Assembly: GCA_003154775.1 (NCBI GenBank)
Contig: PMES01000042.1
Span: forward strand, 1 to 58,103
Reading direction: 5' to 3'
Source: Acidobacteriota bacterium
GTDB taxonomy: Bacteria > Acidobacteriota > Terriglobia > Acidiferrales > UBA7541
DNA: 58,103 nucleotides
How positions within the stretch are numbered: the first letter of the stretch is position 1; the number at the start of each line of letters is the position of its first letter. Both the position numbers and the translations under genes were made by a program. A model generated the notes under the pieces. It was not told the origin of the DNA. It saw nothing but the letters and a program-made list of their open reading frames with translations, and ran no database searches. Below, one piece after another: positions 1 to 58,103 of this stretch.

Positions 1-1
1 G

Positions 2-1657
<1,656 letters not shown>

Positions 1658-1670
1658 AGTCCGCATCAAA

Positions 1671-2744
1671 CTACCCTCGGTGCGCCGGCCTCGTTCCCCT
1701 GCATGTGGGAAACTTCGAGCACCCCCAAAATGCGCGCCCGAATCTAGAGATCTTTCGCATCGGAGAGCCACAGCGAGGGCAAGTCGGGGCGTCTTGTTCA
1801 CTTAGATGCACGACTCCCAGGTCCTTGAGAGTAATGTTCATCAGGACTTCGTGGCCGTTCTCGCAACGCCCTGACGCTGTCGCCTCGCTTAATGGCAATC
1901 GGATTCTAGCGCCGCAGTCATAACAGATCACCTCCGCGATCGATGAGTCCTGCGACTGTCCATAAGCTTGCGCCACAAGCCACGGTACGGCGGTTCGATC
2001 GTATATCTTGATGTTGTTCTTTTTGGCGTACTCAATTGCGGTTTGGGCAAACGAGCCGGTTGTCACATAAAACCCTTGCTCTGCTTTCGAATCAACCATC
2101 GCGGAGTGCAATATTTGAATATCTCTCCGTCCGACCGTTGAGTGATCGCCGAACCGCTTGCACTCGATTAGAAACTTCTTGCCGTCTTTCAACGCAATCG
2201 CGTCTTTTCCTCCGTCGCTAGAAAACGGAGTTTGCTCTACGGCGTACCCCAAACGCCTGAATAACTCCGCAATGGAATCTTCAAACTGTCGAGGTGTCAT
2301 CGCGAAATAAGAATCCGCTTGCGTGATCCATGCCGCTGAAAGCCTCCTTATCTCGCGTGCCCTCAAGGCCATTGCACTCTCTCGAATTGCCTCTTTTCGT
2401 TCTAGTTGCTCGGATCTAGCTTGCATCTCAAGCTGCGACACTCTAGCGATAAGAGCACAATCCTCGCATGATCCTCGCACTCCACCTTTAATCCCGTGCG
2501 GGCAAGGGCGACTGAGCGACGCCCTCTTTCTCAACGACTCCGTGCCTAAGAAGATTCCGCCCCAGAGCAAGCCTATACTGGCAAGCACAGCAATTGTCTT
2601 CGCTATGCCGAGAATCGCAAAAAGAATTAGCCCTGCATAAAAGAAAAATGGGAAAAGTACCGACGAAATTGCCTGGACTCGCCTGAGCAGATGCTCGAAA
2701 TTGGTCTCAATCGAACTCGTTCTTGGGGTGCTCTGAAACGACAT
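1671..2744 (-). CDS. Membrane-anchored Mrr-type restriction endonuclease with zinc-finger domains
   Basis: Predicted DNA-cleaving enzyme of 357 residues. A hydrophobic stretch at about 28-68 gives one or two membrane segments. A small Cys/His cluster follows (C81, H83, C93, C96), then a helical, charged linker to about 140. The Mrr_cat nuclease fold is at about 150-260, with the PD-(D/E)xK residues D181 and E194-C-K196 visible. The C-terminus has a Cys/His knuckle (C274, C277, C294, H298) and a topoisomerase-type zinc ribbon (C322, C325, C342, C348). No methyltransferase or specificity subunit is nearby, so a classical restriction-modification role is not supported. Two 60-base lines I counted inside it are about 48 percent GC, against about 72 percent for a line of neighbouring xseA, which hints at transfer. 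It is last in a minus-strand run behind xseA (26-base gap). Confidence 0.82.
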   Translation of the reverse strand: MSFQSTPRTSSIETNFEHLLRRVQAISSVLFPFFFYAGLILFAILGIAKTIAVLASIGLLWGGIFLGTESLRKRASLSRPCPHGIKGGVRGSCEDCALIARVSQLEMQARSEQLERKEAIRESAMALRAREIRRLSAAWITQADSYFAMTPRQFEDSIAELFRRLGYAVEQTPFSSDGGKDAIALKDGKKFLIECKRFGDHSTVGRRDIQILHSAMVDSKAEQGFYVTTGSFAQTAIEYAKKNNIKIYDRTAVPWLVAQAYGQSQDSSIAEVICYDCGARIRLPLSEATASGRCENGHEVLMNITLKDLGVVHLSEQDAPTCPRCGSPMRKISRFGRAFWGCSKFPTCRGTRPAHRG

Positions 2745-2770
2745 TCGCAGGTAGGCTTCCGTCTGTTATT

Positions 2771-4126
2771 CTACCCCTTCTTTCGAACTTCCGTGGTCAG
2801 TCGGCCGCGGTGGAGTTGGACTGTGACCATCTCGCCGATCTGTACTCGCGCGCTGTCGGTCAGAACGTTTCCTCCGCTATCTGTTGCGATGGCGTAGCCG
2901 CGTTCCAGAACTTTCAGCGGGCCGCGCTCCTGCAATTGCAACGCCAGCCGCTCCCAGCGCTCGCGTTTTCTGCGCTGCAGGCGTTCCGCCCGCACGCCCA
3001 ATTCCTGGCTGCGCCTCTGCAGCCGCAGACGCAATACTCCCACCTTCGCCCGAAAATCGAACGAAGCCACGCGAAGATGCGCCTTCGTGAAGCGCTTCCG
3101 TGAAAACTCCAGCCGAGCGCGCAGGCCAAGCGCCAGCCGCGAAGTCAATTCATCGGCCCGCTGCCGCCGCTGCCGCAGCAAATCCAGCGGCCGCCGGAAG
3201 CCGCGCCTCCCTGCCAATTCGTGCACGCGCCGCGAAAGCTCCAGTATCCGGTAGCGGAGCAGGCTTTCCAGCGTTTCGCGCAAATCGGCGACATGCTTGT
3301 CGAATTCGCGCCGCGTCTGCACCACCAACTCCGCAGCCGCCGATGGCGTGGACGCCCGCACGTCCGCCACAAAATCCGCAATCGTGAAATCGGTTTCATG
3401 CCCGATGCCGGAAATAATCGGGATGCTCGAAGCGGCAATCGCCCGCGCCACTGGCTCTTCGTTGAACGCCCAGAGGTCTTCCATCGAGCCGCCGCCCCGC
3501 ACCAGCAGGATCACGTCAGCCGCGCGTTTTTTGTGGAAGTACCGCAGCGCTTCGACGATCTCTTCCGCGGCTCCTTCGCCCTGCACACGCACCGGATACA
3601 CCGTCAAATGCACATTCGGAAAGCGCCGCGTCAGGATGCGCACCACATCGCGCACGGCCGCGCCTTTCGGCGAAGTGATTACGCCAATGCGGTTCGGGAG
3701 CAGCGGCAAAGGCTTTTTGCGCTCCGCGGCGAACAGCCCTTCTTCTTCCAGCCGTTTCTTCAACTGCTCGAATGCCAGTTGCAGGGCCCCGCGCCCCACC
3801 GGCTCCAGCGTTTCCACGTAAATCTGATACTCGCCCCGCGCTTCGTACACGCTGAGCGAGCCCCGCAGCGTAACCTGAATCCCGTCCTCCGGCCGGAATT
3901 TCATCCCGCGCCTTTGCTGCTTGAACAACACGCAACGGATCTGCGCGCGCTCGTCCTTCAGAGTGAAATAACAATGGCCCGATTGCGCCTCGCGGCAGTT
4001 GGAAATTTCTCCCTGCACCAGGATGTCCGTGAAGTTTTTTGCCAGCAGGTCGCGGATGCGCGCGGTCAGGTCGCTAACCGTGAACACGCGCCGCTCCGGT
4101 TGCAGATTAAGTTGCAGTTGATCCAT
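2771..4126 (-). CDS. xseA: Exodeoxyribonuclease VII large subunit
   Basis: Large subunit of exonuclease VII, which degrades single-stranded DNA to oligonucleotides in repair. The protein has an N-terminal OB-fold (FTVSDLTARIRDLLAKNF through QGEISN and HCYFTLKD), the catalytic domain with PNRIGVITSPKGAAVRD, LLVRGGGSMEDLWAFNEE and SGIGHETDFTIADFVAD, and a long Arg-rich coiled-coil C-terminal region. I chose the ATG at 4126 (MDQLQLNLQPE), because the 17 residues in frame upstream look non-coding and MDQL fits family N-termini; this gives 451 residues. No xseB-like small subunit gene is visible in the window. Neighbours are bacterioferritin upstream (59-base gap) and the nuclease downstream. Confidence 0.96.
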   Translation of the reverse strand: MDQLQLNLQPERRVFTVSDLTARIRDLLAKNFTDILVQGEISNCREAQSGHCYFTLKDERAQIRCVLFKQQRRGMKFRPEDGIQVTLRGSLSVYEARGEYQIYVETLEPVGRGALQLAFEQLKKRLEEEGLFAAERKKPLPLLPNRIGVITSPKGAAVRDVVRILTRRFPNVHLTVYPVRVQGEGAAEEIVEALRYFHKKRAADVILLVRGGGSMEDLWAFNEEPVARAIAASSIPIISGIGHETDFTIADFVADVRASTPSAAAELVVQTRREFDKHVADLRETLESLLRYRILELSRRVHELAGRRGFRRPLDLLRQRRQRADELTSRLALGLRARLEFSRKRFTKAHLRVASFDFRAKVGVLRLRLQRRSQELGVRAERLQRRKRERWERLALQLQERGPLKVLERGYAIATDSGGNVLTDSARVQIGEMVTVQLHRGRLTTEVRKKG

Positions 4127-4185
4127 AGGTCTGCGGAAACAGTCCAGCGATCCGCGGCGAGAACAGAATGGCTCCAATCGCCGAA

Positions 4186-4668
4186 TTATTCCTCTTCTTC
4201 GTTCTCGCCCATCTGCATGGTGAGGTAGCGCTCGTAGCCCAGCTCCTTGATCAGGTGCATCTGCGCCTCGAGCCAGTCCACATGTCCCTCTTCGTCCTTC
4301 AACAGTTGCACGAAAAGATCGCGAGAACCGTTGTCCTTCTCCGCCACGGCAATCTGAATCGCCGCGTTGTAATCCTTCACCGCGCCAAGCTCAAGGACCA
4401 GGTCGCTCTGCAGCATCTCCTGGACATTTTCCCCAACGGTCAGCTCCAGTGGCTTCATCGTTGGCGATCCATCCAGAAAAAGAATGCGTTCCATGAGCGC
4501 CTCGGCGTGTTTCATTTCGCCGATCGACTGCATCTTGATGAACGCCGACAGCTTCTCGTAACCCCAATTCTCGAACATTTCGGCATGGAGAAAATACTGG
4601 TTGATCGCTGTGAGTTCTTCGCACAGCGCCTTGTTCAGTTGTTCGATAACTTTTACTGAGCCTTTCAT
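4186..4668 (-). CDS. bfr: Bacterioferritin
   Basis: Heme-containing ferritin that forms a 24-subunit cage, oxidises Fe(II) and stores iron. The 160-residue product aligns along its length with E. coli Bfr. Ferroxidase ligands E18, E51, H54, E94, E127 and H130 are all present, as is the heme-ligating M52 in IGEMKHAE, so it should bind heme and be active. E47 of the E. coli protein is Q here, a minor difference. I took the ATG at 4668 because a strong GGGAGG lies just upstream; an in-frame ATG eight codons earlier lacks that support. It is in the minus-strand run between the DUF2905 gene and xseA. No bacterioferritin-associated ferredoxin is visible nearby. Confidence 0.96.
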   Translation of the reverse strand: MKGSVKVIEQLNKALCEELTAINQYFLHAEMFENWGYEKLSAFIKMQSIGEMKHAEALMERILFLDGSPTMKPLELTVGENVQEMLQSDLVLELGAVKDYNAAIQIAVAEKDNGSRDLFVQLLKDEEGHVDWLEAQMHLIKELGYERYLTMQMGENEEEE

Positions 4669-4728
4669 CGTGGACCTCCCTTTGTGGTCCAAGTCTAGCG
4701 CAGGAAGCGGGATCGCGCCTAGTTCGCT

Positions 4729-4962
4729 TCAGCGGCGCAGGCGCGAGAGCAGCCAGAAGAGCAGCGACAACCCAACACTCAGCACAATGCTGCTCATGAT
4801 TGGAAAATAGAACGTGGTGTGCTCGCCCTTATGCACAATGTCGCCGGGCAGGCGTCCCAGGCGAAAGGGCAACCTGCCGCCATAAAAGAAAACCGCGCCC
4901 ACGACGAGCAGCAGCGCTCCCAGAATGAGCAGCGTGCGCCCAAGTTCGCGAGTGGGATCCAT
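4729..4962 (-). CDS. DUF2905 family small membrane protein
   Basis: A 77-residue protein of unknown function. It has two hydrophobic segments (about 9-28 and 53-73) separated by a short Gly/Arg-rich loop with the family-typical sequence GRLPFRLGRLPGDI. This arrangement fits the DUF2905 family, which is common as a small inner-membrane protein. It starts 3 bases after the stop of the aldo/keto reductase gene, so the two are very likely co-transcribed and translationally linked. Bacterioferritin follows 60 bases further on. No function can be read from the sequence. Confidence 0.85.
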   Translation of the reverse strand: MDPTRELGRTLLILGALLLVVGAVFFYGGRLPFRLGRLPGDIVHKGEHTTFYFPIMSSIVLSVGLSLLFWLLSRLRR

Positions 4963-4965
4963 GCC

Positions 4966-5847
4966 TCACGCCACGGCGGCGATGCGGCGAACAACGTCAT
5001 TCTGTTCTGCGGTCGACTCCGCGCCCACGGTAAAAGCATCCAGCGCGCCAAGGCCGAGCGCGTATTTGAAGGCTTCGTCCTGCTTGTTGCGCAAACTCCC
5101 CTGCCCCAGGATCTTCATGCCGATAATGCCCTTGCCCGCCGCGCGCATTTCGCGCAGCACGCTCACCACCGTATCGGGATCGGCGTCCATGTAGGCGCCA
5201 ATGGGATTGATGCGCGCCAGGTCCACTTCCACCCACGGCGATTTGGCCGCATCGCGCAATGCCTCAATCGTGTGGCAGGAGCAGCCGTGCGCGCGGATGA
5301 TTCCCTTTTGTTTTGCTTCGGAGAGCACATCCATCACCGGACGGTAGCGCGTGGTCCAATCAGCCTCCGTGACGCAATGCATCAGCACGATGTCCAGGTA
5401 GTCCGTGCCAAGTTCGCGCCGGAAACGGTCGAGGTCTGCCTTCACTCCATCGGCATCGCGCGAAAAGGTCTTCGTCAGGACCGTCACTTTGCTGCGGTCA
5501 ACGTGCTTCAGCGCTTCGGCAACGTGCGGATGGCTGCCGTAAGAATCCGCCGCGTCAAAAAAACGCAACCCCTGATCGTAGCCGTTGAGGAGCACAGCCG
5601 CGAGGCCCTGCACGCCAAGCGCGGTCTGGTGCGAGTGGTGCCCAGAGCCGACCGTGCCCGTGCCCATCGCCAGCCGTGATGTTTGAATCCCCGTCCGGCC
5701 GAGCGTCACCGTGTCGGCTGCGCGGAACTTGCTGGCGATCGGAGGCAATGCCAGCAGCCTCAGCGCAAGCGGGTGCAAGCTGAAAACAGCGCCGGATGCT
5801 GCTCTGGCGCTGCGGCTAAGAAATTCGCGGCGATGCATTAGGGACAT
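4966..5847 (-). CDS. Aldo/keto reductase with Tat signal peptide
   Basis: A 293-residue oxidoreductase with the aldo/keto reductase (beta/alpha)8 fold. The catalytic tetrad is visible: Asp and Tyr in RFFDAADSYGSHP, Lys in VTVLTKTF, and His in IVLMHCVTEAD. The N-terminus carries the twin-arginine motif RREFLS followed by a hydrophobic stretch, so it is probably exported folded by the Tat system, which is unusual for the NAD(P)H-dependent members but common among 'twin-arginine' homologues. The start at 5847 has a GGGAGG a few bases upstream. The substrate is unknown. It is the first gene of the minus-strand run toward DUF2905 and bacterioferritin. Confidence 0.88.
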   Translation of the reverse strand: MSLMHRREFLSRSARAASGAVFSLHPLALRLLALPPIASKFRAADTVTLGRTGIQTSRLAMGTGTVGSGHHSHQTALGVQGLAAVLLNGYDQGLRFFDAADSYGSHPHVAEALKHVDRSKVTVLTKTFSRDADGVKADLDRFRRELGTDYLDIVLMHCVTEADWTTRYRPVMDVLSEAKQKGIIRAHGCSCHTIEALRDAAKSPWVEVDLARINPIGAYMDADPDTVVSVLREMRAAGKGIIGMKILGQGSLRNKQDEAFKYALGLGALDAFTVGAESTAEQNDVVRRIAAVA

Positions 5848-6189
5848 ACGAACCTCCCAGGAAGAATGATTCGGGGCAGGCCCGCCTATTATGCAGGTAA
5901 GACAATGCGAAGGGAAGAGGCATGCCGGACGGAACGCTCCGCAACTCCCGCGCTAATTTGATCCAATCATTGTGGCCGCGGTGCTGGCTCATTCCTCACC
6001 GAGCACTGTTCCCACCTGTGCGACGCCCAATATCAACCAAGTTTTCAGGACAGAGGACCGGTTTACAGGGAAGCCGCCAGGAGAAAGCCGGTACAGCAAA
6101 ACGGTATGAATGGTATCGTATAAATTGGGTAGGATTGGGGAATTCAGCTCGCAGGGTTCACTGAGAAACCGAACTAGGATGGATGCGGC
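5848..6189. other. Divergent intergenic region between aldo/keto reductase and hddA
   Basis: This 342-base stretch separates the minus-strand aldo/keto reductase run from the plus-strand heptose operon, so promoters for both should lie here. I see no convincing gene. A TATAAA at 6119-6124 is a possible -10 element for the heptose operon, but no good -35 sits at the right distance. An AGGATGG at about 6176-6182 probably serves as the ribosome binding site of hddA. Confidence 0.4.
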
Positions 6190-7173
6190 ATGATCATGGT
6201 GCGCAGCCCGCTCCGCATTTCGCTCGGCGGAGGCGGCACGGACTTGCCTTCCTATTATACGAACCACACGGGATTCGTGTTGTCTGCGGCGATCAAGCGC
6301 TACGTTTACATCACAATCAGCGAAGCCTTTTGGCCGCTGATCCGGCTGAAATACTCGAAGATGGAGGAAGTCGAGAAGGTTGACGATATCCAGCACCCCA
6401 TCGTCCGCGAGGCCATGAAACTCACGGGGGTGACGGGACCGTACCTCGACATCGTGAGCCTCTCGGACATACCGGCGGGGACCGGGCTGGGCTCTTCGGG
6501 GAGCTTTACGACGGCGCTGTTGCAGGCGCTGCATGCGCTGAGCCGGCGATTCGTTTCTCCGCAGGAGCTGGCGGAGCAGGCTTGCCATATCGAGATTGAC
6601 GTGTTGAAGGAACCCGTGGGGAAACAGGACCAGTACATTGCCGCATACGGCGGCATCACCTGTTTCGAGTTTCAGCGGGACGGCCACGTGAACGTGGAAG
6701 CCCTGAGCATTCCTCCAGAGGCCCTGGCCAATCTGGAGGACAATCTCCTGCTGTTCTTCACGGGGACTTCGCGGTCCGCTTCGGAGATTTTGCGGCACCA
6801 GGATCAGAGCAGCAAAGAAAATTCCGCCGAGATGCTCGCGAATTTGCATTTCACGAAGAAGCTCGGATTCGAGAGCCGCGACGCCCTGGTTTCCGGCGAC
6901 TTGCATAAGTTCGCGGACCTGATGGCCGTCCACTGGGAGCACAAGAAGCGGCGTTCTTCGGGAATGAGCAGCGGGCGCATTGATGAACTCTATGACTTGG
7001 CGTGCGCGAACGGAGCGCTGGGCGGGAAATTGGTGGGCGCCGGCGGCGGGGGCTTCCTGATGTTTTATACGGAAGAGAAGACCAGGCTGCGCCGGGCGAT
7101 GAGGGGCGCAGGGCTGCGCGAAGTGCGATTGCAGTTTGATTTTGCCGGCACCACCATCATGGCGCATTCCTAG
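6190..7173 (+). CDS. hddA: D-glycero-alpha-D-manno-heptose 7-phosphate kinase (GHMP kinase)
   Basis: Predicted to phosphorylate D-glycero-D-manno-heptose 7-phosphate at C1, giving the alpha 1,7-bisphosphate for GDP-heptose synthesis. The 327-residue protein begins with RSPLRISLGGGGTDLPSYY, typical of HddA-like GHMP kinases. It has the ATP-binding motif IPAGTGLGSSGSF at about residues 94-106 and the C-terminal GHMP motif GAGGGGFLMFY. The family also contains fucose kinase-type enzymes, but the neighbours (an HddC-like nucleotidyltransferase and a SIS-HAD fusion) favour a heptose substrate. It is the first gene of the operon; hddC follows after 9 bases. Confidence 0.87.
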   Translation: MIMVRSPLRISLGGGGTDLPSYYTNHTGFVLSAAIKRYVYITISEAFWPLIRLKYSKMEEVEKVDDIQHPIVREAMKLTGVTGPYLDIVSLSDIPAGTGLGSSGSFTTALLQALHALSRRFVSPQELAEQACHIEIDVLKEPVGKQDQYIAAYGGITCFEFQRDGHVNVEALSIPPEALANLEDNLLLFFTGTSRSASEILRHQDQSSKENSAEMLANLHFTKKLGFESRDALVSGDLHKFADLMAVHWEHKKRRSSGMSSGRIDELYDLACANGALGGKLVGAGGGGFLMFYTEEKTRLRRAMRGAGLREVRLQFDFAGTTIMAHS

Positions 7174-7182
7174 GGAGGATGG

Positions 7183-7905
7183 TTGTTACCAGTCGCCATA
7201 CTTGCCGGGGGCCTTGCGACGCGCCTGGGACCCGTCACGGAAAAGGTGCCCAAGTCGCTGCTGGAATTGAATGGGGAGCCGTTCATCTTCCACCAATTGC
7301 GGCTCTTGAAGGCGCATGGCGTTCAGCGCGTTGTGCTGTGCGTAGGGCATCTGGGAGAGATGATTCGGCAGGTTGTCCGCGAAGGGCAGGACTTCGGCGT
7401 GGAAGTTGACTACTCCTTCGACGGTACGGCACTATTGGGGACTGCGGGTGCGGTCAAGAATGCCCTCCCTAAACTTGGGAATTCCTTCCTTGTGCTGTAT
7501 GGCGACTCGTACTTGGTTTGTGATTATGCCGCCGTGGCCCGGGAATTTCAGCGGGCGGGGAAACTGGGCCTGATGACGGTGTTCAAGAACGCGGGGCAGT
7601 GGGACACCAGCAACGTGGAGTATCAGGCCGGCCGGATTCTGGCCTACAGCAAGAAAAACCGGACTCCGCGCATGCAGTACATTGACTACGGTCTGGGCGC
7701 TTTTTCCGCGCAAGCTTTTGCGAGAGTGCCCACGGGGCAGGCCTCCGACTTGGCGGAACTCTACGCCCGGATTCTGGAAGAAGGGCAACTGGGAGGAATG
7801 GAAATTCAACAACGATTTTATGAGATTGGCTCGCCCGCTGGACTCGAAGAGACAGCGCGCTTCCTGGCCACGCAGCAGGCGGCACAAGGGGTCGTGCGGA
7901 AATGA
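7183..7905 (+). CDS. hddC: D-glycero-alpha-D-manno-heptose 1-phosphate guanylyltransferase-like nucleotidyltransferase
   Basis: Sugar-1-phosphate nucleotidyltransferase of 240 residues, predicted to join heptose 1-phosphate to GMP, making GDP-heptose. The nucleotide-binding signature is at the N-terminus: AILAGGLATRLGPVTEKVPK, with the Gly-rich loop, the TRL and the PKSLLELNGEPFI lysine. A metal-binding Asp is seen in LVLYGDSYLV. The start is a TTG at 7183 placed 4 bases after GGGAGG; the ATG at 7179 is in another frame. The nucleotide (GTP) is inferred from the adjacent hddA; HddC-like and RmlA-like enzymes are hard to separate by eye. The last four bases overlap the next gene as ATGA. Confidence 0.82.
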   Translation: MLPVAILAGGLATRLGPVTEKVPKSLLELNGEPFIFHQLRLLKAHGVQRVVLCVGHLGEMIRQVVREGQDFGVEVDYSFDGTALLGTAGAVKNALPKLGNSFLVLYGDSYLVCDYAAVAREFQRAGKLGLMTVFKNAGQWDTSNVEYQAGRILAYSKKNRTPRMQYIDYGLGAFSAQAFARVPTGQASDLAELYARILEEGQLGGMEIQQRFYEIGSPAGLEETARFLATQQAAQGVVRK

Positions 7906-9068
7906 TCCACGAACCCACATTCGCGGAGAAGTTCCTGGCGGAAGCGGCGCAAATCCTCGCCGGCCTGGACGTATCCCGCATCGAAAAGGCGGCGCAGCTC
8001 CTGGCGAACGTGCGAGCCAATGAAGGGCGGGTGTTTATTCTCGGCGTCGGGGGGAGCGCGGCAAATGCCTCGCATGCGGTGAACGATTTTCGGAAGATTG
8101 CCGGAATCGAAGCGTATGCGCCAACCGACAACGTCTCCGAATTGACGGCGCGAACCAACGACGAGGGATGGGCGACCGTCTTTGAGGGCTGGCTGAAGAC
8201 GAGCAAATTGCAAGCGCGCGATGCGGTGCTGGTGTTTTCCGTGGGCGGCGGAGACCTGGAGCGCAACGTTAGCCCGAACCTGGTGGCTGCATTGCAACTT
8301 GCAAAATCCACGGGAGCGAGAATTCTCGGCATCGTCGGGCGAGACGGTGGGTACACGGCGAAGGTTGCCGACGTCTGCATCGTGATTCCGACGGTCAACC
8401 CGGCGCATGTGACGCCGCACACCGAAGCATTTCAGGCGGTGGTCTGGCATTTGCTGGTGACGCATCCCGCGGTGAAGATCGCCCAGACAAAATGGGAAGC
8501 AACCGCAAACGCGGGAAGGCTTTCGCGCGCCGTGTTTCTGGACCGGGACGGCGTGCTGAACCGCGCGGTGATACGTGACGGGAAGCCTTATCCGCCGGCA
8601 AGTGTCGCTGAGTTGGATATTGCCGCGGGAGCGGAGAACGCCCTCCGGGAATTGAAGGCGCAAGGATTCAAGCTGCTGGTGGTAACGAATCAGCCGGATC
8701 TCGCCAAGGGTCTGGCGACGCAAGAAGATGTGGACGCGATCAACCAGAAACTGGCCGCAGCGCTGCCTGTGGATGAGTTTTTTGTGTGCCCGCATGTGGA
8801 TGGCGACAATTGCGATTGCCGCAAGCCCAAAGCGGGGCTGCTCCTGGAGGGGGCCCGGAAGCACCATATCGATCTCTCCGCGAGTTTCATGATCGGAGAC
8901 CGCTGGCGCGATGTGGAAGCGGGACAGAACGCTGGGTGTCGCACGGTTTTGATCGATCAGGGATACCAGGAGAAGCACCCAGCACGCCCGCCGGACGCGA
9001 TTGTGCATTCGCTTCGGGAAGCGGCCGACTGGATTCTGCATGCACATTCCATTGGTGCGGCGCGATGA
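7902..9068 (+). CDS. SIS-domain/HAD phosphatase fusion (GmhA-like and GmhB-like)
   Basis: A 388-residue two-domain protein. Residues 1-200 form a SIS sugar-phosphate domain with the loop GVGGSAANASH; residues 208-388 form a GmhB-type HAD-IIIA phosphatase. The phosphatase has the nucleophile and acid-base pair D214 and D216 (FLDRDGVLN), and the GmhB zinc ligands C296, H298, C304 and C306 (CPH...CDCRKPK). It should therefore remove the C7 phosphate of heptose 1,7-bisphosphate. The SIS half would be the sedoheptulose 7-phosphate isomerase by context, but the residues expected at E. coli GmhA E65 and H180 appear as Asp and Phe or Gln. Its activity is thus uncertain. Both ends overlap their neighbours by ATGA. 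Confidence 0.85.
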   Translation: MIHEPTFAEKFLAEAAQILAGLDVSRIEKAAQLLANVRANEGRVFILGVGGSAANASHAVNDFRKIAGIEAYAPTDNVSELTARTNDEGWATVFEGWLKTSKLQARDAVLVFSVGGGDLERNVSPNLVAALQLAKSTGARILGIVGRDGGYTAKVADVCIVIPTVNPAHVTPHTEAFQAVVWHLLVTHPAVKIAQTKWEATANAGRLSRAVFLDRDGVLNRAVIRDGKPYPPASVAELDIAAGAENALRELKAQGFKLLVVTNQPDLAKGLATQEDVDAINQKLAAALPVDEFFVCPHVDGDNCDCRKPKAGLLLEGARKHHIDLSASFMIGDRWRDVEAGQNAGCRTVLIDQGYQEKHPARPPDAIVHSLREAADWILHAHSIGAAR

Positions 9069-9850
9069 AGTCACTTTCCCAGCTTGCGGTGAAGATCTAT
9101 GGGGATGGCGCCGACCTTGCCGGAATCCGCGAACTGAGCCGGCAGCCCTTCATCAAAGGATTTACGACGAATCCGACACTGATGAGGAAGGCTGGCGTGC
9201 CGGACTATGAACAGTTCGCGGCGCAGGTGCTCAAGCTTATTCCAGACCGGCCGGTTTCCTTCGAAGTGCTCGCCGACGACGCAGAGACAATGGAATCGCA
9301 GGCGCGATACATCGCGGCGTGGAGCGCCAACGTGTACGTAAAGATTCCGGTGACAAACACGCGCCGAGAGCCAATGTACCCGCTGATCCATCGCTTGAGC
9401 CAGGACGGAATTCAGATCAACGTGACCGCACTGCTGACGCTTGAACAGTTGCGGAAAGTCGCGAAAGCGTTGCGCGGCGGCGCACCTTCCAACGTATCCA
9501 TCTTTGCGGGAAGAATCGCGGATACGGGTCGCGATCCGATACCCGTCATGGCTGAAGCCGTGGCTATTCTGCGGGAGAATCCGCAATCCGAATTGATCTG
9601 GGCAAGTCCGCGCGAACTCCTGAACATCTATCATGCCGAGCAGTGCGGGTGCCACATCATCACCGTCACGAACGACGTCCTGCGGAAATTGCACCTGATC
9701 GGGAAAGATTTGAGTGACTATTCGCTGGAAACTGTGAAGATGTTTTATGACGACGGAGTTAAGTCGGGATACGTGCTGGAGCCGGCCAAGCTGGTGGCGG
9801 GGACGACAGGTCGTGCAAGCGTTGCTGCAAAAAAGCGCGTTGCTTCCTGA
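9065..9850 (+). CDS. Small transaldolase / fructose-6-phosphate aldolase-like protein
   Basis: Class I aldolase of the short transaldolase (TalC/FSA) family, 261 residues. The Schiff-base lysine is K93 in NVYVKIPVT, the substrate loop is FIKGFTTNPTLMRKAG, and a barrel strand NVTALLTLEQ and SIFAGRIADTG follow as in the family. The ATG at 9065 overlaps the stop of the SIS-HAD gene as ATGA, which fixes the start. A transaldolase makes sedoheptulose 7-phosphate, the starting sugar for heptose activation, so its place inside this operon suggests that it feeds the pathway. That role is inference; cleavage of another sugar phosphate cannot be excluded. Confidence 0.85.
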   Translation: MKSLSQLAVKIYGDGADLAGIRELSRQPFIKGFTTNPTLMRKAGVPDYEQFAAQVLKLIPDRPVSFEVLADDAETMESQARYIAAWSANVYVKIPVTNTRREPMYPLIHRLSQDGIQINVTALLTLEQLRKVAKALRGGAPSNVSIFAGRIADTGRDPIPVMAEAVAILRENPQSELIWASPRELLNIYHAEQCGCHIITVTNDVLRKLHLIGKDLSDYSLETVKMFYDDGVKSGYVLEPAKLVAGTTGRASVAAKKRVAS

Positions 9851-9904
9851 AGCCATGCGCGCCTCGAGTCCCAACGGGCCCCGGAACATCGCGGGGCGCA
9901 CCCC

Positions 9905-11143
9905 GTGCTGATTCTCTACCTCCTGCTCGGCGTAGCCCTAATCGGCACGCTGACCTCCGCAATCTTCCTGGGATTGGCCCTTGCTGGGGCCATCAAGTTT
10001 TATCGGGATGCGCGGCAGGCGATCGATGCCCTCTCCCGTGTGAAAGATTTTCCACCCGTTTCCGTGCTCAAGCCGGTGCACGGTCTTGAAGTCCGGCTGA
10101 AGGAGAAGCTGGAGGGCTTTTTCCGCCAGGATTATCCCGCCTATGAAATCCTGTTCGCGGCGGATGAAGAAAACGATTCCGCGCTTGATGTTGTCCGGGA
10201 AGTGAGCGCGCGGTACCCGCAAATTCCCTGCAAGATCCTCGTGAACGGGATTCCGCCTTGGCCCAACCCGCCCGCCTATTCCTTTTCGCGTATGACCGAG
10301 CTGGCGGAGCACGAAATCCTGGTGACCAGCGACAGCGACGTGGAAGTCGCCCCCAACTACCTGCGCGAAGTGGTCGCTCCACTCCTCGACCCAAAAGTTG
10401 GCATGGTTACGTGCGTATATCGGGGCAAGAACACCGCCGGATTCTGGTCGGGGCTGACGGCAATCGGCATGTCCGTGGAGATGACCGCGGGCGTGCTCGT
10501 GGCTAATCTGCTGGAAGGCATGAAGTTCGGATTGGGACCGACGATTGCCGTGAAGAAAGAGGCCCTGGCGCGCATTGGCGGCTACCAGGCACTGGGAGAT
10601 TACTTCGCCAACGACTTCATGATCGGCCACCTGATCGACGCAGCCGGCTATCACGTCGTGCTTTCACAATATGTCATCGAGCATGTGGTCAATCAGAAGA
10701 ATTTTCAAGTCATGTGGGACAATCAGTTCCGCTGGGCAAAATCCACGCGCTATTCGCGCCCGAAAGGGCATTTCGGCAGCGGCTTGATTTTCGCTTTGCC
10801 CTACGGACTTCTAGGGCTGGTCGCGGCGATAGCGCTTGGCAAGACGGGCCTGGGACTGGCGCTGCTTGGCGCCGCCCTTCTGAACCGCATCTTGGAGTCG
10901 TGGCTAGTGGGCTGGGGCGTGGTGCGCGATCCCGTGGCCCTGAAGGAGTTCTGGCTCTACCCCATTCGCGACTTTTTGGGTTTTATCGTTTGGGCCGTCA
11001 GTTATACGGGAGCACGAGCTGTCTGGCGAGACAGCCGCTACGAATTGCAAGGCGATAAAATCGTGCTTCGCAAAAATACCGGGACTTCGCCGGCAGCGGG
11101 GGCCACCGGAACGCCTCACTCGCACTCAAACTCACATCATTAA
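9905..11143 (+). CDS. Membrane glycosyltransferase of the ceramide glucosyltransferase type (GT21, HpnI-like)
   Basis: A 412-residue inner-membrane glycosyltransferase. There is an N-terminal membrane segment (about 2-28), a cytosolic GT-A domain with PVSVLKPVHGLE, the metal-binding TSDSDVEV, a FANDFMIGHLI acceptor motif and the processive-type NQFRWAKSTR, then two or three C-terminal membrane segments from about 300. These features fit GT21 enzymes such as ceramide glucosyltransferase and the hopanoid enzyme HpnI. The start is GTG at 9905. It lies 54 bases after the transaldolase gene in the same direction, so it may transfer heptose or another sugar to a lipid. The His/Ser-rich C-terminal tail (HSHSNSHH) is odd. 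Confidence 0.83.
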   Translation: MLILYLLLGVALIGTLTSAIFLGLALAGAIKFYRDARQAIDALSRVKDFPPVSVLKPVHGLEVRLKEKLEGFFRQDYPAYEILFAADEENDSALDVVREVSARYPQIPCKILVNGIPPWPNPPAYSFSRMTELAEHEILVTSDSDVEVAPNYLREVVAPLLDPKVGMVTCVYRGKNTAGFWSGLTAIGMSVEMTAGVLVANLLEGMKFGLGPTIAVKKEALARIGGYQALGDYFANDFMIGHLIDAAGYHVVLSQYVIEHVVNQKNFQVMWDNQFRWAKSTRYSRPKGHFGSGLIFALPYGLLGLVAAIALGKTGLGLALLGAALLNRILESWLVGWGVVRDPVALKEFWLYPIRDFLGFIVWAVSYTGARAVWRDSRYELQGDKIVLRKNTGTSPAAGATGTPHSHSNSHH

Positions 11144-11199
11144 TTTTGCTGACGAACGTCCGACGTGCTGTAAGTGTTTCTAAAGATGGGAATGCGCTC

Positions 11200-11619
11200 T
11201 CAGATCAGTTCCAGCCCAGAGAAAAAATAGCCGATCTCAAACGCCGCTGTCTCCGGCGCATCGGAGCCATGCACGCAATTGTTGCCGATGCTGGTGCCCA
11301 GGTCGCGCCGAATCGTGCCGGGAGCAGCCTTCTTCGGATCCGTCGCGCCCATGGTGTCGCGCCACTTGGCGATGACGCCATCGGCTTCCAGGACCATGGC
11401 AAAGATTTTTCCCGAACTCATGAAGTCCGTGAGTTCACCGTAAAACGGACGTTCCCGGTGAACGTAATAAAACCCGCCAGCCTCTTCCTTTGTCAGCCGC
11501 ATGGACTTGATGGCGACGATCTTGAAGCCCGCCTTATGAATGCGCGCCAGAATTTCTCCTTGCTGGCCGCGGCCAACTGCGTCCGGCTTGATGATTGCGA
11601 ATGTGCGTTCAATCGCCAC
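11200..11619 (-). CDS. ndk: Nucleoside diphosphate kinase
   Basis: Housekeeping enzyme that balances nucleoside triphosphate pools by moving a phosphate through a histidine. The 139-residue product has the full family signature: RTFAIIKPDAV at the start, the catalytic H117 in NNCVHGSD, and the usual RERPFYGEL and MSSGKIFAMVLE segments. I chose the GTG at 11619, which has GGAG six bases upstream, giving a normal family length; a longer reading from an upstream ATG adds ten unlikely residues. The ribosome binding site lies inside the last unit of an 8-base periodic array (11626-11665). sucCD lies upstream on the same strand. Confidence 0.97.
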   Translation of the reverse strand: MAIERTFAIIKPDAVGRGQQGEILARIHKAGFKIVAIKSMRLTKEEAGGFYYVHRERPFYGELTDFMSSGKIFAMVLEADGVIAKWRDTMGATDPKKAAPGTIRRDLGTSIGNNCVHGSDAPETAAFEIGYFFSGLELI

Positions 11620-11625
11620 AAAATT

Positions 11626-11665
11626 CTCCTCAATGATGTAATGACGCAACGAAGTGACGAAGCAA
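11626..11665 (-). repeat. 8-base periodic array in the ndk leader
   Basis: Read on the minus strand, this stretch is five successive 8-base units: TTGCTTCG, TCACTTCG, TTGCGTCA, TTACATCA, TTGAGGAG. The last unit contains the GGAG that serves as the ndk ribosome binding site. The same unit type (TTGCTTCG) makes up the longer array at 54073-54152. Confidence 0.7.
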
Positions 11666-11734
11666 TGAAAAACTTTACTTCATTAAATCCTTATGGACAT
11701 CCGCGACTTCCGCGCACAGCGAAACGATCTTTTC

Positions 11735-11774
11735 TTTTTTACTTTTTTACTTTTCTACTCTTTTACTACTTTGC
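11735..11774. repeat. T-rich 8-base periodic tract just after sucD
   Basis: On the plus strand five successive 8-base units are seen: TTTTTTAC, TTTTTTAC, TTTTCTAC, TCTTTTAC, TACTTTGC. The tract ends directly at the stop codon of sucD (which reads the other way, so the transcript is A-rich here). It is not a standard Rho-independent terminator, because no GC-rich stem precedes it. Confidence 0.65.
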
Positions 11775-11775
11775 T

Positions 11776-12645
11776 TCATTTCAACGCGGCGGCAACCTTG
11801 GATCCCAAATCCGCAGGCGTCTCCACCGTGTGAATCCCCGCCGCATTCATGGCTGCATATTTGTCTTTTGCCGTGCCTTGGCCTCCGCTGATGATCGCTC
11901 CCGCGTGGCCCATGCGCCGTCCCGGAGGCGCCGTTTGCCCGGCAATGAAGCCCACCACGGGCTTCTTCACATTCGCCTTAATCCACTCGGAAGCGCGCTC
12001 TTCCGCGTTTCCGCCGATTTCGCCGATCAACACGATGGCGTGCGTGTCCGGATCGGCATTGAACATCTTTATCGCATCTAGAAACGTTGTGCCGATGATG
12101 GGATCGCCGCCAATCCCGATGCACGTGGACTGGCCAATCCCCAGTTGCGTCAGTTGGTATACGGCCTCATAGGTCAAGGTGCCGCTACGGCTCACCACCC
12201 CGACATTTCCCTGCTTGTGAATGCGCCCCGGCATGATCCCGATCTTGCATTTACCGGGAGAAATAATCCCCGGGCAGTTCGGCCCGATCAGGCGCGTTTT
12301 GGACTTGTCCACAACGTTGGAGACTCGCACCATGTCCAGCGTGGGAATTCCCTCCGTGATGCAAACCACCAGGGCTACCTTCGCGTCGGCGGCTTCCAGA
12401 ATCGCGTCCGCCGAATACGCCGGCGGCACCAGAATCACGGTGGCATCCGCGCCTGTCGCCTTCACGCCTTCGGCGACGGTGTTGAATACGGGGCGCTCCA
12501 GATGCTTCGTGCCGCCCTTGCCCGGCGTGACACCGCCCACGACATTCGTTCCATACTCGATCATCTGCTGCGAGTGGAACGTGCCTTCCCTCCCGGTAAA
12601 TCCCTGCACCAAAAGCCGCGTTTTTTCATTGACCAGGATGCTCAT
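11776..12645 (-). CDS. sucD: Succinyl-CoA synthetase alpha subunit
   Basis: Alpha subunit of the TCA-cycle enzyme that interconverts succinyl-CoA and succinate with nucleotide triphosphate formation. It carries the CoA-binding Rossmann motif [22 protein letters not shown] near the N-terminus and the phosphorylated histidine in [17 protein letters not shown] near the C-terminus. The ATG at 12645 overlaps the sucC stop by 4 bases and has AGGAGGTG upstream; a longer open frame extends to 13032 but overlaps sucC and is spurious. The product has 289 residues, the usual length. Confidence 0.97.
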
Positions 12646-13811
12646 CGCGCACCTCCTGCCAACGCAACGACCTTTTGTGCGCCATCCTTCATGCCCTCTG
12701 CGATTGTAAAATTCAATCCGCTTTCGCGGAGTATCTGTTGTCCTCGCTCCACATTCGTTCCTTCCATTCGCACCACAATCGGTATTTTCACTTGCAGATA
12801 CTTCGCCGCCGCCACAACGCCTGTCGCCAGCACGTCGCAGCGCAGAATGCCGCCAAAAATGTTGATGAAAACCGCTCTGACCTCGGGATCGCTCAGGAGA
12901 ATGCGGAAGGCATTCTTGACCTGATCGGCGGAAGCGCCGCCGCCCACATCCAGGAAGTTCGCCGGCGACCCGCCCGCATACTTGATGATGTCCATGGTGG
13001 CCATGGCGAGTCCCGCGCCGTTCACCATGCAAGCCACGGTGCCGTCCAGCTTGATGTAGTTCAGGCCGTACTTGGACGCTTCCACTTCGAGCGGGTCTTC
13101 CTCGTCCAGGTCCCGCAACTCGCGAAGTTCCTTGTGACGGAAGAGCCCGTTATCGTCAAACGTCATTTTCGCGTCGAGTGCCACGATCTTGCCGTCGCCG
13201 GTCACGACGCACGGGTTGATCTCCACCAATGACGCATCCGTATCGATGAATGCCCGATACAGCGCCAGCAAGAACGGGACCGCCGCCGTCACTTGCTCTC
13301 CCGTGAGCCCCAGCCCAAACGCAATCTTGCGCGCCTGATAGGCTTGCAACCCCACGGCCGGATGAATCGGCTCGCGCAGAATCGCCCCGGGATTTTCCTT
13401 CGCCACTTGCTCAATCTCCATCCCGCCTGCGGAGCTGGCCATGAACACGGGCCGCTCCGTTTCCCGATCAATCAGCAGCCCCAGGTAGAGTTCCCGCTTG
13501 ATGTCCAGGCCCTCTTCGATCAGCAGCCGCCGAACGATGCGTCCCTGCGGGCCTGTTTGCGGCGTCACCAATGTCATGCCCAGGATATGCGAAGCCGTTT
13601 CCGCGGCTTCGTCGGCGGAGCGTGTGAGCTTCACTCCTCCACCCTTCCCGCGCCCTCCCGCATGGATCTGCGCCTTCACCACGACCACGTGGGATTTCAG
13701 GCGCTGTGCCGCTTCCCGCGCTTCCTCCTTCGTGAATGCCACTTCCCCGCGGGGCGTGGCGACACCGTAACGAGCAAGGATCGCTTTTGCTTGGTATTCG
13801 TGGATCTTCAT
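12642..13811 (-). CDS. sucC: Succinyl-CoA synthetase beta subunit
   Basis: ATP-grasp beta subunit of succinyl-CoA synthetase, 389 residues, the family's usual length. It begins [22 protein letters not shown] and has the nucleotide-binding segment [20 protein letters not shown], then [26 protein letters not shown] and the C-terminal [19 protein letters not shown] ligase domain. It is upstream of sucD with a 4-base overlap, so the two subunits are translationally coupled, as expected for a 1:1 complex. Nucleotide preference (ATP or GTP) cannot be judged here. Confidence 0.97.
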
Positions 13812-13967
13812 TTGAGGTTCTGCCTTTTACGCGGCCGTGACGCGGTCGCCATGCTGTGCGACGATGGTGCAGCGCACAGGTGTTAGTATTTGAGGTCTCG
13901 CAAAACATTCAAGTTTACTTGAGACGCGCACTTGGAGCAAGGTGGCCGTTTTGCCATTGCAGAAAAC

Positions 13968-15005
13968 ATGACCAACAGCACCGCATTGATCGAGAAAGCA
14001 GAAGCCGGCGCCACCCTCACACGTGCCGAAGCGGAATCCATCATGGAGGAGTTGCTCTCTGGCCACGTGGAAACCCCTACGATTGTTCGCCTTCTGACTG
14101 CCTTGAACCTGCGCCCTGTCAGCGTCGCCGAACTGGCCGGCTTTGCCAGCACCATGCGGCGCCACGCCGCGCCTGTCTTTGCGCCCGGAGAGTCACGCCC
14201 GGAAAATCTGGTGGACACCTGCGGCACGGGTGGCGATGCCAGTGGCACTTTCAATATTTCCACGGCGGCGGCATTCGTGGCCGCGGCCGCAGGCGCGCGC
14301 GTCGCCAAACATGGCAACCGCTCGAGCAGTTCGCGCAGCGGCTCCGCCGATGTCCTGGAAGCGCTCGGCATTCGTATTGACGTGCCCATGCGCCGCGCAG
14401 GCCAGGCGATTCGCCAAGTGGGAATCGGTTTCCTGTTCGCGCCGATGGCTCATGCGGCCGCTCGCCATGCAGTGCCCGCGCGCAAGCAGATCGGCAAGCG
14501 CACCGTCTTCAATTTATTGGGGCCACTCACGAACCCGGCCGGAGCAGACAGGCAGGTGCTGGGGGTTTTTGCCCAGGAAGCCCTCGATCTGGTAGCCGCG
14601 ACACTCTTGGAACTGAGTGTGAAACGCGCCTTCGTGGTTCATGGCAGCGGGCTGGATGAAATTTCGCTTGCGGGAGAAACCCTAATCACGGAAGTGCGCG
14701 ATGGCCGCATCCGGAGCTTTATCGTCGCTCCCGAGGAGTTTGGCGTCGCGCGGGCGCCCCTTGAAGCGCTCCGTGGCGGGACTCCTTACGAGAATGCCGA
14801 TCTCATCCGCCGGATTTTCGAGGGACACCTCGGCGCCCCACGCGACGTCGTTGTTGTGAACGCGGCAGCCGCTCTCGTCGTCGCGGGAATCGCCGAAGAT
14901 TTCCGCTCCGGCGCGCAGTTGGCCGCTCAGGCCATCGATTCCGGCGCCGCCCTCGCCAAGTTGCAACAGCTCAAAACCTTTGTGAACACCAGCCGCGACG
15001 CTTGA
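13968..15005 (+). CDS. trpD: Anthranilate phosphoribosyltransferase
   Basis: Second step of tryptophan synthesis: joins anthranilate to PRPP. The product of 345 residues contains the PRPP/Mg motifs VDTCGTGGDASGTFNIST and KHGNRSSSSRSGSADVLEALG, the DEISLAGET loop, and the FNLLGPLTNPA motif. I preferred ATG 13968 (MTNSTALIEKAEAG); a TTG at 13932 would add 12 residues, and neither has a strong ribosome binding site. It stands alone on the plus strand, apart from trpE and trpG at 16-18 kb, and converges on the exported-protein gene at 15047. Confidence 0.95.
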   Translation: MTNSTALIEKAEAGATLTRAEAESIMEELLSGHVETPTIVRLLTALNLRPVSVAELAGFASTMRRHAAPVFAPGESRPENLVDTCGTGGDASGTFNISTAAAFVAAAAGARVAKHGNRSSSSRSGSADVLEALGIRIDVPMRRAGQAIRQVGIGFLFAPMAHAAARHAVPARKQIGKRTVFNLLGPLTNPAGADRQVLGVFAQEALDLVAATLLELSVKRAFVVHGSGLDEISLAGETLITEVRDGRIRSFIVAPEEFGVARAPLEALRGGTPYENADLIRRIFEGHLGAPRDVVVVNAAAALVVAGIAEDFRSGAQLAAQAIDSGAALAKLQQLKTFVNTSRDA

Positions 15006-15046
15006 AACCAGACAACAGCATGAGGCTTGGCAGGTGTGTTTGCTTT

Positions 15047-15730
15047 TTAAGGCTTCGTCGGGCTTTCGATGCCACTGCCGGAGTGTGTGAACTCGTAGAT
15101 TCCCCACGCCGTCAGCCCCGCACCTGCGGTTCCCACCACGAAATACGAAACCTTTCGCAACCTGGTGGATTTTTGCGCGCCCGAACCCGCAGGGTCTTTT
15201 GGCTCTGCCGGAGAATCGAGATAAATCCGGTACGTTGCGCCCTCCGGCAGCACCTGAAATTCCTCGCGGTAGCGGAAAGCGAGATCCCCTCGCCGGGCGC
15301 GAACCTGCAGCACGCCCGGAGCGAGGATCGTGACTTCTGCCTGTGTCAGTTGGTTCTTTTCCGGACGCAGGAACGCTTCCTCGGCGTGAATTTCCACGAT
15401 TCCGTTTTCCGGCGAACTAAAGGAGACCGTTCCGGCGGTCAGATCCACATGGGCGCCACTGTCTATTCCATGCAGCGATGCGCCGCTGGACCCTGCCAGC
15501 AACACCGTCGCTCGGCCCACACGCACACCCAGCCGACCTTCCGCCTCCGTCGAGACGTCCTCTCCTTCAAACACGGAAAGTCCGGGAAAGGCGGCCGCTT
15601 CGTTTAGGTGCGCGTCATAAGCCAGCGTCAAAATCCCCAAGGGAGCTTTGGGGCCCGCGCCACACAAGGAGGGATACAAACAGAGAGAAGCACACAGAAG
15701 AAGGGCCAGGGCACTGCGAAGGGAAAACAT
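15047..15730 (-). CDS. Exported FecR-like protein of unknown function
   Basis: A 227-residue protein I do not recognise as a named family. A signal peptide runs from MFSLRSALALLLCASLCLYPSL, and the mature part has Gly- and Val-rich beta strands (LGVRVGRATVLLAGSSGASL, VDLTAGTVSF, VTILAPGVLQVRARRGD) that recall FecR-type beta-sandwich domains. Near the C-terminus there is a hydrophobic segment (YFVVGTAGAGLTAWGIYEF) that may anchor it in a membrane. The start ATG 15730 has GGAGGTGC just upstream; 18 in-frame residues before it are unlikely. The gene lies between the trpD and trpG genes but shows no link to tryptophan. Confidence 0.7.
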   Translation of the reverse strand: MFSLRSALALLLCASLCLYPSLCGAGPKAPLGILTLAYDAHLNEAAAFPGLSVFEGEDVSTEAEGRLGVRVGRATVLLAGSSGASLHGIDSGAHVDLTAGTVSFSSPENGIVEIHAEEAFLRPEKNQLTQAEVTILAPGVLQVRARRGDLAFRYREEFQVLPEGATYRIYLDSPAEPKDPAGSGAQKSTRLRKVSYFVVGTAGAGLTAWGIYEFTHSGSGIESPTKP

Positions 15731-15902
15731 GGAGCACCTCCGAAGCCGGGTGAACCGCAGGGACAACCCGCTGGAGGCCACCATACGCTATTTTAACTAA
15801 TCATTCAATATAGTTTATTCTGTAATATCTCTATTCTATTTTCATTCGTGAGTTACCTACGAGATACTAGTCGGACTCTCTCGCGAGCGACAATTTTGAT
15901 GT

Positions 15903-16094
15903 CATTCAAATGGCCCAGCACTCTGTCATCTTGAGGGGCGCGCCGTTTGCGCCCCGAAAGATCTCAACTTACACATCGTGCACAATTTTGAAGTTGCGGT
16001 CCTTCGGCAATCCTCATCGGATAGCCAAGCGATGACCACGACTTGCTGAACTCGGACATCGAATTGAATTGAGGTTTGTGAGAAATCCGGGCTA
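15903..16094. repeat. Dispersed repeat family A, copy 1
   Basis: About 190 bases alignable from end to end with 25565-25777. Shared blocks include ATTCAAA near the left edge, CTGTCATC, CGCCCCGAA, GATCTCAAC, GCACAATTTT, ATCCTCATCGGAT and the right-edge block GTTTGTGAGAAATCCGGGC. The copy lies in the 439-base gap between trpG and the FecR-like gene; the remainder of that gap (15731-15902 and 16095-16169) shows no gene. This copy lacks the CCCCGACC palindrome present in copy 2. Confidence 0.8.
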
Positions 16095-16169
16095 CCTTTG
16101 CCCGGAAGGCGCTCCCCTCTGTTGTCAAGGTAAAGGGCGCCGCGTCGTACCCGGCTGTTCCGGATCTTC

Positions 16170-16733
16170 CTAAAGCGCGAGGAAATTTTGCAGGAGTTGC
16201 TTTCCCGCTTGCGTGAGCACGGATTCGGGGTGGAACTGCACGCCCGCCACCTTGTGCCGCCGGTGGCTGAGGCCCATGATGATCCCGTCGCTCGTTTCGG
16301 CCGTGACCCGCAATTCCCGTGGCAGCGACTTGCGTTCCACAATCAGCGAATGGTAACGCGTGGCCGTGAACGGATTCGGCAGTTTATGAAAAATACCCTT
16401 GCCGTCGTGCTGGATTTCGCTCGTTTTGCCATGAAACAGTTTTGGCGCGCGGATGACCTTGCCGCCATAGGCCGCCCCGATCGCCTGGTGCCCCAGGCAC
16501 ACGCCCAGGATCGGAATCTTCCCGCCCAACTTCTGAATCAATTCGACGGAAATGCCTGCCTCCTGCGGTGTACAAGGGCCCGGGGATATCACGATCCGCT
16601 CCGGCTTCCGTCCCGCAATTTGTTCCACGGAAATCCTGTCGTTGCGGTGGACTTCCACCCGACATCCCAGCTCGCCCAGGTATTGCGCCAGGTTATAAGT
16701 AAACGAATCGTAGTTGTCCAGCAGGAGAATCAC
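16170..16733 (-). CDS. trpG: Anthranilate synthase glutamine amidotransferase subunit
   Basis: Class I glutamine amidotransferase that supplies ammonia to TrpE. The catalytic triad is visible: C79 in [12 protein letters not shown], and His and Glu in [10 protein letters not shown] near the C-terminus. The N-terminal [22 protein letters not shown] and the [12 protein letters not shown] motif are typical of TrpG/PabA. The GTG start at 16733 overlaps the trpE stop as GTGA, so the subunits are translationally coupled; an in-frame extension to 16775 runs into trpE. The same protein may also serve aminodeoxychorismate synthase, since TrpG and PabA cannot be told apart. The product has 187 residues. 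Confidence 0.95.
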
Positions 16734-18238
16734 GGTTTGTTTTTCACTCCCGGAGAATCGCCGCCATGCGCGCATTCCAGCGCACGCAGCAGCGCCTTGG
16801 ATTTATTCACGGACTCGCGAAACTCTCCTGCCGGCGTCGAATCGGCAACAATGCCCCCGCCGGCCTGCACGTGCGCTACGCCATTTTTGATGACCATCGT
16901 TCGCAGCGCAATGCAGGAATCCAGATTCCCCGCAAAATCCAAATACAAAATCCCGCCCGCGTAGATGCCCCGGCGCGTCTTCTCAAACTCCTCGATGATC
17001 TCCATGGCGCGAACCTTCGGCGCTCCGGAAACGGTCCCTGCCGGAAAGCACGACACCAGGGCGTCAAAGCAGTCCACATCCTCGCGCAGTTTCCCGCGCA
17101 AGCTGGACACCAGGTGCATCACGTGCGAGTAGCGCTCCACGCTCATCAACTTTTCCACCTGCACCGAGCCGTAGTCGCACACCCGCCCGAGATCGTTCCT
17201 TCCCAGATCCACCAGCATGATGTGTTCGGCGCGTTCTTTCTCGCTGGCCAGCATCTCGCGTTCCAGCCTCACATCCTCCGCCTCATCCTTGCCCCGCCAA
17301 CGCGTGCCGGCAATTGGCCGGTAAAATACCTCCCGGCCCTGCACTTTCACCAGCATTTCCGGGGAACTGCCCACCACATGCACGTCGTTCAGATGCAGGT
17401 AAAAAAGATAGGGCGAGGGATTCAACGCCCGCAGTTCGCGGTAAATGTCGAACGGCGCGGCCTTGGTCTTCGCCGAAAATCGTTGGCTCAACACCACCTG
17501 GAAAATATCGCCCTCGCGAATGTACTTCTTCGCCCTCCTCACCGCCTCCAGGTACTCCTTCGGCTTGAAATTCGAGGTGAACTGCGGCGCGCGTGATTTC
17601 GCGGCTTTCTTCTTTGCAGGCCGCTCCCCGGCCACCGGCTCTTCCAGCATCTGCCGGGTCCGCCGGATCTCCTTCACGGCTTTGTTGTACTTCGCCCGCA
17701 GAGTTCCCGGCCCCTCGGTGTAAACATTGCGCACGATCCACAAGCGGTGCTGCACATGATCGAACGCGATGATCCCGCGGTAGAACATCAGCATGGCATC
17801 GTACAAGCCGATGTCGTCGCGCAATCGTTTAGGGAGCCGCTCGATCAGCCTCACCATGTCGTAGCTGAAGTACCCGATCGCGCCGGCCACCAGCGGCGGC
17901 AAACCCGGCAAACGCACGGGCCGGAACCGCGCCATATGTTCCCGCAAAAACGAAATAGGGTCGCGCTCTTCCCAGATAATGCGGTCGCGGCTCTCCAGCA
18001 CGCATGCCCCACTGGCGTAACGAAACACCTCTTCCGGATTGGCCCCCGCAAAGGTATACCGCGCGATTTTCTCGCCGCCCTCCACGCTCTCCAGCAGAAA
18101 GGAATATCTCGCCCCCCGCGCCACGCGCAGATAGGCGCTCACGGGTGTCAGCAGGTCCGCGGAGAAAACGTCATACACCGGGATAAGGTTCCCGTGCTTG
18201 GCGAGCCGCTGAAATTCCTGAAAAGAAGGCTGAATCAT
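16730..18238 (-). CDS. trpE: Anthranilate synthase component I
   Basis: Converts chorismate and ammonia to anthranilate, the first committed step to tryptophan. The 502-residue protein has the N-terminal regulatory motif LLES (residues 48-51), linked in the family to tryptophan feedback inhibition. The C-terminal chorismate-binding domain shows [48 protein letters not shown] and [20 protein letters not shown]. It sits 86 bases after aroDE on the same strand, and overlaps trpG by 4 bases. A Lys-rich insert ([10 protein letters not shown]) at about residues 208-217 lies between the domains. Confidence 0.96.
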
Positions 18239-18324
18239 CGCTTGGCGATCACTATTCCAGTCTTAGGGTTGAAAGTCGAAGGCAAAGAATCACTTGCGTG
18301 AAGTTGGCTATTCCTCGTACCGGG

Positions 18325-19839
18325 TCACCAGCGTTTTTGCTTTCCCGCTTGCAGCGCCCGTAGCACCGCGTGGCGCATGGCCGCTTCCGGCGCGCGGCTT
18401 CCCATCCACAATTCCCATTGCGCGATTCCTTGTGCCAGAAACATTTCGACGCCGGACACCGTGCGAATCCCTTTCGCCGCCGCGATCTGAAGCAACTTCG
18501 TCTGCGCTGGGCGGTAGATAAAGTCCATCACGACAGAACAGTGTAACTCGCCGGCCCTCAGGGGCGAAATCCCAACCTGCTGGTGCATCCCCACGGGCGT
18601 CGCATTCAAGATGGCGTCATAGCGCTCCTTACCCAACGCGCCGCGCCGCACCGCTTCGCCGCCAACGGCGCGCGCCAACGCCCGTGCCGCCGCTTCCCGC
18701 CGCGCACAAACAAAAACCTCTGCCCCAGCCTGCGCAAGCGCGAAAGCCGCGGCCCGTGCGGAGCCGCCCGCCCCAAAAATCAGCACCCGGCTGCCTCGCA
18801 GTTGCAGTTTCCTCTCCAGCGCGCGAAGCACTCCCAGATAATCGGTGTTGCTTCCATAGAGCGAGCCGTCGCGCCGCACCGTAACGGTGTTCACCGCGCC
18901 AATCCGCTGCGCCAGCGGTTCGCAATCATCCAGTCGCCGGAAAACCGCCTCTTTGTGCGGCAACGTTACGCCGAAGCCCGCCACCCCTAGTTCCGGCGCC
19001 GCCTTCAGAAAATCGTCCAGGCGTTCCACCAGGAACGGCAGGAACACCGCGTCCTTCTTCGCTGCAACGTAACCCGTGTTGTGCAGCAAGGGCGACATCG
19101 AGTGTCCGATGGGATTCCCGATCACGCCAAACACGCGCGTTTTCGGTGTAATCTTGTGCGCGCGGTACATCTCCTTGAAATCGCGCAGGTGCACTTGCCC
19201 CGGCGCTGTCTCCGCCGCCACCGGTGCATAAGCCAGCGCACTTCCCTCGCGCAGGGCCAGCAACCTGGCGGGCAATCCGATCTCTCCCATCGGCACGGCA
19301 ATCAGTTGTCGCGAATGACGCAGCACTTTCAGAAGCCTCACGCTGTCCCCAATTGTCTGGGACATCGCTGCCATCTTGATCGCGTCCACTCCTCCATGGG
19401 GCGGCACGCTCATCTTCTCTGGAAGTCTCGGCGTCCGCCGAAAATCGTGCATCGAGAGCATCATCTTCGATGGCAGCGCGTATCCTTCCACGGACTTTCC
19501 CGGCAGCTCCCGCAGCGTTTCCACTTCCAGATCACACCACTGGCAGCCCGCTTGCCCTGCCTTCATGAGCCAGTACAATTCCGCGCCGGCATCGCCAGCG
19601 AACTCTCCCCCGCCAATGCGCCGGCGGCAAGTCGCTACGAAAACGGCGCCCTTCGGGCGAGATCCCTTCAGCCAACTCAAGAACTTCTGGCGCTCATGGT
19701 CGGTCCGCAGCCAGTCCAGACGAAGTTCCACGGTCCGGGTGTAGCGGAGCGCCTGCCGGAGCAGGACCCTCAATTCGCTCGCCGTTGCGGCGGCGGCAAC
19801 TCCGCAAATGCGCCCCACCCCGGTTCCGAACGGTTTCAT
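18325..19839 (-). CDS. aroDE: Fused 3-dehydroquinate dehydratase (type I) / shikimate dehydrogenase
   Basis: A 504-residue bifunctional enzyme for two successive shikimate-pathway steps. Residues 1-220 form the type I dehydratase: the Schiff-base lysine in GVDAIKMAAM and the catalytic histidine in LSMHDFR are present. Residues 232-500 form shikimate dehydrogenase: GNPIGHSMSPLLHN, the lysine in VTLPHKEAVFR, the Asp in SNTDYLG, and the NADP loop IFGAGGSARAAAFAL. The fusion resembles the plant and chlamydial arrangement and is known in some bacteria. It is upstream of trpE and trpG on the same strand, so chorismate supply and use may be co-regulated. Confidence 0.94.
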   Translation of the reverse strand: MKPFGTGVGRICGVAAAATASELRVLLRQALRYTRTVELRLDWLRTDHERQKFLSWLKGSRPKGAVFVATCRRRIGGGEFAGDAGAELYWLMKAGQAGCQWCDLEVETLRELPGKSVEGYALPSKMMLSMHDFRRTPRLPEKMSVPPHGGVDAIKMAAMSQTIGDSVRLLKVLRHSRQLIAVPMGEIGLPARLLALREGSALAYAPVAAETAPGQVHLRDFKEMYRAHKITPKTRVFGVIGNPIGHSMSPLLHNTGYVAAKKDAVFLPFLVERLDDFLKAAPELGVAGFGVTLPHKEAVFRRLDDCEPLAQRIGAVNTVTVRRDGSLYGSNTDYLGVLRALERKLQLRGSRVLIFGAGGSARAAAFALAQAGAEVFVCARREAAARALARAVGGEAVRRGALGKERYDAILNATPVGMHQQVGISPLRAGELHCSVVMDFIYRPAQTKLLQIAAAKGIRTVSGVEMFLAQGIAQWELWMGSRAPEAAMRHAVLRALQAGKQKRW

Positions 19840-19921
19840 CGACGTAAACTACCCCCAATCCCTTGAAAATAGGGCTTGTAGCACACCTTTGCAAATGTGT
19901 AAAGCGTCCTCACCCATTTTG

Positions 19922-19950
19922 TTGACGTGGCCTGAGGCGCTTGCTAGCTT
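19922..19950 (+). promoter_or_regulatory. Possible sigma-70 promoter for the exported repeat-protein gene
   Basis: TTGACG at 19922-19927 is followed after 17 bases by TAGCTT at 19945-19950, with TG two bases before the -10 element. It points toward the gene at 20003, about 50 bases away, in the divergent gap with aroDE. The -10 match is only partial. Confidence 0.4.
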
Positions 19951-20002
19951 CAAAGGTGCAAGTCCCCGCACGGCCCTTTCTGGCGTGAGTCGAAGGAGTA
20001 CG

Positions 20003-20908
20003 ATGATGATGCGCGCAAACGCAGCAACGATGTGTTTCGGAATTCTCCTGGCAGCCGTCGGCGCTTCGGCGCAGGGCAATCCGTCCAGCCAGGTCGTCTC
20101 TTCCACGCAAGCTGTCGGCGCCCAGACCTCGCCTGATTTCTCGGCGGTTTACTGTGCCGGCTTTATCTCCGGTGAGAAAGTGCAGGATGAGGTGCGCTTG
20201 ATTTCCGGAGAGCAGTCCAACGTCAAGAACATTTTCGCCAACCGTGATTACGTTTACATCAACAAAGGCTCCAATCAGGGCGTGCGCGTCGGGGACCGCT
20301 TCTATGCCGTCCGCCCAGTACCTGATCCCTTACAGGTGAAATGGTTCAAGTGGCAGGACAAGCTCTTGAAGGCCATGGGCACGATCTACTCGGATACCGG
20401 ACAACTTGTTGTCACTGACGTACAGCCCAACGTTTCTACCGCACAGGTTATCTTCACCTGCAGTTACATCCAGCGCGGCGACATCCTCAGGCCCATGCAG
20501 GAACGCCCCTCCCCGCCATACAAGCCCGCCGGCCCGTTCGATCATTTTGCGCCTGTCAGCGGCAAGCCTGTCGGCATGCTTGTCATAGGCCAGGATTTTT
20601 CGCAGACCTATGGCCAGAATTCCATCGTTTATGTCAATCTCGGCACCAATCAGGGCGTGAAGGTTGGGGACTATTTCCGCATCTTCCGCTATCAGGGCTC
20701 GCACGCGGAAACGGCTCCGAACCTGCCGGACTTTCAATACAAGCTGTTTGGCTTCGGCAGTACGCCGCAAAAATACGAGTGGAACGATCTGCCCCGGGAA
20801 GTGTTCGGCGAGGGCATCGTGATCAGAGTGGACCACAACTCGTCAACCATGTTCGTTACTTACACCAGTAACGCTACCTTCGCCGGCGATTACGTCGAAA
20901 TCGAGTAA
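20003..20908 (+). CDS. Exported protein with two internal repeats, function unknown
   Basis: A 301-residue protein with no named family that I recognise. The signal peptide is MMMRANAATMCFGILLAAVGASAQG, probably cut after ASA. The mature part holds two copies of a beta-rich repeat: YVYINKGSNQGVRVGDRFYAVRP at about 100 and VYVNLGTNQGVKVGDYFRIFR at about 215. Such G-x-N-x-G-V-x-V-G-D units resemble the C-terminal domain of the flagellar protein FlgT and other envelope proteins. The ATG at 20003 has AAGGAG four bases upstream. A strong terminator follows the gene. Envelope location is inferred. Confidence 0.72.
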   Translation: MMMRANAATMCFGILLAAVGASAQGNPSSQVVSSTQAVGAQTSPDFSAVYCAGFISGEKVQDEVRLISGEQSNVKNIFANRDYVYINKGSNQGVRVGDRFYAVRPVPDPLQVKWFKWQDKLLKAMGTIYSDTGQLVVTDVQPNVSTAQVIFTCSYIQRGDILRPMQERPSPPYKPAGPFDHFAPVSGKPVGMLVIGQDFSQTYGQNSIVYVNLGTNQGVKVGDYFRIFRYQGSHAETAPNLPDFQYKLFGFGSTPQKYEWNDLPREVFGEGIVIRVDHNSSTMFVTYTSNATFAGDYVEIE

Positions 20909-20937
20909 TCCCTCTTCCCCCAGTTCCGTTATCGGGA

Positions 20938-20974
20938 AGCCCGCGTCGCCTCTGCGCCGCGGGCTTCTTCTTTT
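20938..20974 (+). terminator. Rho-independent terminator after the exported repeat-protein gene
   Basis: A perfect 8-base stem AGCCCGCG / CGCGGGCT (20938-20945 and 20958-20965) with a 12-base loop is followed by a T-rich run TTCTTCTTTT. It lies 30 bases after the stop at 20908 and before the convergent AMMECR1 gene. Confidence 0.8.
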
Positions 20975-20983
20975 GAGAATGGC

Positions 20984-21532
20984 TTACTTGTTTTCGGAAA
21001 CGATCTCGCAACGAAATCCATAGATCTTCGTGTCCGGGTTCTTCCAGGCCTCCCGCGCCAGACCGGCCTTCCAGCAGGTTTCTTCCAGAAAGCGCTCGCG
21101 GTCCAGATGGTGCTCCAGGGCCACTTGTGGCAACAGCAATCCGCGGCGCCCGCCCTGTTCCACCAATAAGCCGTGAGTTCCGATCTCAATTTCTTCGGGC
21201 CGGATCAGCTCCAGGGCAGTCATCAGCGATACCTCGATCTCGACATCTCCAACTTCCTCTGGCTGCATCCGCGTGAAGCGCGGATCTTCCAGGGCCGCCC
21301 CCGCCGCACAGCGCACAATGCTATCGCCAAGTTGCTCGCGGCCGTCAATTACCCCGATGCAACCCCTCAGCTTTCCCTTCACATGGAGAGAAACGAACAC
21401 ACCGCACCGGCGTTCCAAAATACCGCTATTGGGGATGGGATGAATTAGGCGCCCTTGGCAGACAGCTTCCGTGATGGCCTGGCGCGCCAAATCCAGGATG
21501 GTCTTTCTGTCGGCATCAGAGAGGCACGGCAT
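20984..21532 (-). CDS. AMMECR1-domain protein (AmmeMemoRadiSam system protein A-like)
   Basis: A 182-residue AMMECR1-fold protein. The signature LRGCIGV (KGKLRGCIGVIDGRE) is intact, and the C-terminal LLLPQVALEHHLDRERFLEETC fits the family. The biochemical role of AMMECR1 is unclear; in many prokaryotes it is encoded together with a Memo-like dioxygenase and a radical SAM enzyme, but neither of those lies next to this gene. It overlaps the end of pgsA by 17 bases on the same strand, so it is probably co-transcribed with it. A start slightly downstream of 21532 is possible. Confidence 0.9.
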   Translation of the reverse strand: MPCLSDADRKTILDLARQAITEAVCQGRLIHPIPNSGILERRCGVFVSLHVKGKLRGCIGVIDGREQLGDSIVRCAAGAALEDPRFTRMQPEEVGDVEIEVSLMTALELIRPEEIEIGTHGLLVEQGGRRGLLLPQVALEHHLDRERFLEETCWKAGLAREAWKNPDTKIYGFRCEIVSENK

Positions 21533-22142
21533 CCTGCGAATTCTTCCGTGTTTCCGTCAGGCTGAGCTTCCGCCTCAGCTTGATGCGGTCGTCCAGTTGG
21601 CTCCAGAACTTCAGAAAATACTGCCCGGCGGAAACCAGCGCACTGATCACAACCAGCCAGAGCAGCATCAGCCCCAGCGGCTTTAACGAGGGATGGCGGA
21701 CTCCCGCTATCAAAACCGCAGCCGCACACACCTGCAATACCATCTTGGTCTTGCCCAAGGTGGAAGCCGCGATATTGAATCCTTCCGCCGTGGCGATATT
21801 CCGCAAACCCATGATGGTGAATTCCCGCCCGATGATGATCACCACCATCCACGCTTTCGCCAGGTGCATATCCACCAGGGCGATAAACGCCGCGGTGATC
21901 AGCAACTTGTCCGCGATGGGATCCAGCAGAATCCCGAGTGTCGTCACTTGTGAACGGCGCCGCGCAAAATATCCATCGGCCCAGTCGGTGGCCGCCGCAA
22001 ACAGTAGGATCAGAACGCCCCAGAACTCGAAATGCATGGGGAAACCCCACAGCTCCACGTTGGGGGTTCGCGTCAGCAGCACCACGATCAGCAGCGGCAC
22101 GAAAAATATCCGCAGGACGGTCAAGGAGTTCGGGAGGTTCAT
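21516..22142 (-). CDS. pgsA: CDP-diacylglycerol-glycerol-3-phosphate 3-phosphatidyltransferase
   Basis: Inner-membrane enzyme making phosphatidylglycerol phosphate, a key step for anionic phospholipids. The 208-residue product has the complete CDP-alcohol phosphotransferase motif D56-G-x2-A-R-x8-G70-x3-D74-x3-D78 and several hydrophobic segments spread along its length. MNLPNSLTVLRIFFVPLL is a typical N-terminus, so I chose the ATG at 22142 and not the longer frame reaching 22382. The next gene, for an AMMECR1 protein, overlaps its end. Upstream is a 500-base gap without a gene. Confidence 0.94.
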   Translation of the reverse strand: MNLPNSLTVLRIFFVPLLIVVLLTRTPNVELWGFPMHFEFWGVLILLFAAATDWADGYFARRRSQVTTLGILLDPIADKLLITAAFIALVDMHLAKAWMVVIIIGREFTIMGLRNIATAEGFNIAASTLGKTKMVLQVCAAAVLIAGVRHPSLKPLGLMLLWLVVISALVSAGQYFLKFWSQLDDRIKLRRKLSLTETRKNSQDAVPL

Positions 22143-22642
22143 AGGGCCATGATAACGGGCGCTGCCTATGCGGCAACACGCCACCACTCGGCTCACTATA
22201 GACTCCGCTCTGGAAGGCGTCAACGCTTGAAGGTTGTTGCTGTGACCCAGCCGGGGCTGTACTTTGCGGTTACTACGCAGCGGGCGCTGCCAACGGGCAG
22301 CCGGATACTCTTTCGTAACACCCTTGCTGCAAAGCTGTGCAAAAGTCTGGAGGCACTCTCTGCCGGAAAAGCATCCAGGCAATCTTCGCAGGGAAGAGCA
22401 AGAAGATTTAAGACACGCATACTCAATAACTTACAGAGACTTCCGAAATGGCTTCTCCCCTCGACAGCGTATTCTGCTCCGGTTGCCTCCGGGGGCTGGC
22501 TGCAAGTTTCCACAAGCTTTTCCACAACGGGACACCACCTCGGGGGATCCTGTCCCGCCCCGGCTAATTGTCACATTTTGTTCATATTTCACGGAATTTG
22601 AGGTAGTTACCCGGAAGTAACGCGCCACATTTTCGCTTCGCT
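22143..22642. other. 500-base intergenic region with DnaA-box-like 9-mers
   Basis: No convincing gene is seen. Two 9-mers match the relaxed DnaA-box consensus TTWTNCACA: TTTTGCACA on the minus strand at 22336-22344 and TTTTCCACA on the plus strand at 22518-22526. A one-mismatch copy, GTTTCCACA, is at 22506-22514, beside the second. The region near 22575-22640 is more AT-rich than its surroundings. The pgsA promoter must also lie here. Whether the boxes matter is unknown. Confidence 0.4.
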
Positions 22643-22843
22643 TCAAATCGCCCGCGGACCGCGCAGCACGCGGGCCGGCAGGAAGAGAATGGCGCGCAGT
22701 AGTTCAAACACTCCGCCCACCGCAATTCCCACAATCCGGAATGGCAGCAGCAGAAGCCAAATCAGCGGATACAACACCAGTGCCAACAGTGCGAGCGGCC
22801 AACATACTACCAGCAGGAGACACCACAAGATGAAAGCGGCCAT
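22643..22843 (-). CDS. Small hydrophobic membrane protein
   Basis: A 66-residue, very hydrophobic protein of unknown function: MAAFILWCLLLVVCWPLAL is followed by a second hydrophobic stretch (YPLIWLLLLPFRIVGIAVGGVFELLRAILF) and a basic end (PARVLRGPRAI). It probably spans the inner membrane two times. The ATG at 22843 has GGAGG nine bases upstream; a GTG three codons earlier is too close to that site. It follows hflX by 16 bases on the same strand and is likely part of the miaA-hflX transcript. Confidence 0.6.
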   Translation of the reverse strand: MAAFILWCLLLVVCWPLALLALVLYPLIWLLLLPFRIVGIAVGGVFELLRAILFLPARVLRGPRAI

Positions 22844-22859
22844 GATTCTCACCCTCCAC

Positions 22860-24263
22860 TTAAAGATACGCGGGAGAACTTCGCGATGTTCCCTTCACGA
22901 CAAAATCGTCGAGTTTCAGCCGCCGCGCAATCGCCTCGGGAATTTCCGCTTCCAGATCCATGTGCGACTCGCTCACCTGAGAACGAAGCACGCGCCCCAG
23001 CGCGTGAATCAGCGCCAGAGACCGCCCTTCGCTCAGCGGCATGTGCAGCGAGAGCTTTACCACGGGATCCACGGGCAACACCACATCCATCCGCCTCAGC
23101 AATTCCTCCAGACCTTCTCCCGTGAGCGCCGAAACGAACACCGGCGGTGTTCCTCCGCCATTGCCTCGCCAAGCTGCTTCGAATTCCTGGCGCTGCGCCT
23201 CCGTCAGGCGGTCCACTTTGTTAAACACGCGCAGCCGTGGCCTTCCCATCACTCCCAGCTCATCCAGAATTTTCTCGACTTCCACGTCCAATTCCTCGTG
23301 CCGGGGATTCGATATATCGCTCACCTGCAGCAGCAGCGCCGCCTCCTGCACTTCTTCGAGCGTGGCGCGAAACGCCGTGATCAGTCCTTTCGGCAAGTCG
23401 CGGATGAACCCCACAGTGTCCGATACCAGGATGCGCCGGTTCGAGGGCAGGCGGATCGCCCTCACCGTCGGGTCCAGCGTCGCGAACATCCTCGAGGACA
23501 CCAGCACCTCCGCGCGGCTCAGGGCATTGAACAGCGTCGATTTCCCCGCGTTGGTGTATCCCACCAGCGCGACCGTTCCCAGCGGCACGGCGTTGCGCGC
23601 TTCCCGTCGCAGCGCCCGCTGTTTGCGTACTTCGTTGATGCTGTCCTGAATTTTCCCTACCCGGTCGCGAATGCGACGCCGGTCGGTTTCCAGTTTCTTT
23701 TCGCCAGGTCCGCGCACGCCGATGCGGCCGGCTCCTCCACCCGTGCCTCCGGATCCCCCGCCGCCGCTCTTGCCGCCCAACCGGGACATCTGCGTGCCGC
23801 GCCCCGTCAGCCGCGGCATCATGTAGTTCAACTGCGCCAACTCCACCTGCAATTGTCCTTCGCGGCTCCGCGCATGCTTCGCAAAAATATCCAGGATGAG
23901 TTGCGTGCGATCGATCACACGATGCTCGGTGGCCTCCTCGATGTTGCGTTGCTGCATCGGGGTGAGTTCGCTATCGAAAATGATCAACGGCGCCCCACGG
24001 GCGTTGGCTTCCGCGCGAATCTCATCCAATTTCCCGCGGCCGACCAGCGTCGCGGGGTCCGCCGCCTCGCGCAACTGAAACACCGTGCCCGCTATCTCCG
24101 CCCCGGCGCTGCGCGCCAGTTCCTCCAGCTCCAGCAGCGATTCGCGGCCCTGCTCTCCCGTCGGCATGCCAGGAAAGCGTGGGGCACGCTTCCATCCCAC
24201 GCCCACCAGGAGGACACGTTCAGCCGCGGAAGTAGCGTGTTGTGTTTTCACGGGTGAATACAA
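22860..24263 (-). CDS. hflX: GTPase HflX
   Basis: Ribosome-binding GTPase that splits stalled or heat-damaged ribosomes. The 467-residue protein has the HflX N-terminal domain (VGRGKLDEI, FDSELTPMQQRNIE), the Gly-rich linker with GPGEKKLETDRRRIRDR, then the GTPase domain with P-loop GYTNAGKST, DTVGFIRDLPK (G3) and NKVD (G4). A glycine-rich tract (GGKSGGGGSGGTGGG) lies just before the GPGEKK motif. The start is uncertain: TTG 24263 or GTG 24251. It follows miaA by 58 bases, a conserved neighbourhood, but no hfq is present between the two. Confidence 0.94.
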   Translation of the reverse strand: MYSPVKTQHATSAAERVLLVGVGWKRAPRFPGMPTGEQGRESLLELEELARSAGAEIAGTVFQLREAADPATLVGRGKLDEIRAEANARGAPLIIFDSELTPMQQRNIEEATEHRVIDRTQLILDIFAKHARSREGQLQVELAQLNYMMPRLTGRGTQMSRLGGKSGGGGSGGTGGGAGRIGVRGPGEKKLETDRRRIRDRVGKIQDSINEVRKQRALRREARNAVPLGTVALVGYTNAGKSTLFNALSRAEVLVSSRMFATLDPTVRAIRLPSNRRILVSDTVGFIRDLPKGLITAFRATLEEVQEAALLLQVSDISNPRHEELDVEVEKILDELGVMGRPRLRVFNKVDRLTEAQRQEFEAAWRGNGGGTPPVFVSALTGEGLEELLRRMDVVLPVDPVVKLSLHMPLSEGRSLALIHALGRVLRSQVSESHMDLEAEIPEAIARRLKLDDFVVKGTSRSSPAYL

Positions 24264-24321
24264 CCAGGAGTCATCGTGCCTTCACTGCGCTGTGTCTCGC
24301 CGACCTGCCTCATCGCCTCAA

Positions 24322-25290
24322 TTATACGTCCATTCTCCCCGGAATCGCGCCCCGCAACTCCTCGCGCACGATGCCCAACGCCTGCCACTGGATCTCCGGA
24401 TCATCTCCGAACCCGCTCAACCAATGTACGCCCGCTTCTCGTCGGAACCACGTGATTTGTCGCTTGGCATAGCGTCGCGTGGCCTGCTGAATCGCGCTCC
24501 GCGCCTTTTCCAATTTCATGTCCCCGCGCAAGACCGCCCGCAATTCACGGTAGCCGATGAAGTCAAATGGCTTCGCGTCGTCCGGGAAGCCGCTTGCTGC
24601 CAGTCCCCGCACTTCCTCCATCCACCCGCTGGCCAGCATCGCTTCCGTCCTCGCGTGTACGCGCTTGTACAGCCCCTCACGTTCTGGCTGTAACCCTATC
24701 CTCACAGCTCGCCAGCCTGGCAATGGCGTCCTTCCGCTTCGTTGCACTTCCGACATCGGCTTCTTCGCCAGCAGGCATACTTCGATTGCGCGTATCAGCT
24801 TCTGCTCGTCTGCGGCCGCAATCTTTCCCGCGGAAATGGGATCGAGCCGCCGCAGGATCCGGTGCAAGTGCCCCGCCGCGTGCTCCGCCGCGCTCGTTCG
24901 CAATCTCTCTCTCAGGCTTTCCGAGCGCTGTGGCACGTCCGCCAATCCCTCGAGTAGAGCGCGCAAGTACAGCCCGGTCCCCGCCGTAAATATCGGCAGA
25001 CGCTGCCGGACGCGAAGGCCCTCCAGCACGCCGATCGCCCGTTCGCGGTATCCCCCTGCTGCAGCCTCTTCGCTGGGATCCAGCAAATCCATCATGTGGT
25101 GCGGAACGCCCTGGCGCTCTTCCGCGCTGGGCTTCGCCGTGCCAATGTCAAAGCCGCGGTACATCTGCGTTGAATCGCATGCAATCACTTCGCCGCCCAG
25201 TTGCAGGGCCAGCCACACCGCTAATTTCGATTTTCCGGAAGCGGTGGGTCCTAGGATGACTACGAGAGGCAATTCGCGGGGTTCGCTCAT
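24322..25290 (-). CDS. miaA: tRNA dimethylallyltransferase
   Basis: Adds a dimethylallyl group to A37 of tRNAs that read codons starting with U. The 322-residue protein has the P-loop GPTASGKSKLA, the substrate motif ACDSTQMYRGFDIGTAKP, HHMMDLLDP, FTAGTGLYLRALLEG and the C-terminal RRYAKRQITWFRRE, all hallmarks of MiaA. Its ATG overlaps the stop of a 33-residue miniprotein gene as ATGA. hflX follows on the same strand. The assignment is firm. Confidence 0.97.
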   Translation of the reverse strand: MSEPRELPLVVILGPTASGKSKLAVWLALQLGGEVIACDSTQMYRGFDIGTAKPSAEERQGVPHHMMDLLDPSEEAAAGGYRERAIGVLEGLRVRQRLPIFTAGTGLYLRALLEGLADVPQRSESLRERLRTSAAEHAAGHLHRILRRLDPISAGKIAAADEQKLIRAIEVCLLAKKPMSEVQRSGRTPLPGWRAVRIGLQPEREGLYKRVHARTEAMLASGWMEEVRGLAASGFPDDAKPFDFIGYRELRAVLRGDMKLEKARSAIQQATRRYAKRQITWFRREAGVHWLSGFGDDPEIQWQALGIVREELRGAIPGRMDV

Positions 25291-25388
25291 TTGCGGAACA
25301 GCAGCGGCCAGGCTCGGATTAGCAGCACCACCAGCACGATTAGCGCGATCAACACGCTCCCGAACACCTGTTGCCGGGCCAGTTTCAT
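25287..25388 (-). CDS. 33-residue single-membrane-span miniprotein overlapping miaA
   Basis: A very short gene: a basic N-terminus (MKLARQQVFG) followed by one hydrophobic helix (SVLIALIVLVVLLI) and a short end (RAWPLLFRK). Its TGA stop shares bases with the miaA ATG (ATGA), and GAGG lies a few bases before its own ATG at 25388. This arrangement strongly suggests translation and coupling to miaA. The function is unknown; small inner-membrane proteins of this size can modulate partners or be structural. No homologue is known to me by name. Confidence 0.55.
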   Translation of the reverse strand: MKLARQQVFGSVLIALIVLVVLLIRAWPLLFRK

Positions 25389-25564
25389 GCCTCTGCCTCA
25401 GCAGAATGGTAACAGATCACCAGGAAGAGGCCGGGGCTGCATTCCGATTGGAAACGACGCCCGCTCCACAGGCCGGCGTCCCTGGGAATTCTCTCTATGT
25501 GCCAGCCCGTATCCAGGCGGCGTCTGCTAATCTAAATTCCTCATTTGATGCACTTTTACCCGCT

Positions 25565-25777
25565 ATTCAAACAGCGTAGCACCCCTGTCATCCTGAGGGA
25601 CGCGCCGGGCGTTTACCCCGACCTGGTCGGGGCGCCCCGAAGGATCTCAACCTACACACGGCGCACAATTTTAATTGTTGAGGCCCTGAGGCGATCCTCA
25701 TCGGATCGCCTCAGGATGACGATGTCTTACTGAGCTGGAAAAACGGATGATTTGTAGTTTGTGAGAAATCCGGGCTA
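25565..25777. repeat. Dispersed repeat family A, copy 2
   Basis: Homologous to 15903-16094 along its whole length, but with extra sequence carrying the palindrome CCCCGACC-T-GGTCGGGG (25616-25632). It also has a perfect 13-base stem CCTGAGGCGATCC / GGATCGCCTCAGG at 25685-25697 and 25703-25715 that is degraded in copy 1. Its right edge coincides with the stop codon (25775-25777) of the TonB-like gene. The rest of the gap to the miniprotein gene (25389-25564) shows nothing notable. Confidence 0.82.
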
Positions 25778-27115
25778 ATTGTTTGGCGGCATCAAGTTGT
25801 AATAATAAGTGAAACGCAGCTCAATGTATTCCGCCTTGAATTTGGACGGAAGAGGCTCGAACGGATTGGACCCGCGGATGGAAGAATACGCGGCACGATC
25901 CAGCGGCTCTTTCCCCGAACTGAACACCTGCACAGGCTCCCCGTCCGGTACCGCCCCATTCTTCAGGATACGGAATTGTAGCGAAACGACTCCCTGGTCG
26001 CCCAACGACACGGACGCCGGCATCACAGCAAACCAGTTCTGCTTCACCTTTATGTACACGCGGTGCAGGTAGTCGTTGAAATCGATGCCCTCATTGTCCG
26101 TGAGCATCTGAACCGCCCCATAGGCGCTTCCGTGTCCACTGCCGCCCCCTTGCCCACCCCCGCCCGGGAGCCGCCCCCCCCCTCCAAGCGGCGCCGGGGC
26201 ATTTATTTTCCCGGACTGCCGCGCGGCATCGCGAATGGTATCGCCAGGGGATGACTGTTTCGGCAGGATCAATCCGCTCTGCGGCACCGGCATATCAGGA
26301 GTTTCCAGTTTCAGCGGTGTCTTGGGAAGATCGCCTCTGGCTCCTTGGGGCGGCTGCACCGTCGGCGCAACCGCGTTGGGCTGCGGTACCGGCGCGCTAG
26401 GCAGCTCTCTCTTCGGTGGTTCTGGTTGCGGCGCAGGAGGGGGCGGCTCGATGGGCGGCGCAACCCTGCGCAAAATGTTGGGATCGACGCTCACAGATTC
26501 ATGGGGCACGGGCGCTGTCCTGGGCGAGGGCCTCAACGAATCCAACGCTCCCGGCGGCAAAAGAACCGTGATTTGTCGCCGCGCGATCTCCTCTTCCTCG
26601 TTCGTACGCACGTGCGGCCCGAAGATCTTCGGCTCGAATATCAGGAACAGCGCCAGCAAGATGTGCAGAGCGATGGAAATGACGCGCGTTATTGCGTCGC
26701 CGAACGACCCCTGGCCTGGCCGCTCCGGCGTGAGGAACGCCACCTCGCCCGTTTGCAGGATGTCCGGCTCAACCAGTTCTTCCGAGACCTGCGGCAGCGG
26801 CGAAAACTCCTCTGGCGCCACGGCGCCTTGCGGCACGGTCACGCGCTCGTCCATGTCCGTCGGCTGGAGCGGCAGGTGGGACTCCTCCGGCCGCTGCACC
26901 GCTTCTACATTGACGTCCCGCGGCACCACCACGCGGGTAGCGATGGATTCGAGTGGCAGGTTCGTCGGAATGGTCGATTGACCGTCCAGCCTTACAATCG
27001 GCAAGTTCGACGGCACTAAAGTCCGTTCGTCCAGCGTGGTCGGCCGCCGCCGCGTTGTCGCCACATCGGTGGCTGGCAGGCGGGCGCCAATCGGTACCAG
27101 AATTCGCGGAATCAT
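25775..27115 (-). CDS. TonB-like protein with proline-rich linker
   Basis: A 446-residue envelope protein. Residues 1-140 are predicted cytosolic and unrecognised. A single membrane span is at about 143-161 (VISIALHILLALFLIF). A long Pro-rich periplasmic linker follows (about 190-300), then a Gly-rich hinge, and a TonB C-terminal-type domain (about 345-446: FNDYLHRVYIKVKQNWF, VVSLQFRILKNG, AAYSSIRGSNPFEPLP). TonB proteins carry energy to outer-membrane receptors; the long N-terminal part differs from classic TonB, and no ExbB or ExbD is nearby. Its ATG overlaps the Gfo/Idh stop by 4 bases, which ties it to the lipid A operon. Confidence 0.8.
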   Translation of the reverse strand: MIPRILVPIGARLPATDVATTRRRPTTLDERTLVPSNLPIVRLDGQSTIPTNLPLESIATRVVVPRDVNVEAVQRPEESHLPLQPTDMDERVTVPQGAVAPEEFSPLPQVSEELVEPDILQTGEVAFLTPERPGQGSFGDAITRVISIALHILLALFLIFEPKIFGPHVRTNEEEEIARRQITVLLPPGALDSLRPSPRTAPVPHESVSVDPNILRRVAPPIEPPPPAPQPEPPKRELPSAPVPQPNAVAPTVQPPQGARGDLPKTPLKLETPDMPVPQSGLILPKQSSPGDTIRDAARQSGKINAPAPLGGGGRLPGGGGQGGGSGHGSAYGAVQMLTDNEGIDFNDYLHRVYIKVKQNWFAVMPASVSLGDQGVVSLQFRILKNGAVPDGEPVQVFSSGKEPLDRAAYSSIRGSNPFEPLPSKFKAEYIELRFTYYYNLMPPNN

Positions 27116-28122
27116 CGTTTTGTTTTATCCACCCCGGATGGTGCTACAGGTTGGACGCGCGCGGCGTGTTCCCAGATGCTCGTCATCACCGCGCTCGCTA
27201 ACTCCAACGCGGCTCGCCCGGACGCCCCATCCGTCTTCGGGGAAACTCTCGTCCGCACCGCCTCCACAAACGCTTCGAGTTCTCCGCGCAGTGGCTCGAC
27301 CGGCGGTGCCGTCAGCTTTTCAAACGCAAATTCCGGTTGCGGACCCGGCCGCTTCACGCCAATCCGCAACGCATCGCGCCGCGCGTAATCCAGGGAAATG
27401 TACTCGTGCCGCTGGAAGAACCGCATCTTCCGCACGCGCTCCGTGGATACGCGGCTCGCGGTTACGTTGGCCACCGCGCCGCCCGCAAACTCCAGCCGCG
27501 CATGCGCAATGTCCACTTTGTCCGTCAGCACGGGAATTCCCACCGCTTTCACTTCCGTCACGCGCTCTTTTACCAGCGCCAGCAGAATATCCAGGTCGTG
27601 AATCATCAAATCGTAGATTACGTCCACATCCAGGCTTCGCGGTGTGAATACCCCCAGCCTGTGCACTTCAAAGAACAATGGCCGGCTCACGATGGGTTCC
27701 ACCGCCAGCACCGCTGGATTGAAGCGCTCCACATGCCCTACCTGCAGAATCCGCTCATGGCGGCTGGCCACCTCCAGCAGGGCGTCCGCTTCCGCCAGAG
27801 TGCTGGCCATCGGCTTCTCGACCAACACATCGATGCCCATCTCCATCAAGCGGCAGCCAACTTCCGCGTGCGCCACCGTCGGTACGGCCACGGTGGCCGC
27901 GTCCACAACCCCTCGCAAATCCTCCAAACGGTTGAACGCGCGAGTCGCAAATTCTTGCGCTATCCCCGTCGCGCGCGCTCCATCCCGGTCGAAAACCCCG
28001 GCCAGCTCCACGCCCCCCATTTCGCGATACACCCGCACGTGGTTCCGGCCAAACTCCCCCGTTCCCACTACAGCTACCCGAATTTTCCGCGGGTCTCCCG
28101 CCTGGCCGCTGTTCCCACTCAT
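27112..28122 (-). CDS. Gfo/Idh/MocA family oxidoreductase in the lipid A operon
   Basis: NAD(P)-dependent sugar dehydrogenase-type protein, 336 residues. The Rossmann motif VAVVGTGEFGRNHVRVY is at the N-terminus, the EKP motif is in DVLVEKPMA, and HDLDILLAL fits the C-terminal domain. It overlaps lpxI on one side and the TonB-like gene on the other, each by 4 bases. In some bacteria a Gfo/Idh enzyme (GnnA) next to lpxA oxidises UDP-GlcNAc on the way to 3-amino lipid A; the context makes that attractive, but no GnnB-type transaminase is in the window. The substrate is therefore unproven. Confidence 0.85.
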   Translation of the reverse strand: MSGNSGQAGDPRKIRVAVVGTGEFGRNHVRVYREMGGVELAGVFDRDGARATGIAQEFATRAFNRLEDLRGVVDAATVAVPTVAHAEVGCRLMEMGIDVLVEKPMASTLAEADALLEVASRHERILQVGHVERFNPAVLAVEPIVSRPLFFEVHRLGVFTPRSLDVDVIYDLMIHDLDILLALVKERVTEVKAVGIPVLTDKVDIAHARLEFAGGAVANVTASRVSTERVRKMRFFQRHEYISLDYARRDALRIGVKRPGPQPEFAFEKLTAPPVEPLRGELEAFVEAVRTRVSPKTDGASGRAALELASAVMTSIWEHAARVQPVAPSGVDKTKR

Positions 28123-28988
28123 TCTTTATTCATTCCCCCGGAACCCCGTTTGGGTTCCGCAACCTGTTCGGGAGAAAAGGCTTGTATGGCAATTCCTACG
28201 GTGTCCGCCAGTTCGATCAGCTTGGGCCGGTCAAAGAGCAGCGTGCGCGCGGCGTCAATGGCCAGCGCCGTCGCTCCTGTGCGCTTCATGGTTTCGACGG
28301 TCGGGAGTCCCACGACGGGTACATCGAAGCGCATATCCTGCCCGGGCTTGCTCACTTTCACGACCACCAGCGGCCGTCCATTCGCAAACCGCGCCGCTCG
28401 CTCGATTGTCTCATCCGTTCCCTCCATCGCTTCCACCGCCACGCAGGCGCGGTCCGCGATCACCACGGTCTGCCCGATATCCATCGCGGCAATCTGTCGC
28501 GCCACGCCCAGTCCGTAGGCGAGGTCGGCGGCTTCGTGCTCATTGGGCGCGCGGCGCGTCAGCACACCCGCGTCGGGCAACAGCGGTTTTAGAAACAGGG
28601 TGGAATCCACCAGTTGAATCCCTTCTTCTTCAAGCACTTTGGCCACCGCGCCGATCAACGAATCCGTGTTTTTCCTGGGCAACGATAGCAACAATTTCGC
28701 CAGCTTCCAGTCCGGCCGGATCGCGCTGAAAATCTTGTTGTGCTTCACCTGACCGGCCATCACCGCGCGCGTCACACCTTCGCTCTGCAACAACTCGATG
28801 GCCTTGCTCAGTTCTCCCAGGCTGACCCAGTGTACGCGCTTCGCAAATTGCGCCAATTCCGGCGAAGCCTCCTCCTTAATCGCCAGCACCGCCATCTCAA
28901 TTCCCTGGCTCCGCGCACCCTCCAGCACGAGAAACGGAAATCTCCCGTTCCCCGCGATCAGTCCCCAACCTTCCCTATTGGCATTCAT
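28119..28988 (-). CDS. lpxI: UDP-2,3-diacylglucosamine pyrophosphatase LpxI
   Basis: Hydrolyses UDP-2,3-diacylglucosamine to lipid X in lipid A synthesis; LpxI replaces LpxH in many non-enteric bacteria. The 289-residue product has the two-domain LpxI layout (formerly DUF1009): GLIAGNGRFPFLVLEGAR, VMAGQVKHNKIF, DSTLFLKPLLPDAGVLTRRAP, DIGQTVVIADRACVAVEAMEGTDE, and KPGQDMRFDVPVVGLPTVE with the conserved acidic residue. It starts 43 bases after lpxA and ends overlapping the Gfo/Idh gene. The assignment is firm from sequence and context. Confidence 0.94.
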   Translation of the reverse strand: MNANREGWGLIAGNGRFPFLVLEGARSQGIEMAVLAIKEEASPELAQFAKRVHWVSLGELSKAIELLQSEGVTRAVMAGQVKHNKIFSAIRPDWKLAKLLLSLPRKNTDSLIGAVAKVLEEEGIQLVDSTLFLKPLLPDAGVLTRRAPNEHEAADLAYGLGVARQIAAMDIGQTVVIADRACVAVEAMEGTDETIERAARFANGRPLVVVKVSKPGQDMRFDVPVVGLPTVETMKRTGATALAIDAARTLLFDRPKLIELADTVGIAIQAFSPEQVAEPKRGSGGMNKE

Positions 28989-29031
28989 TTCAAGATTCCA
29001 GACCGCGTCCCAGCCCTTGCCAACCCTGTTC

Positions 29032-29817
29032 TTATTTCACGATCCCGCGCTCTGCCTTCTCGACAAAATCCATCAGTTCTTTTACGTCCGCGGAATCCCC
29101 CCACGTTTTCCGCATCTCTTCCAGGGCCTGCGAAGTATTCTTCTTGGATCGCAACAGCACCCGGAACGCCCGCTGGAGCGTCTTGATCCGCTCCGCCGAA
29201 AATCCCTTGCGCTCCAGCCCGATGGTGTTTGGGCCGAAGCACTTCGTCTCCCGCTCGGTCACCACGAATGAAAACGGCAGCACATCCTGCGTGATTACGG
29301 TGGACGCGCCGACGTAGGCGTAGCGCCCCAACCGGCAGAACTGGTGCACCGGCGAAAATGCCCCGATGGTCACATAATCCTGCACCGTTACGTGACCCGC
29401 GAGCGTCGCGCCATTCACGAACAGCGTGTTGTTGCCCACCTGGCAGTCGTGTCCCACATGCGCATACGCCAGAAAAGAATTCTCATTCCCAATGCGGGTA
29501 GTGCCGCCGCCTTTAATTGTTCCCCGGCTGATGGTCACATACTCGCGAAAAATGTTCCCCTCGCCTGCGACCAATTCGACGCGCTCCCCGCGATACGTAT
29601 AGTCCTGCGGATCGCCGCCAATCACCGTGAACGGATGAAACACGTTTCGCGCCCCGAATTTCGCCGGGCCTCGCACCACCGCGTGTTCGTGCAGCACGCA
29701 CCCTTCACCCAACTCAACGCCGCAACCCACCACCGCGAAGGCGCCGACTTGCACACCTTTCCCCAGCTTCGCTTCCGGCGAAACTATCGCTTGCGCGTGG
29801 ATTTGCTCCTCATCCAT
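29032..29817 (-). CDS. lpxA: UDP-N-acetylglucosamine acyltransferase
   Basis: First enzyme of lipid A synthesis: transfers a 3-hydroxyacyl chain to UDP-GlcNAc. The 261-residue protein has hexapeptide repeats through residues 7-190 (left-handed beta helix) and the catalytic H123 in AYAHVGHDC, matching H125 of E. coli. The C-terminal helical part contains GFSAERIKTLQRAFRVLLR. The ATG at 29817 lies 2 bases after the fabZ stop; an in-frame extension overlaps fabZ. If the neighbouring dehydrogenase acts like GnnA, this LpxA could use an amino-sugar substrate; I cannot judge that from sequence. Confidence 0.95.
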   Translation of the reverse strand: MDEEQIHAQAIVSPEAKLGKGVQVGAFAVVGCGVELGEGCVLHEHAVVRGPAKFGARNVFHPFTVIGGDPQDYTYRGERVELVAGEGNIFREYVTISRGTIKGGGTTRIGNENSFLAYAHVGHDCQVGNNTLFVNGATLAGHVTVQDYVTIGAFSPVHQFCRLGRYAYVGASTVITQDVLPFSFVVTERETKCFGPNTIGLERKGFSAERIKTLQRAFRVLLRSKKNTSQALEEMRKTWGDSADVKELMDFVEKAERGIVK

Positions 29818-29819
29818 CT

Positions 29820-30272
29820 TCAGGATTTCGTTGGCTCTTCGCGGTCGGCCATCACGCACAACATCGTCGCTTCCGTCGTCAGCTTGCCCTCAACAAACGC
29901 CTTGGCCTTGATCTTGCACAGATCGCCCTTCCACGTCAGGATGTCCACCTCGATCCGCAGTTGATCGCCGGGCACCACCGGCCGGCGGAACTTCACGTCC
30001 GTCATCGAGGCCAAATACAGCAACTTCCGGTCGCGGTCGGGGATCTCCAGTAGCAGTAGCAATCCGCCGGCCTGTGCCATCGACTCCAGTATCAGCACGC
30101 CCGGCATCACCGGCTTTCCGGGAAAATGGCCTTGGAAGTAAGCCTCGTTAATCGTGACGCTCTTCGCCGCCACGATCCTTTTGAACCGCACGATTTCCAG
30201 CACCTTGTCAATCATGAGAAACGGATACCGGTGCGGAAGGTATTTCTGTATTTCGTTGATGTCGAGTTGCAT
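29820..30272 (-). CDS. fabZ: 3-hydroxyacyl-ACP dehydratase FabZ
   Basis: Hot-dog fold dehydratase of fatty acid elongation, 150 residues. The catalytic His and Glu are H49 and E63 in FQGHFPGKPVMPGVLILESMAQAGG, and the N-terminus LDINEIQKYLPHRYPFLMIDKV is characteristic. I chose the ATG at 30272 because GGAGCACGC precedes it and the 30 extra residues upstream are low quality. It heads the fabZ-lpxA-lpxI-Gfo/Idh-TonB run; a fabZ-lpxA pair is common, as both draw on 3-hydroxyacyl-ACP. No lpxD is visible upstream. Confidence 0.95.
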   Translation of the reverse strand: MQLDINEIQKYLPHRYPFLMIDKVLEIVRFKRIVAAKSVTINEAYFQGHFPGKPVMPGVLILESMAQAGGLLLLLEIPDRDRKLLYLASMTDVKFRRPVVPGDQLRIEVDILTWKGDLCKIKAKAFVEGKLTTEATMLCVMADREEPTKS

Positions 30273-30462
30273 GCGTGCTCCGGCGCCGCCACTCCCCTGC
30301 TCTACGGCGCATCTCCTGATTCCTGCAAACTTACTATTATAAGCAATCTGTACGGCCAGCAAAGATTATCTTCTACGCACCGCCTCGTCTGCCTTTTCCT
30401 CACTCTCTCCGGTGTTGCCCGGTGTTGCCCTGCGTTGCCGGCGTTGTTACCATGACTCCTTC

Positions 30463-31620
30463 ATGGCTACCCGTTCACTTCCACAGACACTTCTTGCCCT
30501 GCTCCGCCCCCGGCTGCCTAACATGTTGGAAGTCCTCCGGCAACTCACGCTCCTGGAGTCTCCCAGCCTGGATAAAGAACGCGCCGACCGCTGCTGTGGC
30601 TTTCTCGCGGACGAATGGCTGCTGCGCGGCACGCTCGTCCAGGTGCTCCGTCAGAAGCATCGCGGCGATCATCTCCGCATCGTCTGGTCTCCCACCATTG
30701 CACCGCCCAGAGCGCAGCTCCTCGTCCTCGGCCACTATGATACGGTCTACCCCACCGGTACCATCACCAAAATGCCCTATCGCCTCTCGGGGGACAAAGC
30801 TTATGGCCCCGGCACTTTTGACATGAAGGCCGGCATTGTCCAGGCGCTTTTTGCTCTCGAAGCCTTGCACGAGGCGCAAGCCATGGTTTCCAAGCGCATC
30901 GTTTTCCTGTGGACTTCCGACGAGGAGATCGGCAGCGAATCCTCCCGCGTGCTCATCGAATCGGAAGCCCGCCGCAGCGACGCCGTCTTTGTCCTTGAGC
31001 CGTCACTCGGTCCGCGCGGGCTCGTCAAAACTTCCCGCAAGGGCGTCGGCGAGGCCGAAATCATTGTTCATGGCCGCTCCTCGCATGCCGGCCTGGCCCC
31101 GGAAGAAGGCGTCAACGCCGTTCATGAGCTCGCCGCGCAAATCGCCCGCATCGAAAAGTGGAACGATCATCGCCGTGGCGTCACCATAAATGCGGACGTC
31201 GTCGAGGGCGGATCAGGCGTCAATGTCATTCCCGAACTAGCCAAAGCCCAATTCGATCTGCGTGCCTGGCGCACGGCCGATATGCGCGCCCTCGAAAAGC
31301 GCTTACATGGATTGAAACCCATTCATCGCGGCGCCAAGCTCGAAATCCATGGCGGCTTTGATCGCCCGCCGCTCGAACGCAAGCAAAGCGCCGTTCTCTT
31401 CGGACGCGCCGCTTCCCTCGCCAAGCAGCTGGGCCTCTCCCTGGGCGAAGCCGCAGCCGGTGGCAGTTCCGACGGGAACTTCACCGCAGCGCTGGGTATC
31501 CCGACGCTCGATGGCTTCGGCGCCGTCGGCGATGGCGCGCACTCCGCTCACGAACACGTGCTTACCAAGACCATGCCCGTCCGCGCCGCACTCCTCGGTG
31601 CTCTCCTCGCCTCTTCGTAA
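30463..31620 (+). CDS. M20 family metallopeptidase (carboxypeptidase G2-like)
   Basis: Zinc-dependent peptidase/deacylase of 385 residues. Metal and catalytic motifs are visible: HYDTVYPTG (His ligand and catalytic Asp), GPGTFDMKAG (bridging Asp), TSDEEIGSESS (Glu pair), and VFVLEPS. A dimerisation (lid) domain runs from about 185 to 290 (GRSSHAGLAPEEGVNAVHELA). The arrangement is close to glutamate carboxypeptidases. No signal peptide is evident, so it is probably cytoplasmic. The ATG at 30463 was preferred to the longer frame from 30412. It converges on the TPR-peptidase gene. Confidence 0.9.
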   Translation: MATRSLPQTLLALLRPRLPNMLEVLRQLTLLESPSLDKERADRCCGFLADEWLLRGTLVQVLRQKHRGDHLRIVWSPTIAPPRAQLLVLGHYDTVYPTGTITKMPYRLSGDKAYGPGTFDMKAGIVQALFALEALHEAQAMVSKRIVFLWTSDEEIGSESSRVLIESEARRSDAVFVLEPSLGPRGLVKTSRKGVGEAEIIVHGRSSHAGLAPEEGVNAVHELAAQIARIEKWNDHRRGVTINADVVEGGSGVNVIPELAKAQFDLRAWRTADMRALEKRLHGLKPIHRGAKLEIHGGFDRPPLERKQSAVLFGRAASLAKQLGLSLGEAAAGGSSDGNFTAALGIPTLDGFGAVGDGAHSAHEHVLTKTMPVRAALLGALLASS

Positions 31621-31658
31621 ATCGCCGTTCGGATTGGCTTAGGCGCGCAATGGGACTC

Positions 31659-33110
31659 TTACTGCCCGTAGCTCTTCTTCAAATACTCCGCCGTCCCCTG
31701 CATCAAATCCCCGTAATCGCTGTGCAGCACCTCGCGCAGCGCCTCCTCGGTCGATCGCCCTGCCGCGATTCGATCGAGTATCTTCTCGATATCTCCCATC
31801 CCGCCTGTCTGCACGATGAATTCCACGTTTGCCAGCGACCAAGCATACGAATACCGCACCACATCTTCCGATAGTCCCAGCCACGATCCTTCCAGCTTCG
31901 ACAGCGCCGCCGCATGTCCTTGTTCGTAAACCTGTACCAGCACGGCCGCGCTTTCATCGCTTCGTTTCCCTTCCATCCATTGCGCTACGCCTTCTTGCAG
32001 CCAGGTCGGCGCCCGCCCGTGGGTCTTCTGTTGAATAAAGCTGTGCGTCAGTTCATGCCGCAGAACGCGCGACAACTCCGGGGTCACTCCCGTCAAACCC
32101 TGCACCGGCACGCGAATCCGCCCGTCATTCAGCGCTCCTACCCACTCCGGCGCTTTCGTGATGTCCGCAAATCCCTGTTCCGTGTACAGCACGACTCCAA
32201 TGGGCTCAGGCGGCGAGTAGTTCAGCGCCGATTCGATCTGCTGGTAATGCCCTTCCAGCGTGTGCAGAACGTCGCGTGCCAGTCCCGGTTCCGCCGCGCC
32301 GTTGTACCGCAACTGAAAGTGCGCGCTCTCGTTTTCCCGGTAATTTTCCTCTTCCCGGATGTCACGCTCCGCCTTTTCCAGCGCTGTCTGTACGTCGGCA
32401 TCACGATGAATGGACTGCGCTTTCTTCCAATCCTGCACCGCCAGATCCGGCCGGTTCATCCCGTAATAGGCCCAGCCGGACAGCTTGTACACGTCGGCAT
32501 TGCCCGGCGCCAGCCGTCTGGCATGATCGAGGTACTCCAGCGACTGCCGGAATTCGCTCCGCTGTAATTGGATATATGCGACATTCATGAGCAGTACCGC
32601 TTGCTCCGGCGTGTAGGAAACCCCTGCCCGCGCATCGCTCAACGCGTGATCCAGGTCCCCATGGGAAAGTTCAAACTGAGATGCCGCGTGATGCGCCAGG
32701 GCCGCGCGTTCATTGGCGTTCGCGCTGCCTCCGCGTGCCTCTGCCTCCAACTGCGCGATGTAATTCCGGTCAATCGATCCGTCGTGAACCGCGCCATGAT
32801 CTATCTCCGTTCCGTTCGCCGTGGTCTCCATCGTGGGTGGTGCGATGTTCAGATTTGCCGCGGCCGCCGCGGGCGATTCCGTCACCGGCAGTAACCCGCC
32901 TTTTTCAATGTGATCCACGATGGATTTCGGCAACGTCAATTGCCCCGCGGAGGTCTCGCAGCGGATCTTGTCCCCATCCTCCACCACGTTGTAAGCCAGG
33001 ATTTTCTGCCCGTTTTTCAGGACGATTTTGTCCGCGCACGCGGCTGCCGCCGCCAGCAGTATGCCGGCAATCAGGCATGTGATTCTTGCTGCGCTCCACC
33101 TTCGCTGCAT
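31659..33110 (-). CDS. Exported TPR and gluzincin peptidase-type protein
   Basis: A 483-residue protein with a signal peptide (CLIAGILLAAAAACA). After a short domain (DKIVLKNGQKILAYNVVEDGDKIRCET), TPR-like helices cover about 140-255, and a 'peptidase MA-like' domain covers 260-480. The zinc motif H352-E-L-T-H356 and the third ligand E373 (WLQEGVAQW) are intact, so a metal-dependent peptidase is likely. The substrate is unknown. It ends convergent with the M20 gene and starts divergent from the M1-like gene at 33189, with 78 bases between the two starts. Confidence 0.78.
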   Translation of the reverse strand: MQRRWSAARITCLIAGILLAAAAACADKIVLKNGQKILAYNVVEDGDKIRCETSAGQLTLPKSIVDHIEKGGLLPVTESPAAAAANLNIAPPTMETTANGTEIDHGAVHDGSIDRNYIAQLEAEARGGSANANERAALAHHAASQFELSHGDLDHALSDARAGVSYTPEQAVLLMNVAYIQLQRSEFRQSLEYLDHARRLAPGNADVYKLSGWAYYGMNRPDLAVQDWKKAQSIHRDADVQTALEKAERDIREEENYRENESAHFQLRYNGAAEPGLARDVLHTLEGHYQQIESALNYSPPEPIGVVLYTEQGFADITKAPEWVGALNDGRIRVPVQGLTGVTPELSRVLRHELTHSFIQQKTHGRAPTWLQEGVAQWMEGKRSDESAAVLVQVYEQGHAAALSKLEGSWLGLSEDVVRYSYAWSLANVEFIVQTGGMGDIEKILDRIAAGRSTEEALREVLHSDYGDLMQGTAEYLKKSYGQ

Positions 33111-33188
33111 CTCTTTATTCTAGACCGCTGGGGCACTCCACCCGCCACCGCCTTGTTCCTTCATGCCGAATATGACTACACTCTTTCC

Positions 33189-35621
33189 GTGAAGTTCCTC
33201 TCCGCCTGCCTGCTTCTTCTCGTTCCGTGGCCAGCAACTTGCCGCGCCGCTGATCGCTCGCCCCGCGACCTTCTCGCTTCTCTTAACGCCCTCTCCCTCG
33301 ATTCACAAAGCGTCTACACGGTCTCCGCTCAAGACCACATCGAAATCCGTCATGGCGATGCCGCGCTCACTTTTCAAGCGGGACGCTTCGCTTTCTACGC
33401 TCCATTTGAAGGCCGCATCACCGGTTTTGTCTTCTCCGGTCTGGGCCACGCCCTTTCTTTTCCTCGCGATCCCGCGGAAAAGCAGCAGATGGCGCGTTTC
33501 CTGGGGGCCCCCGCCCTGGACCAGCAATTCGTCTCCGCCTACGTGCGCTTCACCGATGACACCGCCAAGGACCTCCTGGCACAATTCCAGCGCGCCGGCC
33601 TCCCGCCCTCTCCCGATGCTTCATTTGTGGCCGTCTGGGAACCCGGTGTCGCGCGTCTCAACTCTTCCCACTCCCTGCGAATCCTGTTTGAGGAATTTTC
33701 CTCCGCTCCCCGGCATTTCTTCCATGCGGGCATTGATGGCGTCGTCACCGGTCCGTTTGACATCCTGGCCGATGAAATGCGCTCGGAGAATTTCATGATC
33801 GGGCAACCCCGCTTCGTTGGCATTCTCACGCAGTACGACGTCTGGACTTCCTACTCTTCGCCCGGATACTCTCCCCCACAGGTTCCCTTCGCCGCTCTGC
33901 GATATCACATCAACACCACTATCCACCCGGACTACTCTCTCGAAGGAAATACCTCCGTCGATTTCCGTTCTGTCACCGGCGGCGAGCAACTCCTCTTCAT
34001 CCAACTCGCGCGCTCCCTGAAGGTGGAATCCATCTCCTTCGAGTCCGGCGCGCCTCTCACCTTTTTCCAGAATGAGGGCCTCACCGGTCAGCAGTTGCGT
34101 TACCGCGGCGAAGATTCCCTCTGTGTCTTCCTCCCTAAACCTCTTCCCGCGGGCGAAACCTTTACCCTGAATTTCCGCTATCGCGGCAACGTCATCGAAA
34201 ACGCCGGTAACGCCGTCCTCTTCGTCGGCGAGCGCGAAAGCTGGTTTCCCCACCACGGTGACACCGCCGAATTCTCCCTCTACGACATGACCCTCCGCTG
34301 GCCCAAGCGTCTTCGCCTTGTCGCCACCGGCGAAAAATCCGACGAGCACGAAGAGGGCGAATTCCGCGTCGCGCACTGGAAGACGGAACAGCCGGTCACC
34401 CAAGCCGGTTTCAACCTCGGCGAATACGCAGTGGCTTCCGTGGCCTCGGAAAACCATCTCATTGATGTTTACGCGAACAAACAACTCGAAGAGGCCATCC
34501 AAGCCCGCTTGGGCCGTACCGTCGTGGACATCAGTCCGTCCATCAAGGTTCCCGGCGGTGATTTCCCTAACGCCCGCATAGCCCTCGAGCCTTCGACTCC
34601 GAGTCCTGCGGATACCTTGAAGCAGCTTGCCCGTGAAGTCGATTCCTCCATCCATTTCTGCGAACAGTATTCCGGTCCCTTTCCGTTTCATCATCTCGGC
34701 GTTTCGCAAATACCGGGGGCCTTCGGGCAGGGCTGGCCGGGACTTCTCTACATCTCCACTTACTCCTTCCTGTCTCCCGAAAACCAGCAGCGTGCCGGCC
34801 TCAACTCGACCGGTCAGGAACTCTTCACTCAAATTGTTCCATTTCACGAAGTAGCCCACCAGTGGTGGGGGAATGTCGTTGGCTGGTCCAGCTACCGCGA
34901 TCAGTGGATCAACGAGGCCATCGCCAATTATCTCGCGCTGCTTTTTGCCGACTCACAAAAGAATCCGGACCAGACTCTCCACGCCTGGCTTGTTCGCTAC
35001 CGCAAGGGTCTTCTCACCAAACCCGCCAATGAAGATCTCCCGCCGGCCGCAACCGGCGCGCTCATCATGGGCATGCGCCTGGTCTCCTCGAAGTCGCCAA
35101 CTGCCTACGATCAGGTCTTCTACGGCAAAGGCGCTTGGATCATGCATATGCTCCGGGAAATGCTGCGCCAGCCCAATACGCCGAATCCCGACGCGCGTTT
35201 CATGGCTCTGCTGAAGTCGTTGGTCTCCAAGTACGCCCAGAAAAGCCTCACCACAGTTCAATTCCAGCGCGAAGTCGAAGCTGTCATGACCCCGAAAATG
35301 GATCTCGAGGGCGGCCGCTCCATGGAGTGGTTCTTCGACGAATATGTCCGGGGAACCGCCATTCCTCGTTACAAGGTGAGCTTCTCCTCGCACCGCATTG
35401 ACAAGGGCTATCAAGTGCGCGGCAAGCTGCTCGCCTCGGGCGCGCCCCACTCGTTCATTGCGCCTGTTCCTCTTTTCGTCAGCACCGGCTCCGGCCACGG
35501 CGTTTTCCTCGGTACGGTAATCGCCACCGGCGACGAGACACCTTTTTCCTTTATCACCCAGACCGATCCCCGCAAACTCCTCATTGATCCTCACATGACC
35601 CTGCTTTGTGTTCCGGAATAA
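33189..35621 (+). CDS. Exported M1-like metallopeptidase without a GxMEN motif
   Basis: An 810-residue protein with a signal peptide (GTG start 33189, VKFLSACLLLLVPWPATCRA). An unassigned N-terminal domain precedes an M1-type beta domain from about residue 235 (RYHINTTIHPDYSLEGNTSVDF) and the zinc site H553-E-V-A-H557 with E576 after exactly 18 intervening residues. A possible catalytic Tyr is in VFYGKGAWIMHMLREML. The M1 GxMEN motif, which holds the substrate's free N-terminus, is replaced by GQGWPGLLYIS. It may therefore be an endopeptidase or act on unusual substrates; this is inference. The longer frame to 32910 overlaps the divergent gene and was rejected. Confidence 0.83.
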   Translation: MKFLSACLLLLVPWPATCRAADRSPRDLLASLNALSLDSQSVYTVSAQDHIEIRHGDAALTFQAGRFAFYAPFEGRITGFVFSGLGHALSFPRDPAEKQQMARFLGAPALDQQFVSAYVRFTDDTAKDLLAQFQRAGLPPSPDASFVAVWEPGVARLNSSHSLRILFEEFSSAPRHFFHAGIDGVVTGPFDILADEMRSENFMIGQPRFVGILTQYDVWTSYSSPGYSPPQVPFAALRYHINTTIHPDYSLEGNTSVDFRSVTGGEQLLFIQLARSLKVESISFESGAPLTFFQNEGLTGQQLRYRGEDSLCVFLPKPLPAGETFTLNFRYRGNVIENAGNAVLFVGERESWFPHHGDTAEFSLYDMTLRWPKRLRLVATGEKSDEHEEGEFRVAHWKTEQPVTQAGFNLGEYAVASVASENHLIDVYANKQLEEAIQARLGRTVVDISPSIKVPGGDFPNARIALEPSTPSPADTLKQLAREVDSSIHFCEQYSGPFPFHHLGVSQIPGAFGQGWPGLLYISTYSFLSPENQQRAGLNSTGQELFTQIVPFHEVAHQWWGNVVGWSSYRDQWINEAIANYLALLFADSQKNPDQTLHAWLVRYRKGLLTKPANEDLPPAATGALIMGMRLVSSKSPTAYDQVFYGKGAWIMHMLREMLRQPNTPNPDARFMALLKSLVSKYAQKSLTTVQFQREVEAVMTPKMDLEGGRSMEWFFDEYVRGTAIPRYKVSFSSHRIDKGYQVRGKLLASGAPHSFIAPVPLFVSTGSGHGVFLGTVIATGDETPFSFITQTDPRKLLIDPHMTLLCVPE

Positions 35622-35700
35622 TCAGGCGTGCCTCTTCCTCGATTCCCAAGTTGACCAAATGCACGTGACTGCATCCCGCGTTATTTCAATCAATTGTCGT

Positions 35701-35866
35701 GGGAAGCCCCAACTTCGCCGAAGTTGGGTTCCCTTTCATCGCCCGCCACCCAGATTCTGTCATTCCGACCGGAGGGACGGCGCTTTTTGCCGTCCCGGAG
35801 CGGAGATACGGTTCTCCATCGCACGTTTTTTGTGCGATGAAATCCCTCTGCGATTTCGGATTATGC
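35701..35866. repeat. Dispersed repeat family B, copy 1 (multi-hairpin, between convergent genes)
   Basis: Three hairpins in a row: CCCAACTTC / GAAGTTGGG (35708-35728), GGGACGGC / GCCGTCCC (35774-35796), and ATCGCAC / GTGCGAT with a T-rich loop (35818-35838). The block TCTGTCATTCCGACCGGAGG and the second hairpin recur at 52727-52785. It lies in the 323-base gap between the M1-like gene and the convergent TPR-type gene and may end transcripts from both sides. I see no gene in this gap. Confidence 0.78.
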
Positions 35867-35944
35867 TTTGCGGCTTCTTCGGTTGGTGCTGACTTCGGTT
35901 GGCCCGGCCTTTTCACGGATCGTGACACGTGCCGGCAATCCCCG

Positions 35945-36832
35945 CTACTTATTCATCAACTTCTCTTCCAACATCGGGCTGTTCAAATTCAATTCGGCCT
36001 TGCCGCCTTCTCCCAATACATAGGGGTACCCGTCCAGATCGCCGGGCAAATGTGGCAATAATCCCGCCTGCACCAGTTGGCTCATCTTCGTCGCCCGCCG
36101 TCCGGTCCGGCGCTCATACTCATCCGCGAGCCGGTTTAGCTCTCGCAAGTCCAAATCCACCTTGACCAACCGCAAGTGCAACTCCGCATTCTTCTTGATC
36201 TGCGGCTCTTGGGCCGTCTGATAGATGTCCCGCCACAGGAAATAAGAGGTCTCCAGCGACTCCCCTTCGGCAGCGATCTTTGCGGCCATCACCTTCATCC
36301 AGATGGCCGCCTGCGGGTTCTTGGCGCCTTCCGCGAAGGCCTCCGCTGCCCTGGCATAATCCTTCTTGTCGAAGTAATAGACGTTGCCCATATCCTGGTA
36401 CAAACGCCAGTAATCAGGGTTGGCTATCACCCCTCGCCGCAGCAGTTCCACCGCGTGGTCCGGATCGCCCGCTCCTCGTGGCGGGGCATCGCTCAAAAAC
36501 GTCGAGCCGAACCGGTACGCGACGATCAGATTCGGGTCCAGTGTTGTCGTGATGTCCAGCAGCGGCCACAGCAACTCCAGATTCTTCTGCTGCAAACGGT
36601 GCTTCTCTCCGTAGTACTGCACCGCCCGCGTCCAGTACATCGCGCCCACCAGTGGTGCGTATTCCAGGCTCATTCGCTTGATCAGTTTCGGCGAGCGCAA
36701 CACCAACTCATCGCGTTCTTCTTGCAGCGCCTGCCGCTGCGCGTCAATCTTCTTCTGTAGTTGCCACACGCCGGCAAGACCCAATGCCAGCAGGACGCCT
36801 AACGTCGCTTTAATGATTCCGCTTCTCTTCAT
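35945..36832 (-). CDS. Membrane-anchored TPR-like protein linked to an ABC transporter
   Basis: A 295-residue protein with an N-terminal membrane anchor (IIKATLGVLLALGLAGVWQL) and a mostly helical periplasmic part containing TPR-like repeats (PDHAVELLRRGVIANPDYWRLYQDMGNVYY, DYARAAEAFAEGAKNP). I do not recognise a named family. It is coupled to the permease gene by a 4-base overlap (ATGA), and the permease is coupled to the ATPase in the same way. It is probably an accessory subunit of that transporter, but nothing shows what it binds. Confidence 0.72.
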   Translation of the reverse strand: MKRSGIIKATLGVLLALGLAGVWQLQKKIDAQRQALQEERDELVLRSPKLIKRMSLEYAPLVGAMYWTRAVQYYGEKHRLQQKNLELLWPLLDITTTLDPNLIVAYRFGSTFLSDAPPRGAGDPDHAVELLRRGVIANPDYWRLYQDMGNVYYFDKKDYARAAEAFAEGAKNPQAAIWMKVMAAKIAAEGESLETSYFLWRDIYQTAQEPQIKKNAELHLRLVKVDLDLRELNRLADEYERRTGRRATKMSQLVQAGLLPHLPGDLDGYPYVLGEGGKAELNLNSPMLEEKLMNK

Positions 36833-37605
36833 TTAAGGTTCCGGCGCGAGAAAATCGCCGACGCTGCGGCCAGCACCACCGCCCCATAAACCACCGCGTA
36901 CAGCGTCGCCTGCCCCACTAACGCACCCGGCACTGCCCGGCCGTGCGCCACGGCTCCCATCACGTTGAAATCCTCAAAATTCGGCAGCAGGTAAGAAACC
37001 CCTTTCAACAAGTTCATTGTCGCCGGGCTCAAATCCACCGCCTGCACCGTGCGCAGATCTCCCGCGAATACGCCCGCCACATAGATTCCCGCCGTGAACA
37101 GGATCGCCAGAAAGGGCGTGGTGAAGCAAGAAAACAGCAGCGCCAGCGCCACGATCAGCGCCAGCTTCAGCAGAATCAAATACACCGCCACCAGTATCCA
37201 GCCGTCGCTCTTTTCCAGCGTGTGTTTCACCGCCCACAGCGCCAGGTACAATCCCACGGCCATGGCCGCCGTGTTCACCGTCAGCGTCATCACCAGCCCG
37301 CAGAACTTTCCCAGCAGGAATTCCCACCGCTCCACCGGCTTCGCCAGCAAGGCATACAGCGTGCGCTTGTCCATCTCCTTGGACACCAGCCCCACGCCGA
37401 TAAACACCGCAATGAACAACCCAATCACGGAGATCGCCGTCAACCCCAGGCTGACGATCACGCTTTCTTCGATCCCGATGGAAATCTGCCCCACCAGGAT
37501 TGCCGCGCCCATCATCAGCAGCGCGAAAAACACCAGATTGTAGAGCACGCGGTCCCGCACCGCTTCCCGGAACGTATTCGCGGCCACTGTCCGTACGTTC
37601 TTCAT
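36829..37605 (-). CDS. ABC-2 type transporter permease
   Basis: A 258-residue inner-membrane protein with six or so hydrophobic segments. It begins MKNVRTVAANTFREAVRDRVLYNLVFFALL, a pattern typical of ABC-2 (NosY/YhaP-like) permeases. KEMDKRTLYALLAKPVERWEFLLGKF is the family's cytosolic loop. It overlaps the ATPase gene upstream and the TPR-type gene downstream by 4 bases each. The substrate is unknown; related systems export polysaccharides, lipids or antibiotics. Confidence 0.88.
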   Translation of the reverse strand: MKNVRTVAANTFREAVRDRVLYNLVFFALLMMGAAILVGQISIGIEESVIVSLGLTAISVIGLFIAVFIGVGLVSKEMDKRTLYALLAKPVERWEFLLGKFCGLVMTLTVNTAAMAVGLYLALWAVKHTLEKSDGWILVAVYLILLKLALIVALALLFSCFTTPFLAILFTAGIYVAGVFAGDLRTVQAVDLSPATMNLLKGVSYLLPNFEDFNVMGAVAHGRAVPGALVGQATLYAVVYGAVVLAAASAIFSRRNLK

Positions 37606-38555
37606 TTTCCACTCACCTCAACCGCATTGGCCTGCGCCCGGTCCGCTTCCACAAGATTCATAAAAAACTCTTCCAGCGTCGGCTTGATCTGCGCCACCGA
37701 AAGAATCCGCGCCCCCGCCGCCCGCAATTGCTCGATCGCTCCGTACAACTCTTCTTCGGGCATCTGCACCCGGTAACGCTCGCCTGTCCGTGTTGCCTTG
37801 GCCAGCAGCGGCAGGTTCTTCCCCTCTGCCACCTCGAATAGAACTTCCATCCCTTGCGTCTGGATTCCCACCATTTCTCCCGGCGTGCCCACGCCGCGCA
37901 GTTTCCCGCCCACAATCACGCCTACCCGGTCGCATAGCATCTCCGCGTCGGAAAGAATGTGCGTGGAGAAAAGCACCGTCCGCCCATCTTTCTTCAATTC
38001 GAGGATGATGTCCCGCACCTCGCGGCGTCCCAGCGGGTCGAGCCCCGACATCGGCTCGTCCAGAATCACCACCTGCGGGTCGTGCAGGATCGCTTGCGCC
38101 AGTCCCACGCGCTGCAGCATGCCCTTTGAATATTTCCGTAACTGAATCTTCTTCGCGGTTTCCAGCCCCACCTTTTTCAGCATGTTCTGCACCCGCGTCT
38201 TGCGGTCCGTTGCCGTCAAACCGTGAAATCGCGCGAAGTAATCCAATAATTCCGCTGCGGTCAGGTAGTCGTAGAAATAGGGCTGCTCCGGCAGGTAGCC
38301 GGTCTCCTGGTGCATGGACACATCGTCTATCGATTTCCCCAGAATTCGCGCGGTTCCCCTGTCCGGGAAAATCAAGCGCATCAGCAGCTTGATGGTCGTG
38401 GATTTTCCGGCCCCGTTGGGTCCCAGGAAACCAAACACTTCGCCGGTATCGACCCGCATGCTCAGGTCTTCTAAGGATATTTTCTTTTTCAGGTTCAAAA
38501 ATCCGTAAGGGTATTCTTTCGATAGGTGTTCTATCTCAATTGCTGGAGTGGCCAT
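37602..38555 (-). CDS. ABC transporter ATP-binding protein
   Basis: A 317-residue ATPase of the CcmA/NosF type. Walker A is GPNGAGKST, the signature motif is YSKGMLQRVGLAQ (a GM variant of LSGGQ), Walker B is VVILDEPMSGLDP, and the switch histidine is in STHILSDAE. A C-terminal regulatory domain of about 80 residues follows. It leads the three-gene minus-strand operon with the permease and the TPR-type protein. The downstream overlap ATGA fixes the order and suggests a stoichiometric complex. Confidence 0.93.
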   Translation of the reverse strand: MATPAIEIEHLSKEYPYGFLNLKKKISLEDLSMRVDTGEVFGFLGPNGAGKSTTIKLLMRLIFPDRGTARILGKSIDDVSMHQETGYLPEQPYFYDYLTAAELLDYFARFHGLTATDRKTRVQNMLKKVGLETAKKIQLRKYSKGMLQRVGLAQAILHDPQVVILDEPMSGLDPLGRREVRDIILELKKDGRTVLFSTHILSDAEMLCDRVGVIVGGKLRGVGTPGEMVGIQTQGMEVLFEVAEGKNLPLLAKATRTGERYRVQMPEEELYGAIEQLRAAGARILSVAQIKPTLEEFFMNLVEADRAQANAVEVSGK

Positions 38556-38650
38556 GCCTCTATCTTTTTAAACCCCGCGCCAAACGTCAACGGCACGCGC
38601 ATTCCAATGTGCGAGGATAGCAACGCTGTCTGTTTCGTCTCGCAATTTCC

Positions 38651-38700
38651 GTTCTTTTCTTTCTTTTCTTCTCTTTGTGTTCTTTGCAGTCTGTGGCGAA
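38651..38700. repeat. Pyrimidine-rich low-complexity tract
   Basis: The plus strand reads as successive TTCTTT/TTCTCTTT-like words followed by GTGTTCTTTGCAGTCTGTGG. It ends 4 bases before the stop of the radical SAM gene and lies between that gene and the ABC ATPase gene start. It resembles short low-complexity repeats seen between genes in several phyla; no function is evident. Confidence 0.45.
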
Positions 38701-38704
38701 ATCT

Positions 38705-39751
38705 TCACTTCGCAATTTGCACCAGATCTGCGCGGCCCGCCGGTTCCGGCTGCAGCGTCTGCGCTCCCCGCCAATTATCCAGGATCCCGACCTGTTGCAC
38801 GCAGCTCACCGTGCACCTCGGCGCGCATTCCTTATGCGTGTAGTACTCCCGGTGCCGCCGTTCGTCCGTATATTCCCGCAGCGGGATTCCCGGATAGCCC
38901 CGCTGCTGGGAACACCAGTGCACCAGCCCATTCTCGCAAATGTACAGGTAGCGCGAGCCCGCCCGGCACTTCCAATCGTGCTCTTTCGCCCTGGCCACGT
39001 TGTGCTGAAATTCGTTGAACCGCGAAAATGAGCGCTTCCCCAGCTCCATGATCTCTTCAAAAATCTCTTGTTCGCGCTTCCCCAGCGGCTTCAATTGCCC
39101 GTCGTGGTCGTGAATGATCCCCACCGTGCTTGTGAATCCCAACTCCACCGCGCGGTGCGCGATCGTCAGCGCATCTTCCGGGTTCTTCACGCCCCCGCCC
39201 AGCACGGAATTGATGTTCACCTGAAACACCGCAAACTCCGAGAGCATCTCCAGCCGCCCGTCCAGCGTTTTCAGGCTCTTCTTGGACACCTCATCCGGCA
39301 CTGCATTGTCAATGCTGATCTGCAGGTGTTCCAGCCCGGCATCATTCAGCCGCTCGATTCGCTCTTTGTTCAGGAAAAATCCGTTGGTGATCAGCCCCGC
39401 CATCATCCCCCGCTTGCGGATGTGCCGGATCACTTCGTCCAGGTCCGGATGCATCAGGGGTTCGCCGCCGCTGATGGTGATGATCGTCGTGCCCATGTCC
39501 GCCAGGATATCCAGCCGCTCTTTCATCTCCTGCAGCGGCACGGGCTTGGACACGTCGTCGTATTCATTGCAGTACGTGCAATCCAGGTTGCAGCGCCGCA
39601 TCGGGATGATGTGTACCAGGATCGGGTGCTTGGTATCCGTCAGTGCCTTCGTAATCATCCACAGTTCGTGCAGACGCGTCTTCACGAAACGCAAACGCTT
39701 CCGCATGCGCGTCTTCGCCGGCGCTTTTCCCTTATTTCTCTTTTGCGCCAT
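38705..39751 (-). CDS. Radical SAM protein with C-terminal cysteine cluster, function unknown
   Basis: A 348-residue enzyme of the radical SAM superfamily. The 4Fe-4S site C54-x3-C58-x2-C61 (RRCNLDCTYC) and the SAM-binding ISGGEPLMHPDLDE are intact. Six more cysteines (C262, C272, C280, C309, C313, C317) near the C-terminus could bind an auxiliary cluster, as in SPASM or twitch domains. The N-terminus is very basic (MAQKRNKGKAPAKTRMRKRL). No precursor peptide or obvious substrate gene is adjacent. It stands alone between an ABC operon and the divergent PadR operon. The role cannot be inferred. Confidence 0.82.
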   Translation of the reverse strand: MAQKRNKGKAPAKTRMRKRLRFVKTRLHELWMITKALTDTKHPILVHIIPMRRCNLDCTYCNEYDDVSKPVPLQEMKERLDILADMGTTIITISGGEPLMHPDLDEVIRHIRKRGMMAGLITNGFFLNKERIERLNDAGLEHLQISIDNAVPDEVSKKSLKTLDGRLEMLSEFAVFQVNINSVLGGGVKNPEDALTIAHRAVELGFTSTVGIIHDHDGQLKPLGKREQEIFEEIMELGKRSFSRFNEFQHNVARAKEHDWKCRAGSRYLYICENGLVHWCSQQRGYPGIPLREYTDERRHREYYTHKECAPRCTVSCVQQVGILDNWRGAQTLQPEPAGRADLVQIAK

Positions 39752-39897
39752 GTTTGTTTACAACTTCCCCAAGTTCTGATTATACCTTACCGCCGCTCTT
39801 CCTCTTCCCCTGCGCACTGCCCTTCGCCAGAACCTGTCTTTCAAGCGCTTGTTGGGAGGGCACGGTTTCACGAATTGCGGAAAAAGTCTTTTCTTTA

Positions 39898-39997
39898 GGA
39901 GGCCGGGGCTTCAGCCCCGGCGTAACGCTTCTAGAACCAATGGGCTTTCGCGCCTTTTGCGTCCGCCGATTTTTGGCGGAAGCCCCTGAAGAAAGGT
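39898..39997. repeat. Dispersed repeat family C, copy 1
   Basis: The first hairpin is GCCGGGGCT-TC-AGCCCCGGC (39902-39921); the second part has an inserted stem TCCGCC / GGCGGA; and the end reads AGCCCCTGAAGAAAGGTT as in copy 2. It sits in the 370-base divergent gap between the radical SAM gene and the PadR gene. Apart from this and the likely PadR promoter, the gap is featureless. Confidence 0.75.
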
Positions 39998-40063
39998 TTG
40001 TATCCACCCTGCGACGCGCGAGCAATTGGGCACTAGAGCCGCAATCGGTAAGCACGGCTTTTC

Positions 40064-40095
40064 CTGTGGCATTCCCACAGAAGACGTGCTATGCT
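40064..40095 (+). promoter_or_regulatory. Possible PadR operator and promoter
   Basis: A perfect inverted repeat CTGTGG-CATTC-CCACAG (40064-40080) lies 10 bases before a TATGCT (40090-40095) that could be the -10 element of the PadR operon. The -35 region would fall inside the inverted repeat, so binding of a dimeric repressor there would block transcription. It differs from the common ATGT/ACAT PadR operator. Confidence 0.35.
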
Positions 40096-40121
40096 CATGT
40101 GGTCATCACACAGGAGACCTC

Positions 40122-40475
40122 ATGAGTGATTCCAAACTTGATCTTCTCCAGGGCACTCTCGACCTCATGGTCCTGCAAACCCTCGCCGCCATGGGCGCGC
40201 TCCACGGCTACGGCATCGCCCGTCGCATCGAGCAGGTCAGCGGCAATGAAGTCCTCCTCAACCAGGGCACTATCTACGCCTCGCTCGTCCGCCTTCAGCA
40301 GCGCGGCTGGATCTCCGCCGAATGGGGCACCTCCGACAACAATCGCAAAGCCAAGTTCTATTCCATCACCAAGCCCGGCCGCAAACAGCTCTCCGAAGAC
40401 GCCGCCTACTGGCAAAGGCTCTCCCTCCTGATGAATCGCGTCCTCGCCCTGCCGGAACAGGAGGACAAATCATGA
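40122..40475 (+). CDS. PadR family transcriptional regulator
   Basis: A 117-residue winged-helix repressor. LDLLQGTLDLMVLQTLAAMGALHGYGIARRIEQ and LNQGTIYASLVRLQQRGWI with KAKFYSITKPGRKQL are typical of the PadR DNA-binding domain. The ATG at 40122 follows CAGGAGACCTC. Its stop overlaps the ADOP gene start (ATGA), so regulator and permease are translationally coupled, a common pairing in Acidobacteria. It probably represses its own operon. The ligand is unknown. Confidence 0.93.
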   Translation: MSDSKLDLLQGTLDLMVLQTLAAMGALHGYGIARRIEQVSGNEVLLNQGTIYASLVRLQQRGWISAEWGTSDNNRKAKFYSITKPGRKQLSEDAAYWQRLSLLMNRVLALPEQEDKS

Positions 40476-43141
40476 TTGACCGCCTCCGCCAATCCCTTCA
40501 ACGCATCGCTTCCTTCTTCCGCCGCGCTCAACTCGATCAAGACTTCGACTCGGAGATGGCCTCCCACCTGGAATTAGCCATCGAAGAAAACCTCCGCTCC
40601 GGCATGTCCCCCGCCGAAGCCCGCCGCCAAGCCCTAATCCAATTCGGCGGCACACAACAAGCCAAGGAAAACCATCGCGACTCCCGCGGAATCCCCTGGC
40701 TCGAATCCCTCCTGCAAGACCTGCGCTTCGCCCTCCGCATGCTCCGCAAATCTCCAAGTTTCACCGCGGTCGCCGTCCTCACTTTGGGGCTTTGCATTGG
40801 GGCAAACACCGCTATTTTTAGCGTCGTTGACGCGCTCATTATTCGCCCTCTTACCTACCCCGACGCCGGCCGCTTGGTCACCATTCACGAAATCATTCCC
40901 AAGCTCAGCAGCTTCGCGCCGCTGGTGCCCGTAAACGCGGTGCACTTTCGCGAGTGGCAAAAGAATGCTCGCTCCTTTGATCAACTCGTTCTCTTGGGCG
41001 GAAGGAGTTTCACCCTCACTGGAACCGGAGACGCGCAACGAATCCCGGGCGCGCGCGTTTCATCTAACGTTTTCTCGATGCTGGGGGTGAAGCCTCAGCT
41101 CGGCCGCTCCTTCCGTGCCGATGAGGACGTGCCTGGGCACGACCAGGTTGTTGTTATCAGTCACCCCTTGTGGGTCAGCCGCTTCAATGCCAATCCAGAC
41201 GTGATCGGCAAGCGCATCGTCCTCGGCGGTGACAGTTACGAGATCATCGGTGTGCTTCCCGAGGATTTTCACTTCCCCAGACTTAGCCAGTTGTACGCCA
41301 TGACCGTTTCGGAAGAACATCCCGAAATTTGGAAGCCCTTCGCCCTTCGCGACGACGAACTGGACGCTGTCGGAGACTTTAACTTTGCTTGTATCGCCCG
41401 GCTGAGGCCGGGAGTCTCCATTTCGCAGGCTGTTTCCGAGTTGAACCTGCTCCAGGCCGATTTCGTCCGGCAACTGGGGGCGAATGTCGAGCTCCACGCA
41501 ACGCTGATCCCCCTCCAGGACCAGATCACCGGCCGCTCACGCGCGAGTCTTGAGCTCCTGCTTGCTGCGGCGGCGGCTGTCCTGCTCATTGGATGCGTCA
41601 ACATTGCTAACCTCCTTCTCACCCAGGCCGTCACGCGCCGGAATGAAATGGCCATCCGAAGCGCCATTGGGGCCGACGCGGCCAGGCTTACCAGACAAGT
41701 GTTTGTGGAAAGCCTTTTGCTTTCCACTTTGGGTGGTCTCTGCGGCATTGTGGTTGCCTACTCTGCAATGCGCGTGATTTTGACCAATGTGCCCATTGAT
41801 CTGCCACGTATGGATGAGGTTCACCTGAACGGCTGGATGCTGTTATTCACCCTGGGCGTATCCACGGCCACCGGCCTTTTGTTCGCCACCCTGCCTGCCT
41901 GGTACATCGCAAGAATTGATCCCTTGGCGACGATGAGGTCCAGCACGAGGAGCGCCACCTCCGCGACCAAGGTGAGCCGGCTTCGCTCGCTTCTGGTCAG
42001 CCTGGAAACTGCTTTGAGCGTGACGTGCCTGATTGCCGGTGGTTTGCTTCTGCACAGTTTCATAAACGTGCTCAGTGTCGACACAGGTTTTGAAGCCCGG
42101 CAACTTGTTACTGTTGACTTGAACCTCCCTGATACTCGCTATTCCGACCTCACAACCAAGAACACTTTTCTAAGTGCTCTCCTCGAACGAACCCGAGCCC
42201 TGCCGGGCGTGAGCGCCTCGGGGATTTCCAGCAAGCTTCCTCTCAGTGGAGAAGGCGGAAACAACCTGGTGCTCGCGGAAGGCGTGGACCTGCCTTACGA
42301 GGAGCGCCCCTTGGCGGATATTCGCAACGTGAGTCCCGATTATTTGACGGCCATCGGCATTCCATTAAGAAAAGGCCGCGTGTTTGGCGAAAGTGACCGC
42401 ACCCGGCAGGTTGCCCTGGTCTCTGCTCTGGCTGCCGAACGTATCTGGCCGGGTCAGGACGTTATCGGCAAGCGCTTCCGCCTCGGTGGCATTGATTCCC
42501 CCCTCAACGAAATCGTGGGCGTTGTCGGAGACGTCCGCGCTGTAAGCCTGAACAAGAGCCCCTCTCTTACCATCTACGTGCCCTACTGGCAGCGCTTCCG
42601 CAATGATGTTTCCCTTATCGTCAAGACCGTCGGCGACCCGGCGGTCGTTTCCTCGGAAATTCGTGGCTTGATTCGCGAAAGCGATCCGGAGATCCCGGTG
42701 TCGGCCTTCCAAACCATGCAGGGCATTGTGATGTCATCGGTGGCGCCACGCCGGTTCCAAACCACGCTGGTCCTGCTGTTTGCTGGAGCTGCAGCGCTAT
42801 TGGCTGGCTTGGGCATCTATGGGATCGTCTCTTATTCCACGTCACAACAAACCAATGAGATCGGCATCAGAATGGCTCTCGGAGCACAGCGTCCCACCAT
42901 CGCTCGCTTGGTCTTTGGTCAGGCACTATTCCCCGTCGGCGCGGGTTTGCTCGGAGGGGTGGTTCTGTCCTTGGGCTTGCGGCGCGTCTTGTCCAGCTTT
43001 CTTTTCGGAATCAATCCCGCCGATCCGGCTACGATCCTGGGCGTGATTTGTTTCCTGGGCCTCGTCGCCGCTGCGGCTATCTACTTCCCGCTCCGGCGGG
43101 CCATCAAGATTAGCCCCATGAGTGCTTTGCGCTACGAGTAA
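40472..43141 (+). CDS. ADOP-type ABC transporter permease (MacB/FtsX superfamily)
   Basis: An 889-residue permease. An N-terminal 'permease prefix' domain (about 1-70: DRLRQSLQRIASFFRRAQLDQDFDSEM) is characteristic of the acidobacterial duplicated orphan permeases. After a membrane segment (about 95-120) comes a periplasmic MacB core domain. The first FtsX block is at about 350-470 (LLAAAAAVLLIGCVNIANLL), then a second core domain and a second FtsX block at about 765-889 (LVLLFAGAAALLAGLGIYGIVSYS). Family members usually lack an ATPase partner; here a membrane-fusion protein and an ATPase follow. It strongly supports an acidobacterial origin. Confidence 0.93.
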   Translation: MIDRLRQSLQRIASFFRRAQLDQDFDSEMASHLELAIEENLRSGMSPAEARRQALIQFGGTQQAKENHRDSRGIPWLESLLQDLRFALRMLRKSPSFTAVAVLTLGLCIGANTAIFSVVDALIIRPLTYPDAGRLVTIHEIIPKLSSFAPLVPVNAVHFREWQKNARSFDQLVLLGGRSFTLTGTGDAQRIPGARVSSNVFSMLGVKPQLGRSFRADEDVPGHDQVVVISHPLWVSRFNANPDVIGKRIVLGGDSYEIIGVLPEDFHFPRLSQLYAMTVSEEHPEIWKPFALRDDELDAVGDFNFACIARLRPGVSISQAVSELNLLQADFVRQLGANVELHATLIPLQDQITGRSRASLELLLAAAAAVLLIGCVNIANLLLTQAVTRRNEMAIRSAIGADAARLTRQVFVESLLLSTLGGLCGIVVAYSAMRVILTNVPIDLPRMDEVHLNGWMLLFTLGVSTATGLLFATLPAWYIARIDPLATMRSSTRSATSATKVSRLRSLLVSLETALSVTCLIAGGLLLHSFINVLSVDTGFEARQLVTVDLNLPDTRYSDLTTKNTFLSALLERTRALPGVSASGISSKLPLSGEGGNNLVLAEGVDLPYEERPLADIRNVSPDYLTAIGIPLRKGRVFGESDRTRQVALVSALAAERIWPGQDVIGKRFRLGGIDSPLNEIVGVVGDVRAVSLNKSPSLTIYVPYWQRFRNDVSLIVKTVGDPAVVSSEIRGLIRESDPEIPVSAFQTMQGIVMSSVAPRRFQTTLVLLFAGAAALLAGLGIYGIVSYSTSQQTNEIGIRMALGAQRPTIARLVFGQALFPVGAGLLGGVVLSLGLRRVLSSFLFGINPADPATILGVICFLGLVAAAAIYFPLRRAIKISPMSALRYE

Positions 43142-43149
43142 GCGGAGCA

Positions 43150-44409
43150 ATGACTATGGATATCCAACGCTCATCCAACGCCCACGCCAAAAAAATCCGC
43201 CGCATTGTCTACGTCGGTATCGCGATAATTTCCGTCGCGGGTGTCACCTATGGCGTCTCGCGCCTCCGTCCCGCTGCGCCTTCCGTCGATAAGGCCACCG
43301 TCTGGACCGACGAAGTGAAGCGCGGGCCGCTGCTCATCGAGGTCCATGGCACCGGGACGCTTGTCCCCGAGGACATCCGCTGGATTCCCGCCCAGACCGA
43401 TTCCCGCGTGGATCGTATCCTGATGCAACCCGGCGCCATCGTGCAGCCCGGCAGCGTCATCTTGGAACTGACTAATCCGGAATTGCAACGCGACGTGCTC
43501 GACGCCGAATATCAACTCAAAGCCGCCCAGGCGGACTACGAAACCCTCAAAGTCCAACTCAACAGCGATTTCCTCAACCAGAAAGCCGCCACCGCCGCGG
43601 TCCGCAGCGACTACGAGCAAGCCAAGATCCAGCACGAAGTGGACGAAAAGCTCCGCGCCCAAGGTCTTAGTACCGATGTCACCGAGAAGCTGTCGAAAGT
43701 GAAAGAAGAACAACTCGCGATTCGCCTGCAACTCGAAGAAGACCGCATCGCAAACGCCGCCAACTCCTCAAAAGCGCGCCTCCTGGCGCAACAGTCCCAC
43801 GTCAGCCAGCAGCGCGCCCTCTACGACCTCAAACGCAGCGAACTCGACGCGCTTCACGTCCGCGCCGGTATCCAGGGCGTTCTGCAAGTCGTTCCCGTTG
43901 AAGTCGGCCAGCACGTCACGCCGGGTACCAATCTTGCCCGCGTTGCCGATCCCAAACGCCTCAAAGCGGAAATTAAAATCGCCGAAACCCAAGCCAAGGA
44001 TGTGGTCATCGGCCAGAAGGCCTCCGTCGACACCAGAAACGGCATCGTCAAGGGCCAAGTCGCACGCATCGATCCCTCCGTGCAAAACGGCACCGTCACC
44101 GTTGACGTGCAAATCAGCGACTCGCTCCCCCAGGGCGCGCGCTCCGACCTCAGCGTTGATGGCACCATCGAAATCGAAAACCTGAAAGATGTTCTCTACG
44201 TGGGCCGGCCCGTTCACGGCCAATCTGAAAGCACCATTGGCTTATTCAAACTCGTGGATGACGGCTCGGACGCCGTGCGCGTCAACGTCAAGCTCGGCAA
44301 AACTTCCGTCAACACCGTCGAAATCCTCCAAGGCCTCAAGTCCGGAGACAAGGTCATTCTCTCCGACATGTCCGCCTGGGATGTTTTTGACCGCATTCGT
44401 TTGCGCTAG
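43150..44409 (+). CDS. Efflux membrane-fusion (HlyD/MacA-like) protein
   Basis: A 419-residue periplasmic adaptor with one N-terminal membrane anchor (IVYVGIAIISVAGVTYGV). A lipoyl-like domain (TGTLVPEDIRWIPAQTDSRVDRI, GAIVQPGSVILEL), a long alpha-helical hairpin (about 112-230) and a beta-barrel domain (VEVGQHVTPGTNLARVADPKRLKAEIKI) follow in the usual order. It should link the permease to an outer-membrane channel, though no TolC-like gene is visible. The start is ATG 43150 or, with better spacing from GGAG, ATG 43156. It follows the permease by 8 bases. Confidence 0.92.
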   Translation: MTMDIQRSSNAHAKKIRRIVYVGIAIISVAGVTYGVSRLRPAAPSVDKATVWTDEVKRGPLLIEVHGTGTLVPEDIRWIPAQTDSRVDRILMQPGAIVQPGSVILELTNPELQRDVLDAEYQLKAAQADYETLKVQLNSDFLNQKAATAAVRSDYEQAKIQHEVDEKLRAQGLSTDVTEKLSKVKEEQLAIRLQLEEDRIANAANSSKARLLAQQSHVSQQRALYDLKRSELDALHVRAGIQGVLQVVPVEVGQHVTPGTNLARVADPKRLKAEIKIAETQAKDVVIGQKASVDTRNGIVKGQVARIDPSVQNGTVTVDVQISDSLPQGARSDLSVDGTIEIENLKDVLYVGRPVHGQSESTIGLFKLVDDGSDAVRVNVKLGKTSVNTVEILQGLKSGDKVILSDMSAWDVFDRIRLR

Positions 44410-44527
44410 GAGCCACAAATGAATGCCTTTCGCCAAGTCACGCCTCCATAGGTTCATGTAACACAGGGCCCGCCGCTTTCTGGCAGGGGGCAACTGCTTT
44501 TCTCTCGGGTTTGCCTTTCTCTTGCTC

Positions 44528-44604
44528 TTGTAGCGGCCCCGACCCGGTCGGGGGCGCTGTTCTCTTGGGTTTGTAGTGGCGGACCTTCAGGTCGGTTCTT
44601 GGGT
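44528..44604. repeat. Tandem pair of short hairpin elements (type D)
   Basis: Two related units: TTGTAGCGG...CTCTTGGGT (44528-44570) with the perfect palindrome CCCCGACC-C-GGTCGGGG at 44537-44553, and TTGTAGTGG...TTCTTGGGT (44571-44604) with GACC-TTCA-GGTC. The first palindrome is the same, bar its central base, as the one inside repeat A copy 2. They lie in the 317-base gap between the membrane-fusion and ATPase genes. Confidence 0.7.
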
Positions 44605-44625
44605 TTCTCTCGGTTTTTTTTCTCT

Positions 44626-44698
44626 TCAGGACGCCGGGGTTTCAACCCCGGCGTGAAGCCCCGAGCACGAATGGGCTTTAGCCCCTGAAGAAAGGTTC
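44626..44698. repeat. Dispersed repeat family C, copy 2
   Basis: The first hairpin is GCCGGGGTT-TC-AACCCCGGC (44633-44652) and the second is GGGCT-TT-AGCCC, followed by CCTGAAGAAAGGTT as in copy 1. It lies between the type D pair and the ATPase gene, which has its own GGAGG ribosome binding site. The ATPase may therefore be transcribed partly apart from the PadR-permease-adaptor genes. Confidence 0.78.
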
Positions 44699-44726
44699 CA
44701 GGCATTCCATCTCGGAGGCTGTTCAC

Positions 44727-45428
44727 ATGACTTCACCAAACGGCACGCTCATCAAGATGCAAGGCGTCAGCAAAATCTTCTTCACCGACGAACTCGAGAC
44801 CCACGCCTTGTCCCAGATCGATCTGGAAATAAAAAGGGGCGAATACCTCGCTATCGCCGGCCCTTCGGGATGCGGCAAATCCACGTTGCTCGCCATCCTC
44901 GGCCTCCTCGATTCGCCCACGGAGGGGAACTACTCCCTCAACGGCCAGCCCGTTTCCAGCCTCAAGCTCAGCGACCGCTCGCGCATTCGCAACCGCGAAA
45001 TCGGCTTCATTTTCCAGGCCTTCAACCTGATCGGTGATCTCACTGTCTATGAGAACGTCGAACTCCCCTTGACCTATCGCGGCATGGCCTCCGCCGAACG
45101 CAAGGAAAAGGTTCAAGCCGCGTTGCAACGCGTCGAAATGGCGCATCGTTCCAAGCACTACCCCGCGCAGCTTTCCGGCGGCCAGCAACAGCGCGTCGCC
45201 GTGGCGCGGGCTTTGGTGGGCGATCCCTTGATTCTTCTGGCCGATGAGCCGACTGGAAATCTAGACTCCAAGAACGGCGACGCTGTAATGGATCTGCTGA
45301 AGGAGCTTCACGCCGATGGCGCGACAATCTGCATGGTCACGCATGATCCACGCTACGCCCATCACGCGGAACGTACCCTGCATCTCTTCGACGGCCGTAT
45401 CGTTGAACAGACTCTCCAGCCCGCCTGA
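44727..45428 (+). CDS. ABC transporter ATP-binding protein (MacB/LolD-like)
   Basis: A 233-residue ATPase with Walker [12 protein letters not shown]-loop [22 protein letters not shown], signature [14 protein letters not shown], Walker [14 protein letters not shown] and switch MVTHDP. The sequence type matches ATPases that pair with MacB/FtsX permeases. It is the last gene of the PadR/ADOP locus and would power the upstream permease. The 317-base gap with three hairpin elements before it is unusual for an operon. A GGAGG lies a few bases before the start. Confidence 0.94.
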
Positions 45429-45494
45429 CCCCGCACTGCATTTCGTCACCGCAAGCCAGTGTGCCGTCCCAGAAATTCGTGCGCTATCTCGAAA

Positions 45495-45558
45495 GGGGGT
45501 CAGGGCTTCAGCCCTGACAAGAGCCATTGCAAAGAAAAGGGCTTTAGCCCCTGAGGCC
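45495..45558. repeat. Dispersed repeat family C, copy 3
   Basis: The first hairpin is GTCAGGGCT-TC-AGCCCTGAC (45499-45518), in which both arms differ from the other copies but still pair; the second is GGGCT-TT-AGCCC followed by CCTGAGG. It lies between the convergent ATPase and RDD genes and could end both transcripts. Confidence 0.75.
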
Positions 45559-45595
45559 AGTTTCGACTATTCCCGCGAACTTGCGAGACAACACA

Positions 45596-46219
45596 CTAGC
45601 GGCGCAACACCAGGCACCCTGCGATCATGTCGTGTAGCGCCTGCTTCCTCTCCGTGAATCCCGCCATGATGTAGCCGATGCCCAGGGGAATCAGCCCGGA
45701 AATCATCTTCGCGAAAAATCGCCCGGAAGCCCGCCCGAACGAAATGCGCTCTGCCGCGCCGTCCGTCACGTACAATCCCAGCGCCTGTTTGCCCCACGTC
45801 GCCTGCTTCTCTCCGCTCTCGAGATATGCAAAGTACAACCACTTCAACACGACGGCGACCGCCACAAACGTAAAGACGAGCGAAAGGATCGCGGCAATCG
45901 CCGCCGGATTCACTTGTCCGTCCAGATGTTGCGGCAATCTCTCGACCGTTGCCATTAGCCCCGTCAGGAAAAGCAGCGGAATCACCAGTGCAAATATTGC
46001 AATTCCCAGAATCACGCCGTCAATCAGATGGGCCACGAAGCGCAACCAGAATCCCGCGTACGCCACGCTGCGCGTCGTGCTGAACCCCGCGACTCCCACG
46101 TTCGCTGGCACGGGAACCCCCGCCGCGCCCGCAAGCGCCGCGCGCACCACTGGATTTCCGCAGGACACGCAAAACGCGGCGTCCGCGGCAAGAACCGCAC
46201 CACATTTGGAACAGTACAC
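45596..46219 (-). CDS. RDD family membrane protein with N-terminal zinc ribbon
   Basis: A 207-residue protein of unknown role. A zinc ribbon (C3, C6, C17, C20) opens the protein, then a short linker. The RDD domain starts at about 55 (GFWLRFVAHLIDGVILGIAIFAL, with Arg and Asp in the first membrane helix) and has three or four hydrophobic segments. WGKQALGLYVTD is the conserved loop. The start is GTG 46219 with GGAGG before it. It converges on the ABC ATPase gene. RDD proteins have been linked to transport, but no substrate can be named. Confidence 0.86.
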   Translation of the reverse strand: MYCSKCGAVLAADAAFCVSCGNPVVRAALAGAAGVPVPANVGVAGFSTTRSVAYAGFWLRFVAHLIDGVILGIAIFALVIPLLFLTGLMATVERLPQHLDGQVNPAAIAAILSLVFTFVAVAVVLKWLYFAYLESGEKQATWGKQALGLYVTDGAAERISFGRASGRFFAKMISGLIPLGIGYIMAGFTERKQALHDMIAGCLVLRR

Positions 46220-46300
46220 TGTGATCCTCCTCGACTTCGATTACTTCGATCACTCGCGGCCCCTTCGAGGGCGCGTGTAAAAAACTGGCTCAGACCATAA

Positions 46301-47851
46301 TTACTCACAGCCTTCCCGCATAAACTTCTCCAGATGCTTTTGCGCTTCGGCGCTTCCCCTCCGCGCGGCAGCAGTCAGCAGAACACGCGCCTGGTCGCAG
46401 TTCCTCGCGACGCCTTTTCCTTGTCGGTAGAGTTCCGCGAGGGCCACTTCGCCGCCGGCATTTCCTTTCTCCACAGCCGCCCAAAGCAGGCGCACGGCCA
46501 CTGCCAGTTCCGCCTCACTTCTCCTGTTGCGCAGGATCTGCTCCGCTTGCTGGTATTCCTGCTGGCCGGTATCGCTGGCTGTCCCGGAGGAACTGCCCGG
46601 CGCGGGGACGCGATTCTGTTGTGAGGTCGGCTGAAGCACAGGAGCGCTCGGTGTCTTCGTCGAAGAAGTAGGCTCGGCGGGCAAGATCGGCGGCACTTCG
46701 ATTACTTTGCTCGTAGCCGAAGGTTGCGTTTCTGAAGAGGCAGCGCGATCCCCCTCCGCCGAGGCGGCCGCCGAACTATCAGAAATAGCCGGCGAACTGA
46801 CCGGCCCTGTGGTCTCCGGCACGGGAGCGGCTTGTGCGGGAGTCTCAGTGACCGAAGATTGCGGACGGGGCGTTTCTTCAGGACCGGCAATGATTTGGCC
46901 GAGCCAAATGAGCGCGTGGCCAACTTGACGGTGGTATGCCACGGCGCTGGCGATCAGGGTCAGAAGAAGCACCATACCGATGGCGCGCGTCAGCAGGGAA
47001 CGGCTTGCCGCGTGCTCATCAACCCTCTCGCTGAATTCGGATTCCGGCTGCAATTCGGGCAGCGGCTCAATCGCCGCTTCTGTCAGGAGCGGTTCGAGCG
47101 CGGAAACCGGGGACCTCTCCGGCGAGATGTCATACAGTTCGGTTTGCATTTCTGGACTGGGCGCGGTGGCACTCCCCGTCGGAGCTTCTGCGAGGTCAGT
47201 AATCCCGGCGGGTTGAGGTATAGCAATAGGCGCAATCTCCGGCTCAGCCGAAAGCGAAGTCTCAGCCGCTTCAACAGACGGAAGCACGACGCGCGGAAGG
47301 GCGTACCGAGTCTCCCCGCCCGGCTCTTCATGCCTGGGCGGCTCGGGAATGACCTTGGGCGCAATCTCCGCCTCAGGGGAAGGCGCGGTCTTAGCGGCTT
47401 CATCGAATGGCTGCGCAACGCGCGAAATAGTGGAACGCGCTTCCTCGCGCAGTTCTTCCCGCGTAGGCGGCTCGGCAACCGCAATTGCCGGCACTTTGGG
47501 CTCACGTGTAGTGGGCTGATCGGCCCGGCCGAGCCATTCGCGAATCTGTTCGCGAGCGCTATGGGAAATCCCGCAGAATTCGATGCCCGCGACGCGGCCA
47601 TCTTCTTTGATCCAGACGATCTGCCCTTCCCCGCTGATGCGCGTGCCTTCATCGAGCGAAAATGCAAACTGCGTCTTTCCCCCGGCGCGCAAAGGCATCA
47701 TCGCCCGCAGCGCAAATCCTTCCTCCGAAAGATCGCGCATCATCCCGCCGTTGCCGGATTCAAGCTCCACGTAAACGAGGCTGCGAGGGCGGTTGCGAAG
47801 TTTCTTGCGGCGCTCAGTGTCCACGGTCATAGCGGGAACAAATGCCTGCAT
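46301..47851 (-). CDS. PilZ-domain membrane protein with C-terminal Sel1-like repeats
   Basis: A 516-residue protein. The N-terminal PilZ domain (about 10-110) has the cyclic-di-GMP motif parts RNRPR and DLSEEG, so it is likely to bind the signal. A long low-complexity Pro/Glu/Ala-rich region follows to about 290. One membrane span (IGMVLLLTLIASAVAYH) is at about 300, then another disordered region. The C-terminus (about 425-516) has Sel1-type repeats (RLLWAAVEKGNAGGEVALAELYRQGKG). The ATG 47851 was chosen because an upstream extension lacks PilZ sequence. Function is unknown; a link between cyclic-di-GMP and the envelope is inferred. Confidence 0.78.
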   Translation of the reverse strand: MQAFVPAMTVDTERRKKLRNRPRSLVYVELESGNGGMMRDLSEEGFALRAMMPLRAGGKTQFAFSLDEGTRISGEGQIVWIKEDGRVAGIEFCGISHSAREQIREWLGRADQPTTREPKVPAIAVAEPPTREELREEARSTISRVAQPFDEAAKTAPSPEAEIAPKVIPEPPRHEEPGGETRYALPRVVLPSVEAAETSLSAEPEIAPIAIPQPAGITDLAEAPTGSATAPSPEMQTELYDISPERSPVSALEPLLTEAAIEPLPELQPESEFSERVDEHAASRSLLTRAIGMVLLLTLIASAVAYHRQVGHALIWLGQIIAGPEETPRPQSSVTETPAQAAPVPETTGPVSSPAISDSSAAASAEGDRAASSETQPSATSKVIEVPPILPAEPTSSTKTPSAPVLQPTSQQNRVPAPGSSSGTASDTGQQEYQQAEQILRNRRSEAELAVAVRLLWAAVEKGNAGGEVALAELYRQGKGVARNCDQARVLLTAAARRGSAEAQKHLEKFMREGCE

Positions 47852-47986
47852 TCTAACCTTTCCTCGAGGCCACGTAGCAGAAGTTTTTTGAAGTGTGGAA
47901 CTATGCCGGCGCGGATATCCCCATTTTGAAAGTAGCGAAGGCCGAAGCAGCGAGACTCCGCTCAAGTCTGCGTCGTGGCTCCCGGA

Positions 47987-48133
47987 TCATCCACGCGGAT
48001 CAGGACCAAGGATGGCTAGGCGGTGGCCGAAAGTCTCTGCGCGTAACGGCACGCACCAGGCCACCATGAGGACGAAAAGTAGAACGACATTGCGGCAAGC
48101 GGCAATTGTTCGCACTCCAAAAAGCCGATTCAT
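47987..48133 (-). CDS. Possible 48-residue exported peptide coupled to dgt
   Basis: A short reading frame whose ATG overlaps the dgt stop codon (ATGA). It encodes a basic N-terminus and hydrophobic core (NVVLLFVLMVAWCVPLRA) resembling a signal peptide, then only 16 more residues. The ribosome binding site is weak. It could be a genuine small secreted peptide or the 5' remnant of a lost gene. The rest of the gap to the PilZ/Sel1 gene shows nothing. Confidence 0.3.
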   Translation of the reverse strand: MNRLFGVRTIAACRNVVLLFVLMVAWCVPLRAETFGHRLAILGPDPRG

Positions 48134-49341
48134 TCTAACTGCAGCGGCCGCCCGATTGAAGGTTGGACGCTCGCGGAAGCGCCTACGTGCTCGTGATGCT
48201 GCCGGAGAAGGAATTGATCGGTCATGCCAGCAATGTAGTCGCACACCACGATATGCCGGGCGGTGGTGCGCGACATTTCTTCGTACAGTTCGGGCATCGC
48301 ACCCGCCTGCTGCTCGTAGAACGCGAAGAGTTCCTCAAGGCACTGAACGGAGCGATTGCAATCTTCGGTGATCAGCGGGTGATTGTAGATGTGCGAGAAA
48401 AGGAATCCCTTCAGTTGGGCGTTTTGCCCTCGAGCCAGTTCGCTGAAACGCGCCAGCCGTACCGGAGCGTGACGTATGTCCTCCACCGACTGCGCGCGCG
48501 AATCACGTACCATGCGTTCGGTATTGGCGATCAGGTCGCTCGCCAGGTGGTCCAGAACATGCCGCAAGGCTTCGTTGAACTTCAGCTTGGGACGCGCTTC
48601 GGCATGTTCGGACTCGACCTTGCCATAGAACTCGCCGAAAAATGGGACTTCATGGCAAAGTGCCTCGACATCTAGTAGGTTCGCTTCGAGCGCGTCGTCC
48701 AGGTCCGCCGTGTTGTATGCAATTTCATCGACCCAGTCGATTAGCTGGGATTCCAGCGGCGGGCGAAGTTCCAGCAGGTATTCCGATAGTTCGGGAAATT
48801 CCGCCGCGTTGTAATCGCGAGAGTGTTTCACAATGCCCTCGCGCACCTCAAAGGTCAGGTTCAGGCCCTCGAAGCCGATGTAGCGTTGCTCGAAATGCTC
48901 CACGATGCGCAGCGCATGCAGGTTGTGATTGAACCGCCCGCCGTGGGCCCCCATCAGCTCATTGAGTTTGCGCTCCCCGGCGTGCCCAAACGGCGGGTGG
49001 CCGATGTCGTGAACCAGGGCGAGGGATTCCACAAGATCGGCGTTGAGGCCAAGCGCGGACGCCACCGTGCGCGCGATCTGAGAAACTTCCAGCGTGTGCG
49101 TTAAGCGGTTGCGGAAATGGTCGGAGAACCGCATCGTGAAAACCTGAGTTTTCGCTTCCAGACGGCGGAAGGCGCGCGAATGGACGATGCGGTCGCGGTC
49201 TCGCGCGTATTCGTTCCGATAGAGATGCGGCGGCTCTGGAAAACGCCGGCCGCGCGAAGAACCAGGCTGCATGGCCCAGGGCGCGGCTGCACGGGGTGTG
49301 TCGATGGCCGAGACCTCCCGGAAAAATTGCGGGTTGCCCAA
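48130..49341 (-). CDS. dgt: dGTP triphosphohydrolase-like protein
   Basis: HD-domain enzyme that removes triphosphate from deoxynucleotides, 403 residues. The HD site is visible: RLTHTLEVSQIARTV (His) and LALVHDIGHPPFGHAGE (HD plus the conserved H-P-x-F-G-H). RDRDRIVHSRAFRRLEAKTQVF is the family's N-terminal signature. It lies 2 bases after the end of the YfgM-like gene, so the two are co-transcribed. Specificity for dGTP or other dNTPs is not readable from sequence. Confidence 0.94.
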   Translation of the reverse strand: MGNPQFFREVSAIDTPRAAAPWAMQPGSSRGRRFPEPPHLYRNEYARDRDRIVHSRAFRRLEAKTQVFTMRFSDHFRNRLTHTLEVSQIARTVASALGLNADLVESLALVHDIGHPPFGHAGERKLNELMGAHGGRFNHNLHALRIVEHFEQRYIGFEGLNLTFEVREGIVKHSRDYNAAEFPELSEYLLELRPPLESQLIDWVDEIAYNTADLDDALEANLLDVEALCHEVPFFGEFYGKVESEHAEARPKLKFNEALRHVLDHLASDLIANTERMVRDSRAQSVEDIRHAPVRLARFSELARGQNAQLKGFLFSHIYNHPLITEDCNRSVQCLEELFAFYEQQAGAMPELYEEMSRTTARHIVVCDYIAGMTDQFLLRQHHEHVGASASVQPSIGRPLQLE

Positions 49342-49343
49342 CC

Positions 49344-50066
49344 TCAGGACTTCGGCGAGATTGTTCCGAGGCCGCGGTCCGCCTCGTCCGCCATCGCGGT
49401 GTTTGGGTAATCCTTCTTGATCTGTTCGTAGATGGATGTCGCTTGCTTCGGGTCACTCTGACGAAGAATGCCCGCAAGCTCCAGTAGCACGAGAGGTTTC
49501 GGCACCAGGACGGAGCCGGCATTGGAGAGCGCTTGCAAATCTTTCACGGCCTCCTCATTCTTCCCCGTGCGCTCGGCGATGAGGGCTTTCTGGTATTGCG
49601 CGAGAGCCGCAAGTTCCTTGTCCGAGCCTGCATTTAGTTTCTTGAGTTCCTCGGACGCCTGATTCAGGCGATCCAGATCCATCAGGGACAGTGCGGAGTA
49701 GTAGCGCGCCAGCTTGCCGGCATTCGTATGCGGGTATTTCTCGGCAACCACGGTAAGTTTGGCTTCCGCATCCTGGGAACGTCGCGCCTCATCAGCATAA
49801 GTCACTTCGCCCGGAAGCGTAGGCTGGCCGGGAATGGAGAGCGGTGCGTTGTATATCTTCATGGCGTCGTCGAACGCGGCTTGGGCCTGGGCGTTCTGGC
49901 GATCGGAGTAGAACCTCCAGACCAGATAGCCGGAGGCAATCACGATCGCAGCCAGAAGCGCGATGGAGGCAAGGCGCGTATGGGAGAGAACGGCTTCCGC
50001 GCCGTGCTCGAATGTTTCCCGGACTTTGTCCTGTTTCAACTCTTTACGCGAAATGTGTTCGGGCAT
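49344..50066 (-). CDS. YfgM-like TPR membrane protein
   Basis: A 240-residue protein with a cytosolic N-terminus (HISRKELKQDKVRETFEHG), one membrane span (ASIALLAAIVIASGYLVWRFY) at about 33-52 and TPR-like helices to the end. The layout fits the YfgM/TPR_21 family, whose E. coli member acts with the secretion and periplasmic chaperone machinery. The ATG 50066 has GGAGAGCG upstream. It precedes dgt by 2 bases. The identification rests on layout more than on strict motifs. Confidence 0.75.
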   Translation of the reverse strand: MPEHISRKELKQDKVRETFEHGAEAVLSHTRLASIALLAAIVIASGYLVWRFYSDRQNAQAQAAFDDAMKIYNAPLSIPGQPTLPGEVTYADEARRSQDAEAKLTVVAEKYPHTNAGKLARYYSALSLMDLDRLNQASEELKKLNAGSDKELAALAQYQKALIAERTGKNEEAVKDLQALSNAGSVLVPKPLVLLELAGILRQSDPKQATSIYEQIKKDYPNTAMADEADRGLGTISPKS

Positions 50067-50207
50067 GTACGCTCTCCTGCATGATCTCGAAACTTATATC
50101 GTAGCACAACTAAAGAAACAGCCGCCGTTAGACCGCGGAGTAACGCTTGCCGCAAGCGAATGCCGCGTGGACGAATCGCCGCCGGCCGGACATGGTAGGT
50201 TAATAGT

Positions 50208-50741
50208 ATGCAGACGGGTTGCGTTCACTGTGGACAGCAGCACTTGCTGAAAGACGCGGTTGTGGCCAGTCACGATAAGGTGCAATTCCGCTGCACCCGG
50301 TGCGGTCAGATCACCATCGTGGAAGTCAAGCGCCGCGCCGACGAAACCGTGGTCATCTCGCCGATGCCTTCCTTCGCGCGGGCCGACGCTTCCAGCGCAA
50401 GTCTGCAATTGCCTCCCGCCGACGACGGGTTACTTCTGCCGCCGGACGCGAACATCGTGCTCACCATCTCCACCGGCCCCTCGAAGGGCAAGTCCTTCAA
50501 ACTGAAAAATCCGCGCACCGTGATCGGCCGCAAAGGCGCCGACCTGCCCCTCGATGATCCGGAGATTTCCCGCCACCATTGCGTCCTCGAGGTTCGGGAA
50601 CACTCCGTGAACCTCAAGGATCTCGACTCCACTAACGGCACGTTTTTCGAGGACCAGCGGGTGCGCGCGGCGTTCTTGCAGGACGGCGCGGAGTTCCGTG
50701 TCGGCAGCAGCACTGTCCGGGTGAGCTTTCAATCCAAGTAA
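50208..50741 (+). CDS. FHA-domain protein with N-terminal zinc ribbon
   Basis: A 177-residue signalling protein. A four-cysteine zinc ribbon (C5, C8, C29, C32) is followed by a linker and an FHA domain at about 83-175. The phosphothreonine-binding residues are present: G107-R108, S121-R122-x-H124 and N143-G-T145. It should bind a phosphothreonine partner, but no Ser/Thr kinase is in the window. It lies 62 bases before the GT2 gene on the same strand, so it may be co-expressed with the glycosyltransferases. Confidence 0.88.
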   Translation: MQTGCVHCGQQHLLKDAVVASHDKVQFRCTRCGQITIVEVKRRADETVVISPMPSFARADASSASLQLPPADDGLLLPPDANIVLTISTGPSKGKSFKLKNPRTVIGRKGADLPLDDPEISRHHCVLEVREHSVNLKDLDSTNGTFFEDQRVRAAFLQDGAEFRVGSSTVRVSFQSK

Positions 50742-50803
50742 TGTGCAAAGCCTGCGCGGCCTCGTGTGAGATACTGGCCCGGGTGTGACAGCGTGGCGCA
50801 GAG

Positions 50804-51580
50804 ATGAACCCCCTGAGCGTGTGTCTTGTCGTACAAAATGAGCAGGAAAATTTGCCGCGGGTGCTGCAATCCGTGCAGGGTATTGCCGACGAAATCGTCG
50901 TTGTGGACGGCGGCAGCACGGATCGCACCCAGGAAATCGCTCGCGAATATGGCGCCAGGGTGTTCTTCCGGGCGTTCACCAACCATGCCGACCAGAAAAA
51001 CTATGCCGCCTCCCTGGCTTCGCAAAACTGGATTTTCCTCCTGGATGCTGACGAAGAGTTGAGCGAAGAGCTGATAGAATCGGTGCGCGGATGGAAAAAG
51101 CAGCCGCCCCAGTTTGATGTTTACGAGATGCCGCGGCTGACCTGGTATCTGGGCGCTTGGATCCATCACTCGCGCTGGTATCCGGACTGGCAGCGCCGCA
51201 TCTACCGCCGCGATAAAGCCAGCTTCTCGGGCGTGATTCATTCCGCTCTGCGCTTTGAAGGCAAGATTGGCCGGTTGCGTGGCAACCTCCTGCATTATAC
51301 GGTCCGCACTTTCCCGGAACACGAAGCCAAACTCGAGAAATACACCACGGCTATTGCCAAGGAGATGTTCGATCAAGGAAGGCGCAATTGGCGCGCCGCC
51401 ATGTGGCTGGCCACCCCTTGGAGCTGGATACGCCATTTTTTCCTGGGGGCTGGGTTCCTGGACGGTTATCGCGGCGCGGTAATTTCGCAGATGGCCGCGC
51501 GCGGCGTGCGCTTGAAATTCGCGAAACTGGGAGCCTTGGTCCAGGCCGAAAAGAAAAAAACTTCGCACGGTGCCGGATGA
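50804..51580 (+). CDS. Glycosyltransferase family 2 (WaaE/KdtX-like)
   Basis: A 258-residue GT-A glycosyltransferase. LSVCLVVQNEQENLPRVLQSV, the nucleotide-sugar motif IVVVDGGSTDRTQEIA and the metal site FLLDADEELSEE are typical. DKASFSGVIHSALRFEG and the C-terminal RRNWRAAMWLATPWSWIRHFFLG resemble WaaE-like enzymes that modify the lipopolysaccharide inner core. Its stop overlaps the start of a GT4 gene (ATGA). A role in lipopolysaccharide or a related surface glycan is inferred from family and context. Confidence 0.88.
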   Translation: MNPLSVCLVVQNEQENLPRVLQSVQGIADEIVVVDGGSTDRTQEIAREYGARVFFRAFTNHADQKNYAASLASQNWIFLLDADEELSEELIESVRGWKKQPPQFDVYEMPRLTWYLGAWIHHSRWYPDWQRRIYRRDKASFSGVIHSALRFEGKIGRLRGNLLHYTVRTFPEHEAKLEKYTTAIAKEMFDQGRRNWRAAMWLATPWSWIRHFFLGAGFLDGYRGAVISQMAARGVRLKFAKLGALVQAEKKKTSHGAG

Positions 51581-52680
51581 TTCCCCTGATTGTGGACTTG
51601 GAGACCGAATGGCGCGGGGGGCAGAGCCAGGCCCTGCTGCTCCTGAAGGGATTGTATGAACGCGGCCATCCGGCGGAGCTTCTCACTGCAAGGGGATCCC
51701 CTCTCGGCCGTCGCGCCAGGAGGGCGGGAATCTATGTGCACGAAGTGTCTCCGGCAATGCTGCGCTTGGCGGCGGCACGCAGGATTCGCGCGCTCTTGAG
51801 CGACGGCAGATTCGATTTGCTCCATGCAAACGAAGCCCATGCCTTGACCGCGGCCTGGTTGGCGGGGGCGCACAGGCAGTTGCCGTTTCTGTCCTCTCGG
51901 CGGATCGGTTTTCCGTTGCAGCGCAATTGGATATCGAGGGCGAGATTCCGGGCCCTGGATCGCTTTGTGGCCAATAGTAAAGACGTTGCACGCAGTCTTG
52001 TCGAAAGCGGATTTCCGGCGGACCGCATCGCCATCGTCAATGAAGGCGTGGAAATCCCAGAGCGTGTTTCCACCGAACAACGAAACGCTGCGCGAAAACG
52101 TTGGGGCGTGGCGCAGGGCGAGTTCCTCTTCGGTTGCGCCAGTGCATTTGTGCCGGAAAAGGGTCAGCGGTATGTGGTCGAGGCCCTCCGTATCGTAAGG
52201 GAAAAATTCCCAAACACGCGTGTTTTGCTCGCCGGCGAAGGAAGTTGCCTCGGCGACGTGCGGCATCTTGCGGCACGCCTGGATTTACAGCAGGCCGTCC
52301 TCCTGCCGGGATTTGTCACGGACATGCCAGAGTTCTATGCGGCCCTGGACGCTTTCGTGTTTCCATCGGAGTTCGAGGGCTTGGGAACGGCGCTGCAAGC
52401 CGCGATGGCCTATGGTTTGCCGGTGATTTCCACGACAAGAGGCGCCCTCGGCGAAGTGGTGGAGGACGGTCGGACGGCAATCGTGGCGGAGCCAGACGCA
52501 TCGAGCTTTGCCACGGCTATGGCGGGACTCATGGCTGACGCCGGGCTGCAAAAACGGCTCGGCGAGGCGGGACGCATCGAAGTCATTGAGCGTTTTTCAG
52601 CGGATCGCATGGTTGCGAACACGCTTGCTGTATACGCGGAGCTCTCAGGCACAGCCGCCATCGCGCCGGCACAAACCTAA
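51577..52680 (+). CDS. Glycosyltransferase family 4
   Basis: A 367-residue GT-B glycosyltransferase. The acceptor half starts IPLIVDLETEWRGGQSQALLLLKGLYERGH. The donor half has FGCASAFVPEKGQRYVVEA, ARLDLQQAVLLPGFVTDMPEFYAALDAF, and the retaining-enzyme motif FPSEFEGLGTALQAAMAYGLPVIS, in which FEG-x7-E is modified to FEGLGTALQAA (the usual second Glu is Gln). The ATG 51577 overlaps the GT2 stop. It probably adds a sugar to the same surface glycan. The next gene, galE, converges with it across a family B repeat. Confidence 0.88.
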   Translation: MIPLIVDLETEWRGGQSQALLLLKGLYERGHPAELLTARGSPLGRRARRAGIYVHEVSPAMLRLAAARRIRALLSDGRFDLLHANEAHALTAAWLAGAHRQLPFLSSRRIGFPLQRNWISRARFRALDRFVANSKDVARSLVESGFPADRIAIVNEGVEIPERVSTEQRNAARKRWGVAQGEFLFGCASAFVPEKGQRYVVEALRIVREKFPNTRVLLAGEGSCLGDVRHLAARLDLQQAVLLPGFVTDMPEFYAALDAFVFPSEFEGLGTALQAAMAYGLPVISTTRGALGEVVEDGRTAIVAEPDASSFATAMAGLMADAGLQKRLGEAGRIEVIERFSADRMVANTLAVYAELSGTAAIAPAQT

Positions 52681-52726
52681 CCTGAAATCCCAAGTTGAAT
52701 ATTCCCCCATCATCCACTAACCAAAA

Positions 52727-52805
52727 TCTGTCATTCCGACCGGAGGGACGGCGGTTTTGGCCGTCCCGGAGCGGAGGAATCCCTCTTCAAGTTCGAATTT
52801 CAGGG
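52727..52805. repeat. Dispersed repeat family B, copy 2
   Basis: It shares TCTGTCATTCCGACCGGAGG and the hairpin GGGACGGC / GCCGTCCC with copy 1 at 35.7 kb, but lacks the first and third hairpins of that copy. The loop differs (GGTTTTG here, GCTTTTT there). It also sits between convergent genes, here the GT4 gene and galE. Confidence 0.75.
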
Positions 52806-52855
52806 CTAATCCACGAATCCCTCGCGGGATCCTAAACCTGGAAACTGCCCCTGCA

Positions 52856-53836
52856 TTATTCCGGATAACCCTTGGGAAACTTGCGCCGCCAGTCCCACGC
52901 CGATTGCACGATTTCTTCCAGCGAAGAGTGCTTGGCCTCCCAGCCCAGCACGTGCTTGAGTTTTTCATTGCTGGCAACTAGCACCGCCGGGTCGCCGGGG
53001 CGTCGCGGAGACAGCTTGTGGGGAATTTTGCGCCCGGTGATACGCTCCGCGGTTTTCACCACCTCCAGGTTGGAGAAGCCTCTACTATTGCCCACGTTGA
53101 ACGCTTCTCCCGGAACGCGCTCGATCTCTTCCAGCGCGCGCAAGTGCGAATCCGCAATGTCGATCACGTGGACGTAATCGCGCACGCAGCTTCCGTCCGG
53201 CGTGGGATAGTCGAAGCCGAAAATATCGAGCTGCGCGATGGCTCCCAGGGCCGTGTCCAGCACCCTGGGAATCAGGTGCGTTTCTTCGCGATGGGCTTCG
53301 CCGCGCGCAACGCTGGCGCCCGCGGCATTGAAATAGCGCAATGTCACATACTTCAGCCCGGTATAGGCGCGGTAATCGCCCAAAATTTGCTCGAAGGTCA
53401 GCTTCGATTTGCCGTAGGGATTGATGGGCGCTTTGCGGTGATCCTCGGGGATGGGGACGATTTCAGGCTCGCCATAGGTTGCGGCGGTCGAAGAAAAAAT
53501 AAACTTGTTGACGCTGTGGCGCACCATGGCGTCCAGCAGGTTCACCCCGCAGCCAACGTTTGCCGCATAAAATGTGCTCGGCTCGCGCACTGACTTGGCC
53601 ACCAGCGCTTCCCCGGCAAAATGCATCACCGCATCAATTTTGTGCGAGGAAAAAACCTCATCGATTTGGGAACGAATCGCAAGATCACTTTGGCAGAAGG
53701 TAGCGGCGGGCGGAACGGCGGCGCGGTGGCCCTCCTGGAGATTGTCGAGCGCGATCACTTGATGCCCGCGGGACAACAGCACTTCCGAGCAGATACTCCC
53801 GATATAGCCGGCGGCGCCGGTCACAAGTATGTTCAA
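52856..53836 (-). CDS. galE: UDP-glucose 4-epimerase
   Basis: Extended short-chain dehydrogenase that interconverts UDP-glucose and UDP-galactose (or their N-acetyl forms), supplying galactose for surface glycans. The 326-residue protein has the NAD motif VTGAAGYIGS, the catalytic FSSTAATYG and the Tyr-Lys pair in NPYGKSKLTFEQ, and ends GWRKFPKGY-like. The start is TTG 53836 with GGGAGG nine bases upstream. The genes for GT2 and GT4 enzymes are next to it, in convergent orientation. Confidence 0.95.
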   Translation of the reverse strand: MNILVTGAAGYIGSICSEVLLSRGHQVIALDNLQEGHRAAVPPAATFCQSDLAIRSQIDEVFSSHKIDAVMHFAGEALVAKSVREPSTFYAANVGCGVNLLDAMVRHSVNKFIFSSTAATYGEPEIVPIPEDHRKAPINPYGKSKLTFEQILGDYRAYTGLKYVTLRYFNAAGASVARGEAHREETHLIPRVLDTALGAIAQLDIFGFDYPTPDGSCVRDYVHVIDIADSHLRALEEIERVPGEAFNVGNSRGFSNLEVVKTAERITGRKIPHKLSPRRPGDPAVLVASNEKLKHVLGWEAKHSSLEEIVQSAWDWRRKFPKGYPE

Positions 53837-54072
53837 CGGAAACGCCTCCCTAGAAATGAATAAAGACGCGCAGACAGCTCAAGAAATCATCATCCAGTAT
53901 ACAACCATTCCACTACGGCGAAACGCGACGCATGGAACCTCCAAAAATCACCGCGGAATACTCGGAACCTGTTTCACAAATGCTTTGGGTGGACACGGGT
54001 TCCCAGCCGCTGAGGACCGCATTCCCCCGTCTTCACACAGACTCTCAAGCCCCGGATGCCCCGGGGTCCTCT

Positions 54073-54152
54073 TTGCTTCGTTGCTTCATTGCTTCTGTAC
54101 TTCCTTGCTTCGTTGCTTCTGTACTTCCTTGCTTCGTTGCTTCTGTACTTAG
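54073..54152. repeat. Array of ten 8-base units
   Basis: Plus strand, in register: TTGCTTCG, TTGCTTCA, TTGCTTCT, GTACTTCC, TTGCTTCG, TTGCTTCT, GTACTTCC, TTGCTTCG, TTGCTTCT, GTACTTAG. A 24-base higher-order repeat (TTGCTTCG, TTGCTTCT, GTACTTCC) is visible. It lies in the 462-base gap between galE and the PilZ gene; the first part of that gap (53837-54072) shows no gene. Confidence 0.85.
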
Positions 54153-54176
54153 TGAGATGAGTTTCAGTCGTCCACC

Positions 54177-54221
54177 AAAAAGGGAAAGCGCCGAACGGCT
54201 CCTTCTCGACCCGTTCGGCGC
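54177..54221 (-). terminator. Rho-independent terminator after the GGDEF-PilZ operon
   Basis: A perfect 11-base stem GCGCCGAACGG / CCGTTCGGCGC (54188-54198 and 54211-54221). On the minus strand it is followed by TTTCCCTTTTT. It lies about 80 bases past the PilZ stop and would end the minus-strand transcript. Confidence 0.8.
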
Positions 54222-54298
54222 TCTCTTGCGCTAGTAACTTTCTTCCTTCAAGTATTTTCCGGCAGTTCCCTCCCATCCGCTCGCCAAAATTCGTCAAG

Positions 54299-54616
54299 CT
54301 AATTTGCAGATTCAACTACCCATCGCCCGTGCGGTTCGAGGAACTCCACACCAATCGCATAGCCTTCACCATGGATTGGCTGGCAGTAGGCCACCCGAGC
54401 AGCGGAGCGAAACTCACCTGTGCGCGAGGCAAACACCAGCCGCGCATTCTTGTCCCAGCGCCGGACGCTGACCACCCGTGCACCCTTCGCGCTGACATTT
54501 TCCGTAAACGTTGCTTCCGTGCCGGGAAGCTGGCGATGCCCTTCCAGTACCACGGGGATTTCCATCTGGATCCGGGTTTCCCGGCGGGGATGGGGATGGA
54601 TGTGTCCATGTGCCAT
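54299..54616 (-). CDS. Single PilZ-domain protein (cyclic-di-GMP receptor)
   Basis: A 105-residue PilZ protein. The cyclic-di-GMP contacts RRETR (RxxxR, residues 11-15) and NVSAKG (the [D/N]xSxxG motif) are present, so binding is likely. The His-rich start (MAHGHIHPHP) is unusual. The gene lies 12 bases after the GGDEF gene, so a cyclic-di-GMP producer and a receptor share one transcript. The target process is unknown. Confidence 0.87.
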   Translation of the reverse strand: MAHGHIHPHPRRETRIQMEIPVVLEGHRQLPGTEATFTENVSAKGARVVSVRRWDKNARLVFASRTGEFRSAARVAYCQPIHGEGYAIGVEFLEPHGRWVVESAN

Positions 54617-54628
54617 AGGTCATCCATC

Positions 54629-55969
54629 TCAGAGGCACGCAGCGATGCGTGCAAGCGAATTCATGGCGCTGCCGCGGTGTTTCATGCGATAAAGCGCGCG
54701 GTCCGCGGCGCCCAATAGCTTTTCCGGCGTGTCCCCGTCCTCGGGATACGCGGCGATGCCGGCGCTGACCGACAGGGTAGGATTTTCGGCTTCCGTCGCC
54801 AGCCGCTCGCGAATGCGGGAAGCCACACGCAAAGCAATGTCCCGTGGAGCTTCCGGAAGAACCAGTGCGAACTCGTCGCCACCGTACCGCGCTGCTGTGT
54901 CAATCGCTCGTGAGTGATTCCGCAAAATCTTGCCTAGCCGGACCAGGGAACGGCTGCCCACCAGATGCCCGTAGCGGTCGTTGATGCTTTTCAGGCCGTC
55001 CATGTCCATCAGGACAATGCTGAACGGGCGCTGCGTCCGCCGGGAGCGGTCCAATTCCGATTCGATCACCGCGAGCAGCCGACGGTAATTCGCCAGCCCG
55101 GTGAGTGGATCGCTTACCGCCAGCGTGCGAACCTGATCGAAGAGCCGCGCCTGATCGATCAACGCGCCGCACAGCATGATTGAGTAGCTAGCCACCTTGC
55201 TCAGTTCCGCAAGAAAAAACGGTCCGTCAAAAAGACGCCGGGAGAACAGCGCGGCGATATGGCAGCAGACGTTCAGCAGCGCCACCAGAAACAGCGAATA
55301 ATCGTACAGGGACGCGTCGCTGTCGCTTTTCTTGCCTTGCTGATACCTGCGATAGAAGAAAATCGCCGCAAGCACAAACAAGATGCCGGGCAGCGTTTCC
55401 CAGGGCCGCGAGAAGAGCGCGCCCGCTTTCACAACCGGGGTCGCCGGTGCGGCAATGAACGCGGCACTCGTCACATAAGCGGCCACCGCCACAACGAACA
55501 AAGCCCCGGCAGTCTCCCGGCTCGGTTGGCGCGCTGTTGGAATGAATCGTTCGACAGCCAGTGCCGCCAGCAGCAGTACGGCCAGCAGCGTGCGCCCAAC
55601 CATCCAGCCCATCGGTACGTGCGACAGCGCCACCGGGCCCAGGCGCAACAGATCATTCAATCCAAAGTAGCCCAGCGTCTCGATCATCCCGGACAGCACA
55701 AACCCGAAGGCGAGGATCAGCGCGATGCGATCATGGGTTCCGCGGAAGCGCACCAGCGCATTCGCGGCGTAGCAGAAGCACAGCAGTGAGCCGCCCACTT
55801 CGAGATAAAGATAGGTGTTAGGCGAACCGGAGACGTGGGAGTGCCGCGCGTACAGCACGACACCAACGAAAAAAGCCGCCAGGAGGCTGTACGCAATGGC
55901 AGGCAGATGCCCGCGGTCCTTGCGGAAAAACCCCGTGATTTTGGCCCAATCTCCCAAAACATCCCCCAA
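54629..55969 (-). CDS. Membrane-bound diguanylate cyclase
   Basis: Makes cyclic-di-GMP from two GTP. The 446-residue protein has about eight hydrophobic segments (roughly 20-280) forming a membrane sensor region, then a GGDEF domain. The active site GGDEF is intact at about residue 360, and the inhibitory I-site R-A-I-D lies five residues before it, so product inhibition is expected. SDPLTGLANYRR marks the domain start. The initiation codon is unclear: TTG 55969 or TTG 55957, the second with a better purine-rich site. The sensor signal is unknown. Confidence 0.9.
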   Translation of the reverse strand: MGDVLGDWAKITGFFRKDRGHLPAIAYSLLAAFFVGVVLYARHSHVSGSPNTYLYLEVGGSLLCFCYAANALVRFRGTHDRIALILAFGFVLSGMIETLGYFGLNDLLRLGPVALSHVPMGWMVGRTLLAVLLLAALAVERFIPTARQPSRETAGALFVVAVAAYVTSAAFIAAPATPVVKAGALFSRPWETLPGILFVLAAIFFYRRYQQGKKSDSDASLYDYSLFLVALLNVCCHIAALFSRRLFDGPFFLAELSKVASYSIMLCGALIDQARLFDQVRTLAVSDPLTGLANYRRLLAVIESELDRSRRTQRPFSIVLMDMDGLKSINDRYGHLVGSRSLVRLGKILRNHSRAIDTAARYGGDEFALVLPEAPRDIALRVASRIRERLATEAENPTLSVSAGIAAYPEDGDTPEKLLGAADRALYRMKHRGSAMNSLARIAACL

Positions 55970-56252
55970 ATCCCAAAGAAAACCGGCAATACCGTGGAAA
56001 GCACGTCCAGGCCCTTTTGGAGTCGCCAGGGAATGTTTGTAACTAATTCAAAATAGATGAGTTATTTAGAGCTACGGAAGAAGGCGTCCCGCTTGAGACA
56101 GCACCTGAGACGGCACAAAGGGCCGCCGCAGTTCGGAATTGGCTCACTATCGTGAATGTATCCAGAGAGTTAGCAGAGGTTTAGACAAGATAAGCCCAAA
56201 AGTGTACAAAGTCTCAACCTGAGACTGTCTCAACTTGGGATGAGTCGTCTTT

Positions 56253-56483
56253 TTACGGCTTTGCCGGCCCGGGGAGGTCCCTTGCGGTGACCGCGCTCGC
56301 AAAGTTCTGGCGCTTGTGCGTGCCGTCGCAAAAGGGCGAATTGCTGGAGTGGCCGCAGCGGCAAAGGGAAACGGCTGTCCGTCCGCCCAGCCCGAATGCC
56401 TTTCCTTCCTGATGCACGATCTCGAAATCCCCTTCGATGCGCACCGGGCCGTTATTGAAAACAGTGACTTTCGTGCCTGGCAA
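56253..56483 (-). CDS. CDGSH iron-sulfur domain protein
   Basis: A 76-residue protein with the CDGSH motif: C41-R-C43-G-H-S-S-N-S-P-F-C52-D-G-T-H56, which ligates a 2Fe-2S cluster through three Cys and one His. The start is TTG 56483, five bases after GGAGG; a longer frame to 56549 adds residues with no family likeness. Such small bacterial proteins are thought to act in redox or iron-sulfur handling. It is encoded apart from its neighbours (129 bases after the ThiF-type gene). The 283-base gap that follows toward the cyclase start shows no gene. Confidence 0.85.
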   Translation of the reverse strand: MPGTKVTVFNNGPVRIEGDFEIVHQEGKAFGLGGRTAVSLCRCGHSSNSPFCDGTHKRQNFASAVTARDLPGPAKP

Positions 56484-56611
56484 GGAGTCCTCCGTTCCAC
56501 AAACTGCGAATAGCGACCTGAAAGCGCCTCCACGATATCCGCCAGCCATTGGAAATACAAGCTGCCCCAGGGACGCGGCGCGGTCAGTCTGGAGCGCAGA
56601 AATCGTAATCG

Positions 56612-57796
56612 TCAGTAGCGCGGCACGCTGGGATCCACCTCTGTGGACCAGGACAATATGCCGCCGCGCAGATTAAGCACCTTGCGGAATCCCGCTTTGC
56701 GCAGAAAATCCACCGCTTCGGCCGAGCGCTTCCCGCTCCGGCAATGCGCCACGATCTCATGCGACGAGTCCAGTTCGTGAACGCGCCGCGGCAATTCGCC
56801 CAGTGGTATCAGATGCCCCTTCAAGTTGCAGATCTGGTATTCGTGAGGTTCGCGCACATCCAGAATAAAGATCTCGTCACCGCGATCCAGCCGCTCTTTC
56901 AGCTCGCGTGCCGTAATCTCCGGAACGTGCAAATCCATTTCCGGCTCTTCTTCCCCGCGCACCCCGCAAAACTCGTTGTAGTCAATCAGCTTGTGTATCT
57001 TGCGATGCGAACCACAAATCGCACAGTTCGAGTTCTTGCGCAACTTCAGTTCGCGGAACTTCAGCGTTAGCGCATCGAAAAGCAGCAATCGCCCCACCAG
57101 CGAATCGCCGCGCCCCAGGATCAATTTGATCGTTTCCAGCGCCTGCAAGGAGCCGATGATCCCAGGCAGCACGCCCAGGACTCCGCCTTCGGCGCACGAC
57201 GGCACCAGCCCCGGCGGGGGCGGTGCGGGATACAGGCAGCGGTAGCACGGGCCGTCGGGCATGCCGAACACGGTCGCCTGGCCTTCAAACCGGAAAATCG
57301 AGCCGTACACATTCGGCTTGCCGAGAAGAATACATGCGTCGTTCACCAGATAGCGCGTGGGAAAATTGTCCGTGCCGTCGACGATCACATCATAATCTTT
57401 GAATAGCTCCAGGGCATTCTCGCTGGTGAGCTTCGTTTCGTAGGAGATGATCTCGACGTCGGGATTCAAGTTGCTCAGGCGCGCCTTGGCCGCTTCGGTT
57501 TTGGGCTTGCCCACATCGCTGGTGCCAAAGGTCACCTGCCGCTGCAGGTTGGTGAAATCCACCACATCGAAATCCACCAGCCCGATCTTGCCGATGCCCG
57601 CTGCCGTCAAGTAAAGCCCGAGCGGCGCGCCCAGCCCGCCGATCCCGATCAGCAGGACTTTCGCGCCTTTTAGCTTGAGCTGACCCTCCATGCCAACTTC
57701 CGGCATGATCAGATGTCGGCTATAGCGCAGGATTTCTTCGTTGGTCAGCCTCGCTGCCGGTGGGTGGCCGATCAACGGCTGTGCTTTGGTGGACAT
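56612..57796 (-). CDS. ThiF/MoeB-type adenylyltransferase fused to rhodanese (MoeZ-like)
   Basis: Activates the C-terminal Gly-Gly of a ubiquitin-like sulfur carrier and passes sulfur to it. The 394-residue protein has the ATP-binding motif LLIGIGGLGAPLGLYL, the catalytic region VDGTDNFPTRYLVND, zinc Cys pairs (CYRCLY and CAICG), and a C-terminal rhodanese domain (about 290-394) with the persulfide Cys in VAHCRSGKRSAEA. This fused form serves molybdopterin, thiamine or cysteine routes. No carrier protein gene is adjacent. The ATG 57796 follows GAGGAG. Confidence 0.93.
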   Translation of the reverse strand: MSTKAQPLIGHPPAARLTNEEILRYSRHLIMPEVGMEGQLKLKGAKVLLIGIGGLGAPLGLYLTAAGIGKIGLVDFDVVDFTNLQRQVTFGTSDVGKPKTEAAKARLSNLNPDVEIISYETKLTSENALELFKDYDVIVDGTDNFPTRYLVNDACILLGKPNVYGSIFRFEGQATVFGMPDGPCYRCLYPAPPPPGLVPSCAEGGVLGVLPGIIGSLQALETIKLILGRGDSLVGRLLLFDALTLKFRELKLRKNSNCAICGSHRKIHKLIDYNEFCGVRGEEEPEMDLHVPEITARELKERLDRGDEIFILDVREPHEYQICNLKGHLIPLGELPRRVHELDSSHEIVAHCRSGKRSAEAVDFLRKAGFRKVLNLRGGILSWSTEVDPSVPRY

Positions 57797-58103
57797 AGTA
57801 CTCCTCGCATAACCATTCTACCCGTGCCACGCGATTCGGAGAAGCCATTCGTCGCTAAGTCACTCCGGCCGGAAGCGCCTGGACTCCGCATTCGTTTTAC
57901 TGCGCAGGTCTCTTTGGTTTGACGATCGATTAGTAAGTGGCGGCTCAGCGGAGCCCCGCCGCCGCCAACTAACATCTCTCAGCTTGCTGCATGGCGCCGC
58001 GTAGCATTGGATCACTCTCCGATTACGCGATGCATTTTCCGGAGAAATGGGGTACTGGGAGCAACTTGTCCGGTTTGGCGTGTGGTCTCAATGGGTCGAC
58101 GCA
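57797..58103. other. Right-end region without a recognised gene
   Basis: The 307 bases upstream of the ThiF-type gene contain no frame that I trust. A weak stem GGCTC-AGCG-GAGCC lies at about 57944-57957, with no T-tract. The promoter of the ThiF-type gene is expected here. The sequence near the edge may belong to a gene outside the window. Confidence 0.3.

Follow-up and report, generated by a model that had tools for sequence, protein, structure and literature searches.

On balance, the first four genes of the block described here appear to form an operon for an activated octose, a C8 sugar, resembling the first five steps in the biosynthesis of the lincomycin sugar, an assignment made by analogy of activities. 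The block is located in the window, i.e., the whole stretch of 58,103 nucleotides that was analyzed from the genome of a soil bacterium of the Acidobacteriota. To our knowledge, the octose route is known only from lincosamide antibiotics, and we take its isomerase to be of the SIS type and its phosphatase to be of the HAD type. A transaldolase, a SIS-type isomerase, a kinase, a HAD-type phosphatase and a nucleotidyltransferase are found all together at the locus (Table 1), as in the lincosamide pathway. According to the portions of the publications available to us (PMC4351081, PMC12945683, PMC7014725), in the lincomycin GDP-octose pathway LmbR joins fructose 6-phosphate or sedoheptulose 7-phosphate with ribose 5-phosphate to give an octulose, and LmbN, LmbK and LmbO act as isomerase, phosphatase and guanylyltransferase, the kinase role of LmbP being a prediction in the portion of PMC4351081, which also cites GenBank GQ844764 for the ccb genes. 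The original prediction knew of no described pathway with this exact set, a statement overtaken by the lincomycin route, which has the same five activities in those accounts.

By this analogy, the transaldolase would transfer a three-carbon unit from fructose 6-phosphate (or sedoheptulose 7-phosphate) to ribose 5-phosphate, giving octulose 8-phosphate that the SIS domain would isomerize to octose 8-phosphate. The GHMP kinase would phosphorylate C1, the HAD domain would take off the C8 phosphate and the nucleotidyltransferase would yield NDP-octose, probably GDP-octose, for delivery, we presume, into an envelope glycan. We infer that the acceptor is C5 and not C4, and also the length of the product.

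Table 1. Features of the locus, with activities as predicted from sequence
Feature	Position	Strand	Assignment
GHMP-family sugar-1-kinase, 327 aa	6190..7173	+	Pfam GHMP N and C; putative HddA-like / LmbP-like activity
Sugar-1-phosphate nucleotidyltransferase, 240 aa, TTG start	7183..7905	+	Pfam NTP_transferase; putative HddC-like / LmbO-like activity
SIS domain, aldose-ketose isomerase of distinct subfamily	7902..8495	+	SIS_2; putative LmbN-like activity
HAD-IIIA phosphatase domain	8496..9068	+	HAD match; putative GmhB-like / LmbK-like activity
Short transaldolase, 261 aa	9065..9850	+	TAL_FSA, TIGR02134; putative LmbR-like activity
GT21 membrane glycosyltransferase, 412 aa, GTG start	9905..11143	+	Glyco_transf_21; HpnI-type second copy

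A conserved gene set with a paired isomerase and transaldolase

The layout originally described was borne out. The five genes (6190-11143) are co-directional on the + strand, with a 9-base gap between kinase and nucleotidyltransferase, two ATGA overlaps, and the GT21 gene 54 bases downstream. The SIS_2 and HAD domains are fused in one + strand ORF of 388 aa (7902-9068). The idea of a single unit also stands for the four genes at 6190-9850, of which the transaldolase is an integral and conserved part that recurs across loci and genomes. Candidatus Acidiferrum typicum UBA7541 (L055 among the loci below) matches the window at 93-96% DNA identity and is largely collinear with it over the first 20 kb compared.

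We compared 80 loci, the best 80 of 552 confirmed matches, picked by the transaldolase alone and with genes called by tblastn. Seventeen of the 80 reach less than 3 kb upstream of the transaldolase, and two (L065 and L066) are apparently one contig taken twice, with the same lengths and the same matches. The order kinase-NTase-SIS-HAD-transaldolase, required to be on one strand and with intervening genes allowed, was found in 36 of these best 80 loci, from many phyla, and this recurrence indicates that the four-gene arrangement is more than chance. A longer cassette adds genes for an epimerase, a UDPG/GDP-Man-type dehydrogenase, a SDR and a Gfo/Idh/MocA protein; the order DH-SDR-GFO-HddA-HddC-SIS-HAD-TAL appears in 12 of the best 80 loci. 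The adjacent dehydrogenase, SDR and Gfo genes are absent in the clade of the window itself, which counts against the octose reading. A second module type (19 of the best 80) consists of SIS-HAD-TAL together with a HldE-like protein and epimerases, the HldE-like gene being present in 14 of these 19 loci; in one (L074) the domains of the protein stand in swapped order and its score is 148, where the cut-off is 521. Streptomyces is absent from the record titles of the best 80 matches. Phage records gave three matches to the SIS domain, all weak. Laboratory-grown carriers of the cassette include Rhizobium jaguaris.

The pairing of the isomerase with the transaldolase was followed in 297 Acidobacteriota genomes and 380 genomes of a second phylum, sampled evenly out of larger groups; the figures for both phyla refer to the matches listed, strongest first. 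The SIS subfamily reached at least 257 bits in 18 of the 297 Acidobacteriota, the next match being at 95 bits. TIGR02134 was over its cut-off in 17 of these genomes and in the 18th (G095) a diverged transaldolase adjoins the SIS gene. Since all 18 SIS-bearing genomes have a transaldolase, it belongs to the unit, and the transaldolase-free set expected for a GDP-heptose pathway did not appear among them. The two genes were 9-11 kb apart in two of the 18 and on different contigs in one. In the second phylum, 12 of the 15 SIS genomes carried a transaldolase, a count that takes in three genomes with a diverged copy, one with a displaced copy and one with the gene on a separate contig, while in the other three (G514, G450 and G402) none was detected genome-wide at E<=1e-30 nor in the stretches read. 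These three genomes, and the cases in either phylum where the two genes lie apart, speak against the octose reading. In G095, G326 and G434 the slot is occupied by proteins of the TAL_FSA family that match fsa_talC_mipB best among the NCBIfam models, without reaching the cut-off, and in which the catalytic positions carry Glu and Phe. We count this retention of the slot by other members of the transaldolase family in favor of the octose reading. A HddA-like kinase (E<=1e-50) was present in 49 of the 297 genomes, and for 33 of them the matches listed included neither this SIS nor a TIGR02134 hit above its cut-off; these are presumably ordinary heptose loci. The profile of the kinase subfamily (A3) reached at least 411 bits in 12 of the 297 genomes, and all 12 carry the SIS/transaldolase pair.

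Heptose or a longer sugar

The locus was originally described as a complete activated-heptose operon, which is an interpretation and not an observation. Under it, the operon would make GDP-D-glycero-alpha-D-manno-heptose and its own transaldolase would raise the level of sedoheptulose 7-phosphate. The five families do equal the GDP-heptose route plus a transaldolase, an enzyme that makes sedoheptulose 7-phosphate from fructose 6-phosphate and erythrose 4-phosphate. The PDB relatives of the window proteins include HddA, GmhA and GmhB, and the SIS domain carries the GmhA fold (TM 0.76-0.77). Besides, the second module type, with a HldE-like protein replacing kinase and nucleotidyltransferase, parallels the existence of two heptose routes. 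However, the source genome is already equipped elsewhere. It has two separate GmhA (202 and 197 bits, just under the cut-off of 209), a HldE adenylyltransferase domain over cut-off, and a second GHMP kinase-HAD-NTase set on contig C8. Its sole other TAL_FSA gene is a classical transaldolase beside a transketolase on contig C150, so that both enzymes are already encoded, and the HddA-like kinases of the 33 genomes mentioned above manage without a transaldolase of the TIGR02134 type, among the matches listed.

The SIS domain gave 52 bits with the GmhA model TIGR00441, far from the 209 of the cut-off. At the catalytic positions, with GmhA numbering inferred from the titles of PDB mutants and from the alignment, it shows Asp61->Asn, Glu68->Asp and Gln175->Glu, and compared with the GmhA of the same genome it has three indels of -5, +6 (in the phosphate loop) and +4 residues. 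Within the subfamily alignments, the SVGGG loop, D62, E175 and H183 are invariant. The HAD domain, in whose translation the DxD and CxH..CxC motifs are visible, scored 97/150 and 122/178 (bits/cut-off) with the GmhB models, and the nucleotidyltransferase had MurU as best NCBIfam model (120/250) with HddC at 66/300. The contig C8 set is also below all cut-offs (GmhB 174/178, HddC 131/300, HddA 135/600), and its HAD and nucleotidyltransferase, like the separate GmhA copies in the case of the SIS domain, fit the heptose models better than those of the window. The kinase behaves differently: the window protein reached 164 bits with the NCBIfam HddA model (cut-off 600), above its contig C8 paralogue, and its PDB relatives are a putative sugar kinase (4usm), 3k85 and 4n3o. 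Because the contig C8 set falls below as well, the HddA cut-off does not discriminate, and the argument that every heptose homologue of the window is below the NCBIfam cut-offs is weakened, the contig C8 kinase being further below than that of the window. Nevertheless, the heptose enzymes found elsewhere in the genome, the transaldolase beside the transketolase, and the catalytic changes and three indels of the SIS domain make a heptose product doubtful, and we consider the GDP-heptose operon an unlikely reading.

The window transaldolase scored 323 bits with TIGR02134 (cut-off 282), its predicted model had a pLDDT of 91, and Glu67, Lys93, Phe147, Arg150, Ser181 and Arg183 were invariant over 26 aligned sequences. 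Gln and Tyr at the catalytic Glu and Phe positions presumably mark fructose-6-phosphate aldolases; an aldolase of this kind in place of the transaldolase was rejected, as the Glu and Phe are retained. The protein sits in a broad family that NCBI calls simply transaldolase, which counts against the octose reading. A different acceptor, such as arabinose 5-phosphate or a hexose 6-phosphate, would lead to another octulose or a nonulose phosphate. The SIS-transaldolase pairing and the loop evidence fit such a long-chain sugar as well as an octose, and, according to the portion of PMC5854111 consulted, transaldolases and their relatives can use a variety of substrates. Yet ribose 5-phosphate has the simplest precedent, and the titles and abstract openings searched contained no described pathway with another acceptor, so this is an improbable alternative. 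The same kind of search, over titles and abstract openings and with most subscription journals outside it, gave nothing on point, among the entries listed, about loci for heptose or octose that include a transaldolase, and the available portion of PMC5702140 mentions neither heptose nor octose.

The neighboring glycosyltransferase

HpnI is the bacteriohopanetetrol glucosamine glycosyltransferase of family GT21, and uses UDP-sugars. The window GT21 is just over the cut-off of the HpnI model TIGR03472 (314.7 bits, cut-off 310), but it is a second, weaker copy, 39% identical to a better one on contig C54 (355.7 bits). The GT21 had been proposed as perhaps part of the unit, and its conservation and that of the transaldolase beside the kinase in relatives was the check offered. 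The outcome is divided, the transaldolase being kept and the GT21 not. As a general component the GT21 was rejected, being near only five of the best 80 loci of 552 and not found in the stretches fetched for the other 75. HpnI was over cut-off in 49 of the 279 Acidobacteriota genomes without the operon. What survives is some linkage in the clade of the window. In a tree of 29 sequences of our choice, the GT21 of the window, those of four loci (L055, L056, L110 and L119) where it lies 5 kb or less from the transaldolase, and an unlinked copy in G084 formed one clade (support 0.999), and in L056, L110 and L119 an epimerase adjoins the GT21. It could be a functional part of the operon in this clade, attaching the activated sugar to a membrane lipid, for example a hopanoid, which is compatible with any of the readings above. 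Consistent with this are its position and strand, the squalene-hopene cyclase encoded by the source genome (780 bits), and the presence of HpnI in 8 of the 18 genomes with the operon, more than expected from those without (Fisher p 0.010 over the 297 genomes, relatedness ignored). Against it stand the use of UDP-sugars by HpnI, the unlinked G084 orthologue, the occurrence of sister copies (support 0.69) in two genomes without the operon, G073 and G210, and the rarity among the 80 loci. A functional role thus has little probability, and the GT21 is probably a neighbour, not part of the conserved module.

Significance and relation to known pathways

The same gene set recurs in many unrelated microbes and is easily mistaken for a heptose pathway. 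It is possible, although we stop just short of calling it probable, that activated octoses, or derivatives made by the dehydrogenase, Gfo/Idh/MocA and epimerase proteins, are a common and horizontally shared building block of microbial surface glycans, both in many bacterial phyla and among archaea of Candidatus Methanoperedens. The lincosamide pathway would then be one late use, and members elsewhere would go under general or heptose-type names. If so, a lincosamide-type pathway would occur widely among environmental bacteria and in some archaea, and certain heptose assignments would have the wrong number of carbons. Glycan chemists would then know which organisms to check for octoses, and it would become possible to test where the lincomycin sugar genes came from.

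The GDP-heptose pathway (GmhA, HddA, GmhB, HddC) shares with the module the kinase, phosphatase, nucleotidyltransferase and isomerase families and the GmhA fold, but it has no transaldolase, and the window SIS belongs to a subfamily of its own, altered both at catalytic residues and in loops; moreover, the source genome has another set of the GDP-heptose type besides the window operon. With the ADP-heptose pathway (GmhA, HldE, GmhB, HldD) the second module type shares the HldE-like protein, again beside a transaldolase. Compared with the TIGR02134 family, the window gene is in a sugar-activation operon, with the classical transaldolase elsewhere in the genome. In the published accounts consulted, the lmb cluster encodes an oxidoreductase as well as a dehydrogenase and an epimerase, and lmbZ, lmbP and lmbO are neighbours. 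The long cassette, with dehydrogenase, oxidoreductase and epimerase genes, resembles the cluster as described there. LmbZ and LmbL would be, in our understanding, Gfo/Idh/MocA and UDPG_MGDP_dh proteins. An aminotransferase of the LmbS type, a feature of lmb, is not among the conserved cassette neighbours named here. In the window, unlike in the lincosamide pathway, the SIS domain is fused to the HAD domain, and the module occurs across many phyla of environmental microbes. The closest counterpart, likened by activity alone and from partial accounts, is the lincosamide pathway of Streptomyces lincolnensis (LmbR/N/P/K/O, with Ccb homologues), with the same five activities.

Operon layout and the transaldolase-SIS pairing

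Five co-directional genes were confirmed at the predicted places; one gap of 9 bases and two ATGA overlaps join the first four, another 54 bases precede the last gene, and Pfam recognized in them GHMP kinase, NTP transferase, SIS_2 plus HAD, TAL_FSA and Glyco_transf_21 domains. Since both flanking genes lie on the opposite strand, the operon stands alone. The host assembly amounts to 4.63 Mb in 150 contigs, and the first 20 kb of the window were largely collinear with Candidatus Acidiferrum typicum UBA7541 (L055), at 93-96% DNA identity.

Features of the window operon and of related loci
Feature	Location	Strand	Observation
Five-gene set	window, 6190-11143	+	kinase, NTase, SIS-HAD fusion, transaldolase, GT21
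Flanking gene		opposite to operon	aldo/keto reductase-like (Pfam)
Flanking gene		opposite to operon	nucleoside diphosphate kinase (Pfam)
Third arrangement	G042:C4 and G286:C40 (L168, L169)	SIS opposite	SIS 9-11 kb off; kinase 39-40% identical near the transaldolase
Replaced transaldolase	L200:4003-4719 (G434)		non-orthologous replacement in a complete cassette; nearest model fsa_talC_mipB, transaldolase-type residues
GT21 and epimerase	L110:4883-7081; L119:4819-7080	same as kinase	upstream of the kinase; the window GT21 is downstream of the transaldolase
Second-type locus	L074:8850-14323		HldE-like protein with swapped domains, cytidylyltransferase first and PfkB last

Of 297 Acidobacteriota genomes, 17 had a match above the cut-off of the transaldolase model TIGR02134, against none of the 14 control genomes. 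A profile built on the window-type SIS domain (A2), run on the same 297 genomes, gave 257-350 bits in 18 of them and 95 bits or less in the rest. These 18 were the 17 TIGR02134 genomes plus G095, where the SIS gene adjoins a diverged transaldolase. The two genes were separated by 2.5 kb or less in 15 of the 18, by up to 11 kb in two (G042 and G286), and were on separate contigs in one (G026). The transaldolase, included in the unit by the original prediction, is thus a true operon member, as every SIS genome among the 297 has one. The kinase profile reached at least 411 bits in 12 genomes, all inside the SIS-carrying 18. At E<=1e-50 the kinase matched in 49 Acidobacteriota genomes, 33 of them outside the 18 and without TIGR02134 over its cut-off, so that HddA-like loci commonly manage without this transaldolase.

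A second search covered 380 genomes around L073, a locus whose record is titled Chloroflexi bacterium. Here the SIS profile gave 281-345 bits in 15 genomes and at most 112 bits in the others, and the transaldolase profile gave at least 271 bits in eight, all among the 15. Seven of the 15 had the profile-matching transaldolase within 2.3 kb and G362 had it on another contig; a diverged one (128-153 bits) adjoins the SIS gene in G326, G378 and G640, and in G434 a TAL_FSA protein of another kind fills the slot behind HAD in a full cassette. No transaldolase was found in G514, G450 and G402, either genome-wide at E<=1e-30 or in the stretches read, so the pairing is no strict rule. In G095, G326 and G434 the slot proteins have fsa_talC_mipB as best model, under its cut-off, and retain a Glu and a Phe, a pair that we take as the mark of a transaldolase and not of an aldolase. 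The transaldolase slot is thus retained even upon gene exchange.

Cassette types across phyla

A collection of genome contigs was scanned with the transaldolase alignment; 552 matches were confirmed, of which the best 80 were used as loci, with titles that include Acidobacteria, Chloroflexi, Proteobacteria, Verrucomicrobia, Elusimicrobia, Omnitrophota, Patescibacteria and two Candidatus Methanoperedens. Among these 80, 71 had a SIS match, 69 within 2.5 kb of the transaldolase (the one in L103 is weak, at 30%, and lies on the opposite strand). With intervening genes permitted, the one-strand order HddA-HddC-SIS-HAD-TAL appeared in 36 of the 80, and a longer one that begins with dehydrogenase, SDR and Gfo/Idh/MocA genes (DH-SDR-GFO-HddA-HddC-SIS-HAD-TAL) in 12. 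Two plasmids from Rhizobium (L036, L037) carry this long cassette, whose eight genes are split into two blocks on a plasmid of Lawsonia intracellularis (L034). A second type (group B, 19 of the 80) consists of SIS-HAD-TAL with epimerases downstream, and 14 of these 19 encode an HldE-like protein; the 19 loci possibly make an ADP-activated form of the same sugar. Eighteen other loci of the 80 comprise seven with less than 3 kb upstream, and the remainder differ.

Several hosts deserve mention. Lawsonia is an intracellular bacterium of the animal gut, and a lysylphosphatidylglycerol-synthase-like membrane protein adjoins its transaldolase. The eight-gene cassette also occurs in archaea, in two MAGs with the title Candidatus Methanoperedens (L102 and L120; dehydrogenases 82% and SDRs 90% identical). 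Rhizobium plasmid records matched the kinase in 58 cases (for most of the listed ones at about 42%, and often with an adjoining HAD-IIIA gene), versus only three for SIS and five for the transaldolase. Three loci are titled Akkermansia muciniphila, Bordetella parapertussis and Asaia bogorensis (L082, L115, L117); their MAG isolate codes look environmental and the names may be wrong.

The GT21 gene

The window GT21 is of the HpnI type, barely above cut-off; its genome has a better HpnI copy on contig C54 and encodes a squalene-hopene cyclase. HpnI exceeded its cut-off in 57 of the 297 Acidobacteriota genomes, 8 of 18 with the operon versus 49 of the 279 that lack it (p 0.010, with no correction for relatedness). 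Within the available stretches, five of the best 80 of 552 loci had a GT21 (L055, L056, L061, L110 and L119), that of L061 being a 35% match on the other strand. In the tree the window copy groups with those of L055, L056, L110 and L119 and an unlinked copy of G084 (support 0.999); the genomes G073 and G210, both without the operon, have sister copies whose placement is less firm (0.69). This rarity, together with the unlinked and operon-less relatives, places GT21 outside the general module, contrary to the original prediction. It may have a role in the window's own clade, which would be compatible with octose, heptose or another long sugar.

The sugar and the lincomycin pathway

A heptose, with the transaldolase supplying its precursor, had been proposed as the product, and the window SIS domain does have the GmhA fold in Foldseek (TM 0.76-0.77). 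NCBIfam HddA does not separate the window kinase (164) from a second one on contig C8 (135; cut-off 600). However, the genome has separate heptose-type genes: two GmhA (202 bits on C7 and 197 on C8, against a cut-off of 209), an HldE adenylyltransferase domain that passes its cut-off, and the second kinase on C8, which lies with HAD and NTase genes about 17 kb from GmhA, amid what look like glycan genes. Contig C150 has genes reading as transketolase, classical transaldolase and glucose-6-P isomerase, and its transaldolase and the window copy were the only TAL_FSA genes found genome-wide. Identity to these other copies is 29-38% for the kinase, NTase, SIS and HAD of the window. On the GmhA model the window SIS obtained 52 bits, and compared with the GmhA of B. 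pseudomallei and of its own genome it has Asp61 to Asn, Glu68 to Asp and Gln175 to Glu, five residues fewer past the helix concerned, six more in the phosphate loop and four more ahead of the last helix. PDB titles name D61A, H64Q and Q175E mutants, so these GmhA positions have been studied, and we presume that their residues are catalytic. The separate heptose-type genes and these sequence differences make the heptose doubtful; the sugar is probably another one, and a heptose operon with its own precursor supply seems unlikely to us.

The isomerase is nearly always paired with the transaldolase, so that, most simply, SIS uses a special product of the latter. On balance we favor, with modest confidence and by analogy, that the operon would make an activated octose, of which we infer acceptor, carbon number, nucleotide and fate; some other long-chain sugar, equally able to account for such a pairing, we consider quite improbable. 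In the literature listings searched, to which most subscription journals did not belong, no paper outside the lincosamides was found that connects a heptose or octose operon with a transaldolase.

In the lincomycin route described for Streptomyces lincolnensis, LmbR transfers three carbons from fructose 6-P or sedoheptulose 7-P to ribose 5-P, LmbN isomerizes octulose 8-P, and a kinase (LmbP, predicted there), a phosphatase (LmbK) and a guanylyltransferase (LmbO) lead to GDP-octose (PMC5854111, PMC4351081, PMC12945683, PMC7014725). LmbL, LmbM and LmbZ are described as dehydrogenase, epimerase and oxidoreductase, lmbZ-P-O being adjacent (PMC12945683, PMC7014725). Compared by activities as described there, the route through LmbR, N, P, K and O and the window operon have the same five. 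The GFO and dehydrogenase of the long cassette presumably belong to the protein families of LmbZ and LmbL. As far as these descriptions go, the long cassette also resembles lmb in its adjacent GFO-HddA-HddC genes, the counterpart of lmbZ-P-O, and in its additional dehydrogenase and epimerase.
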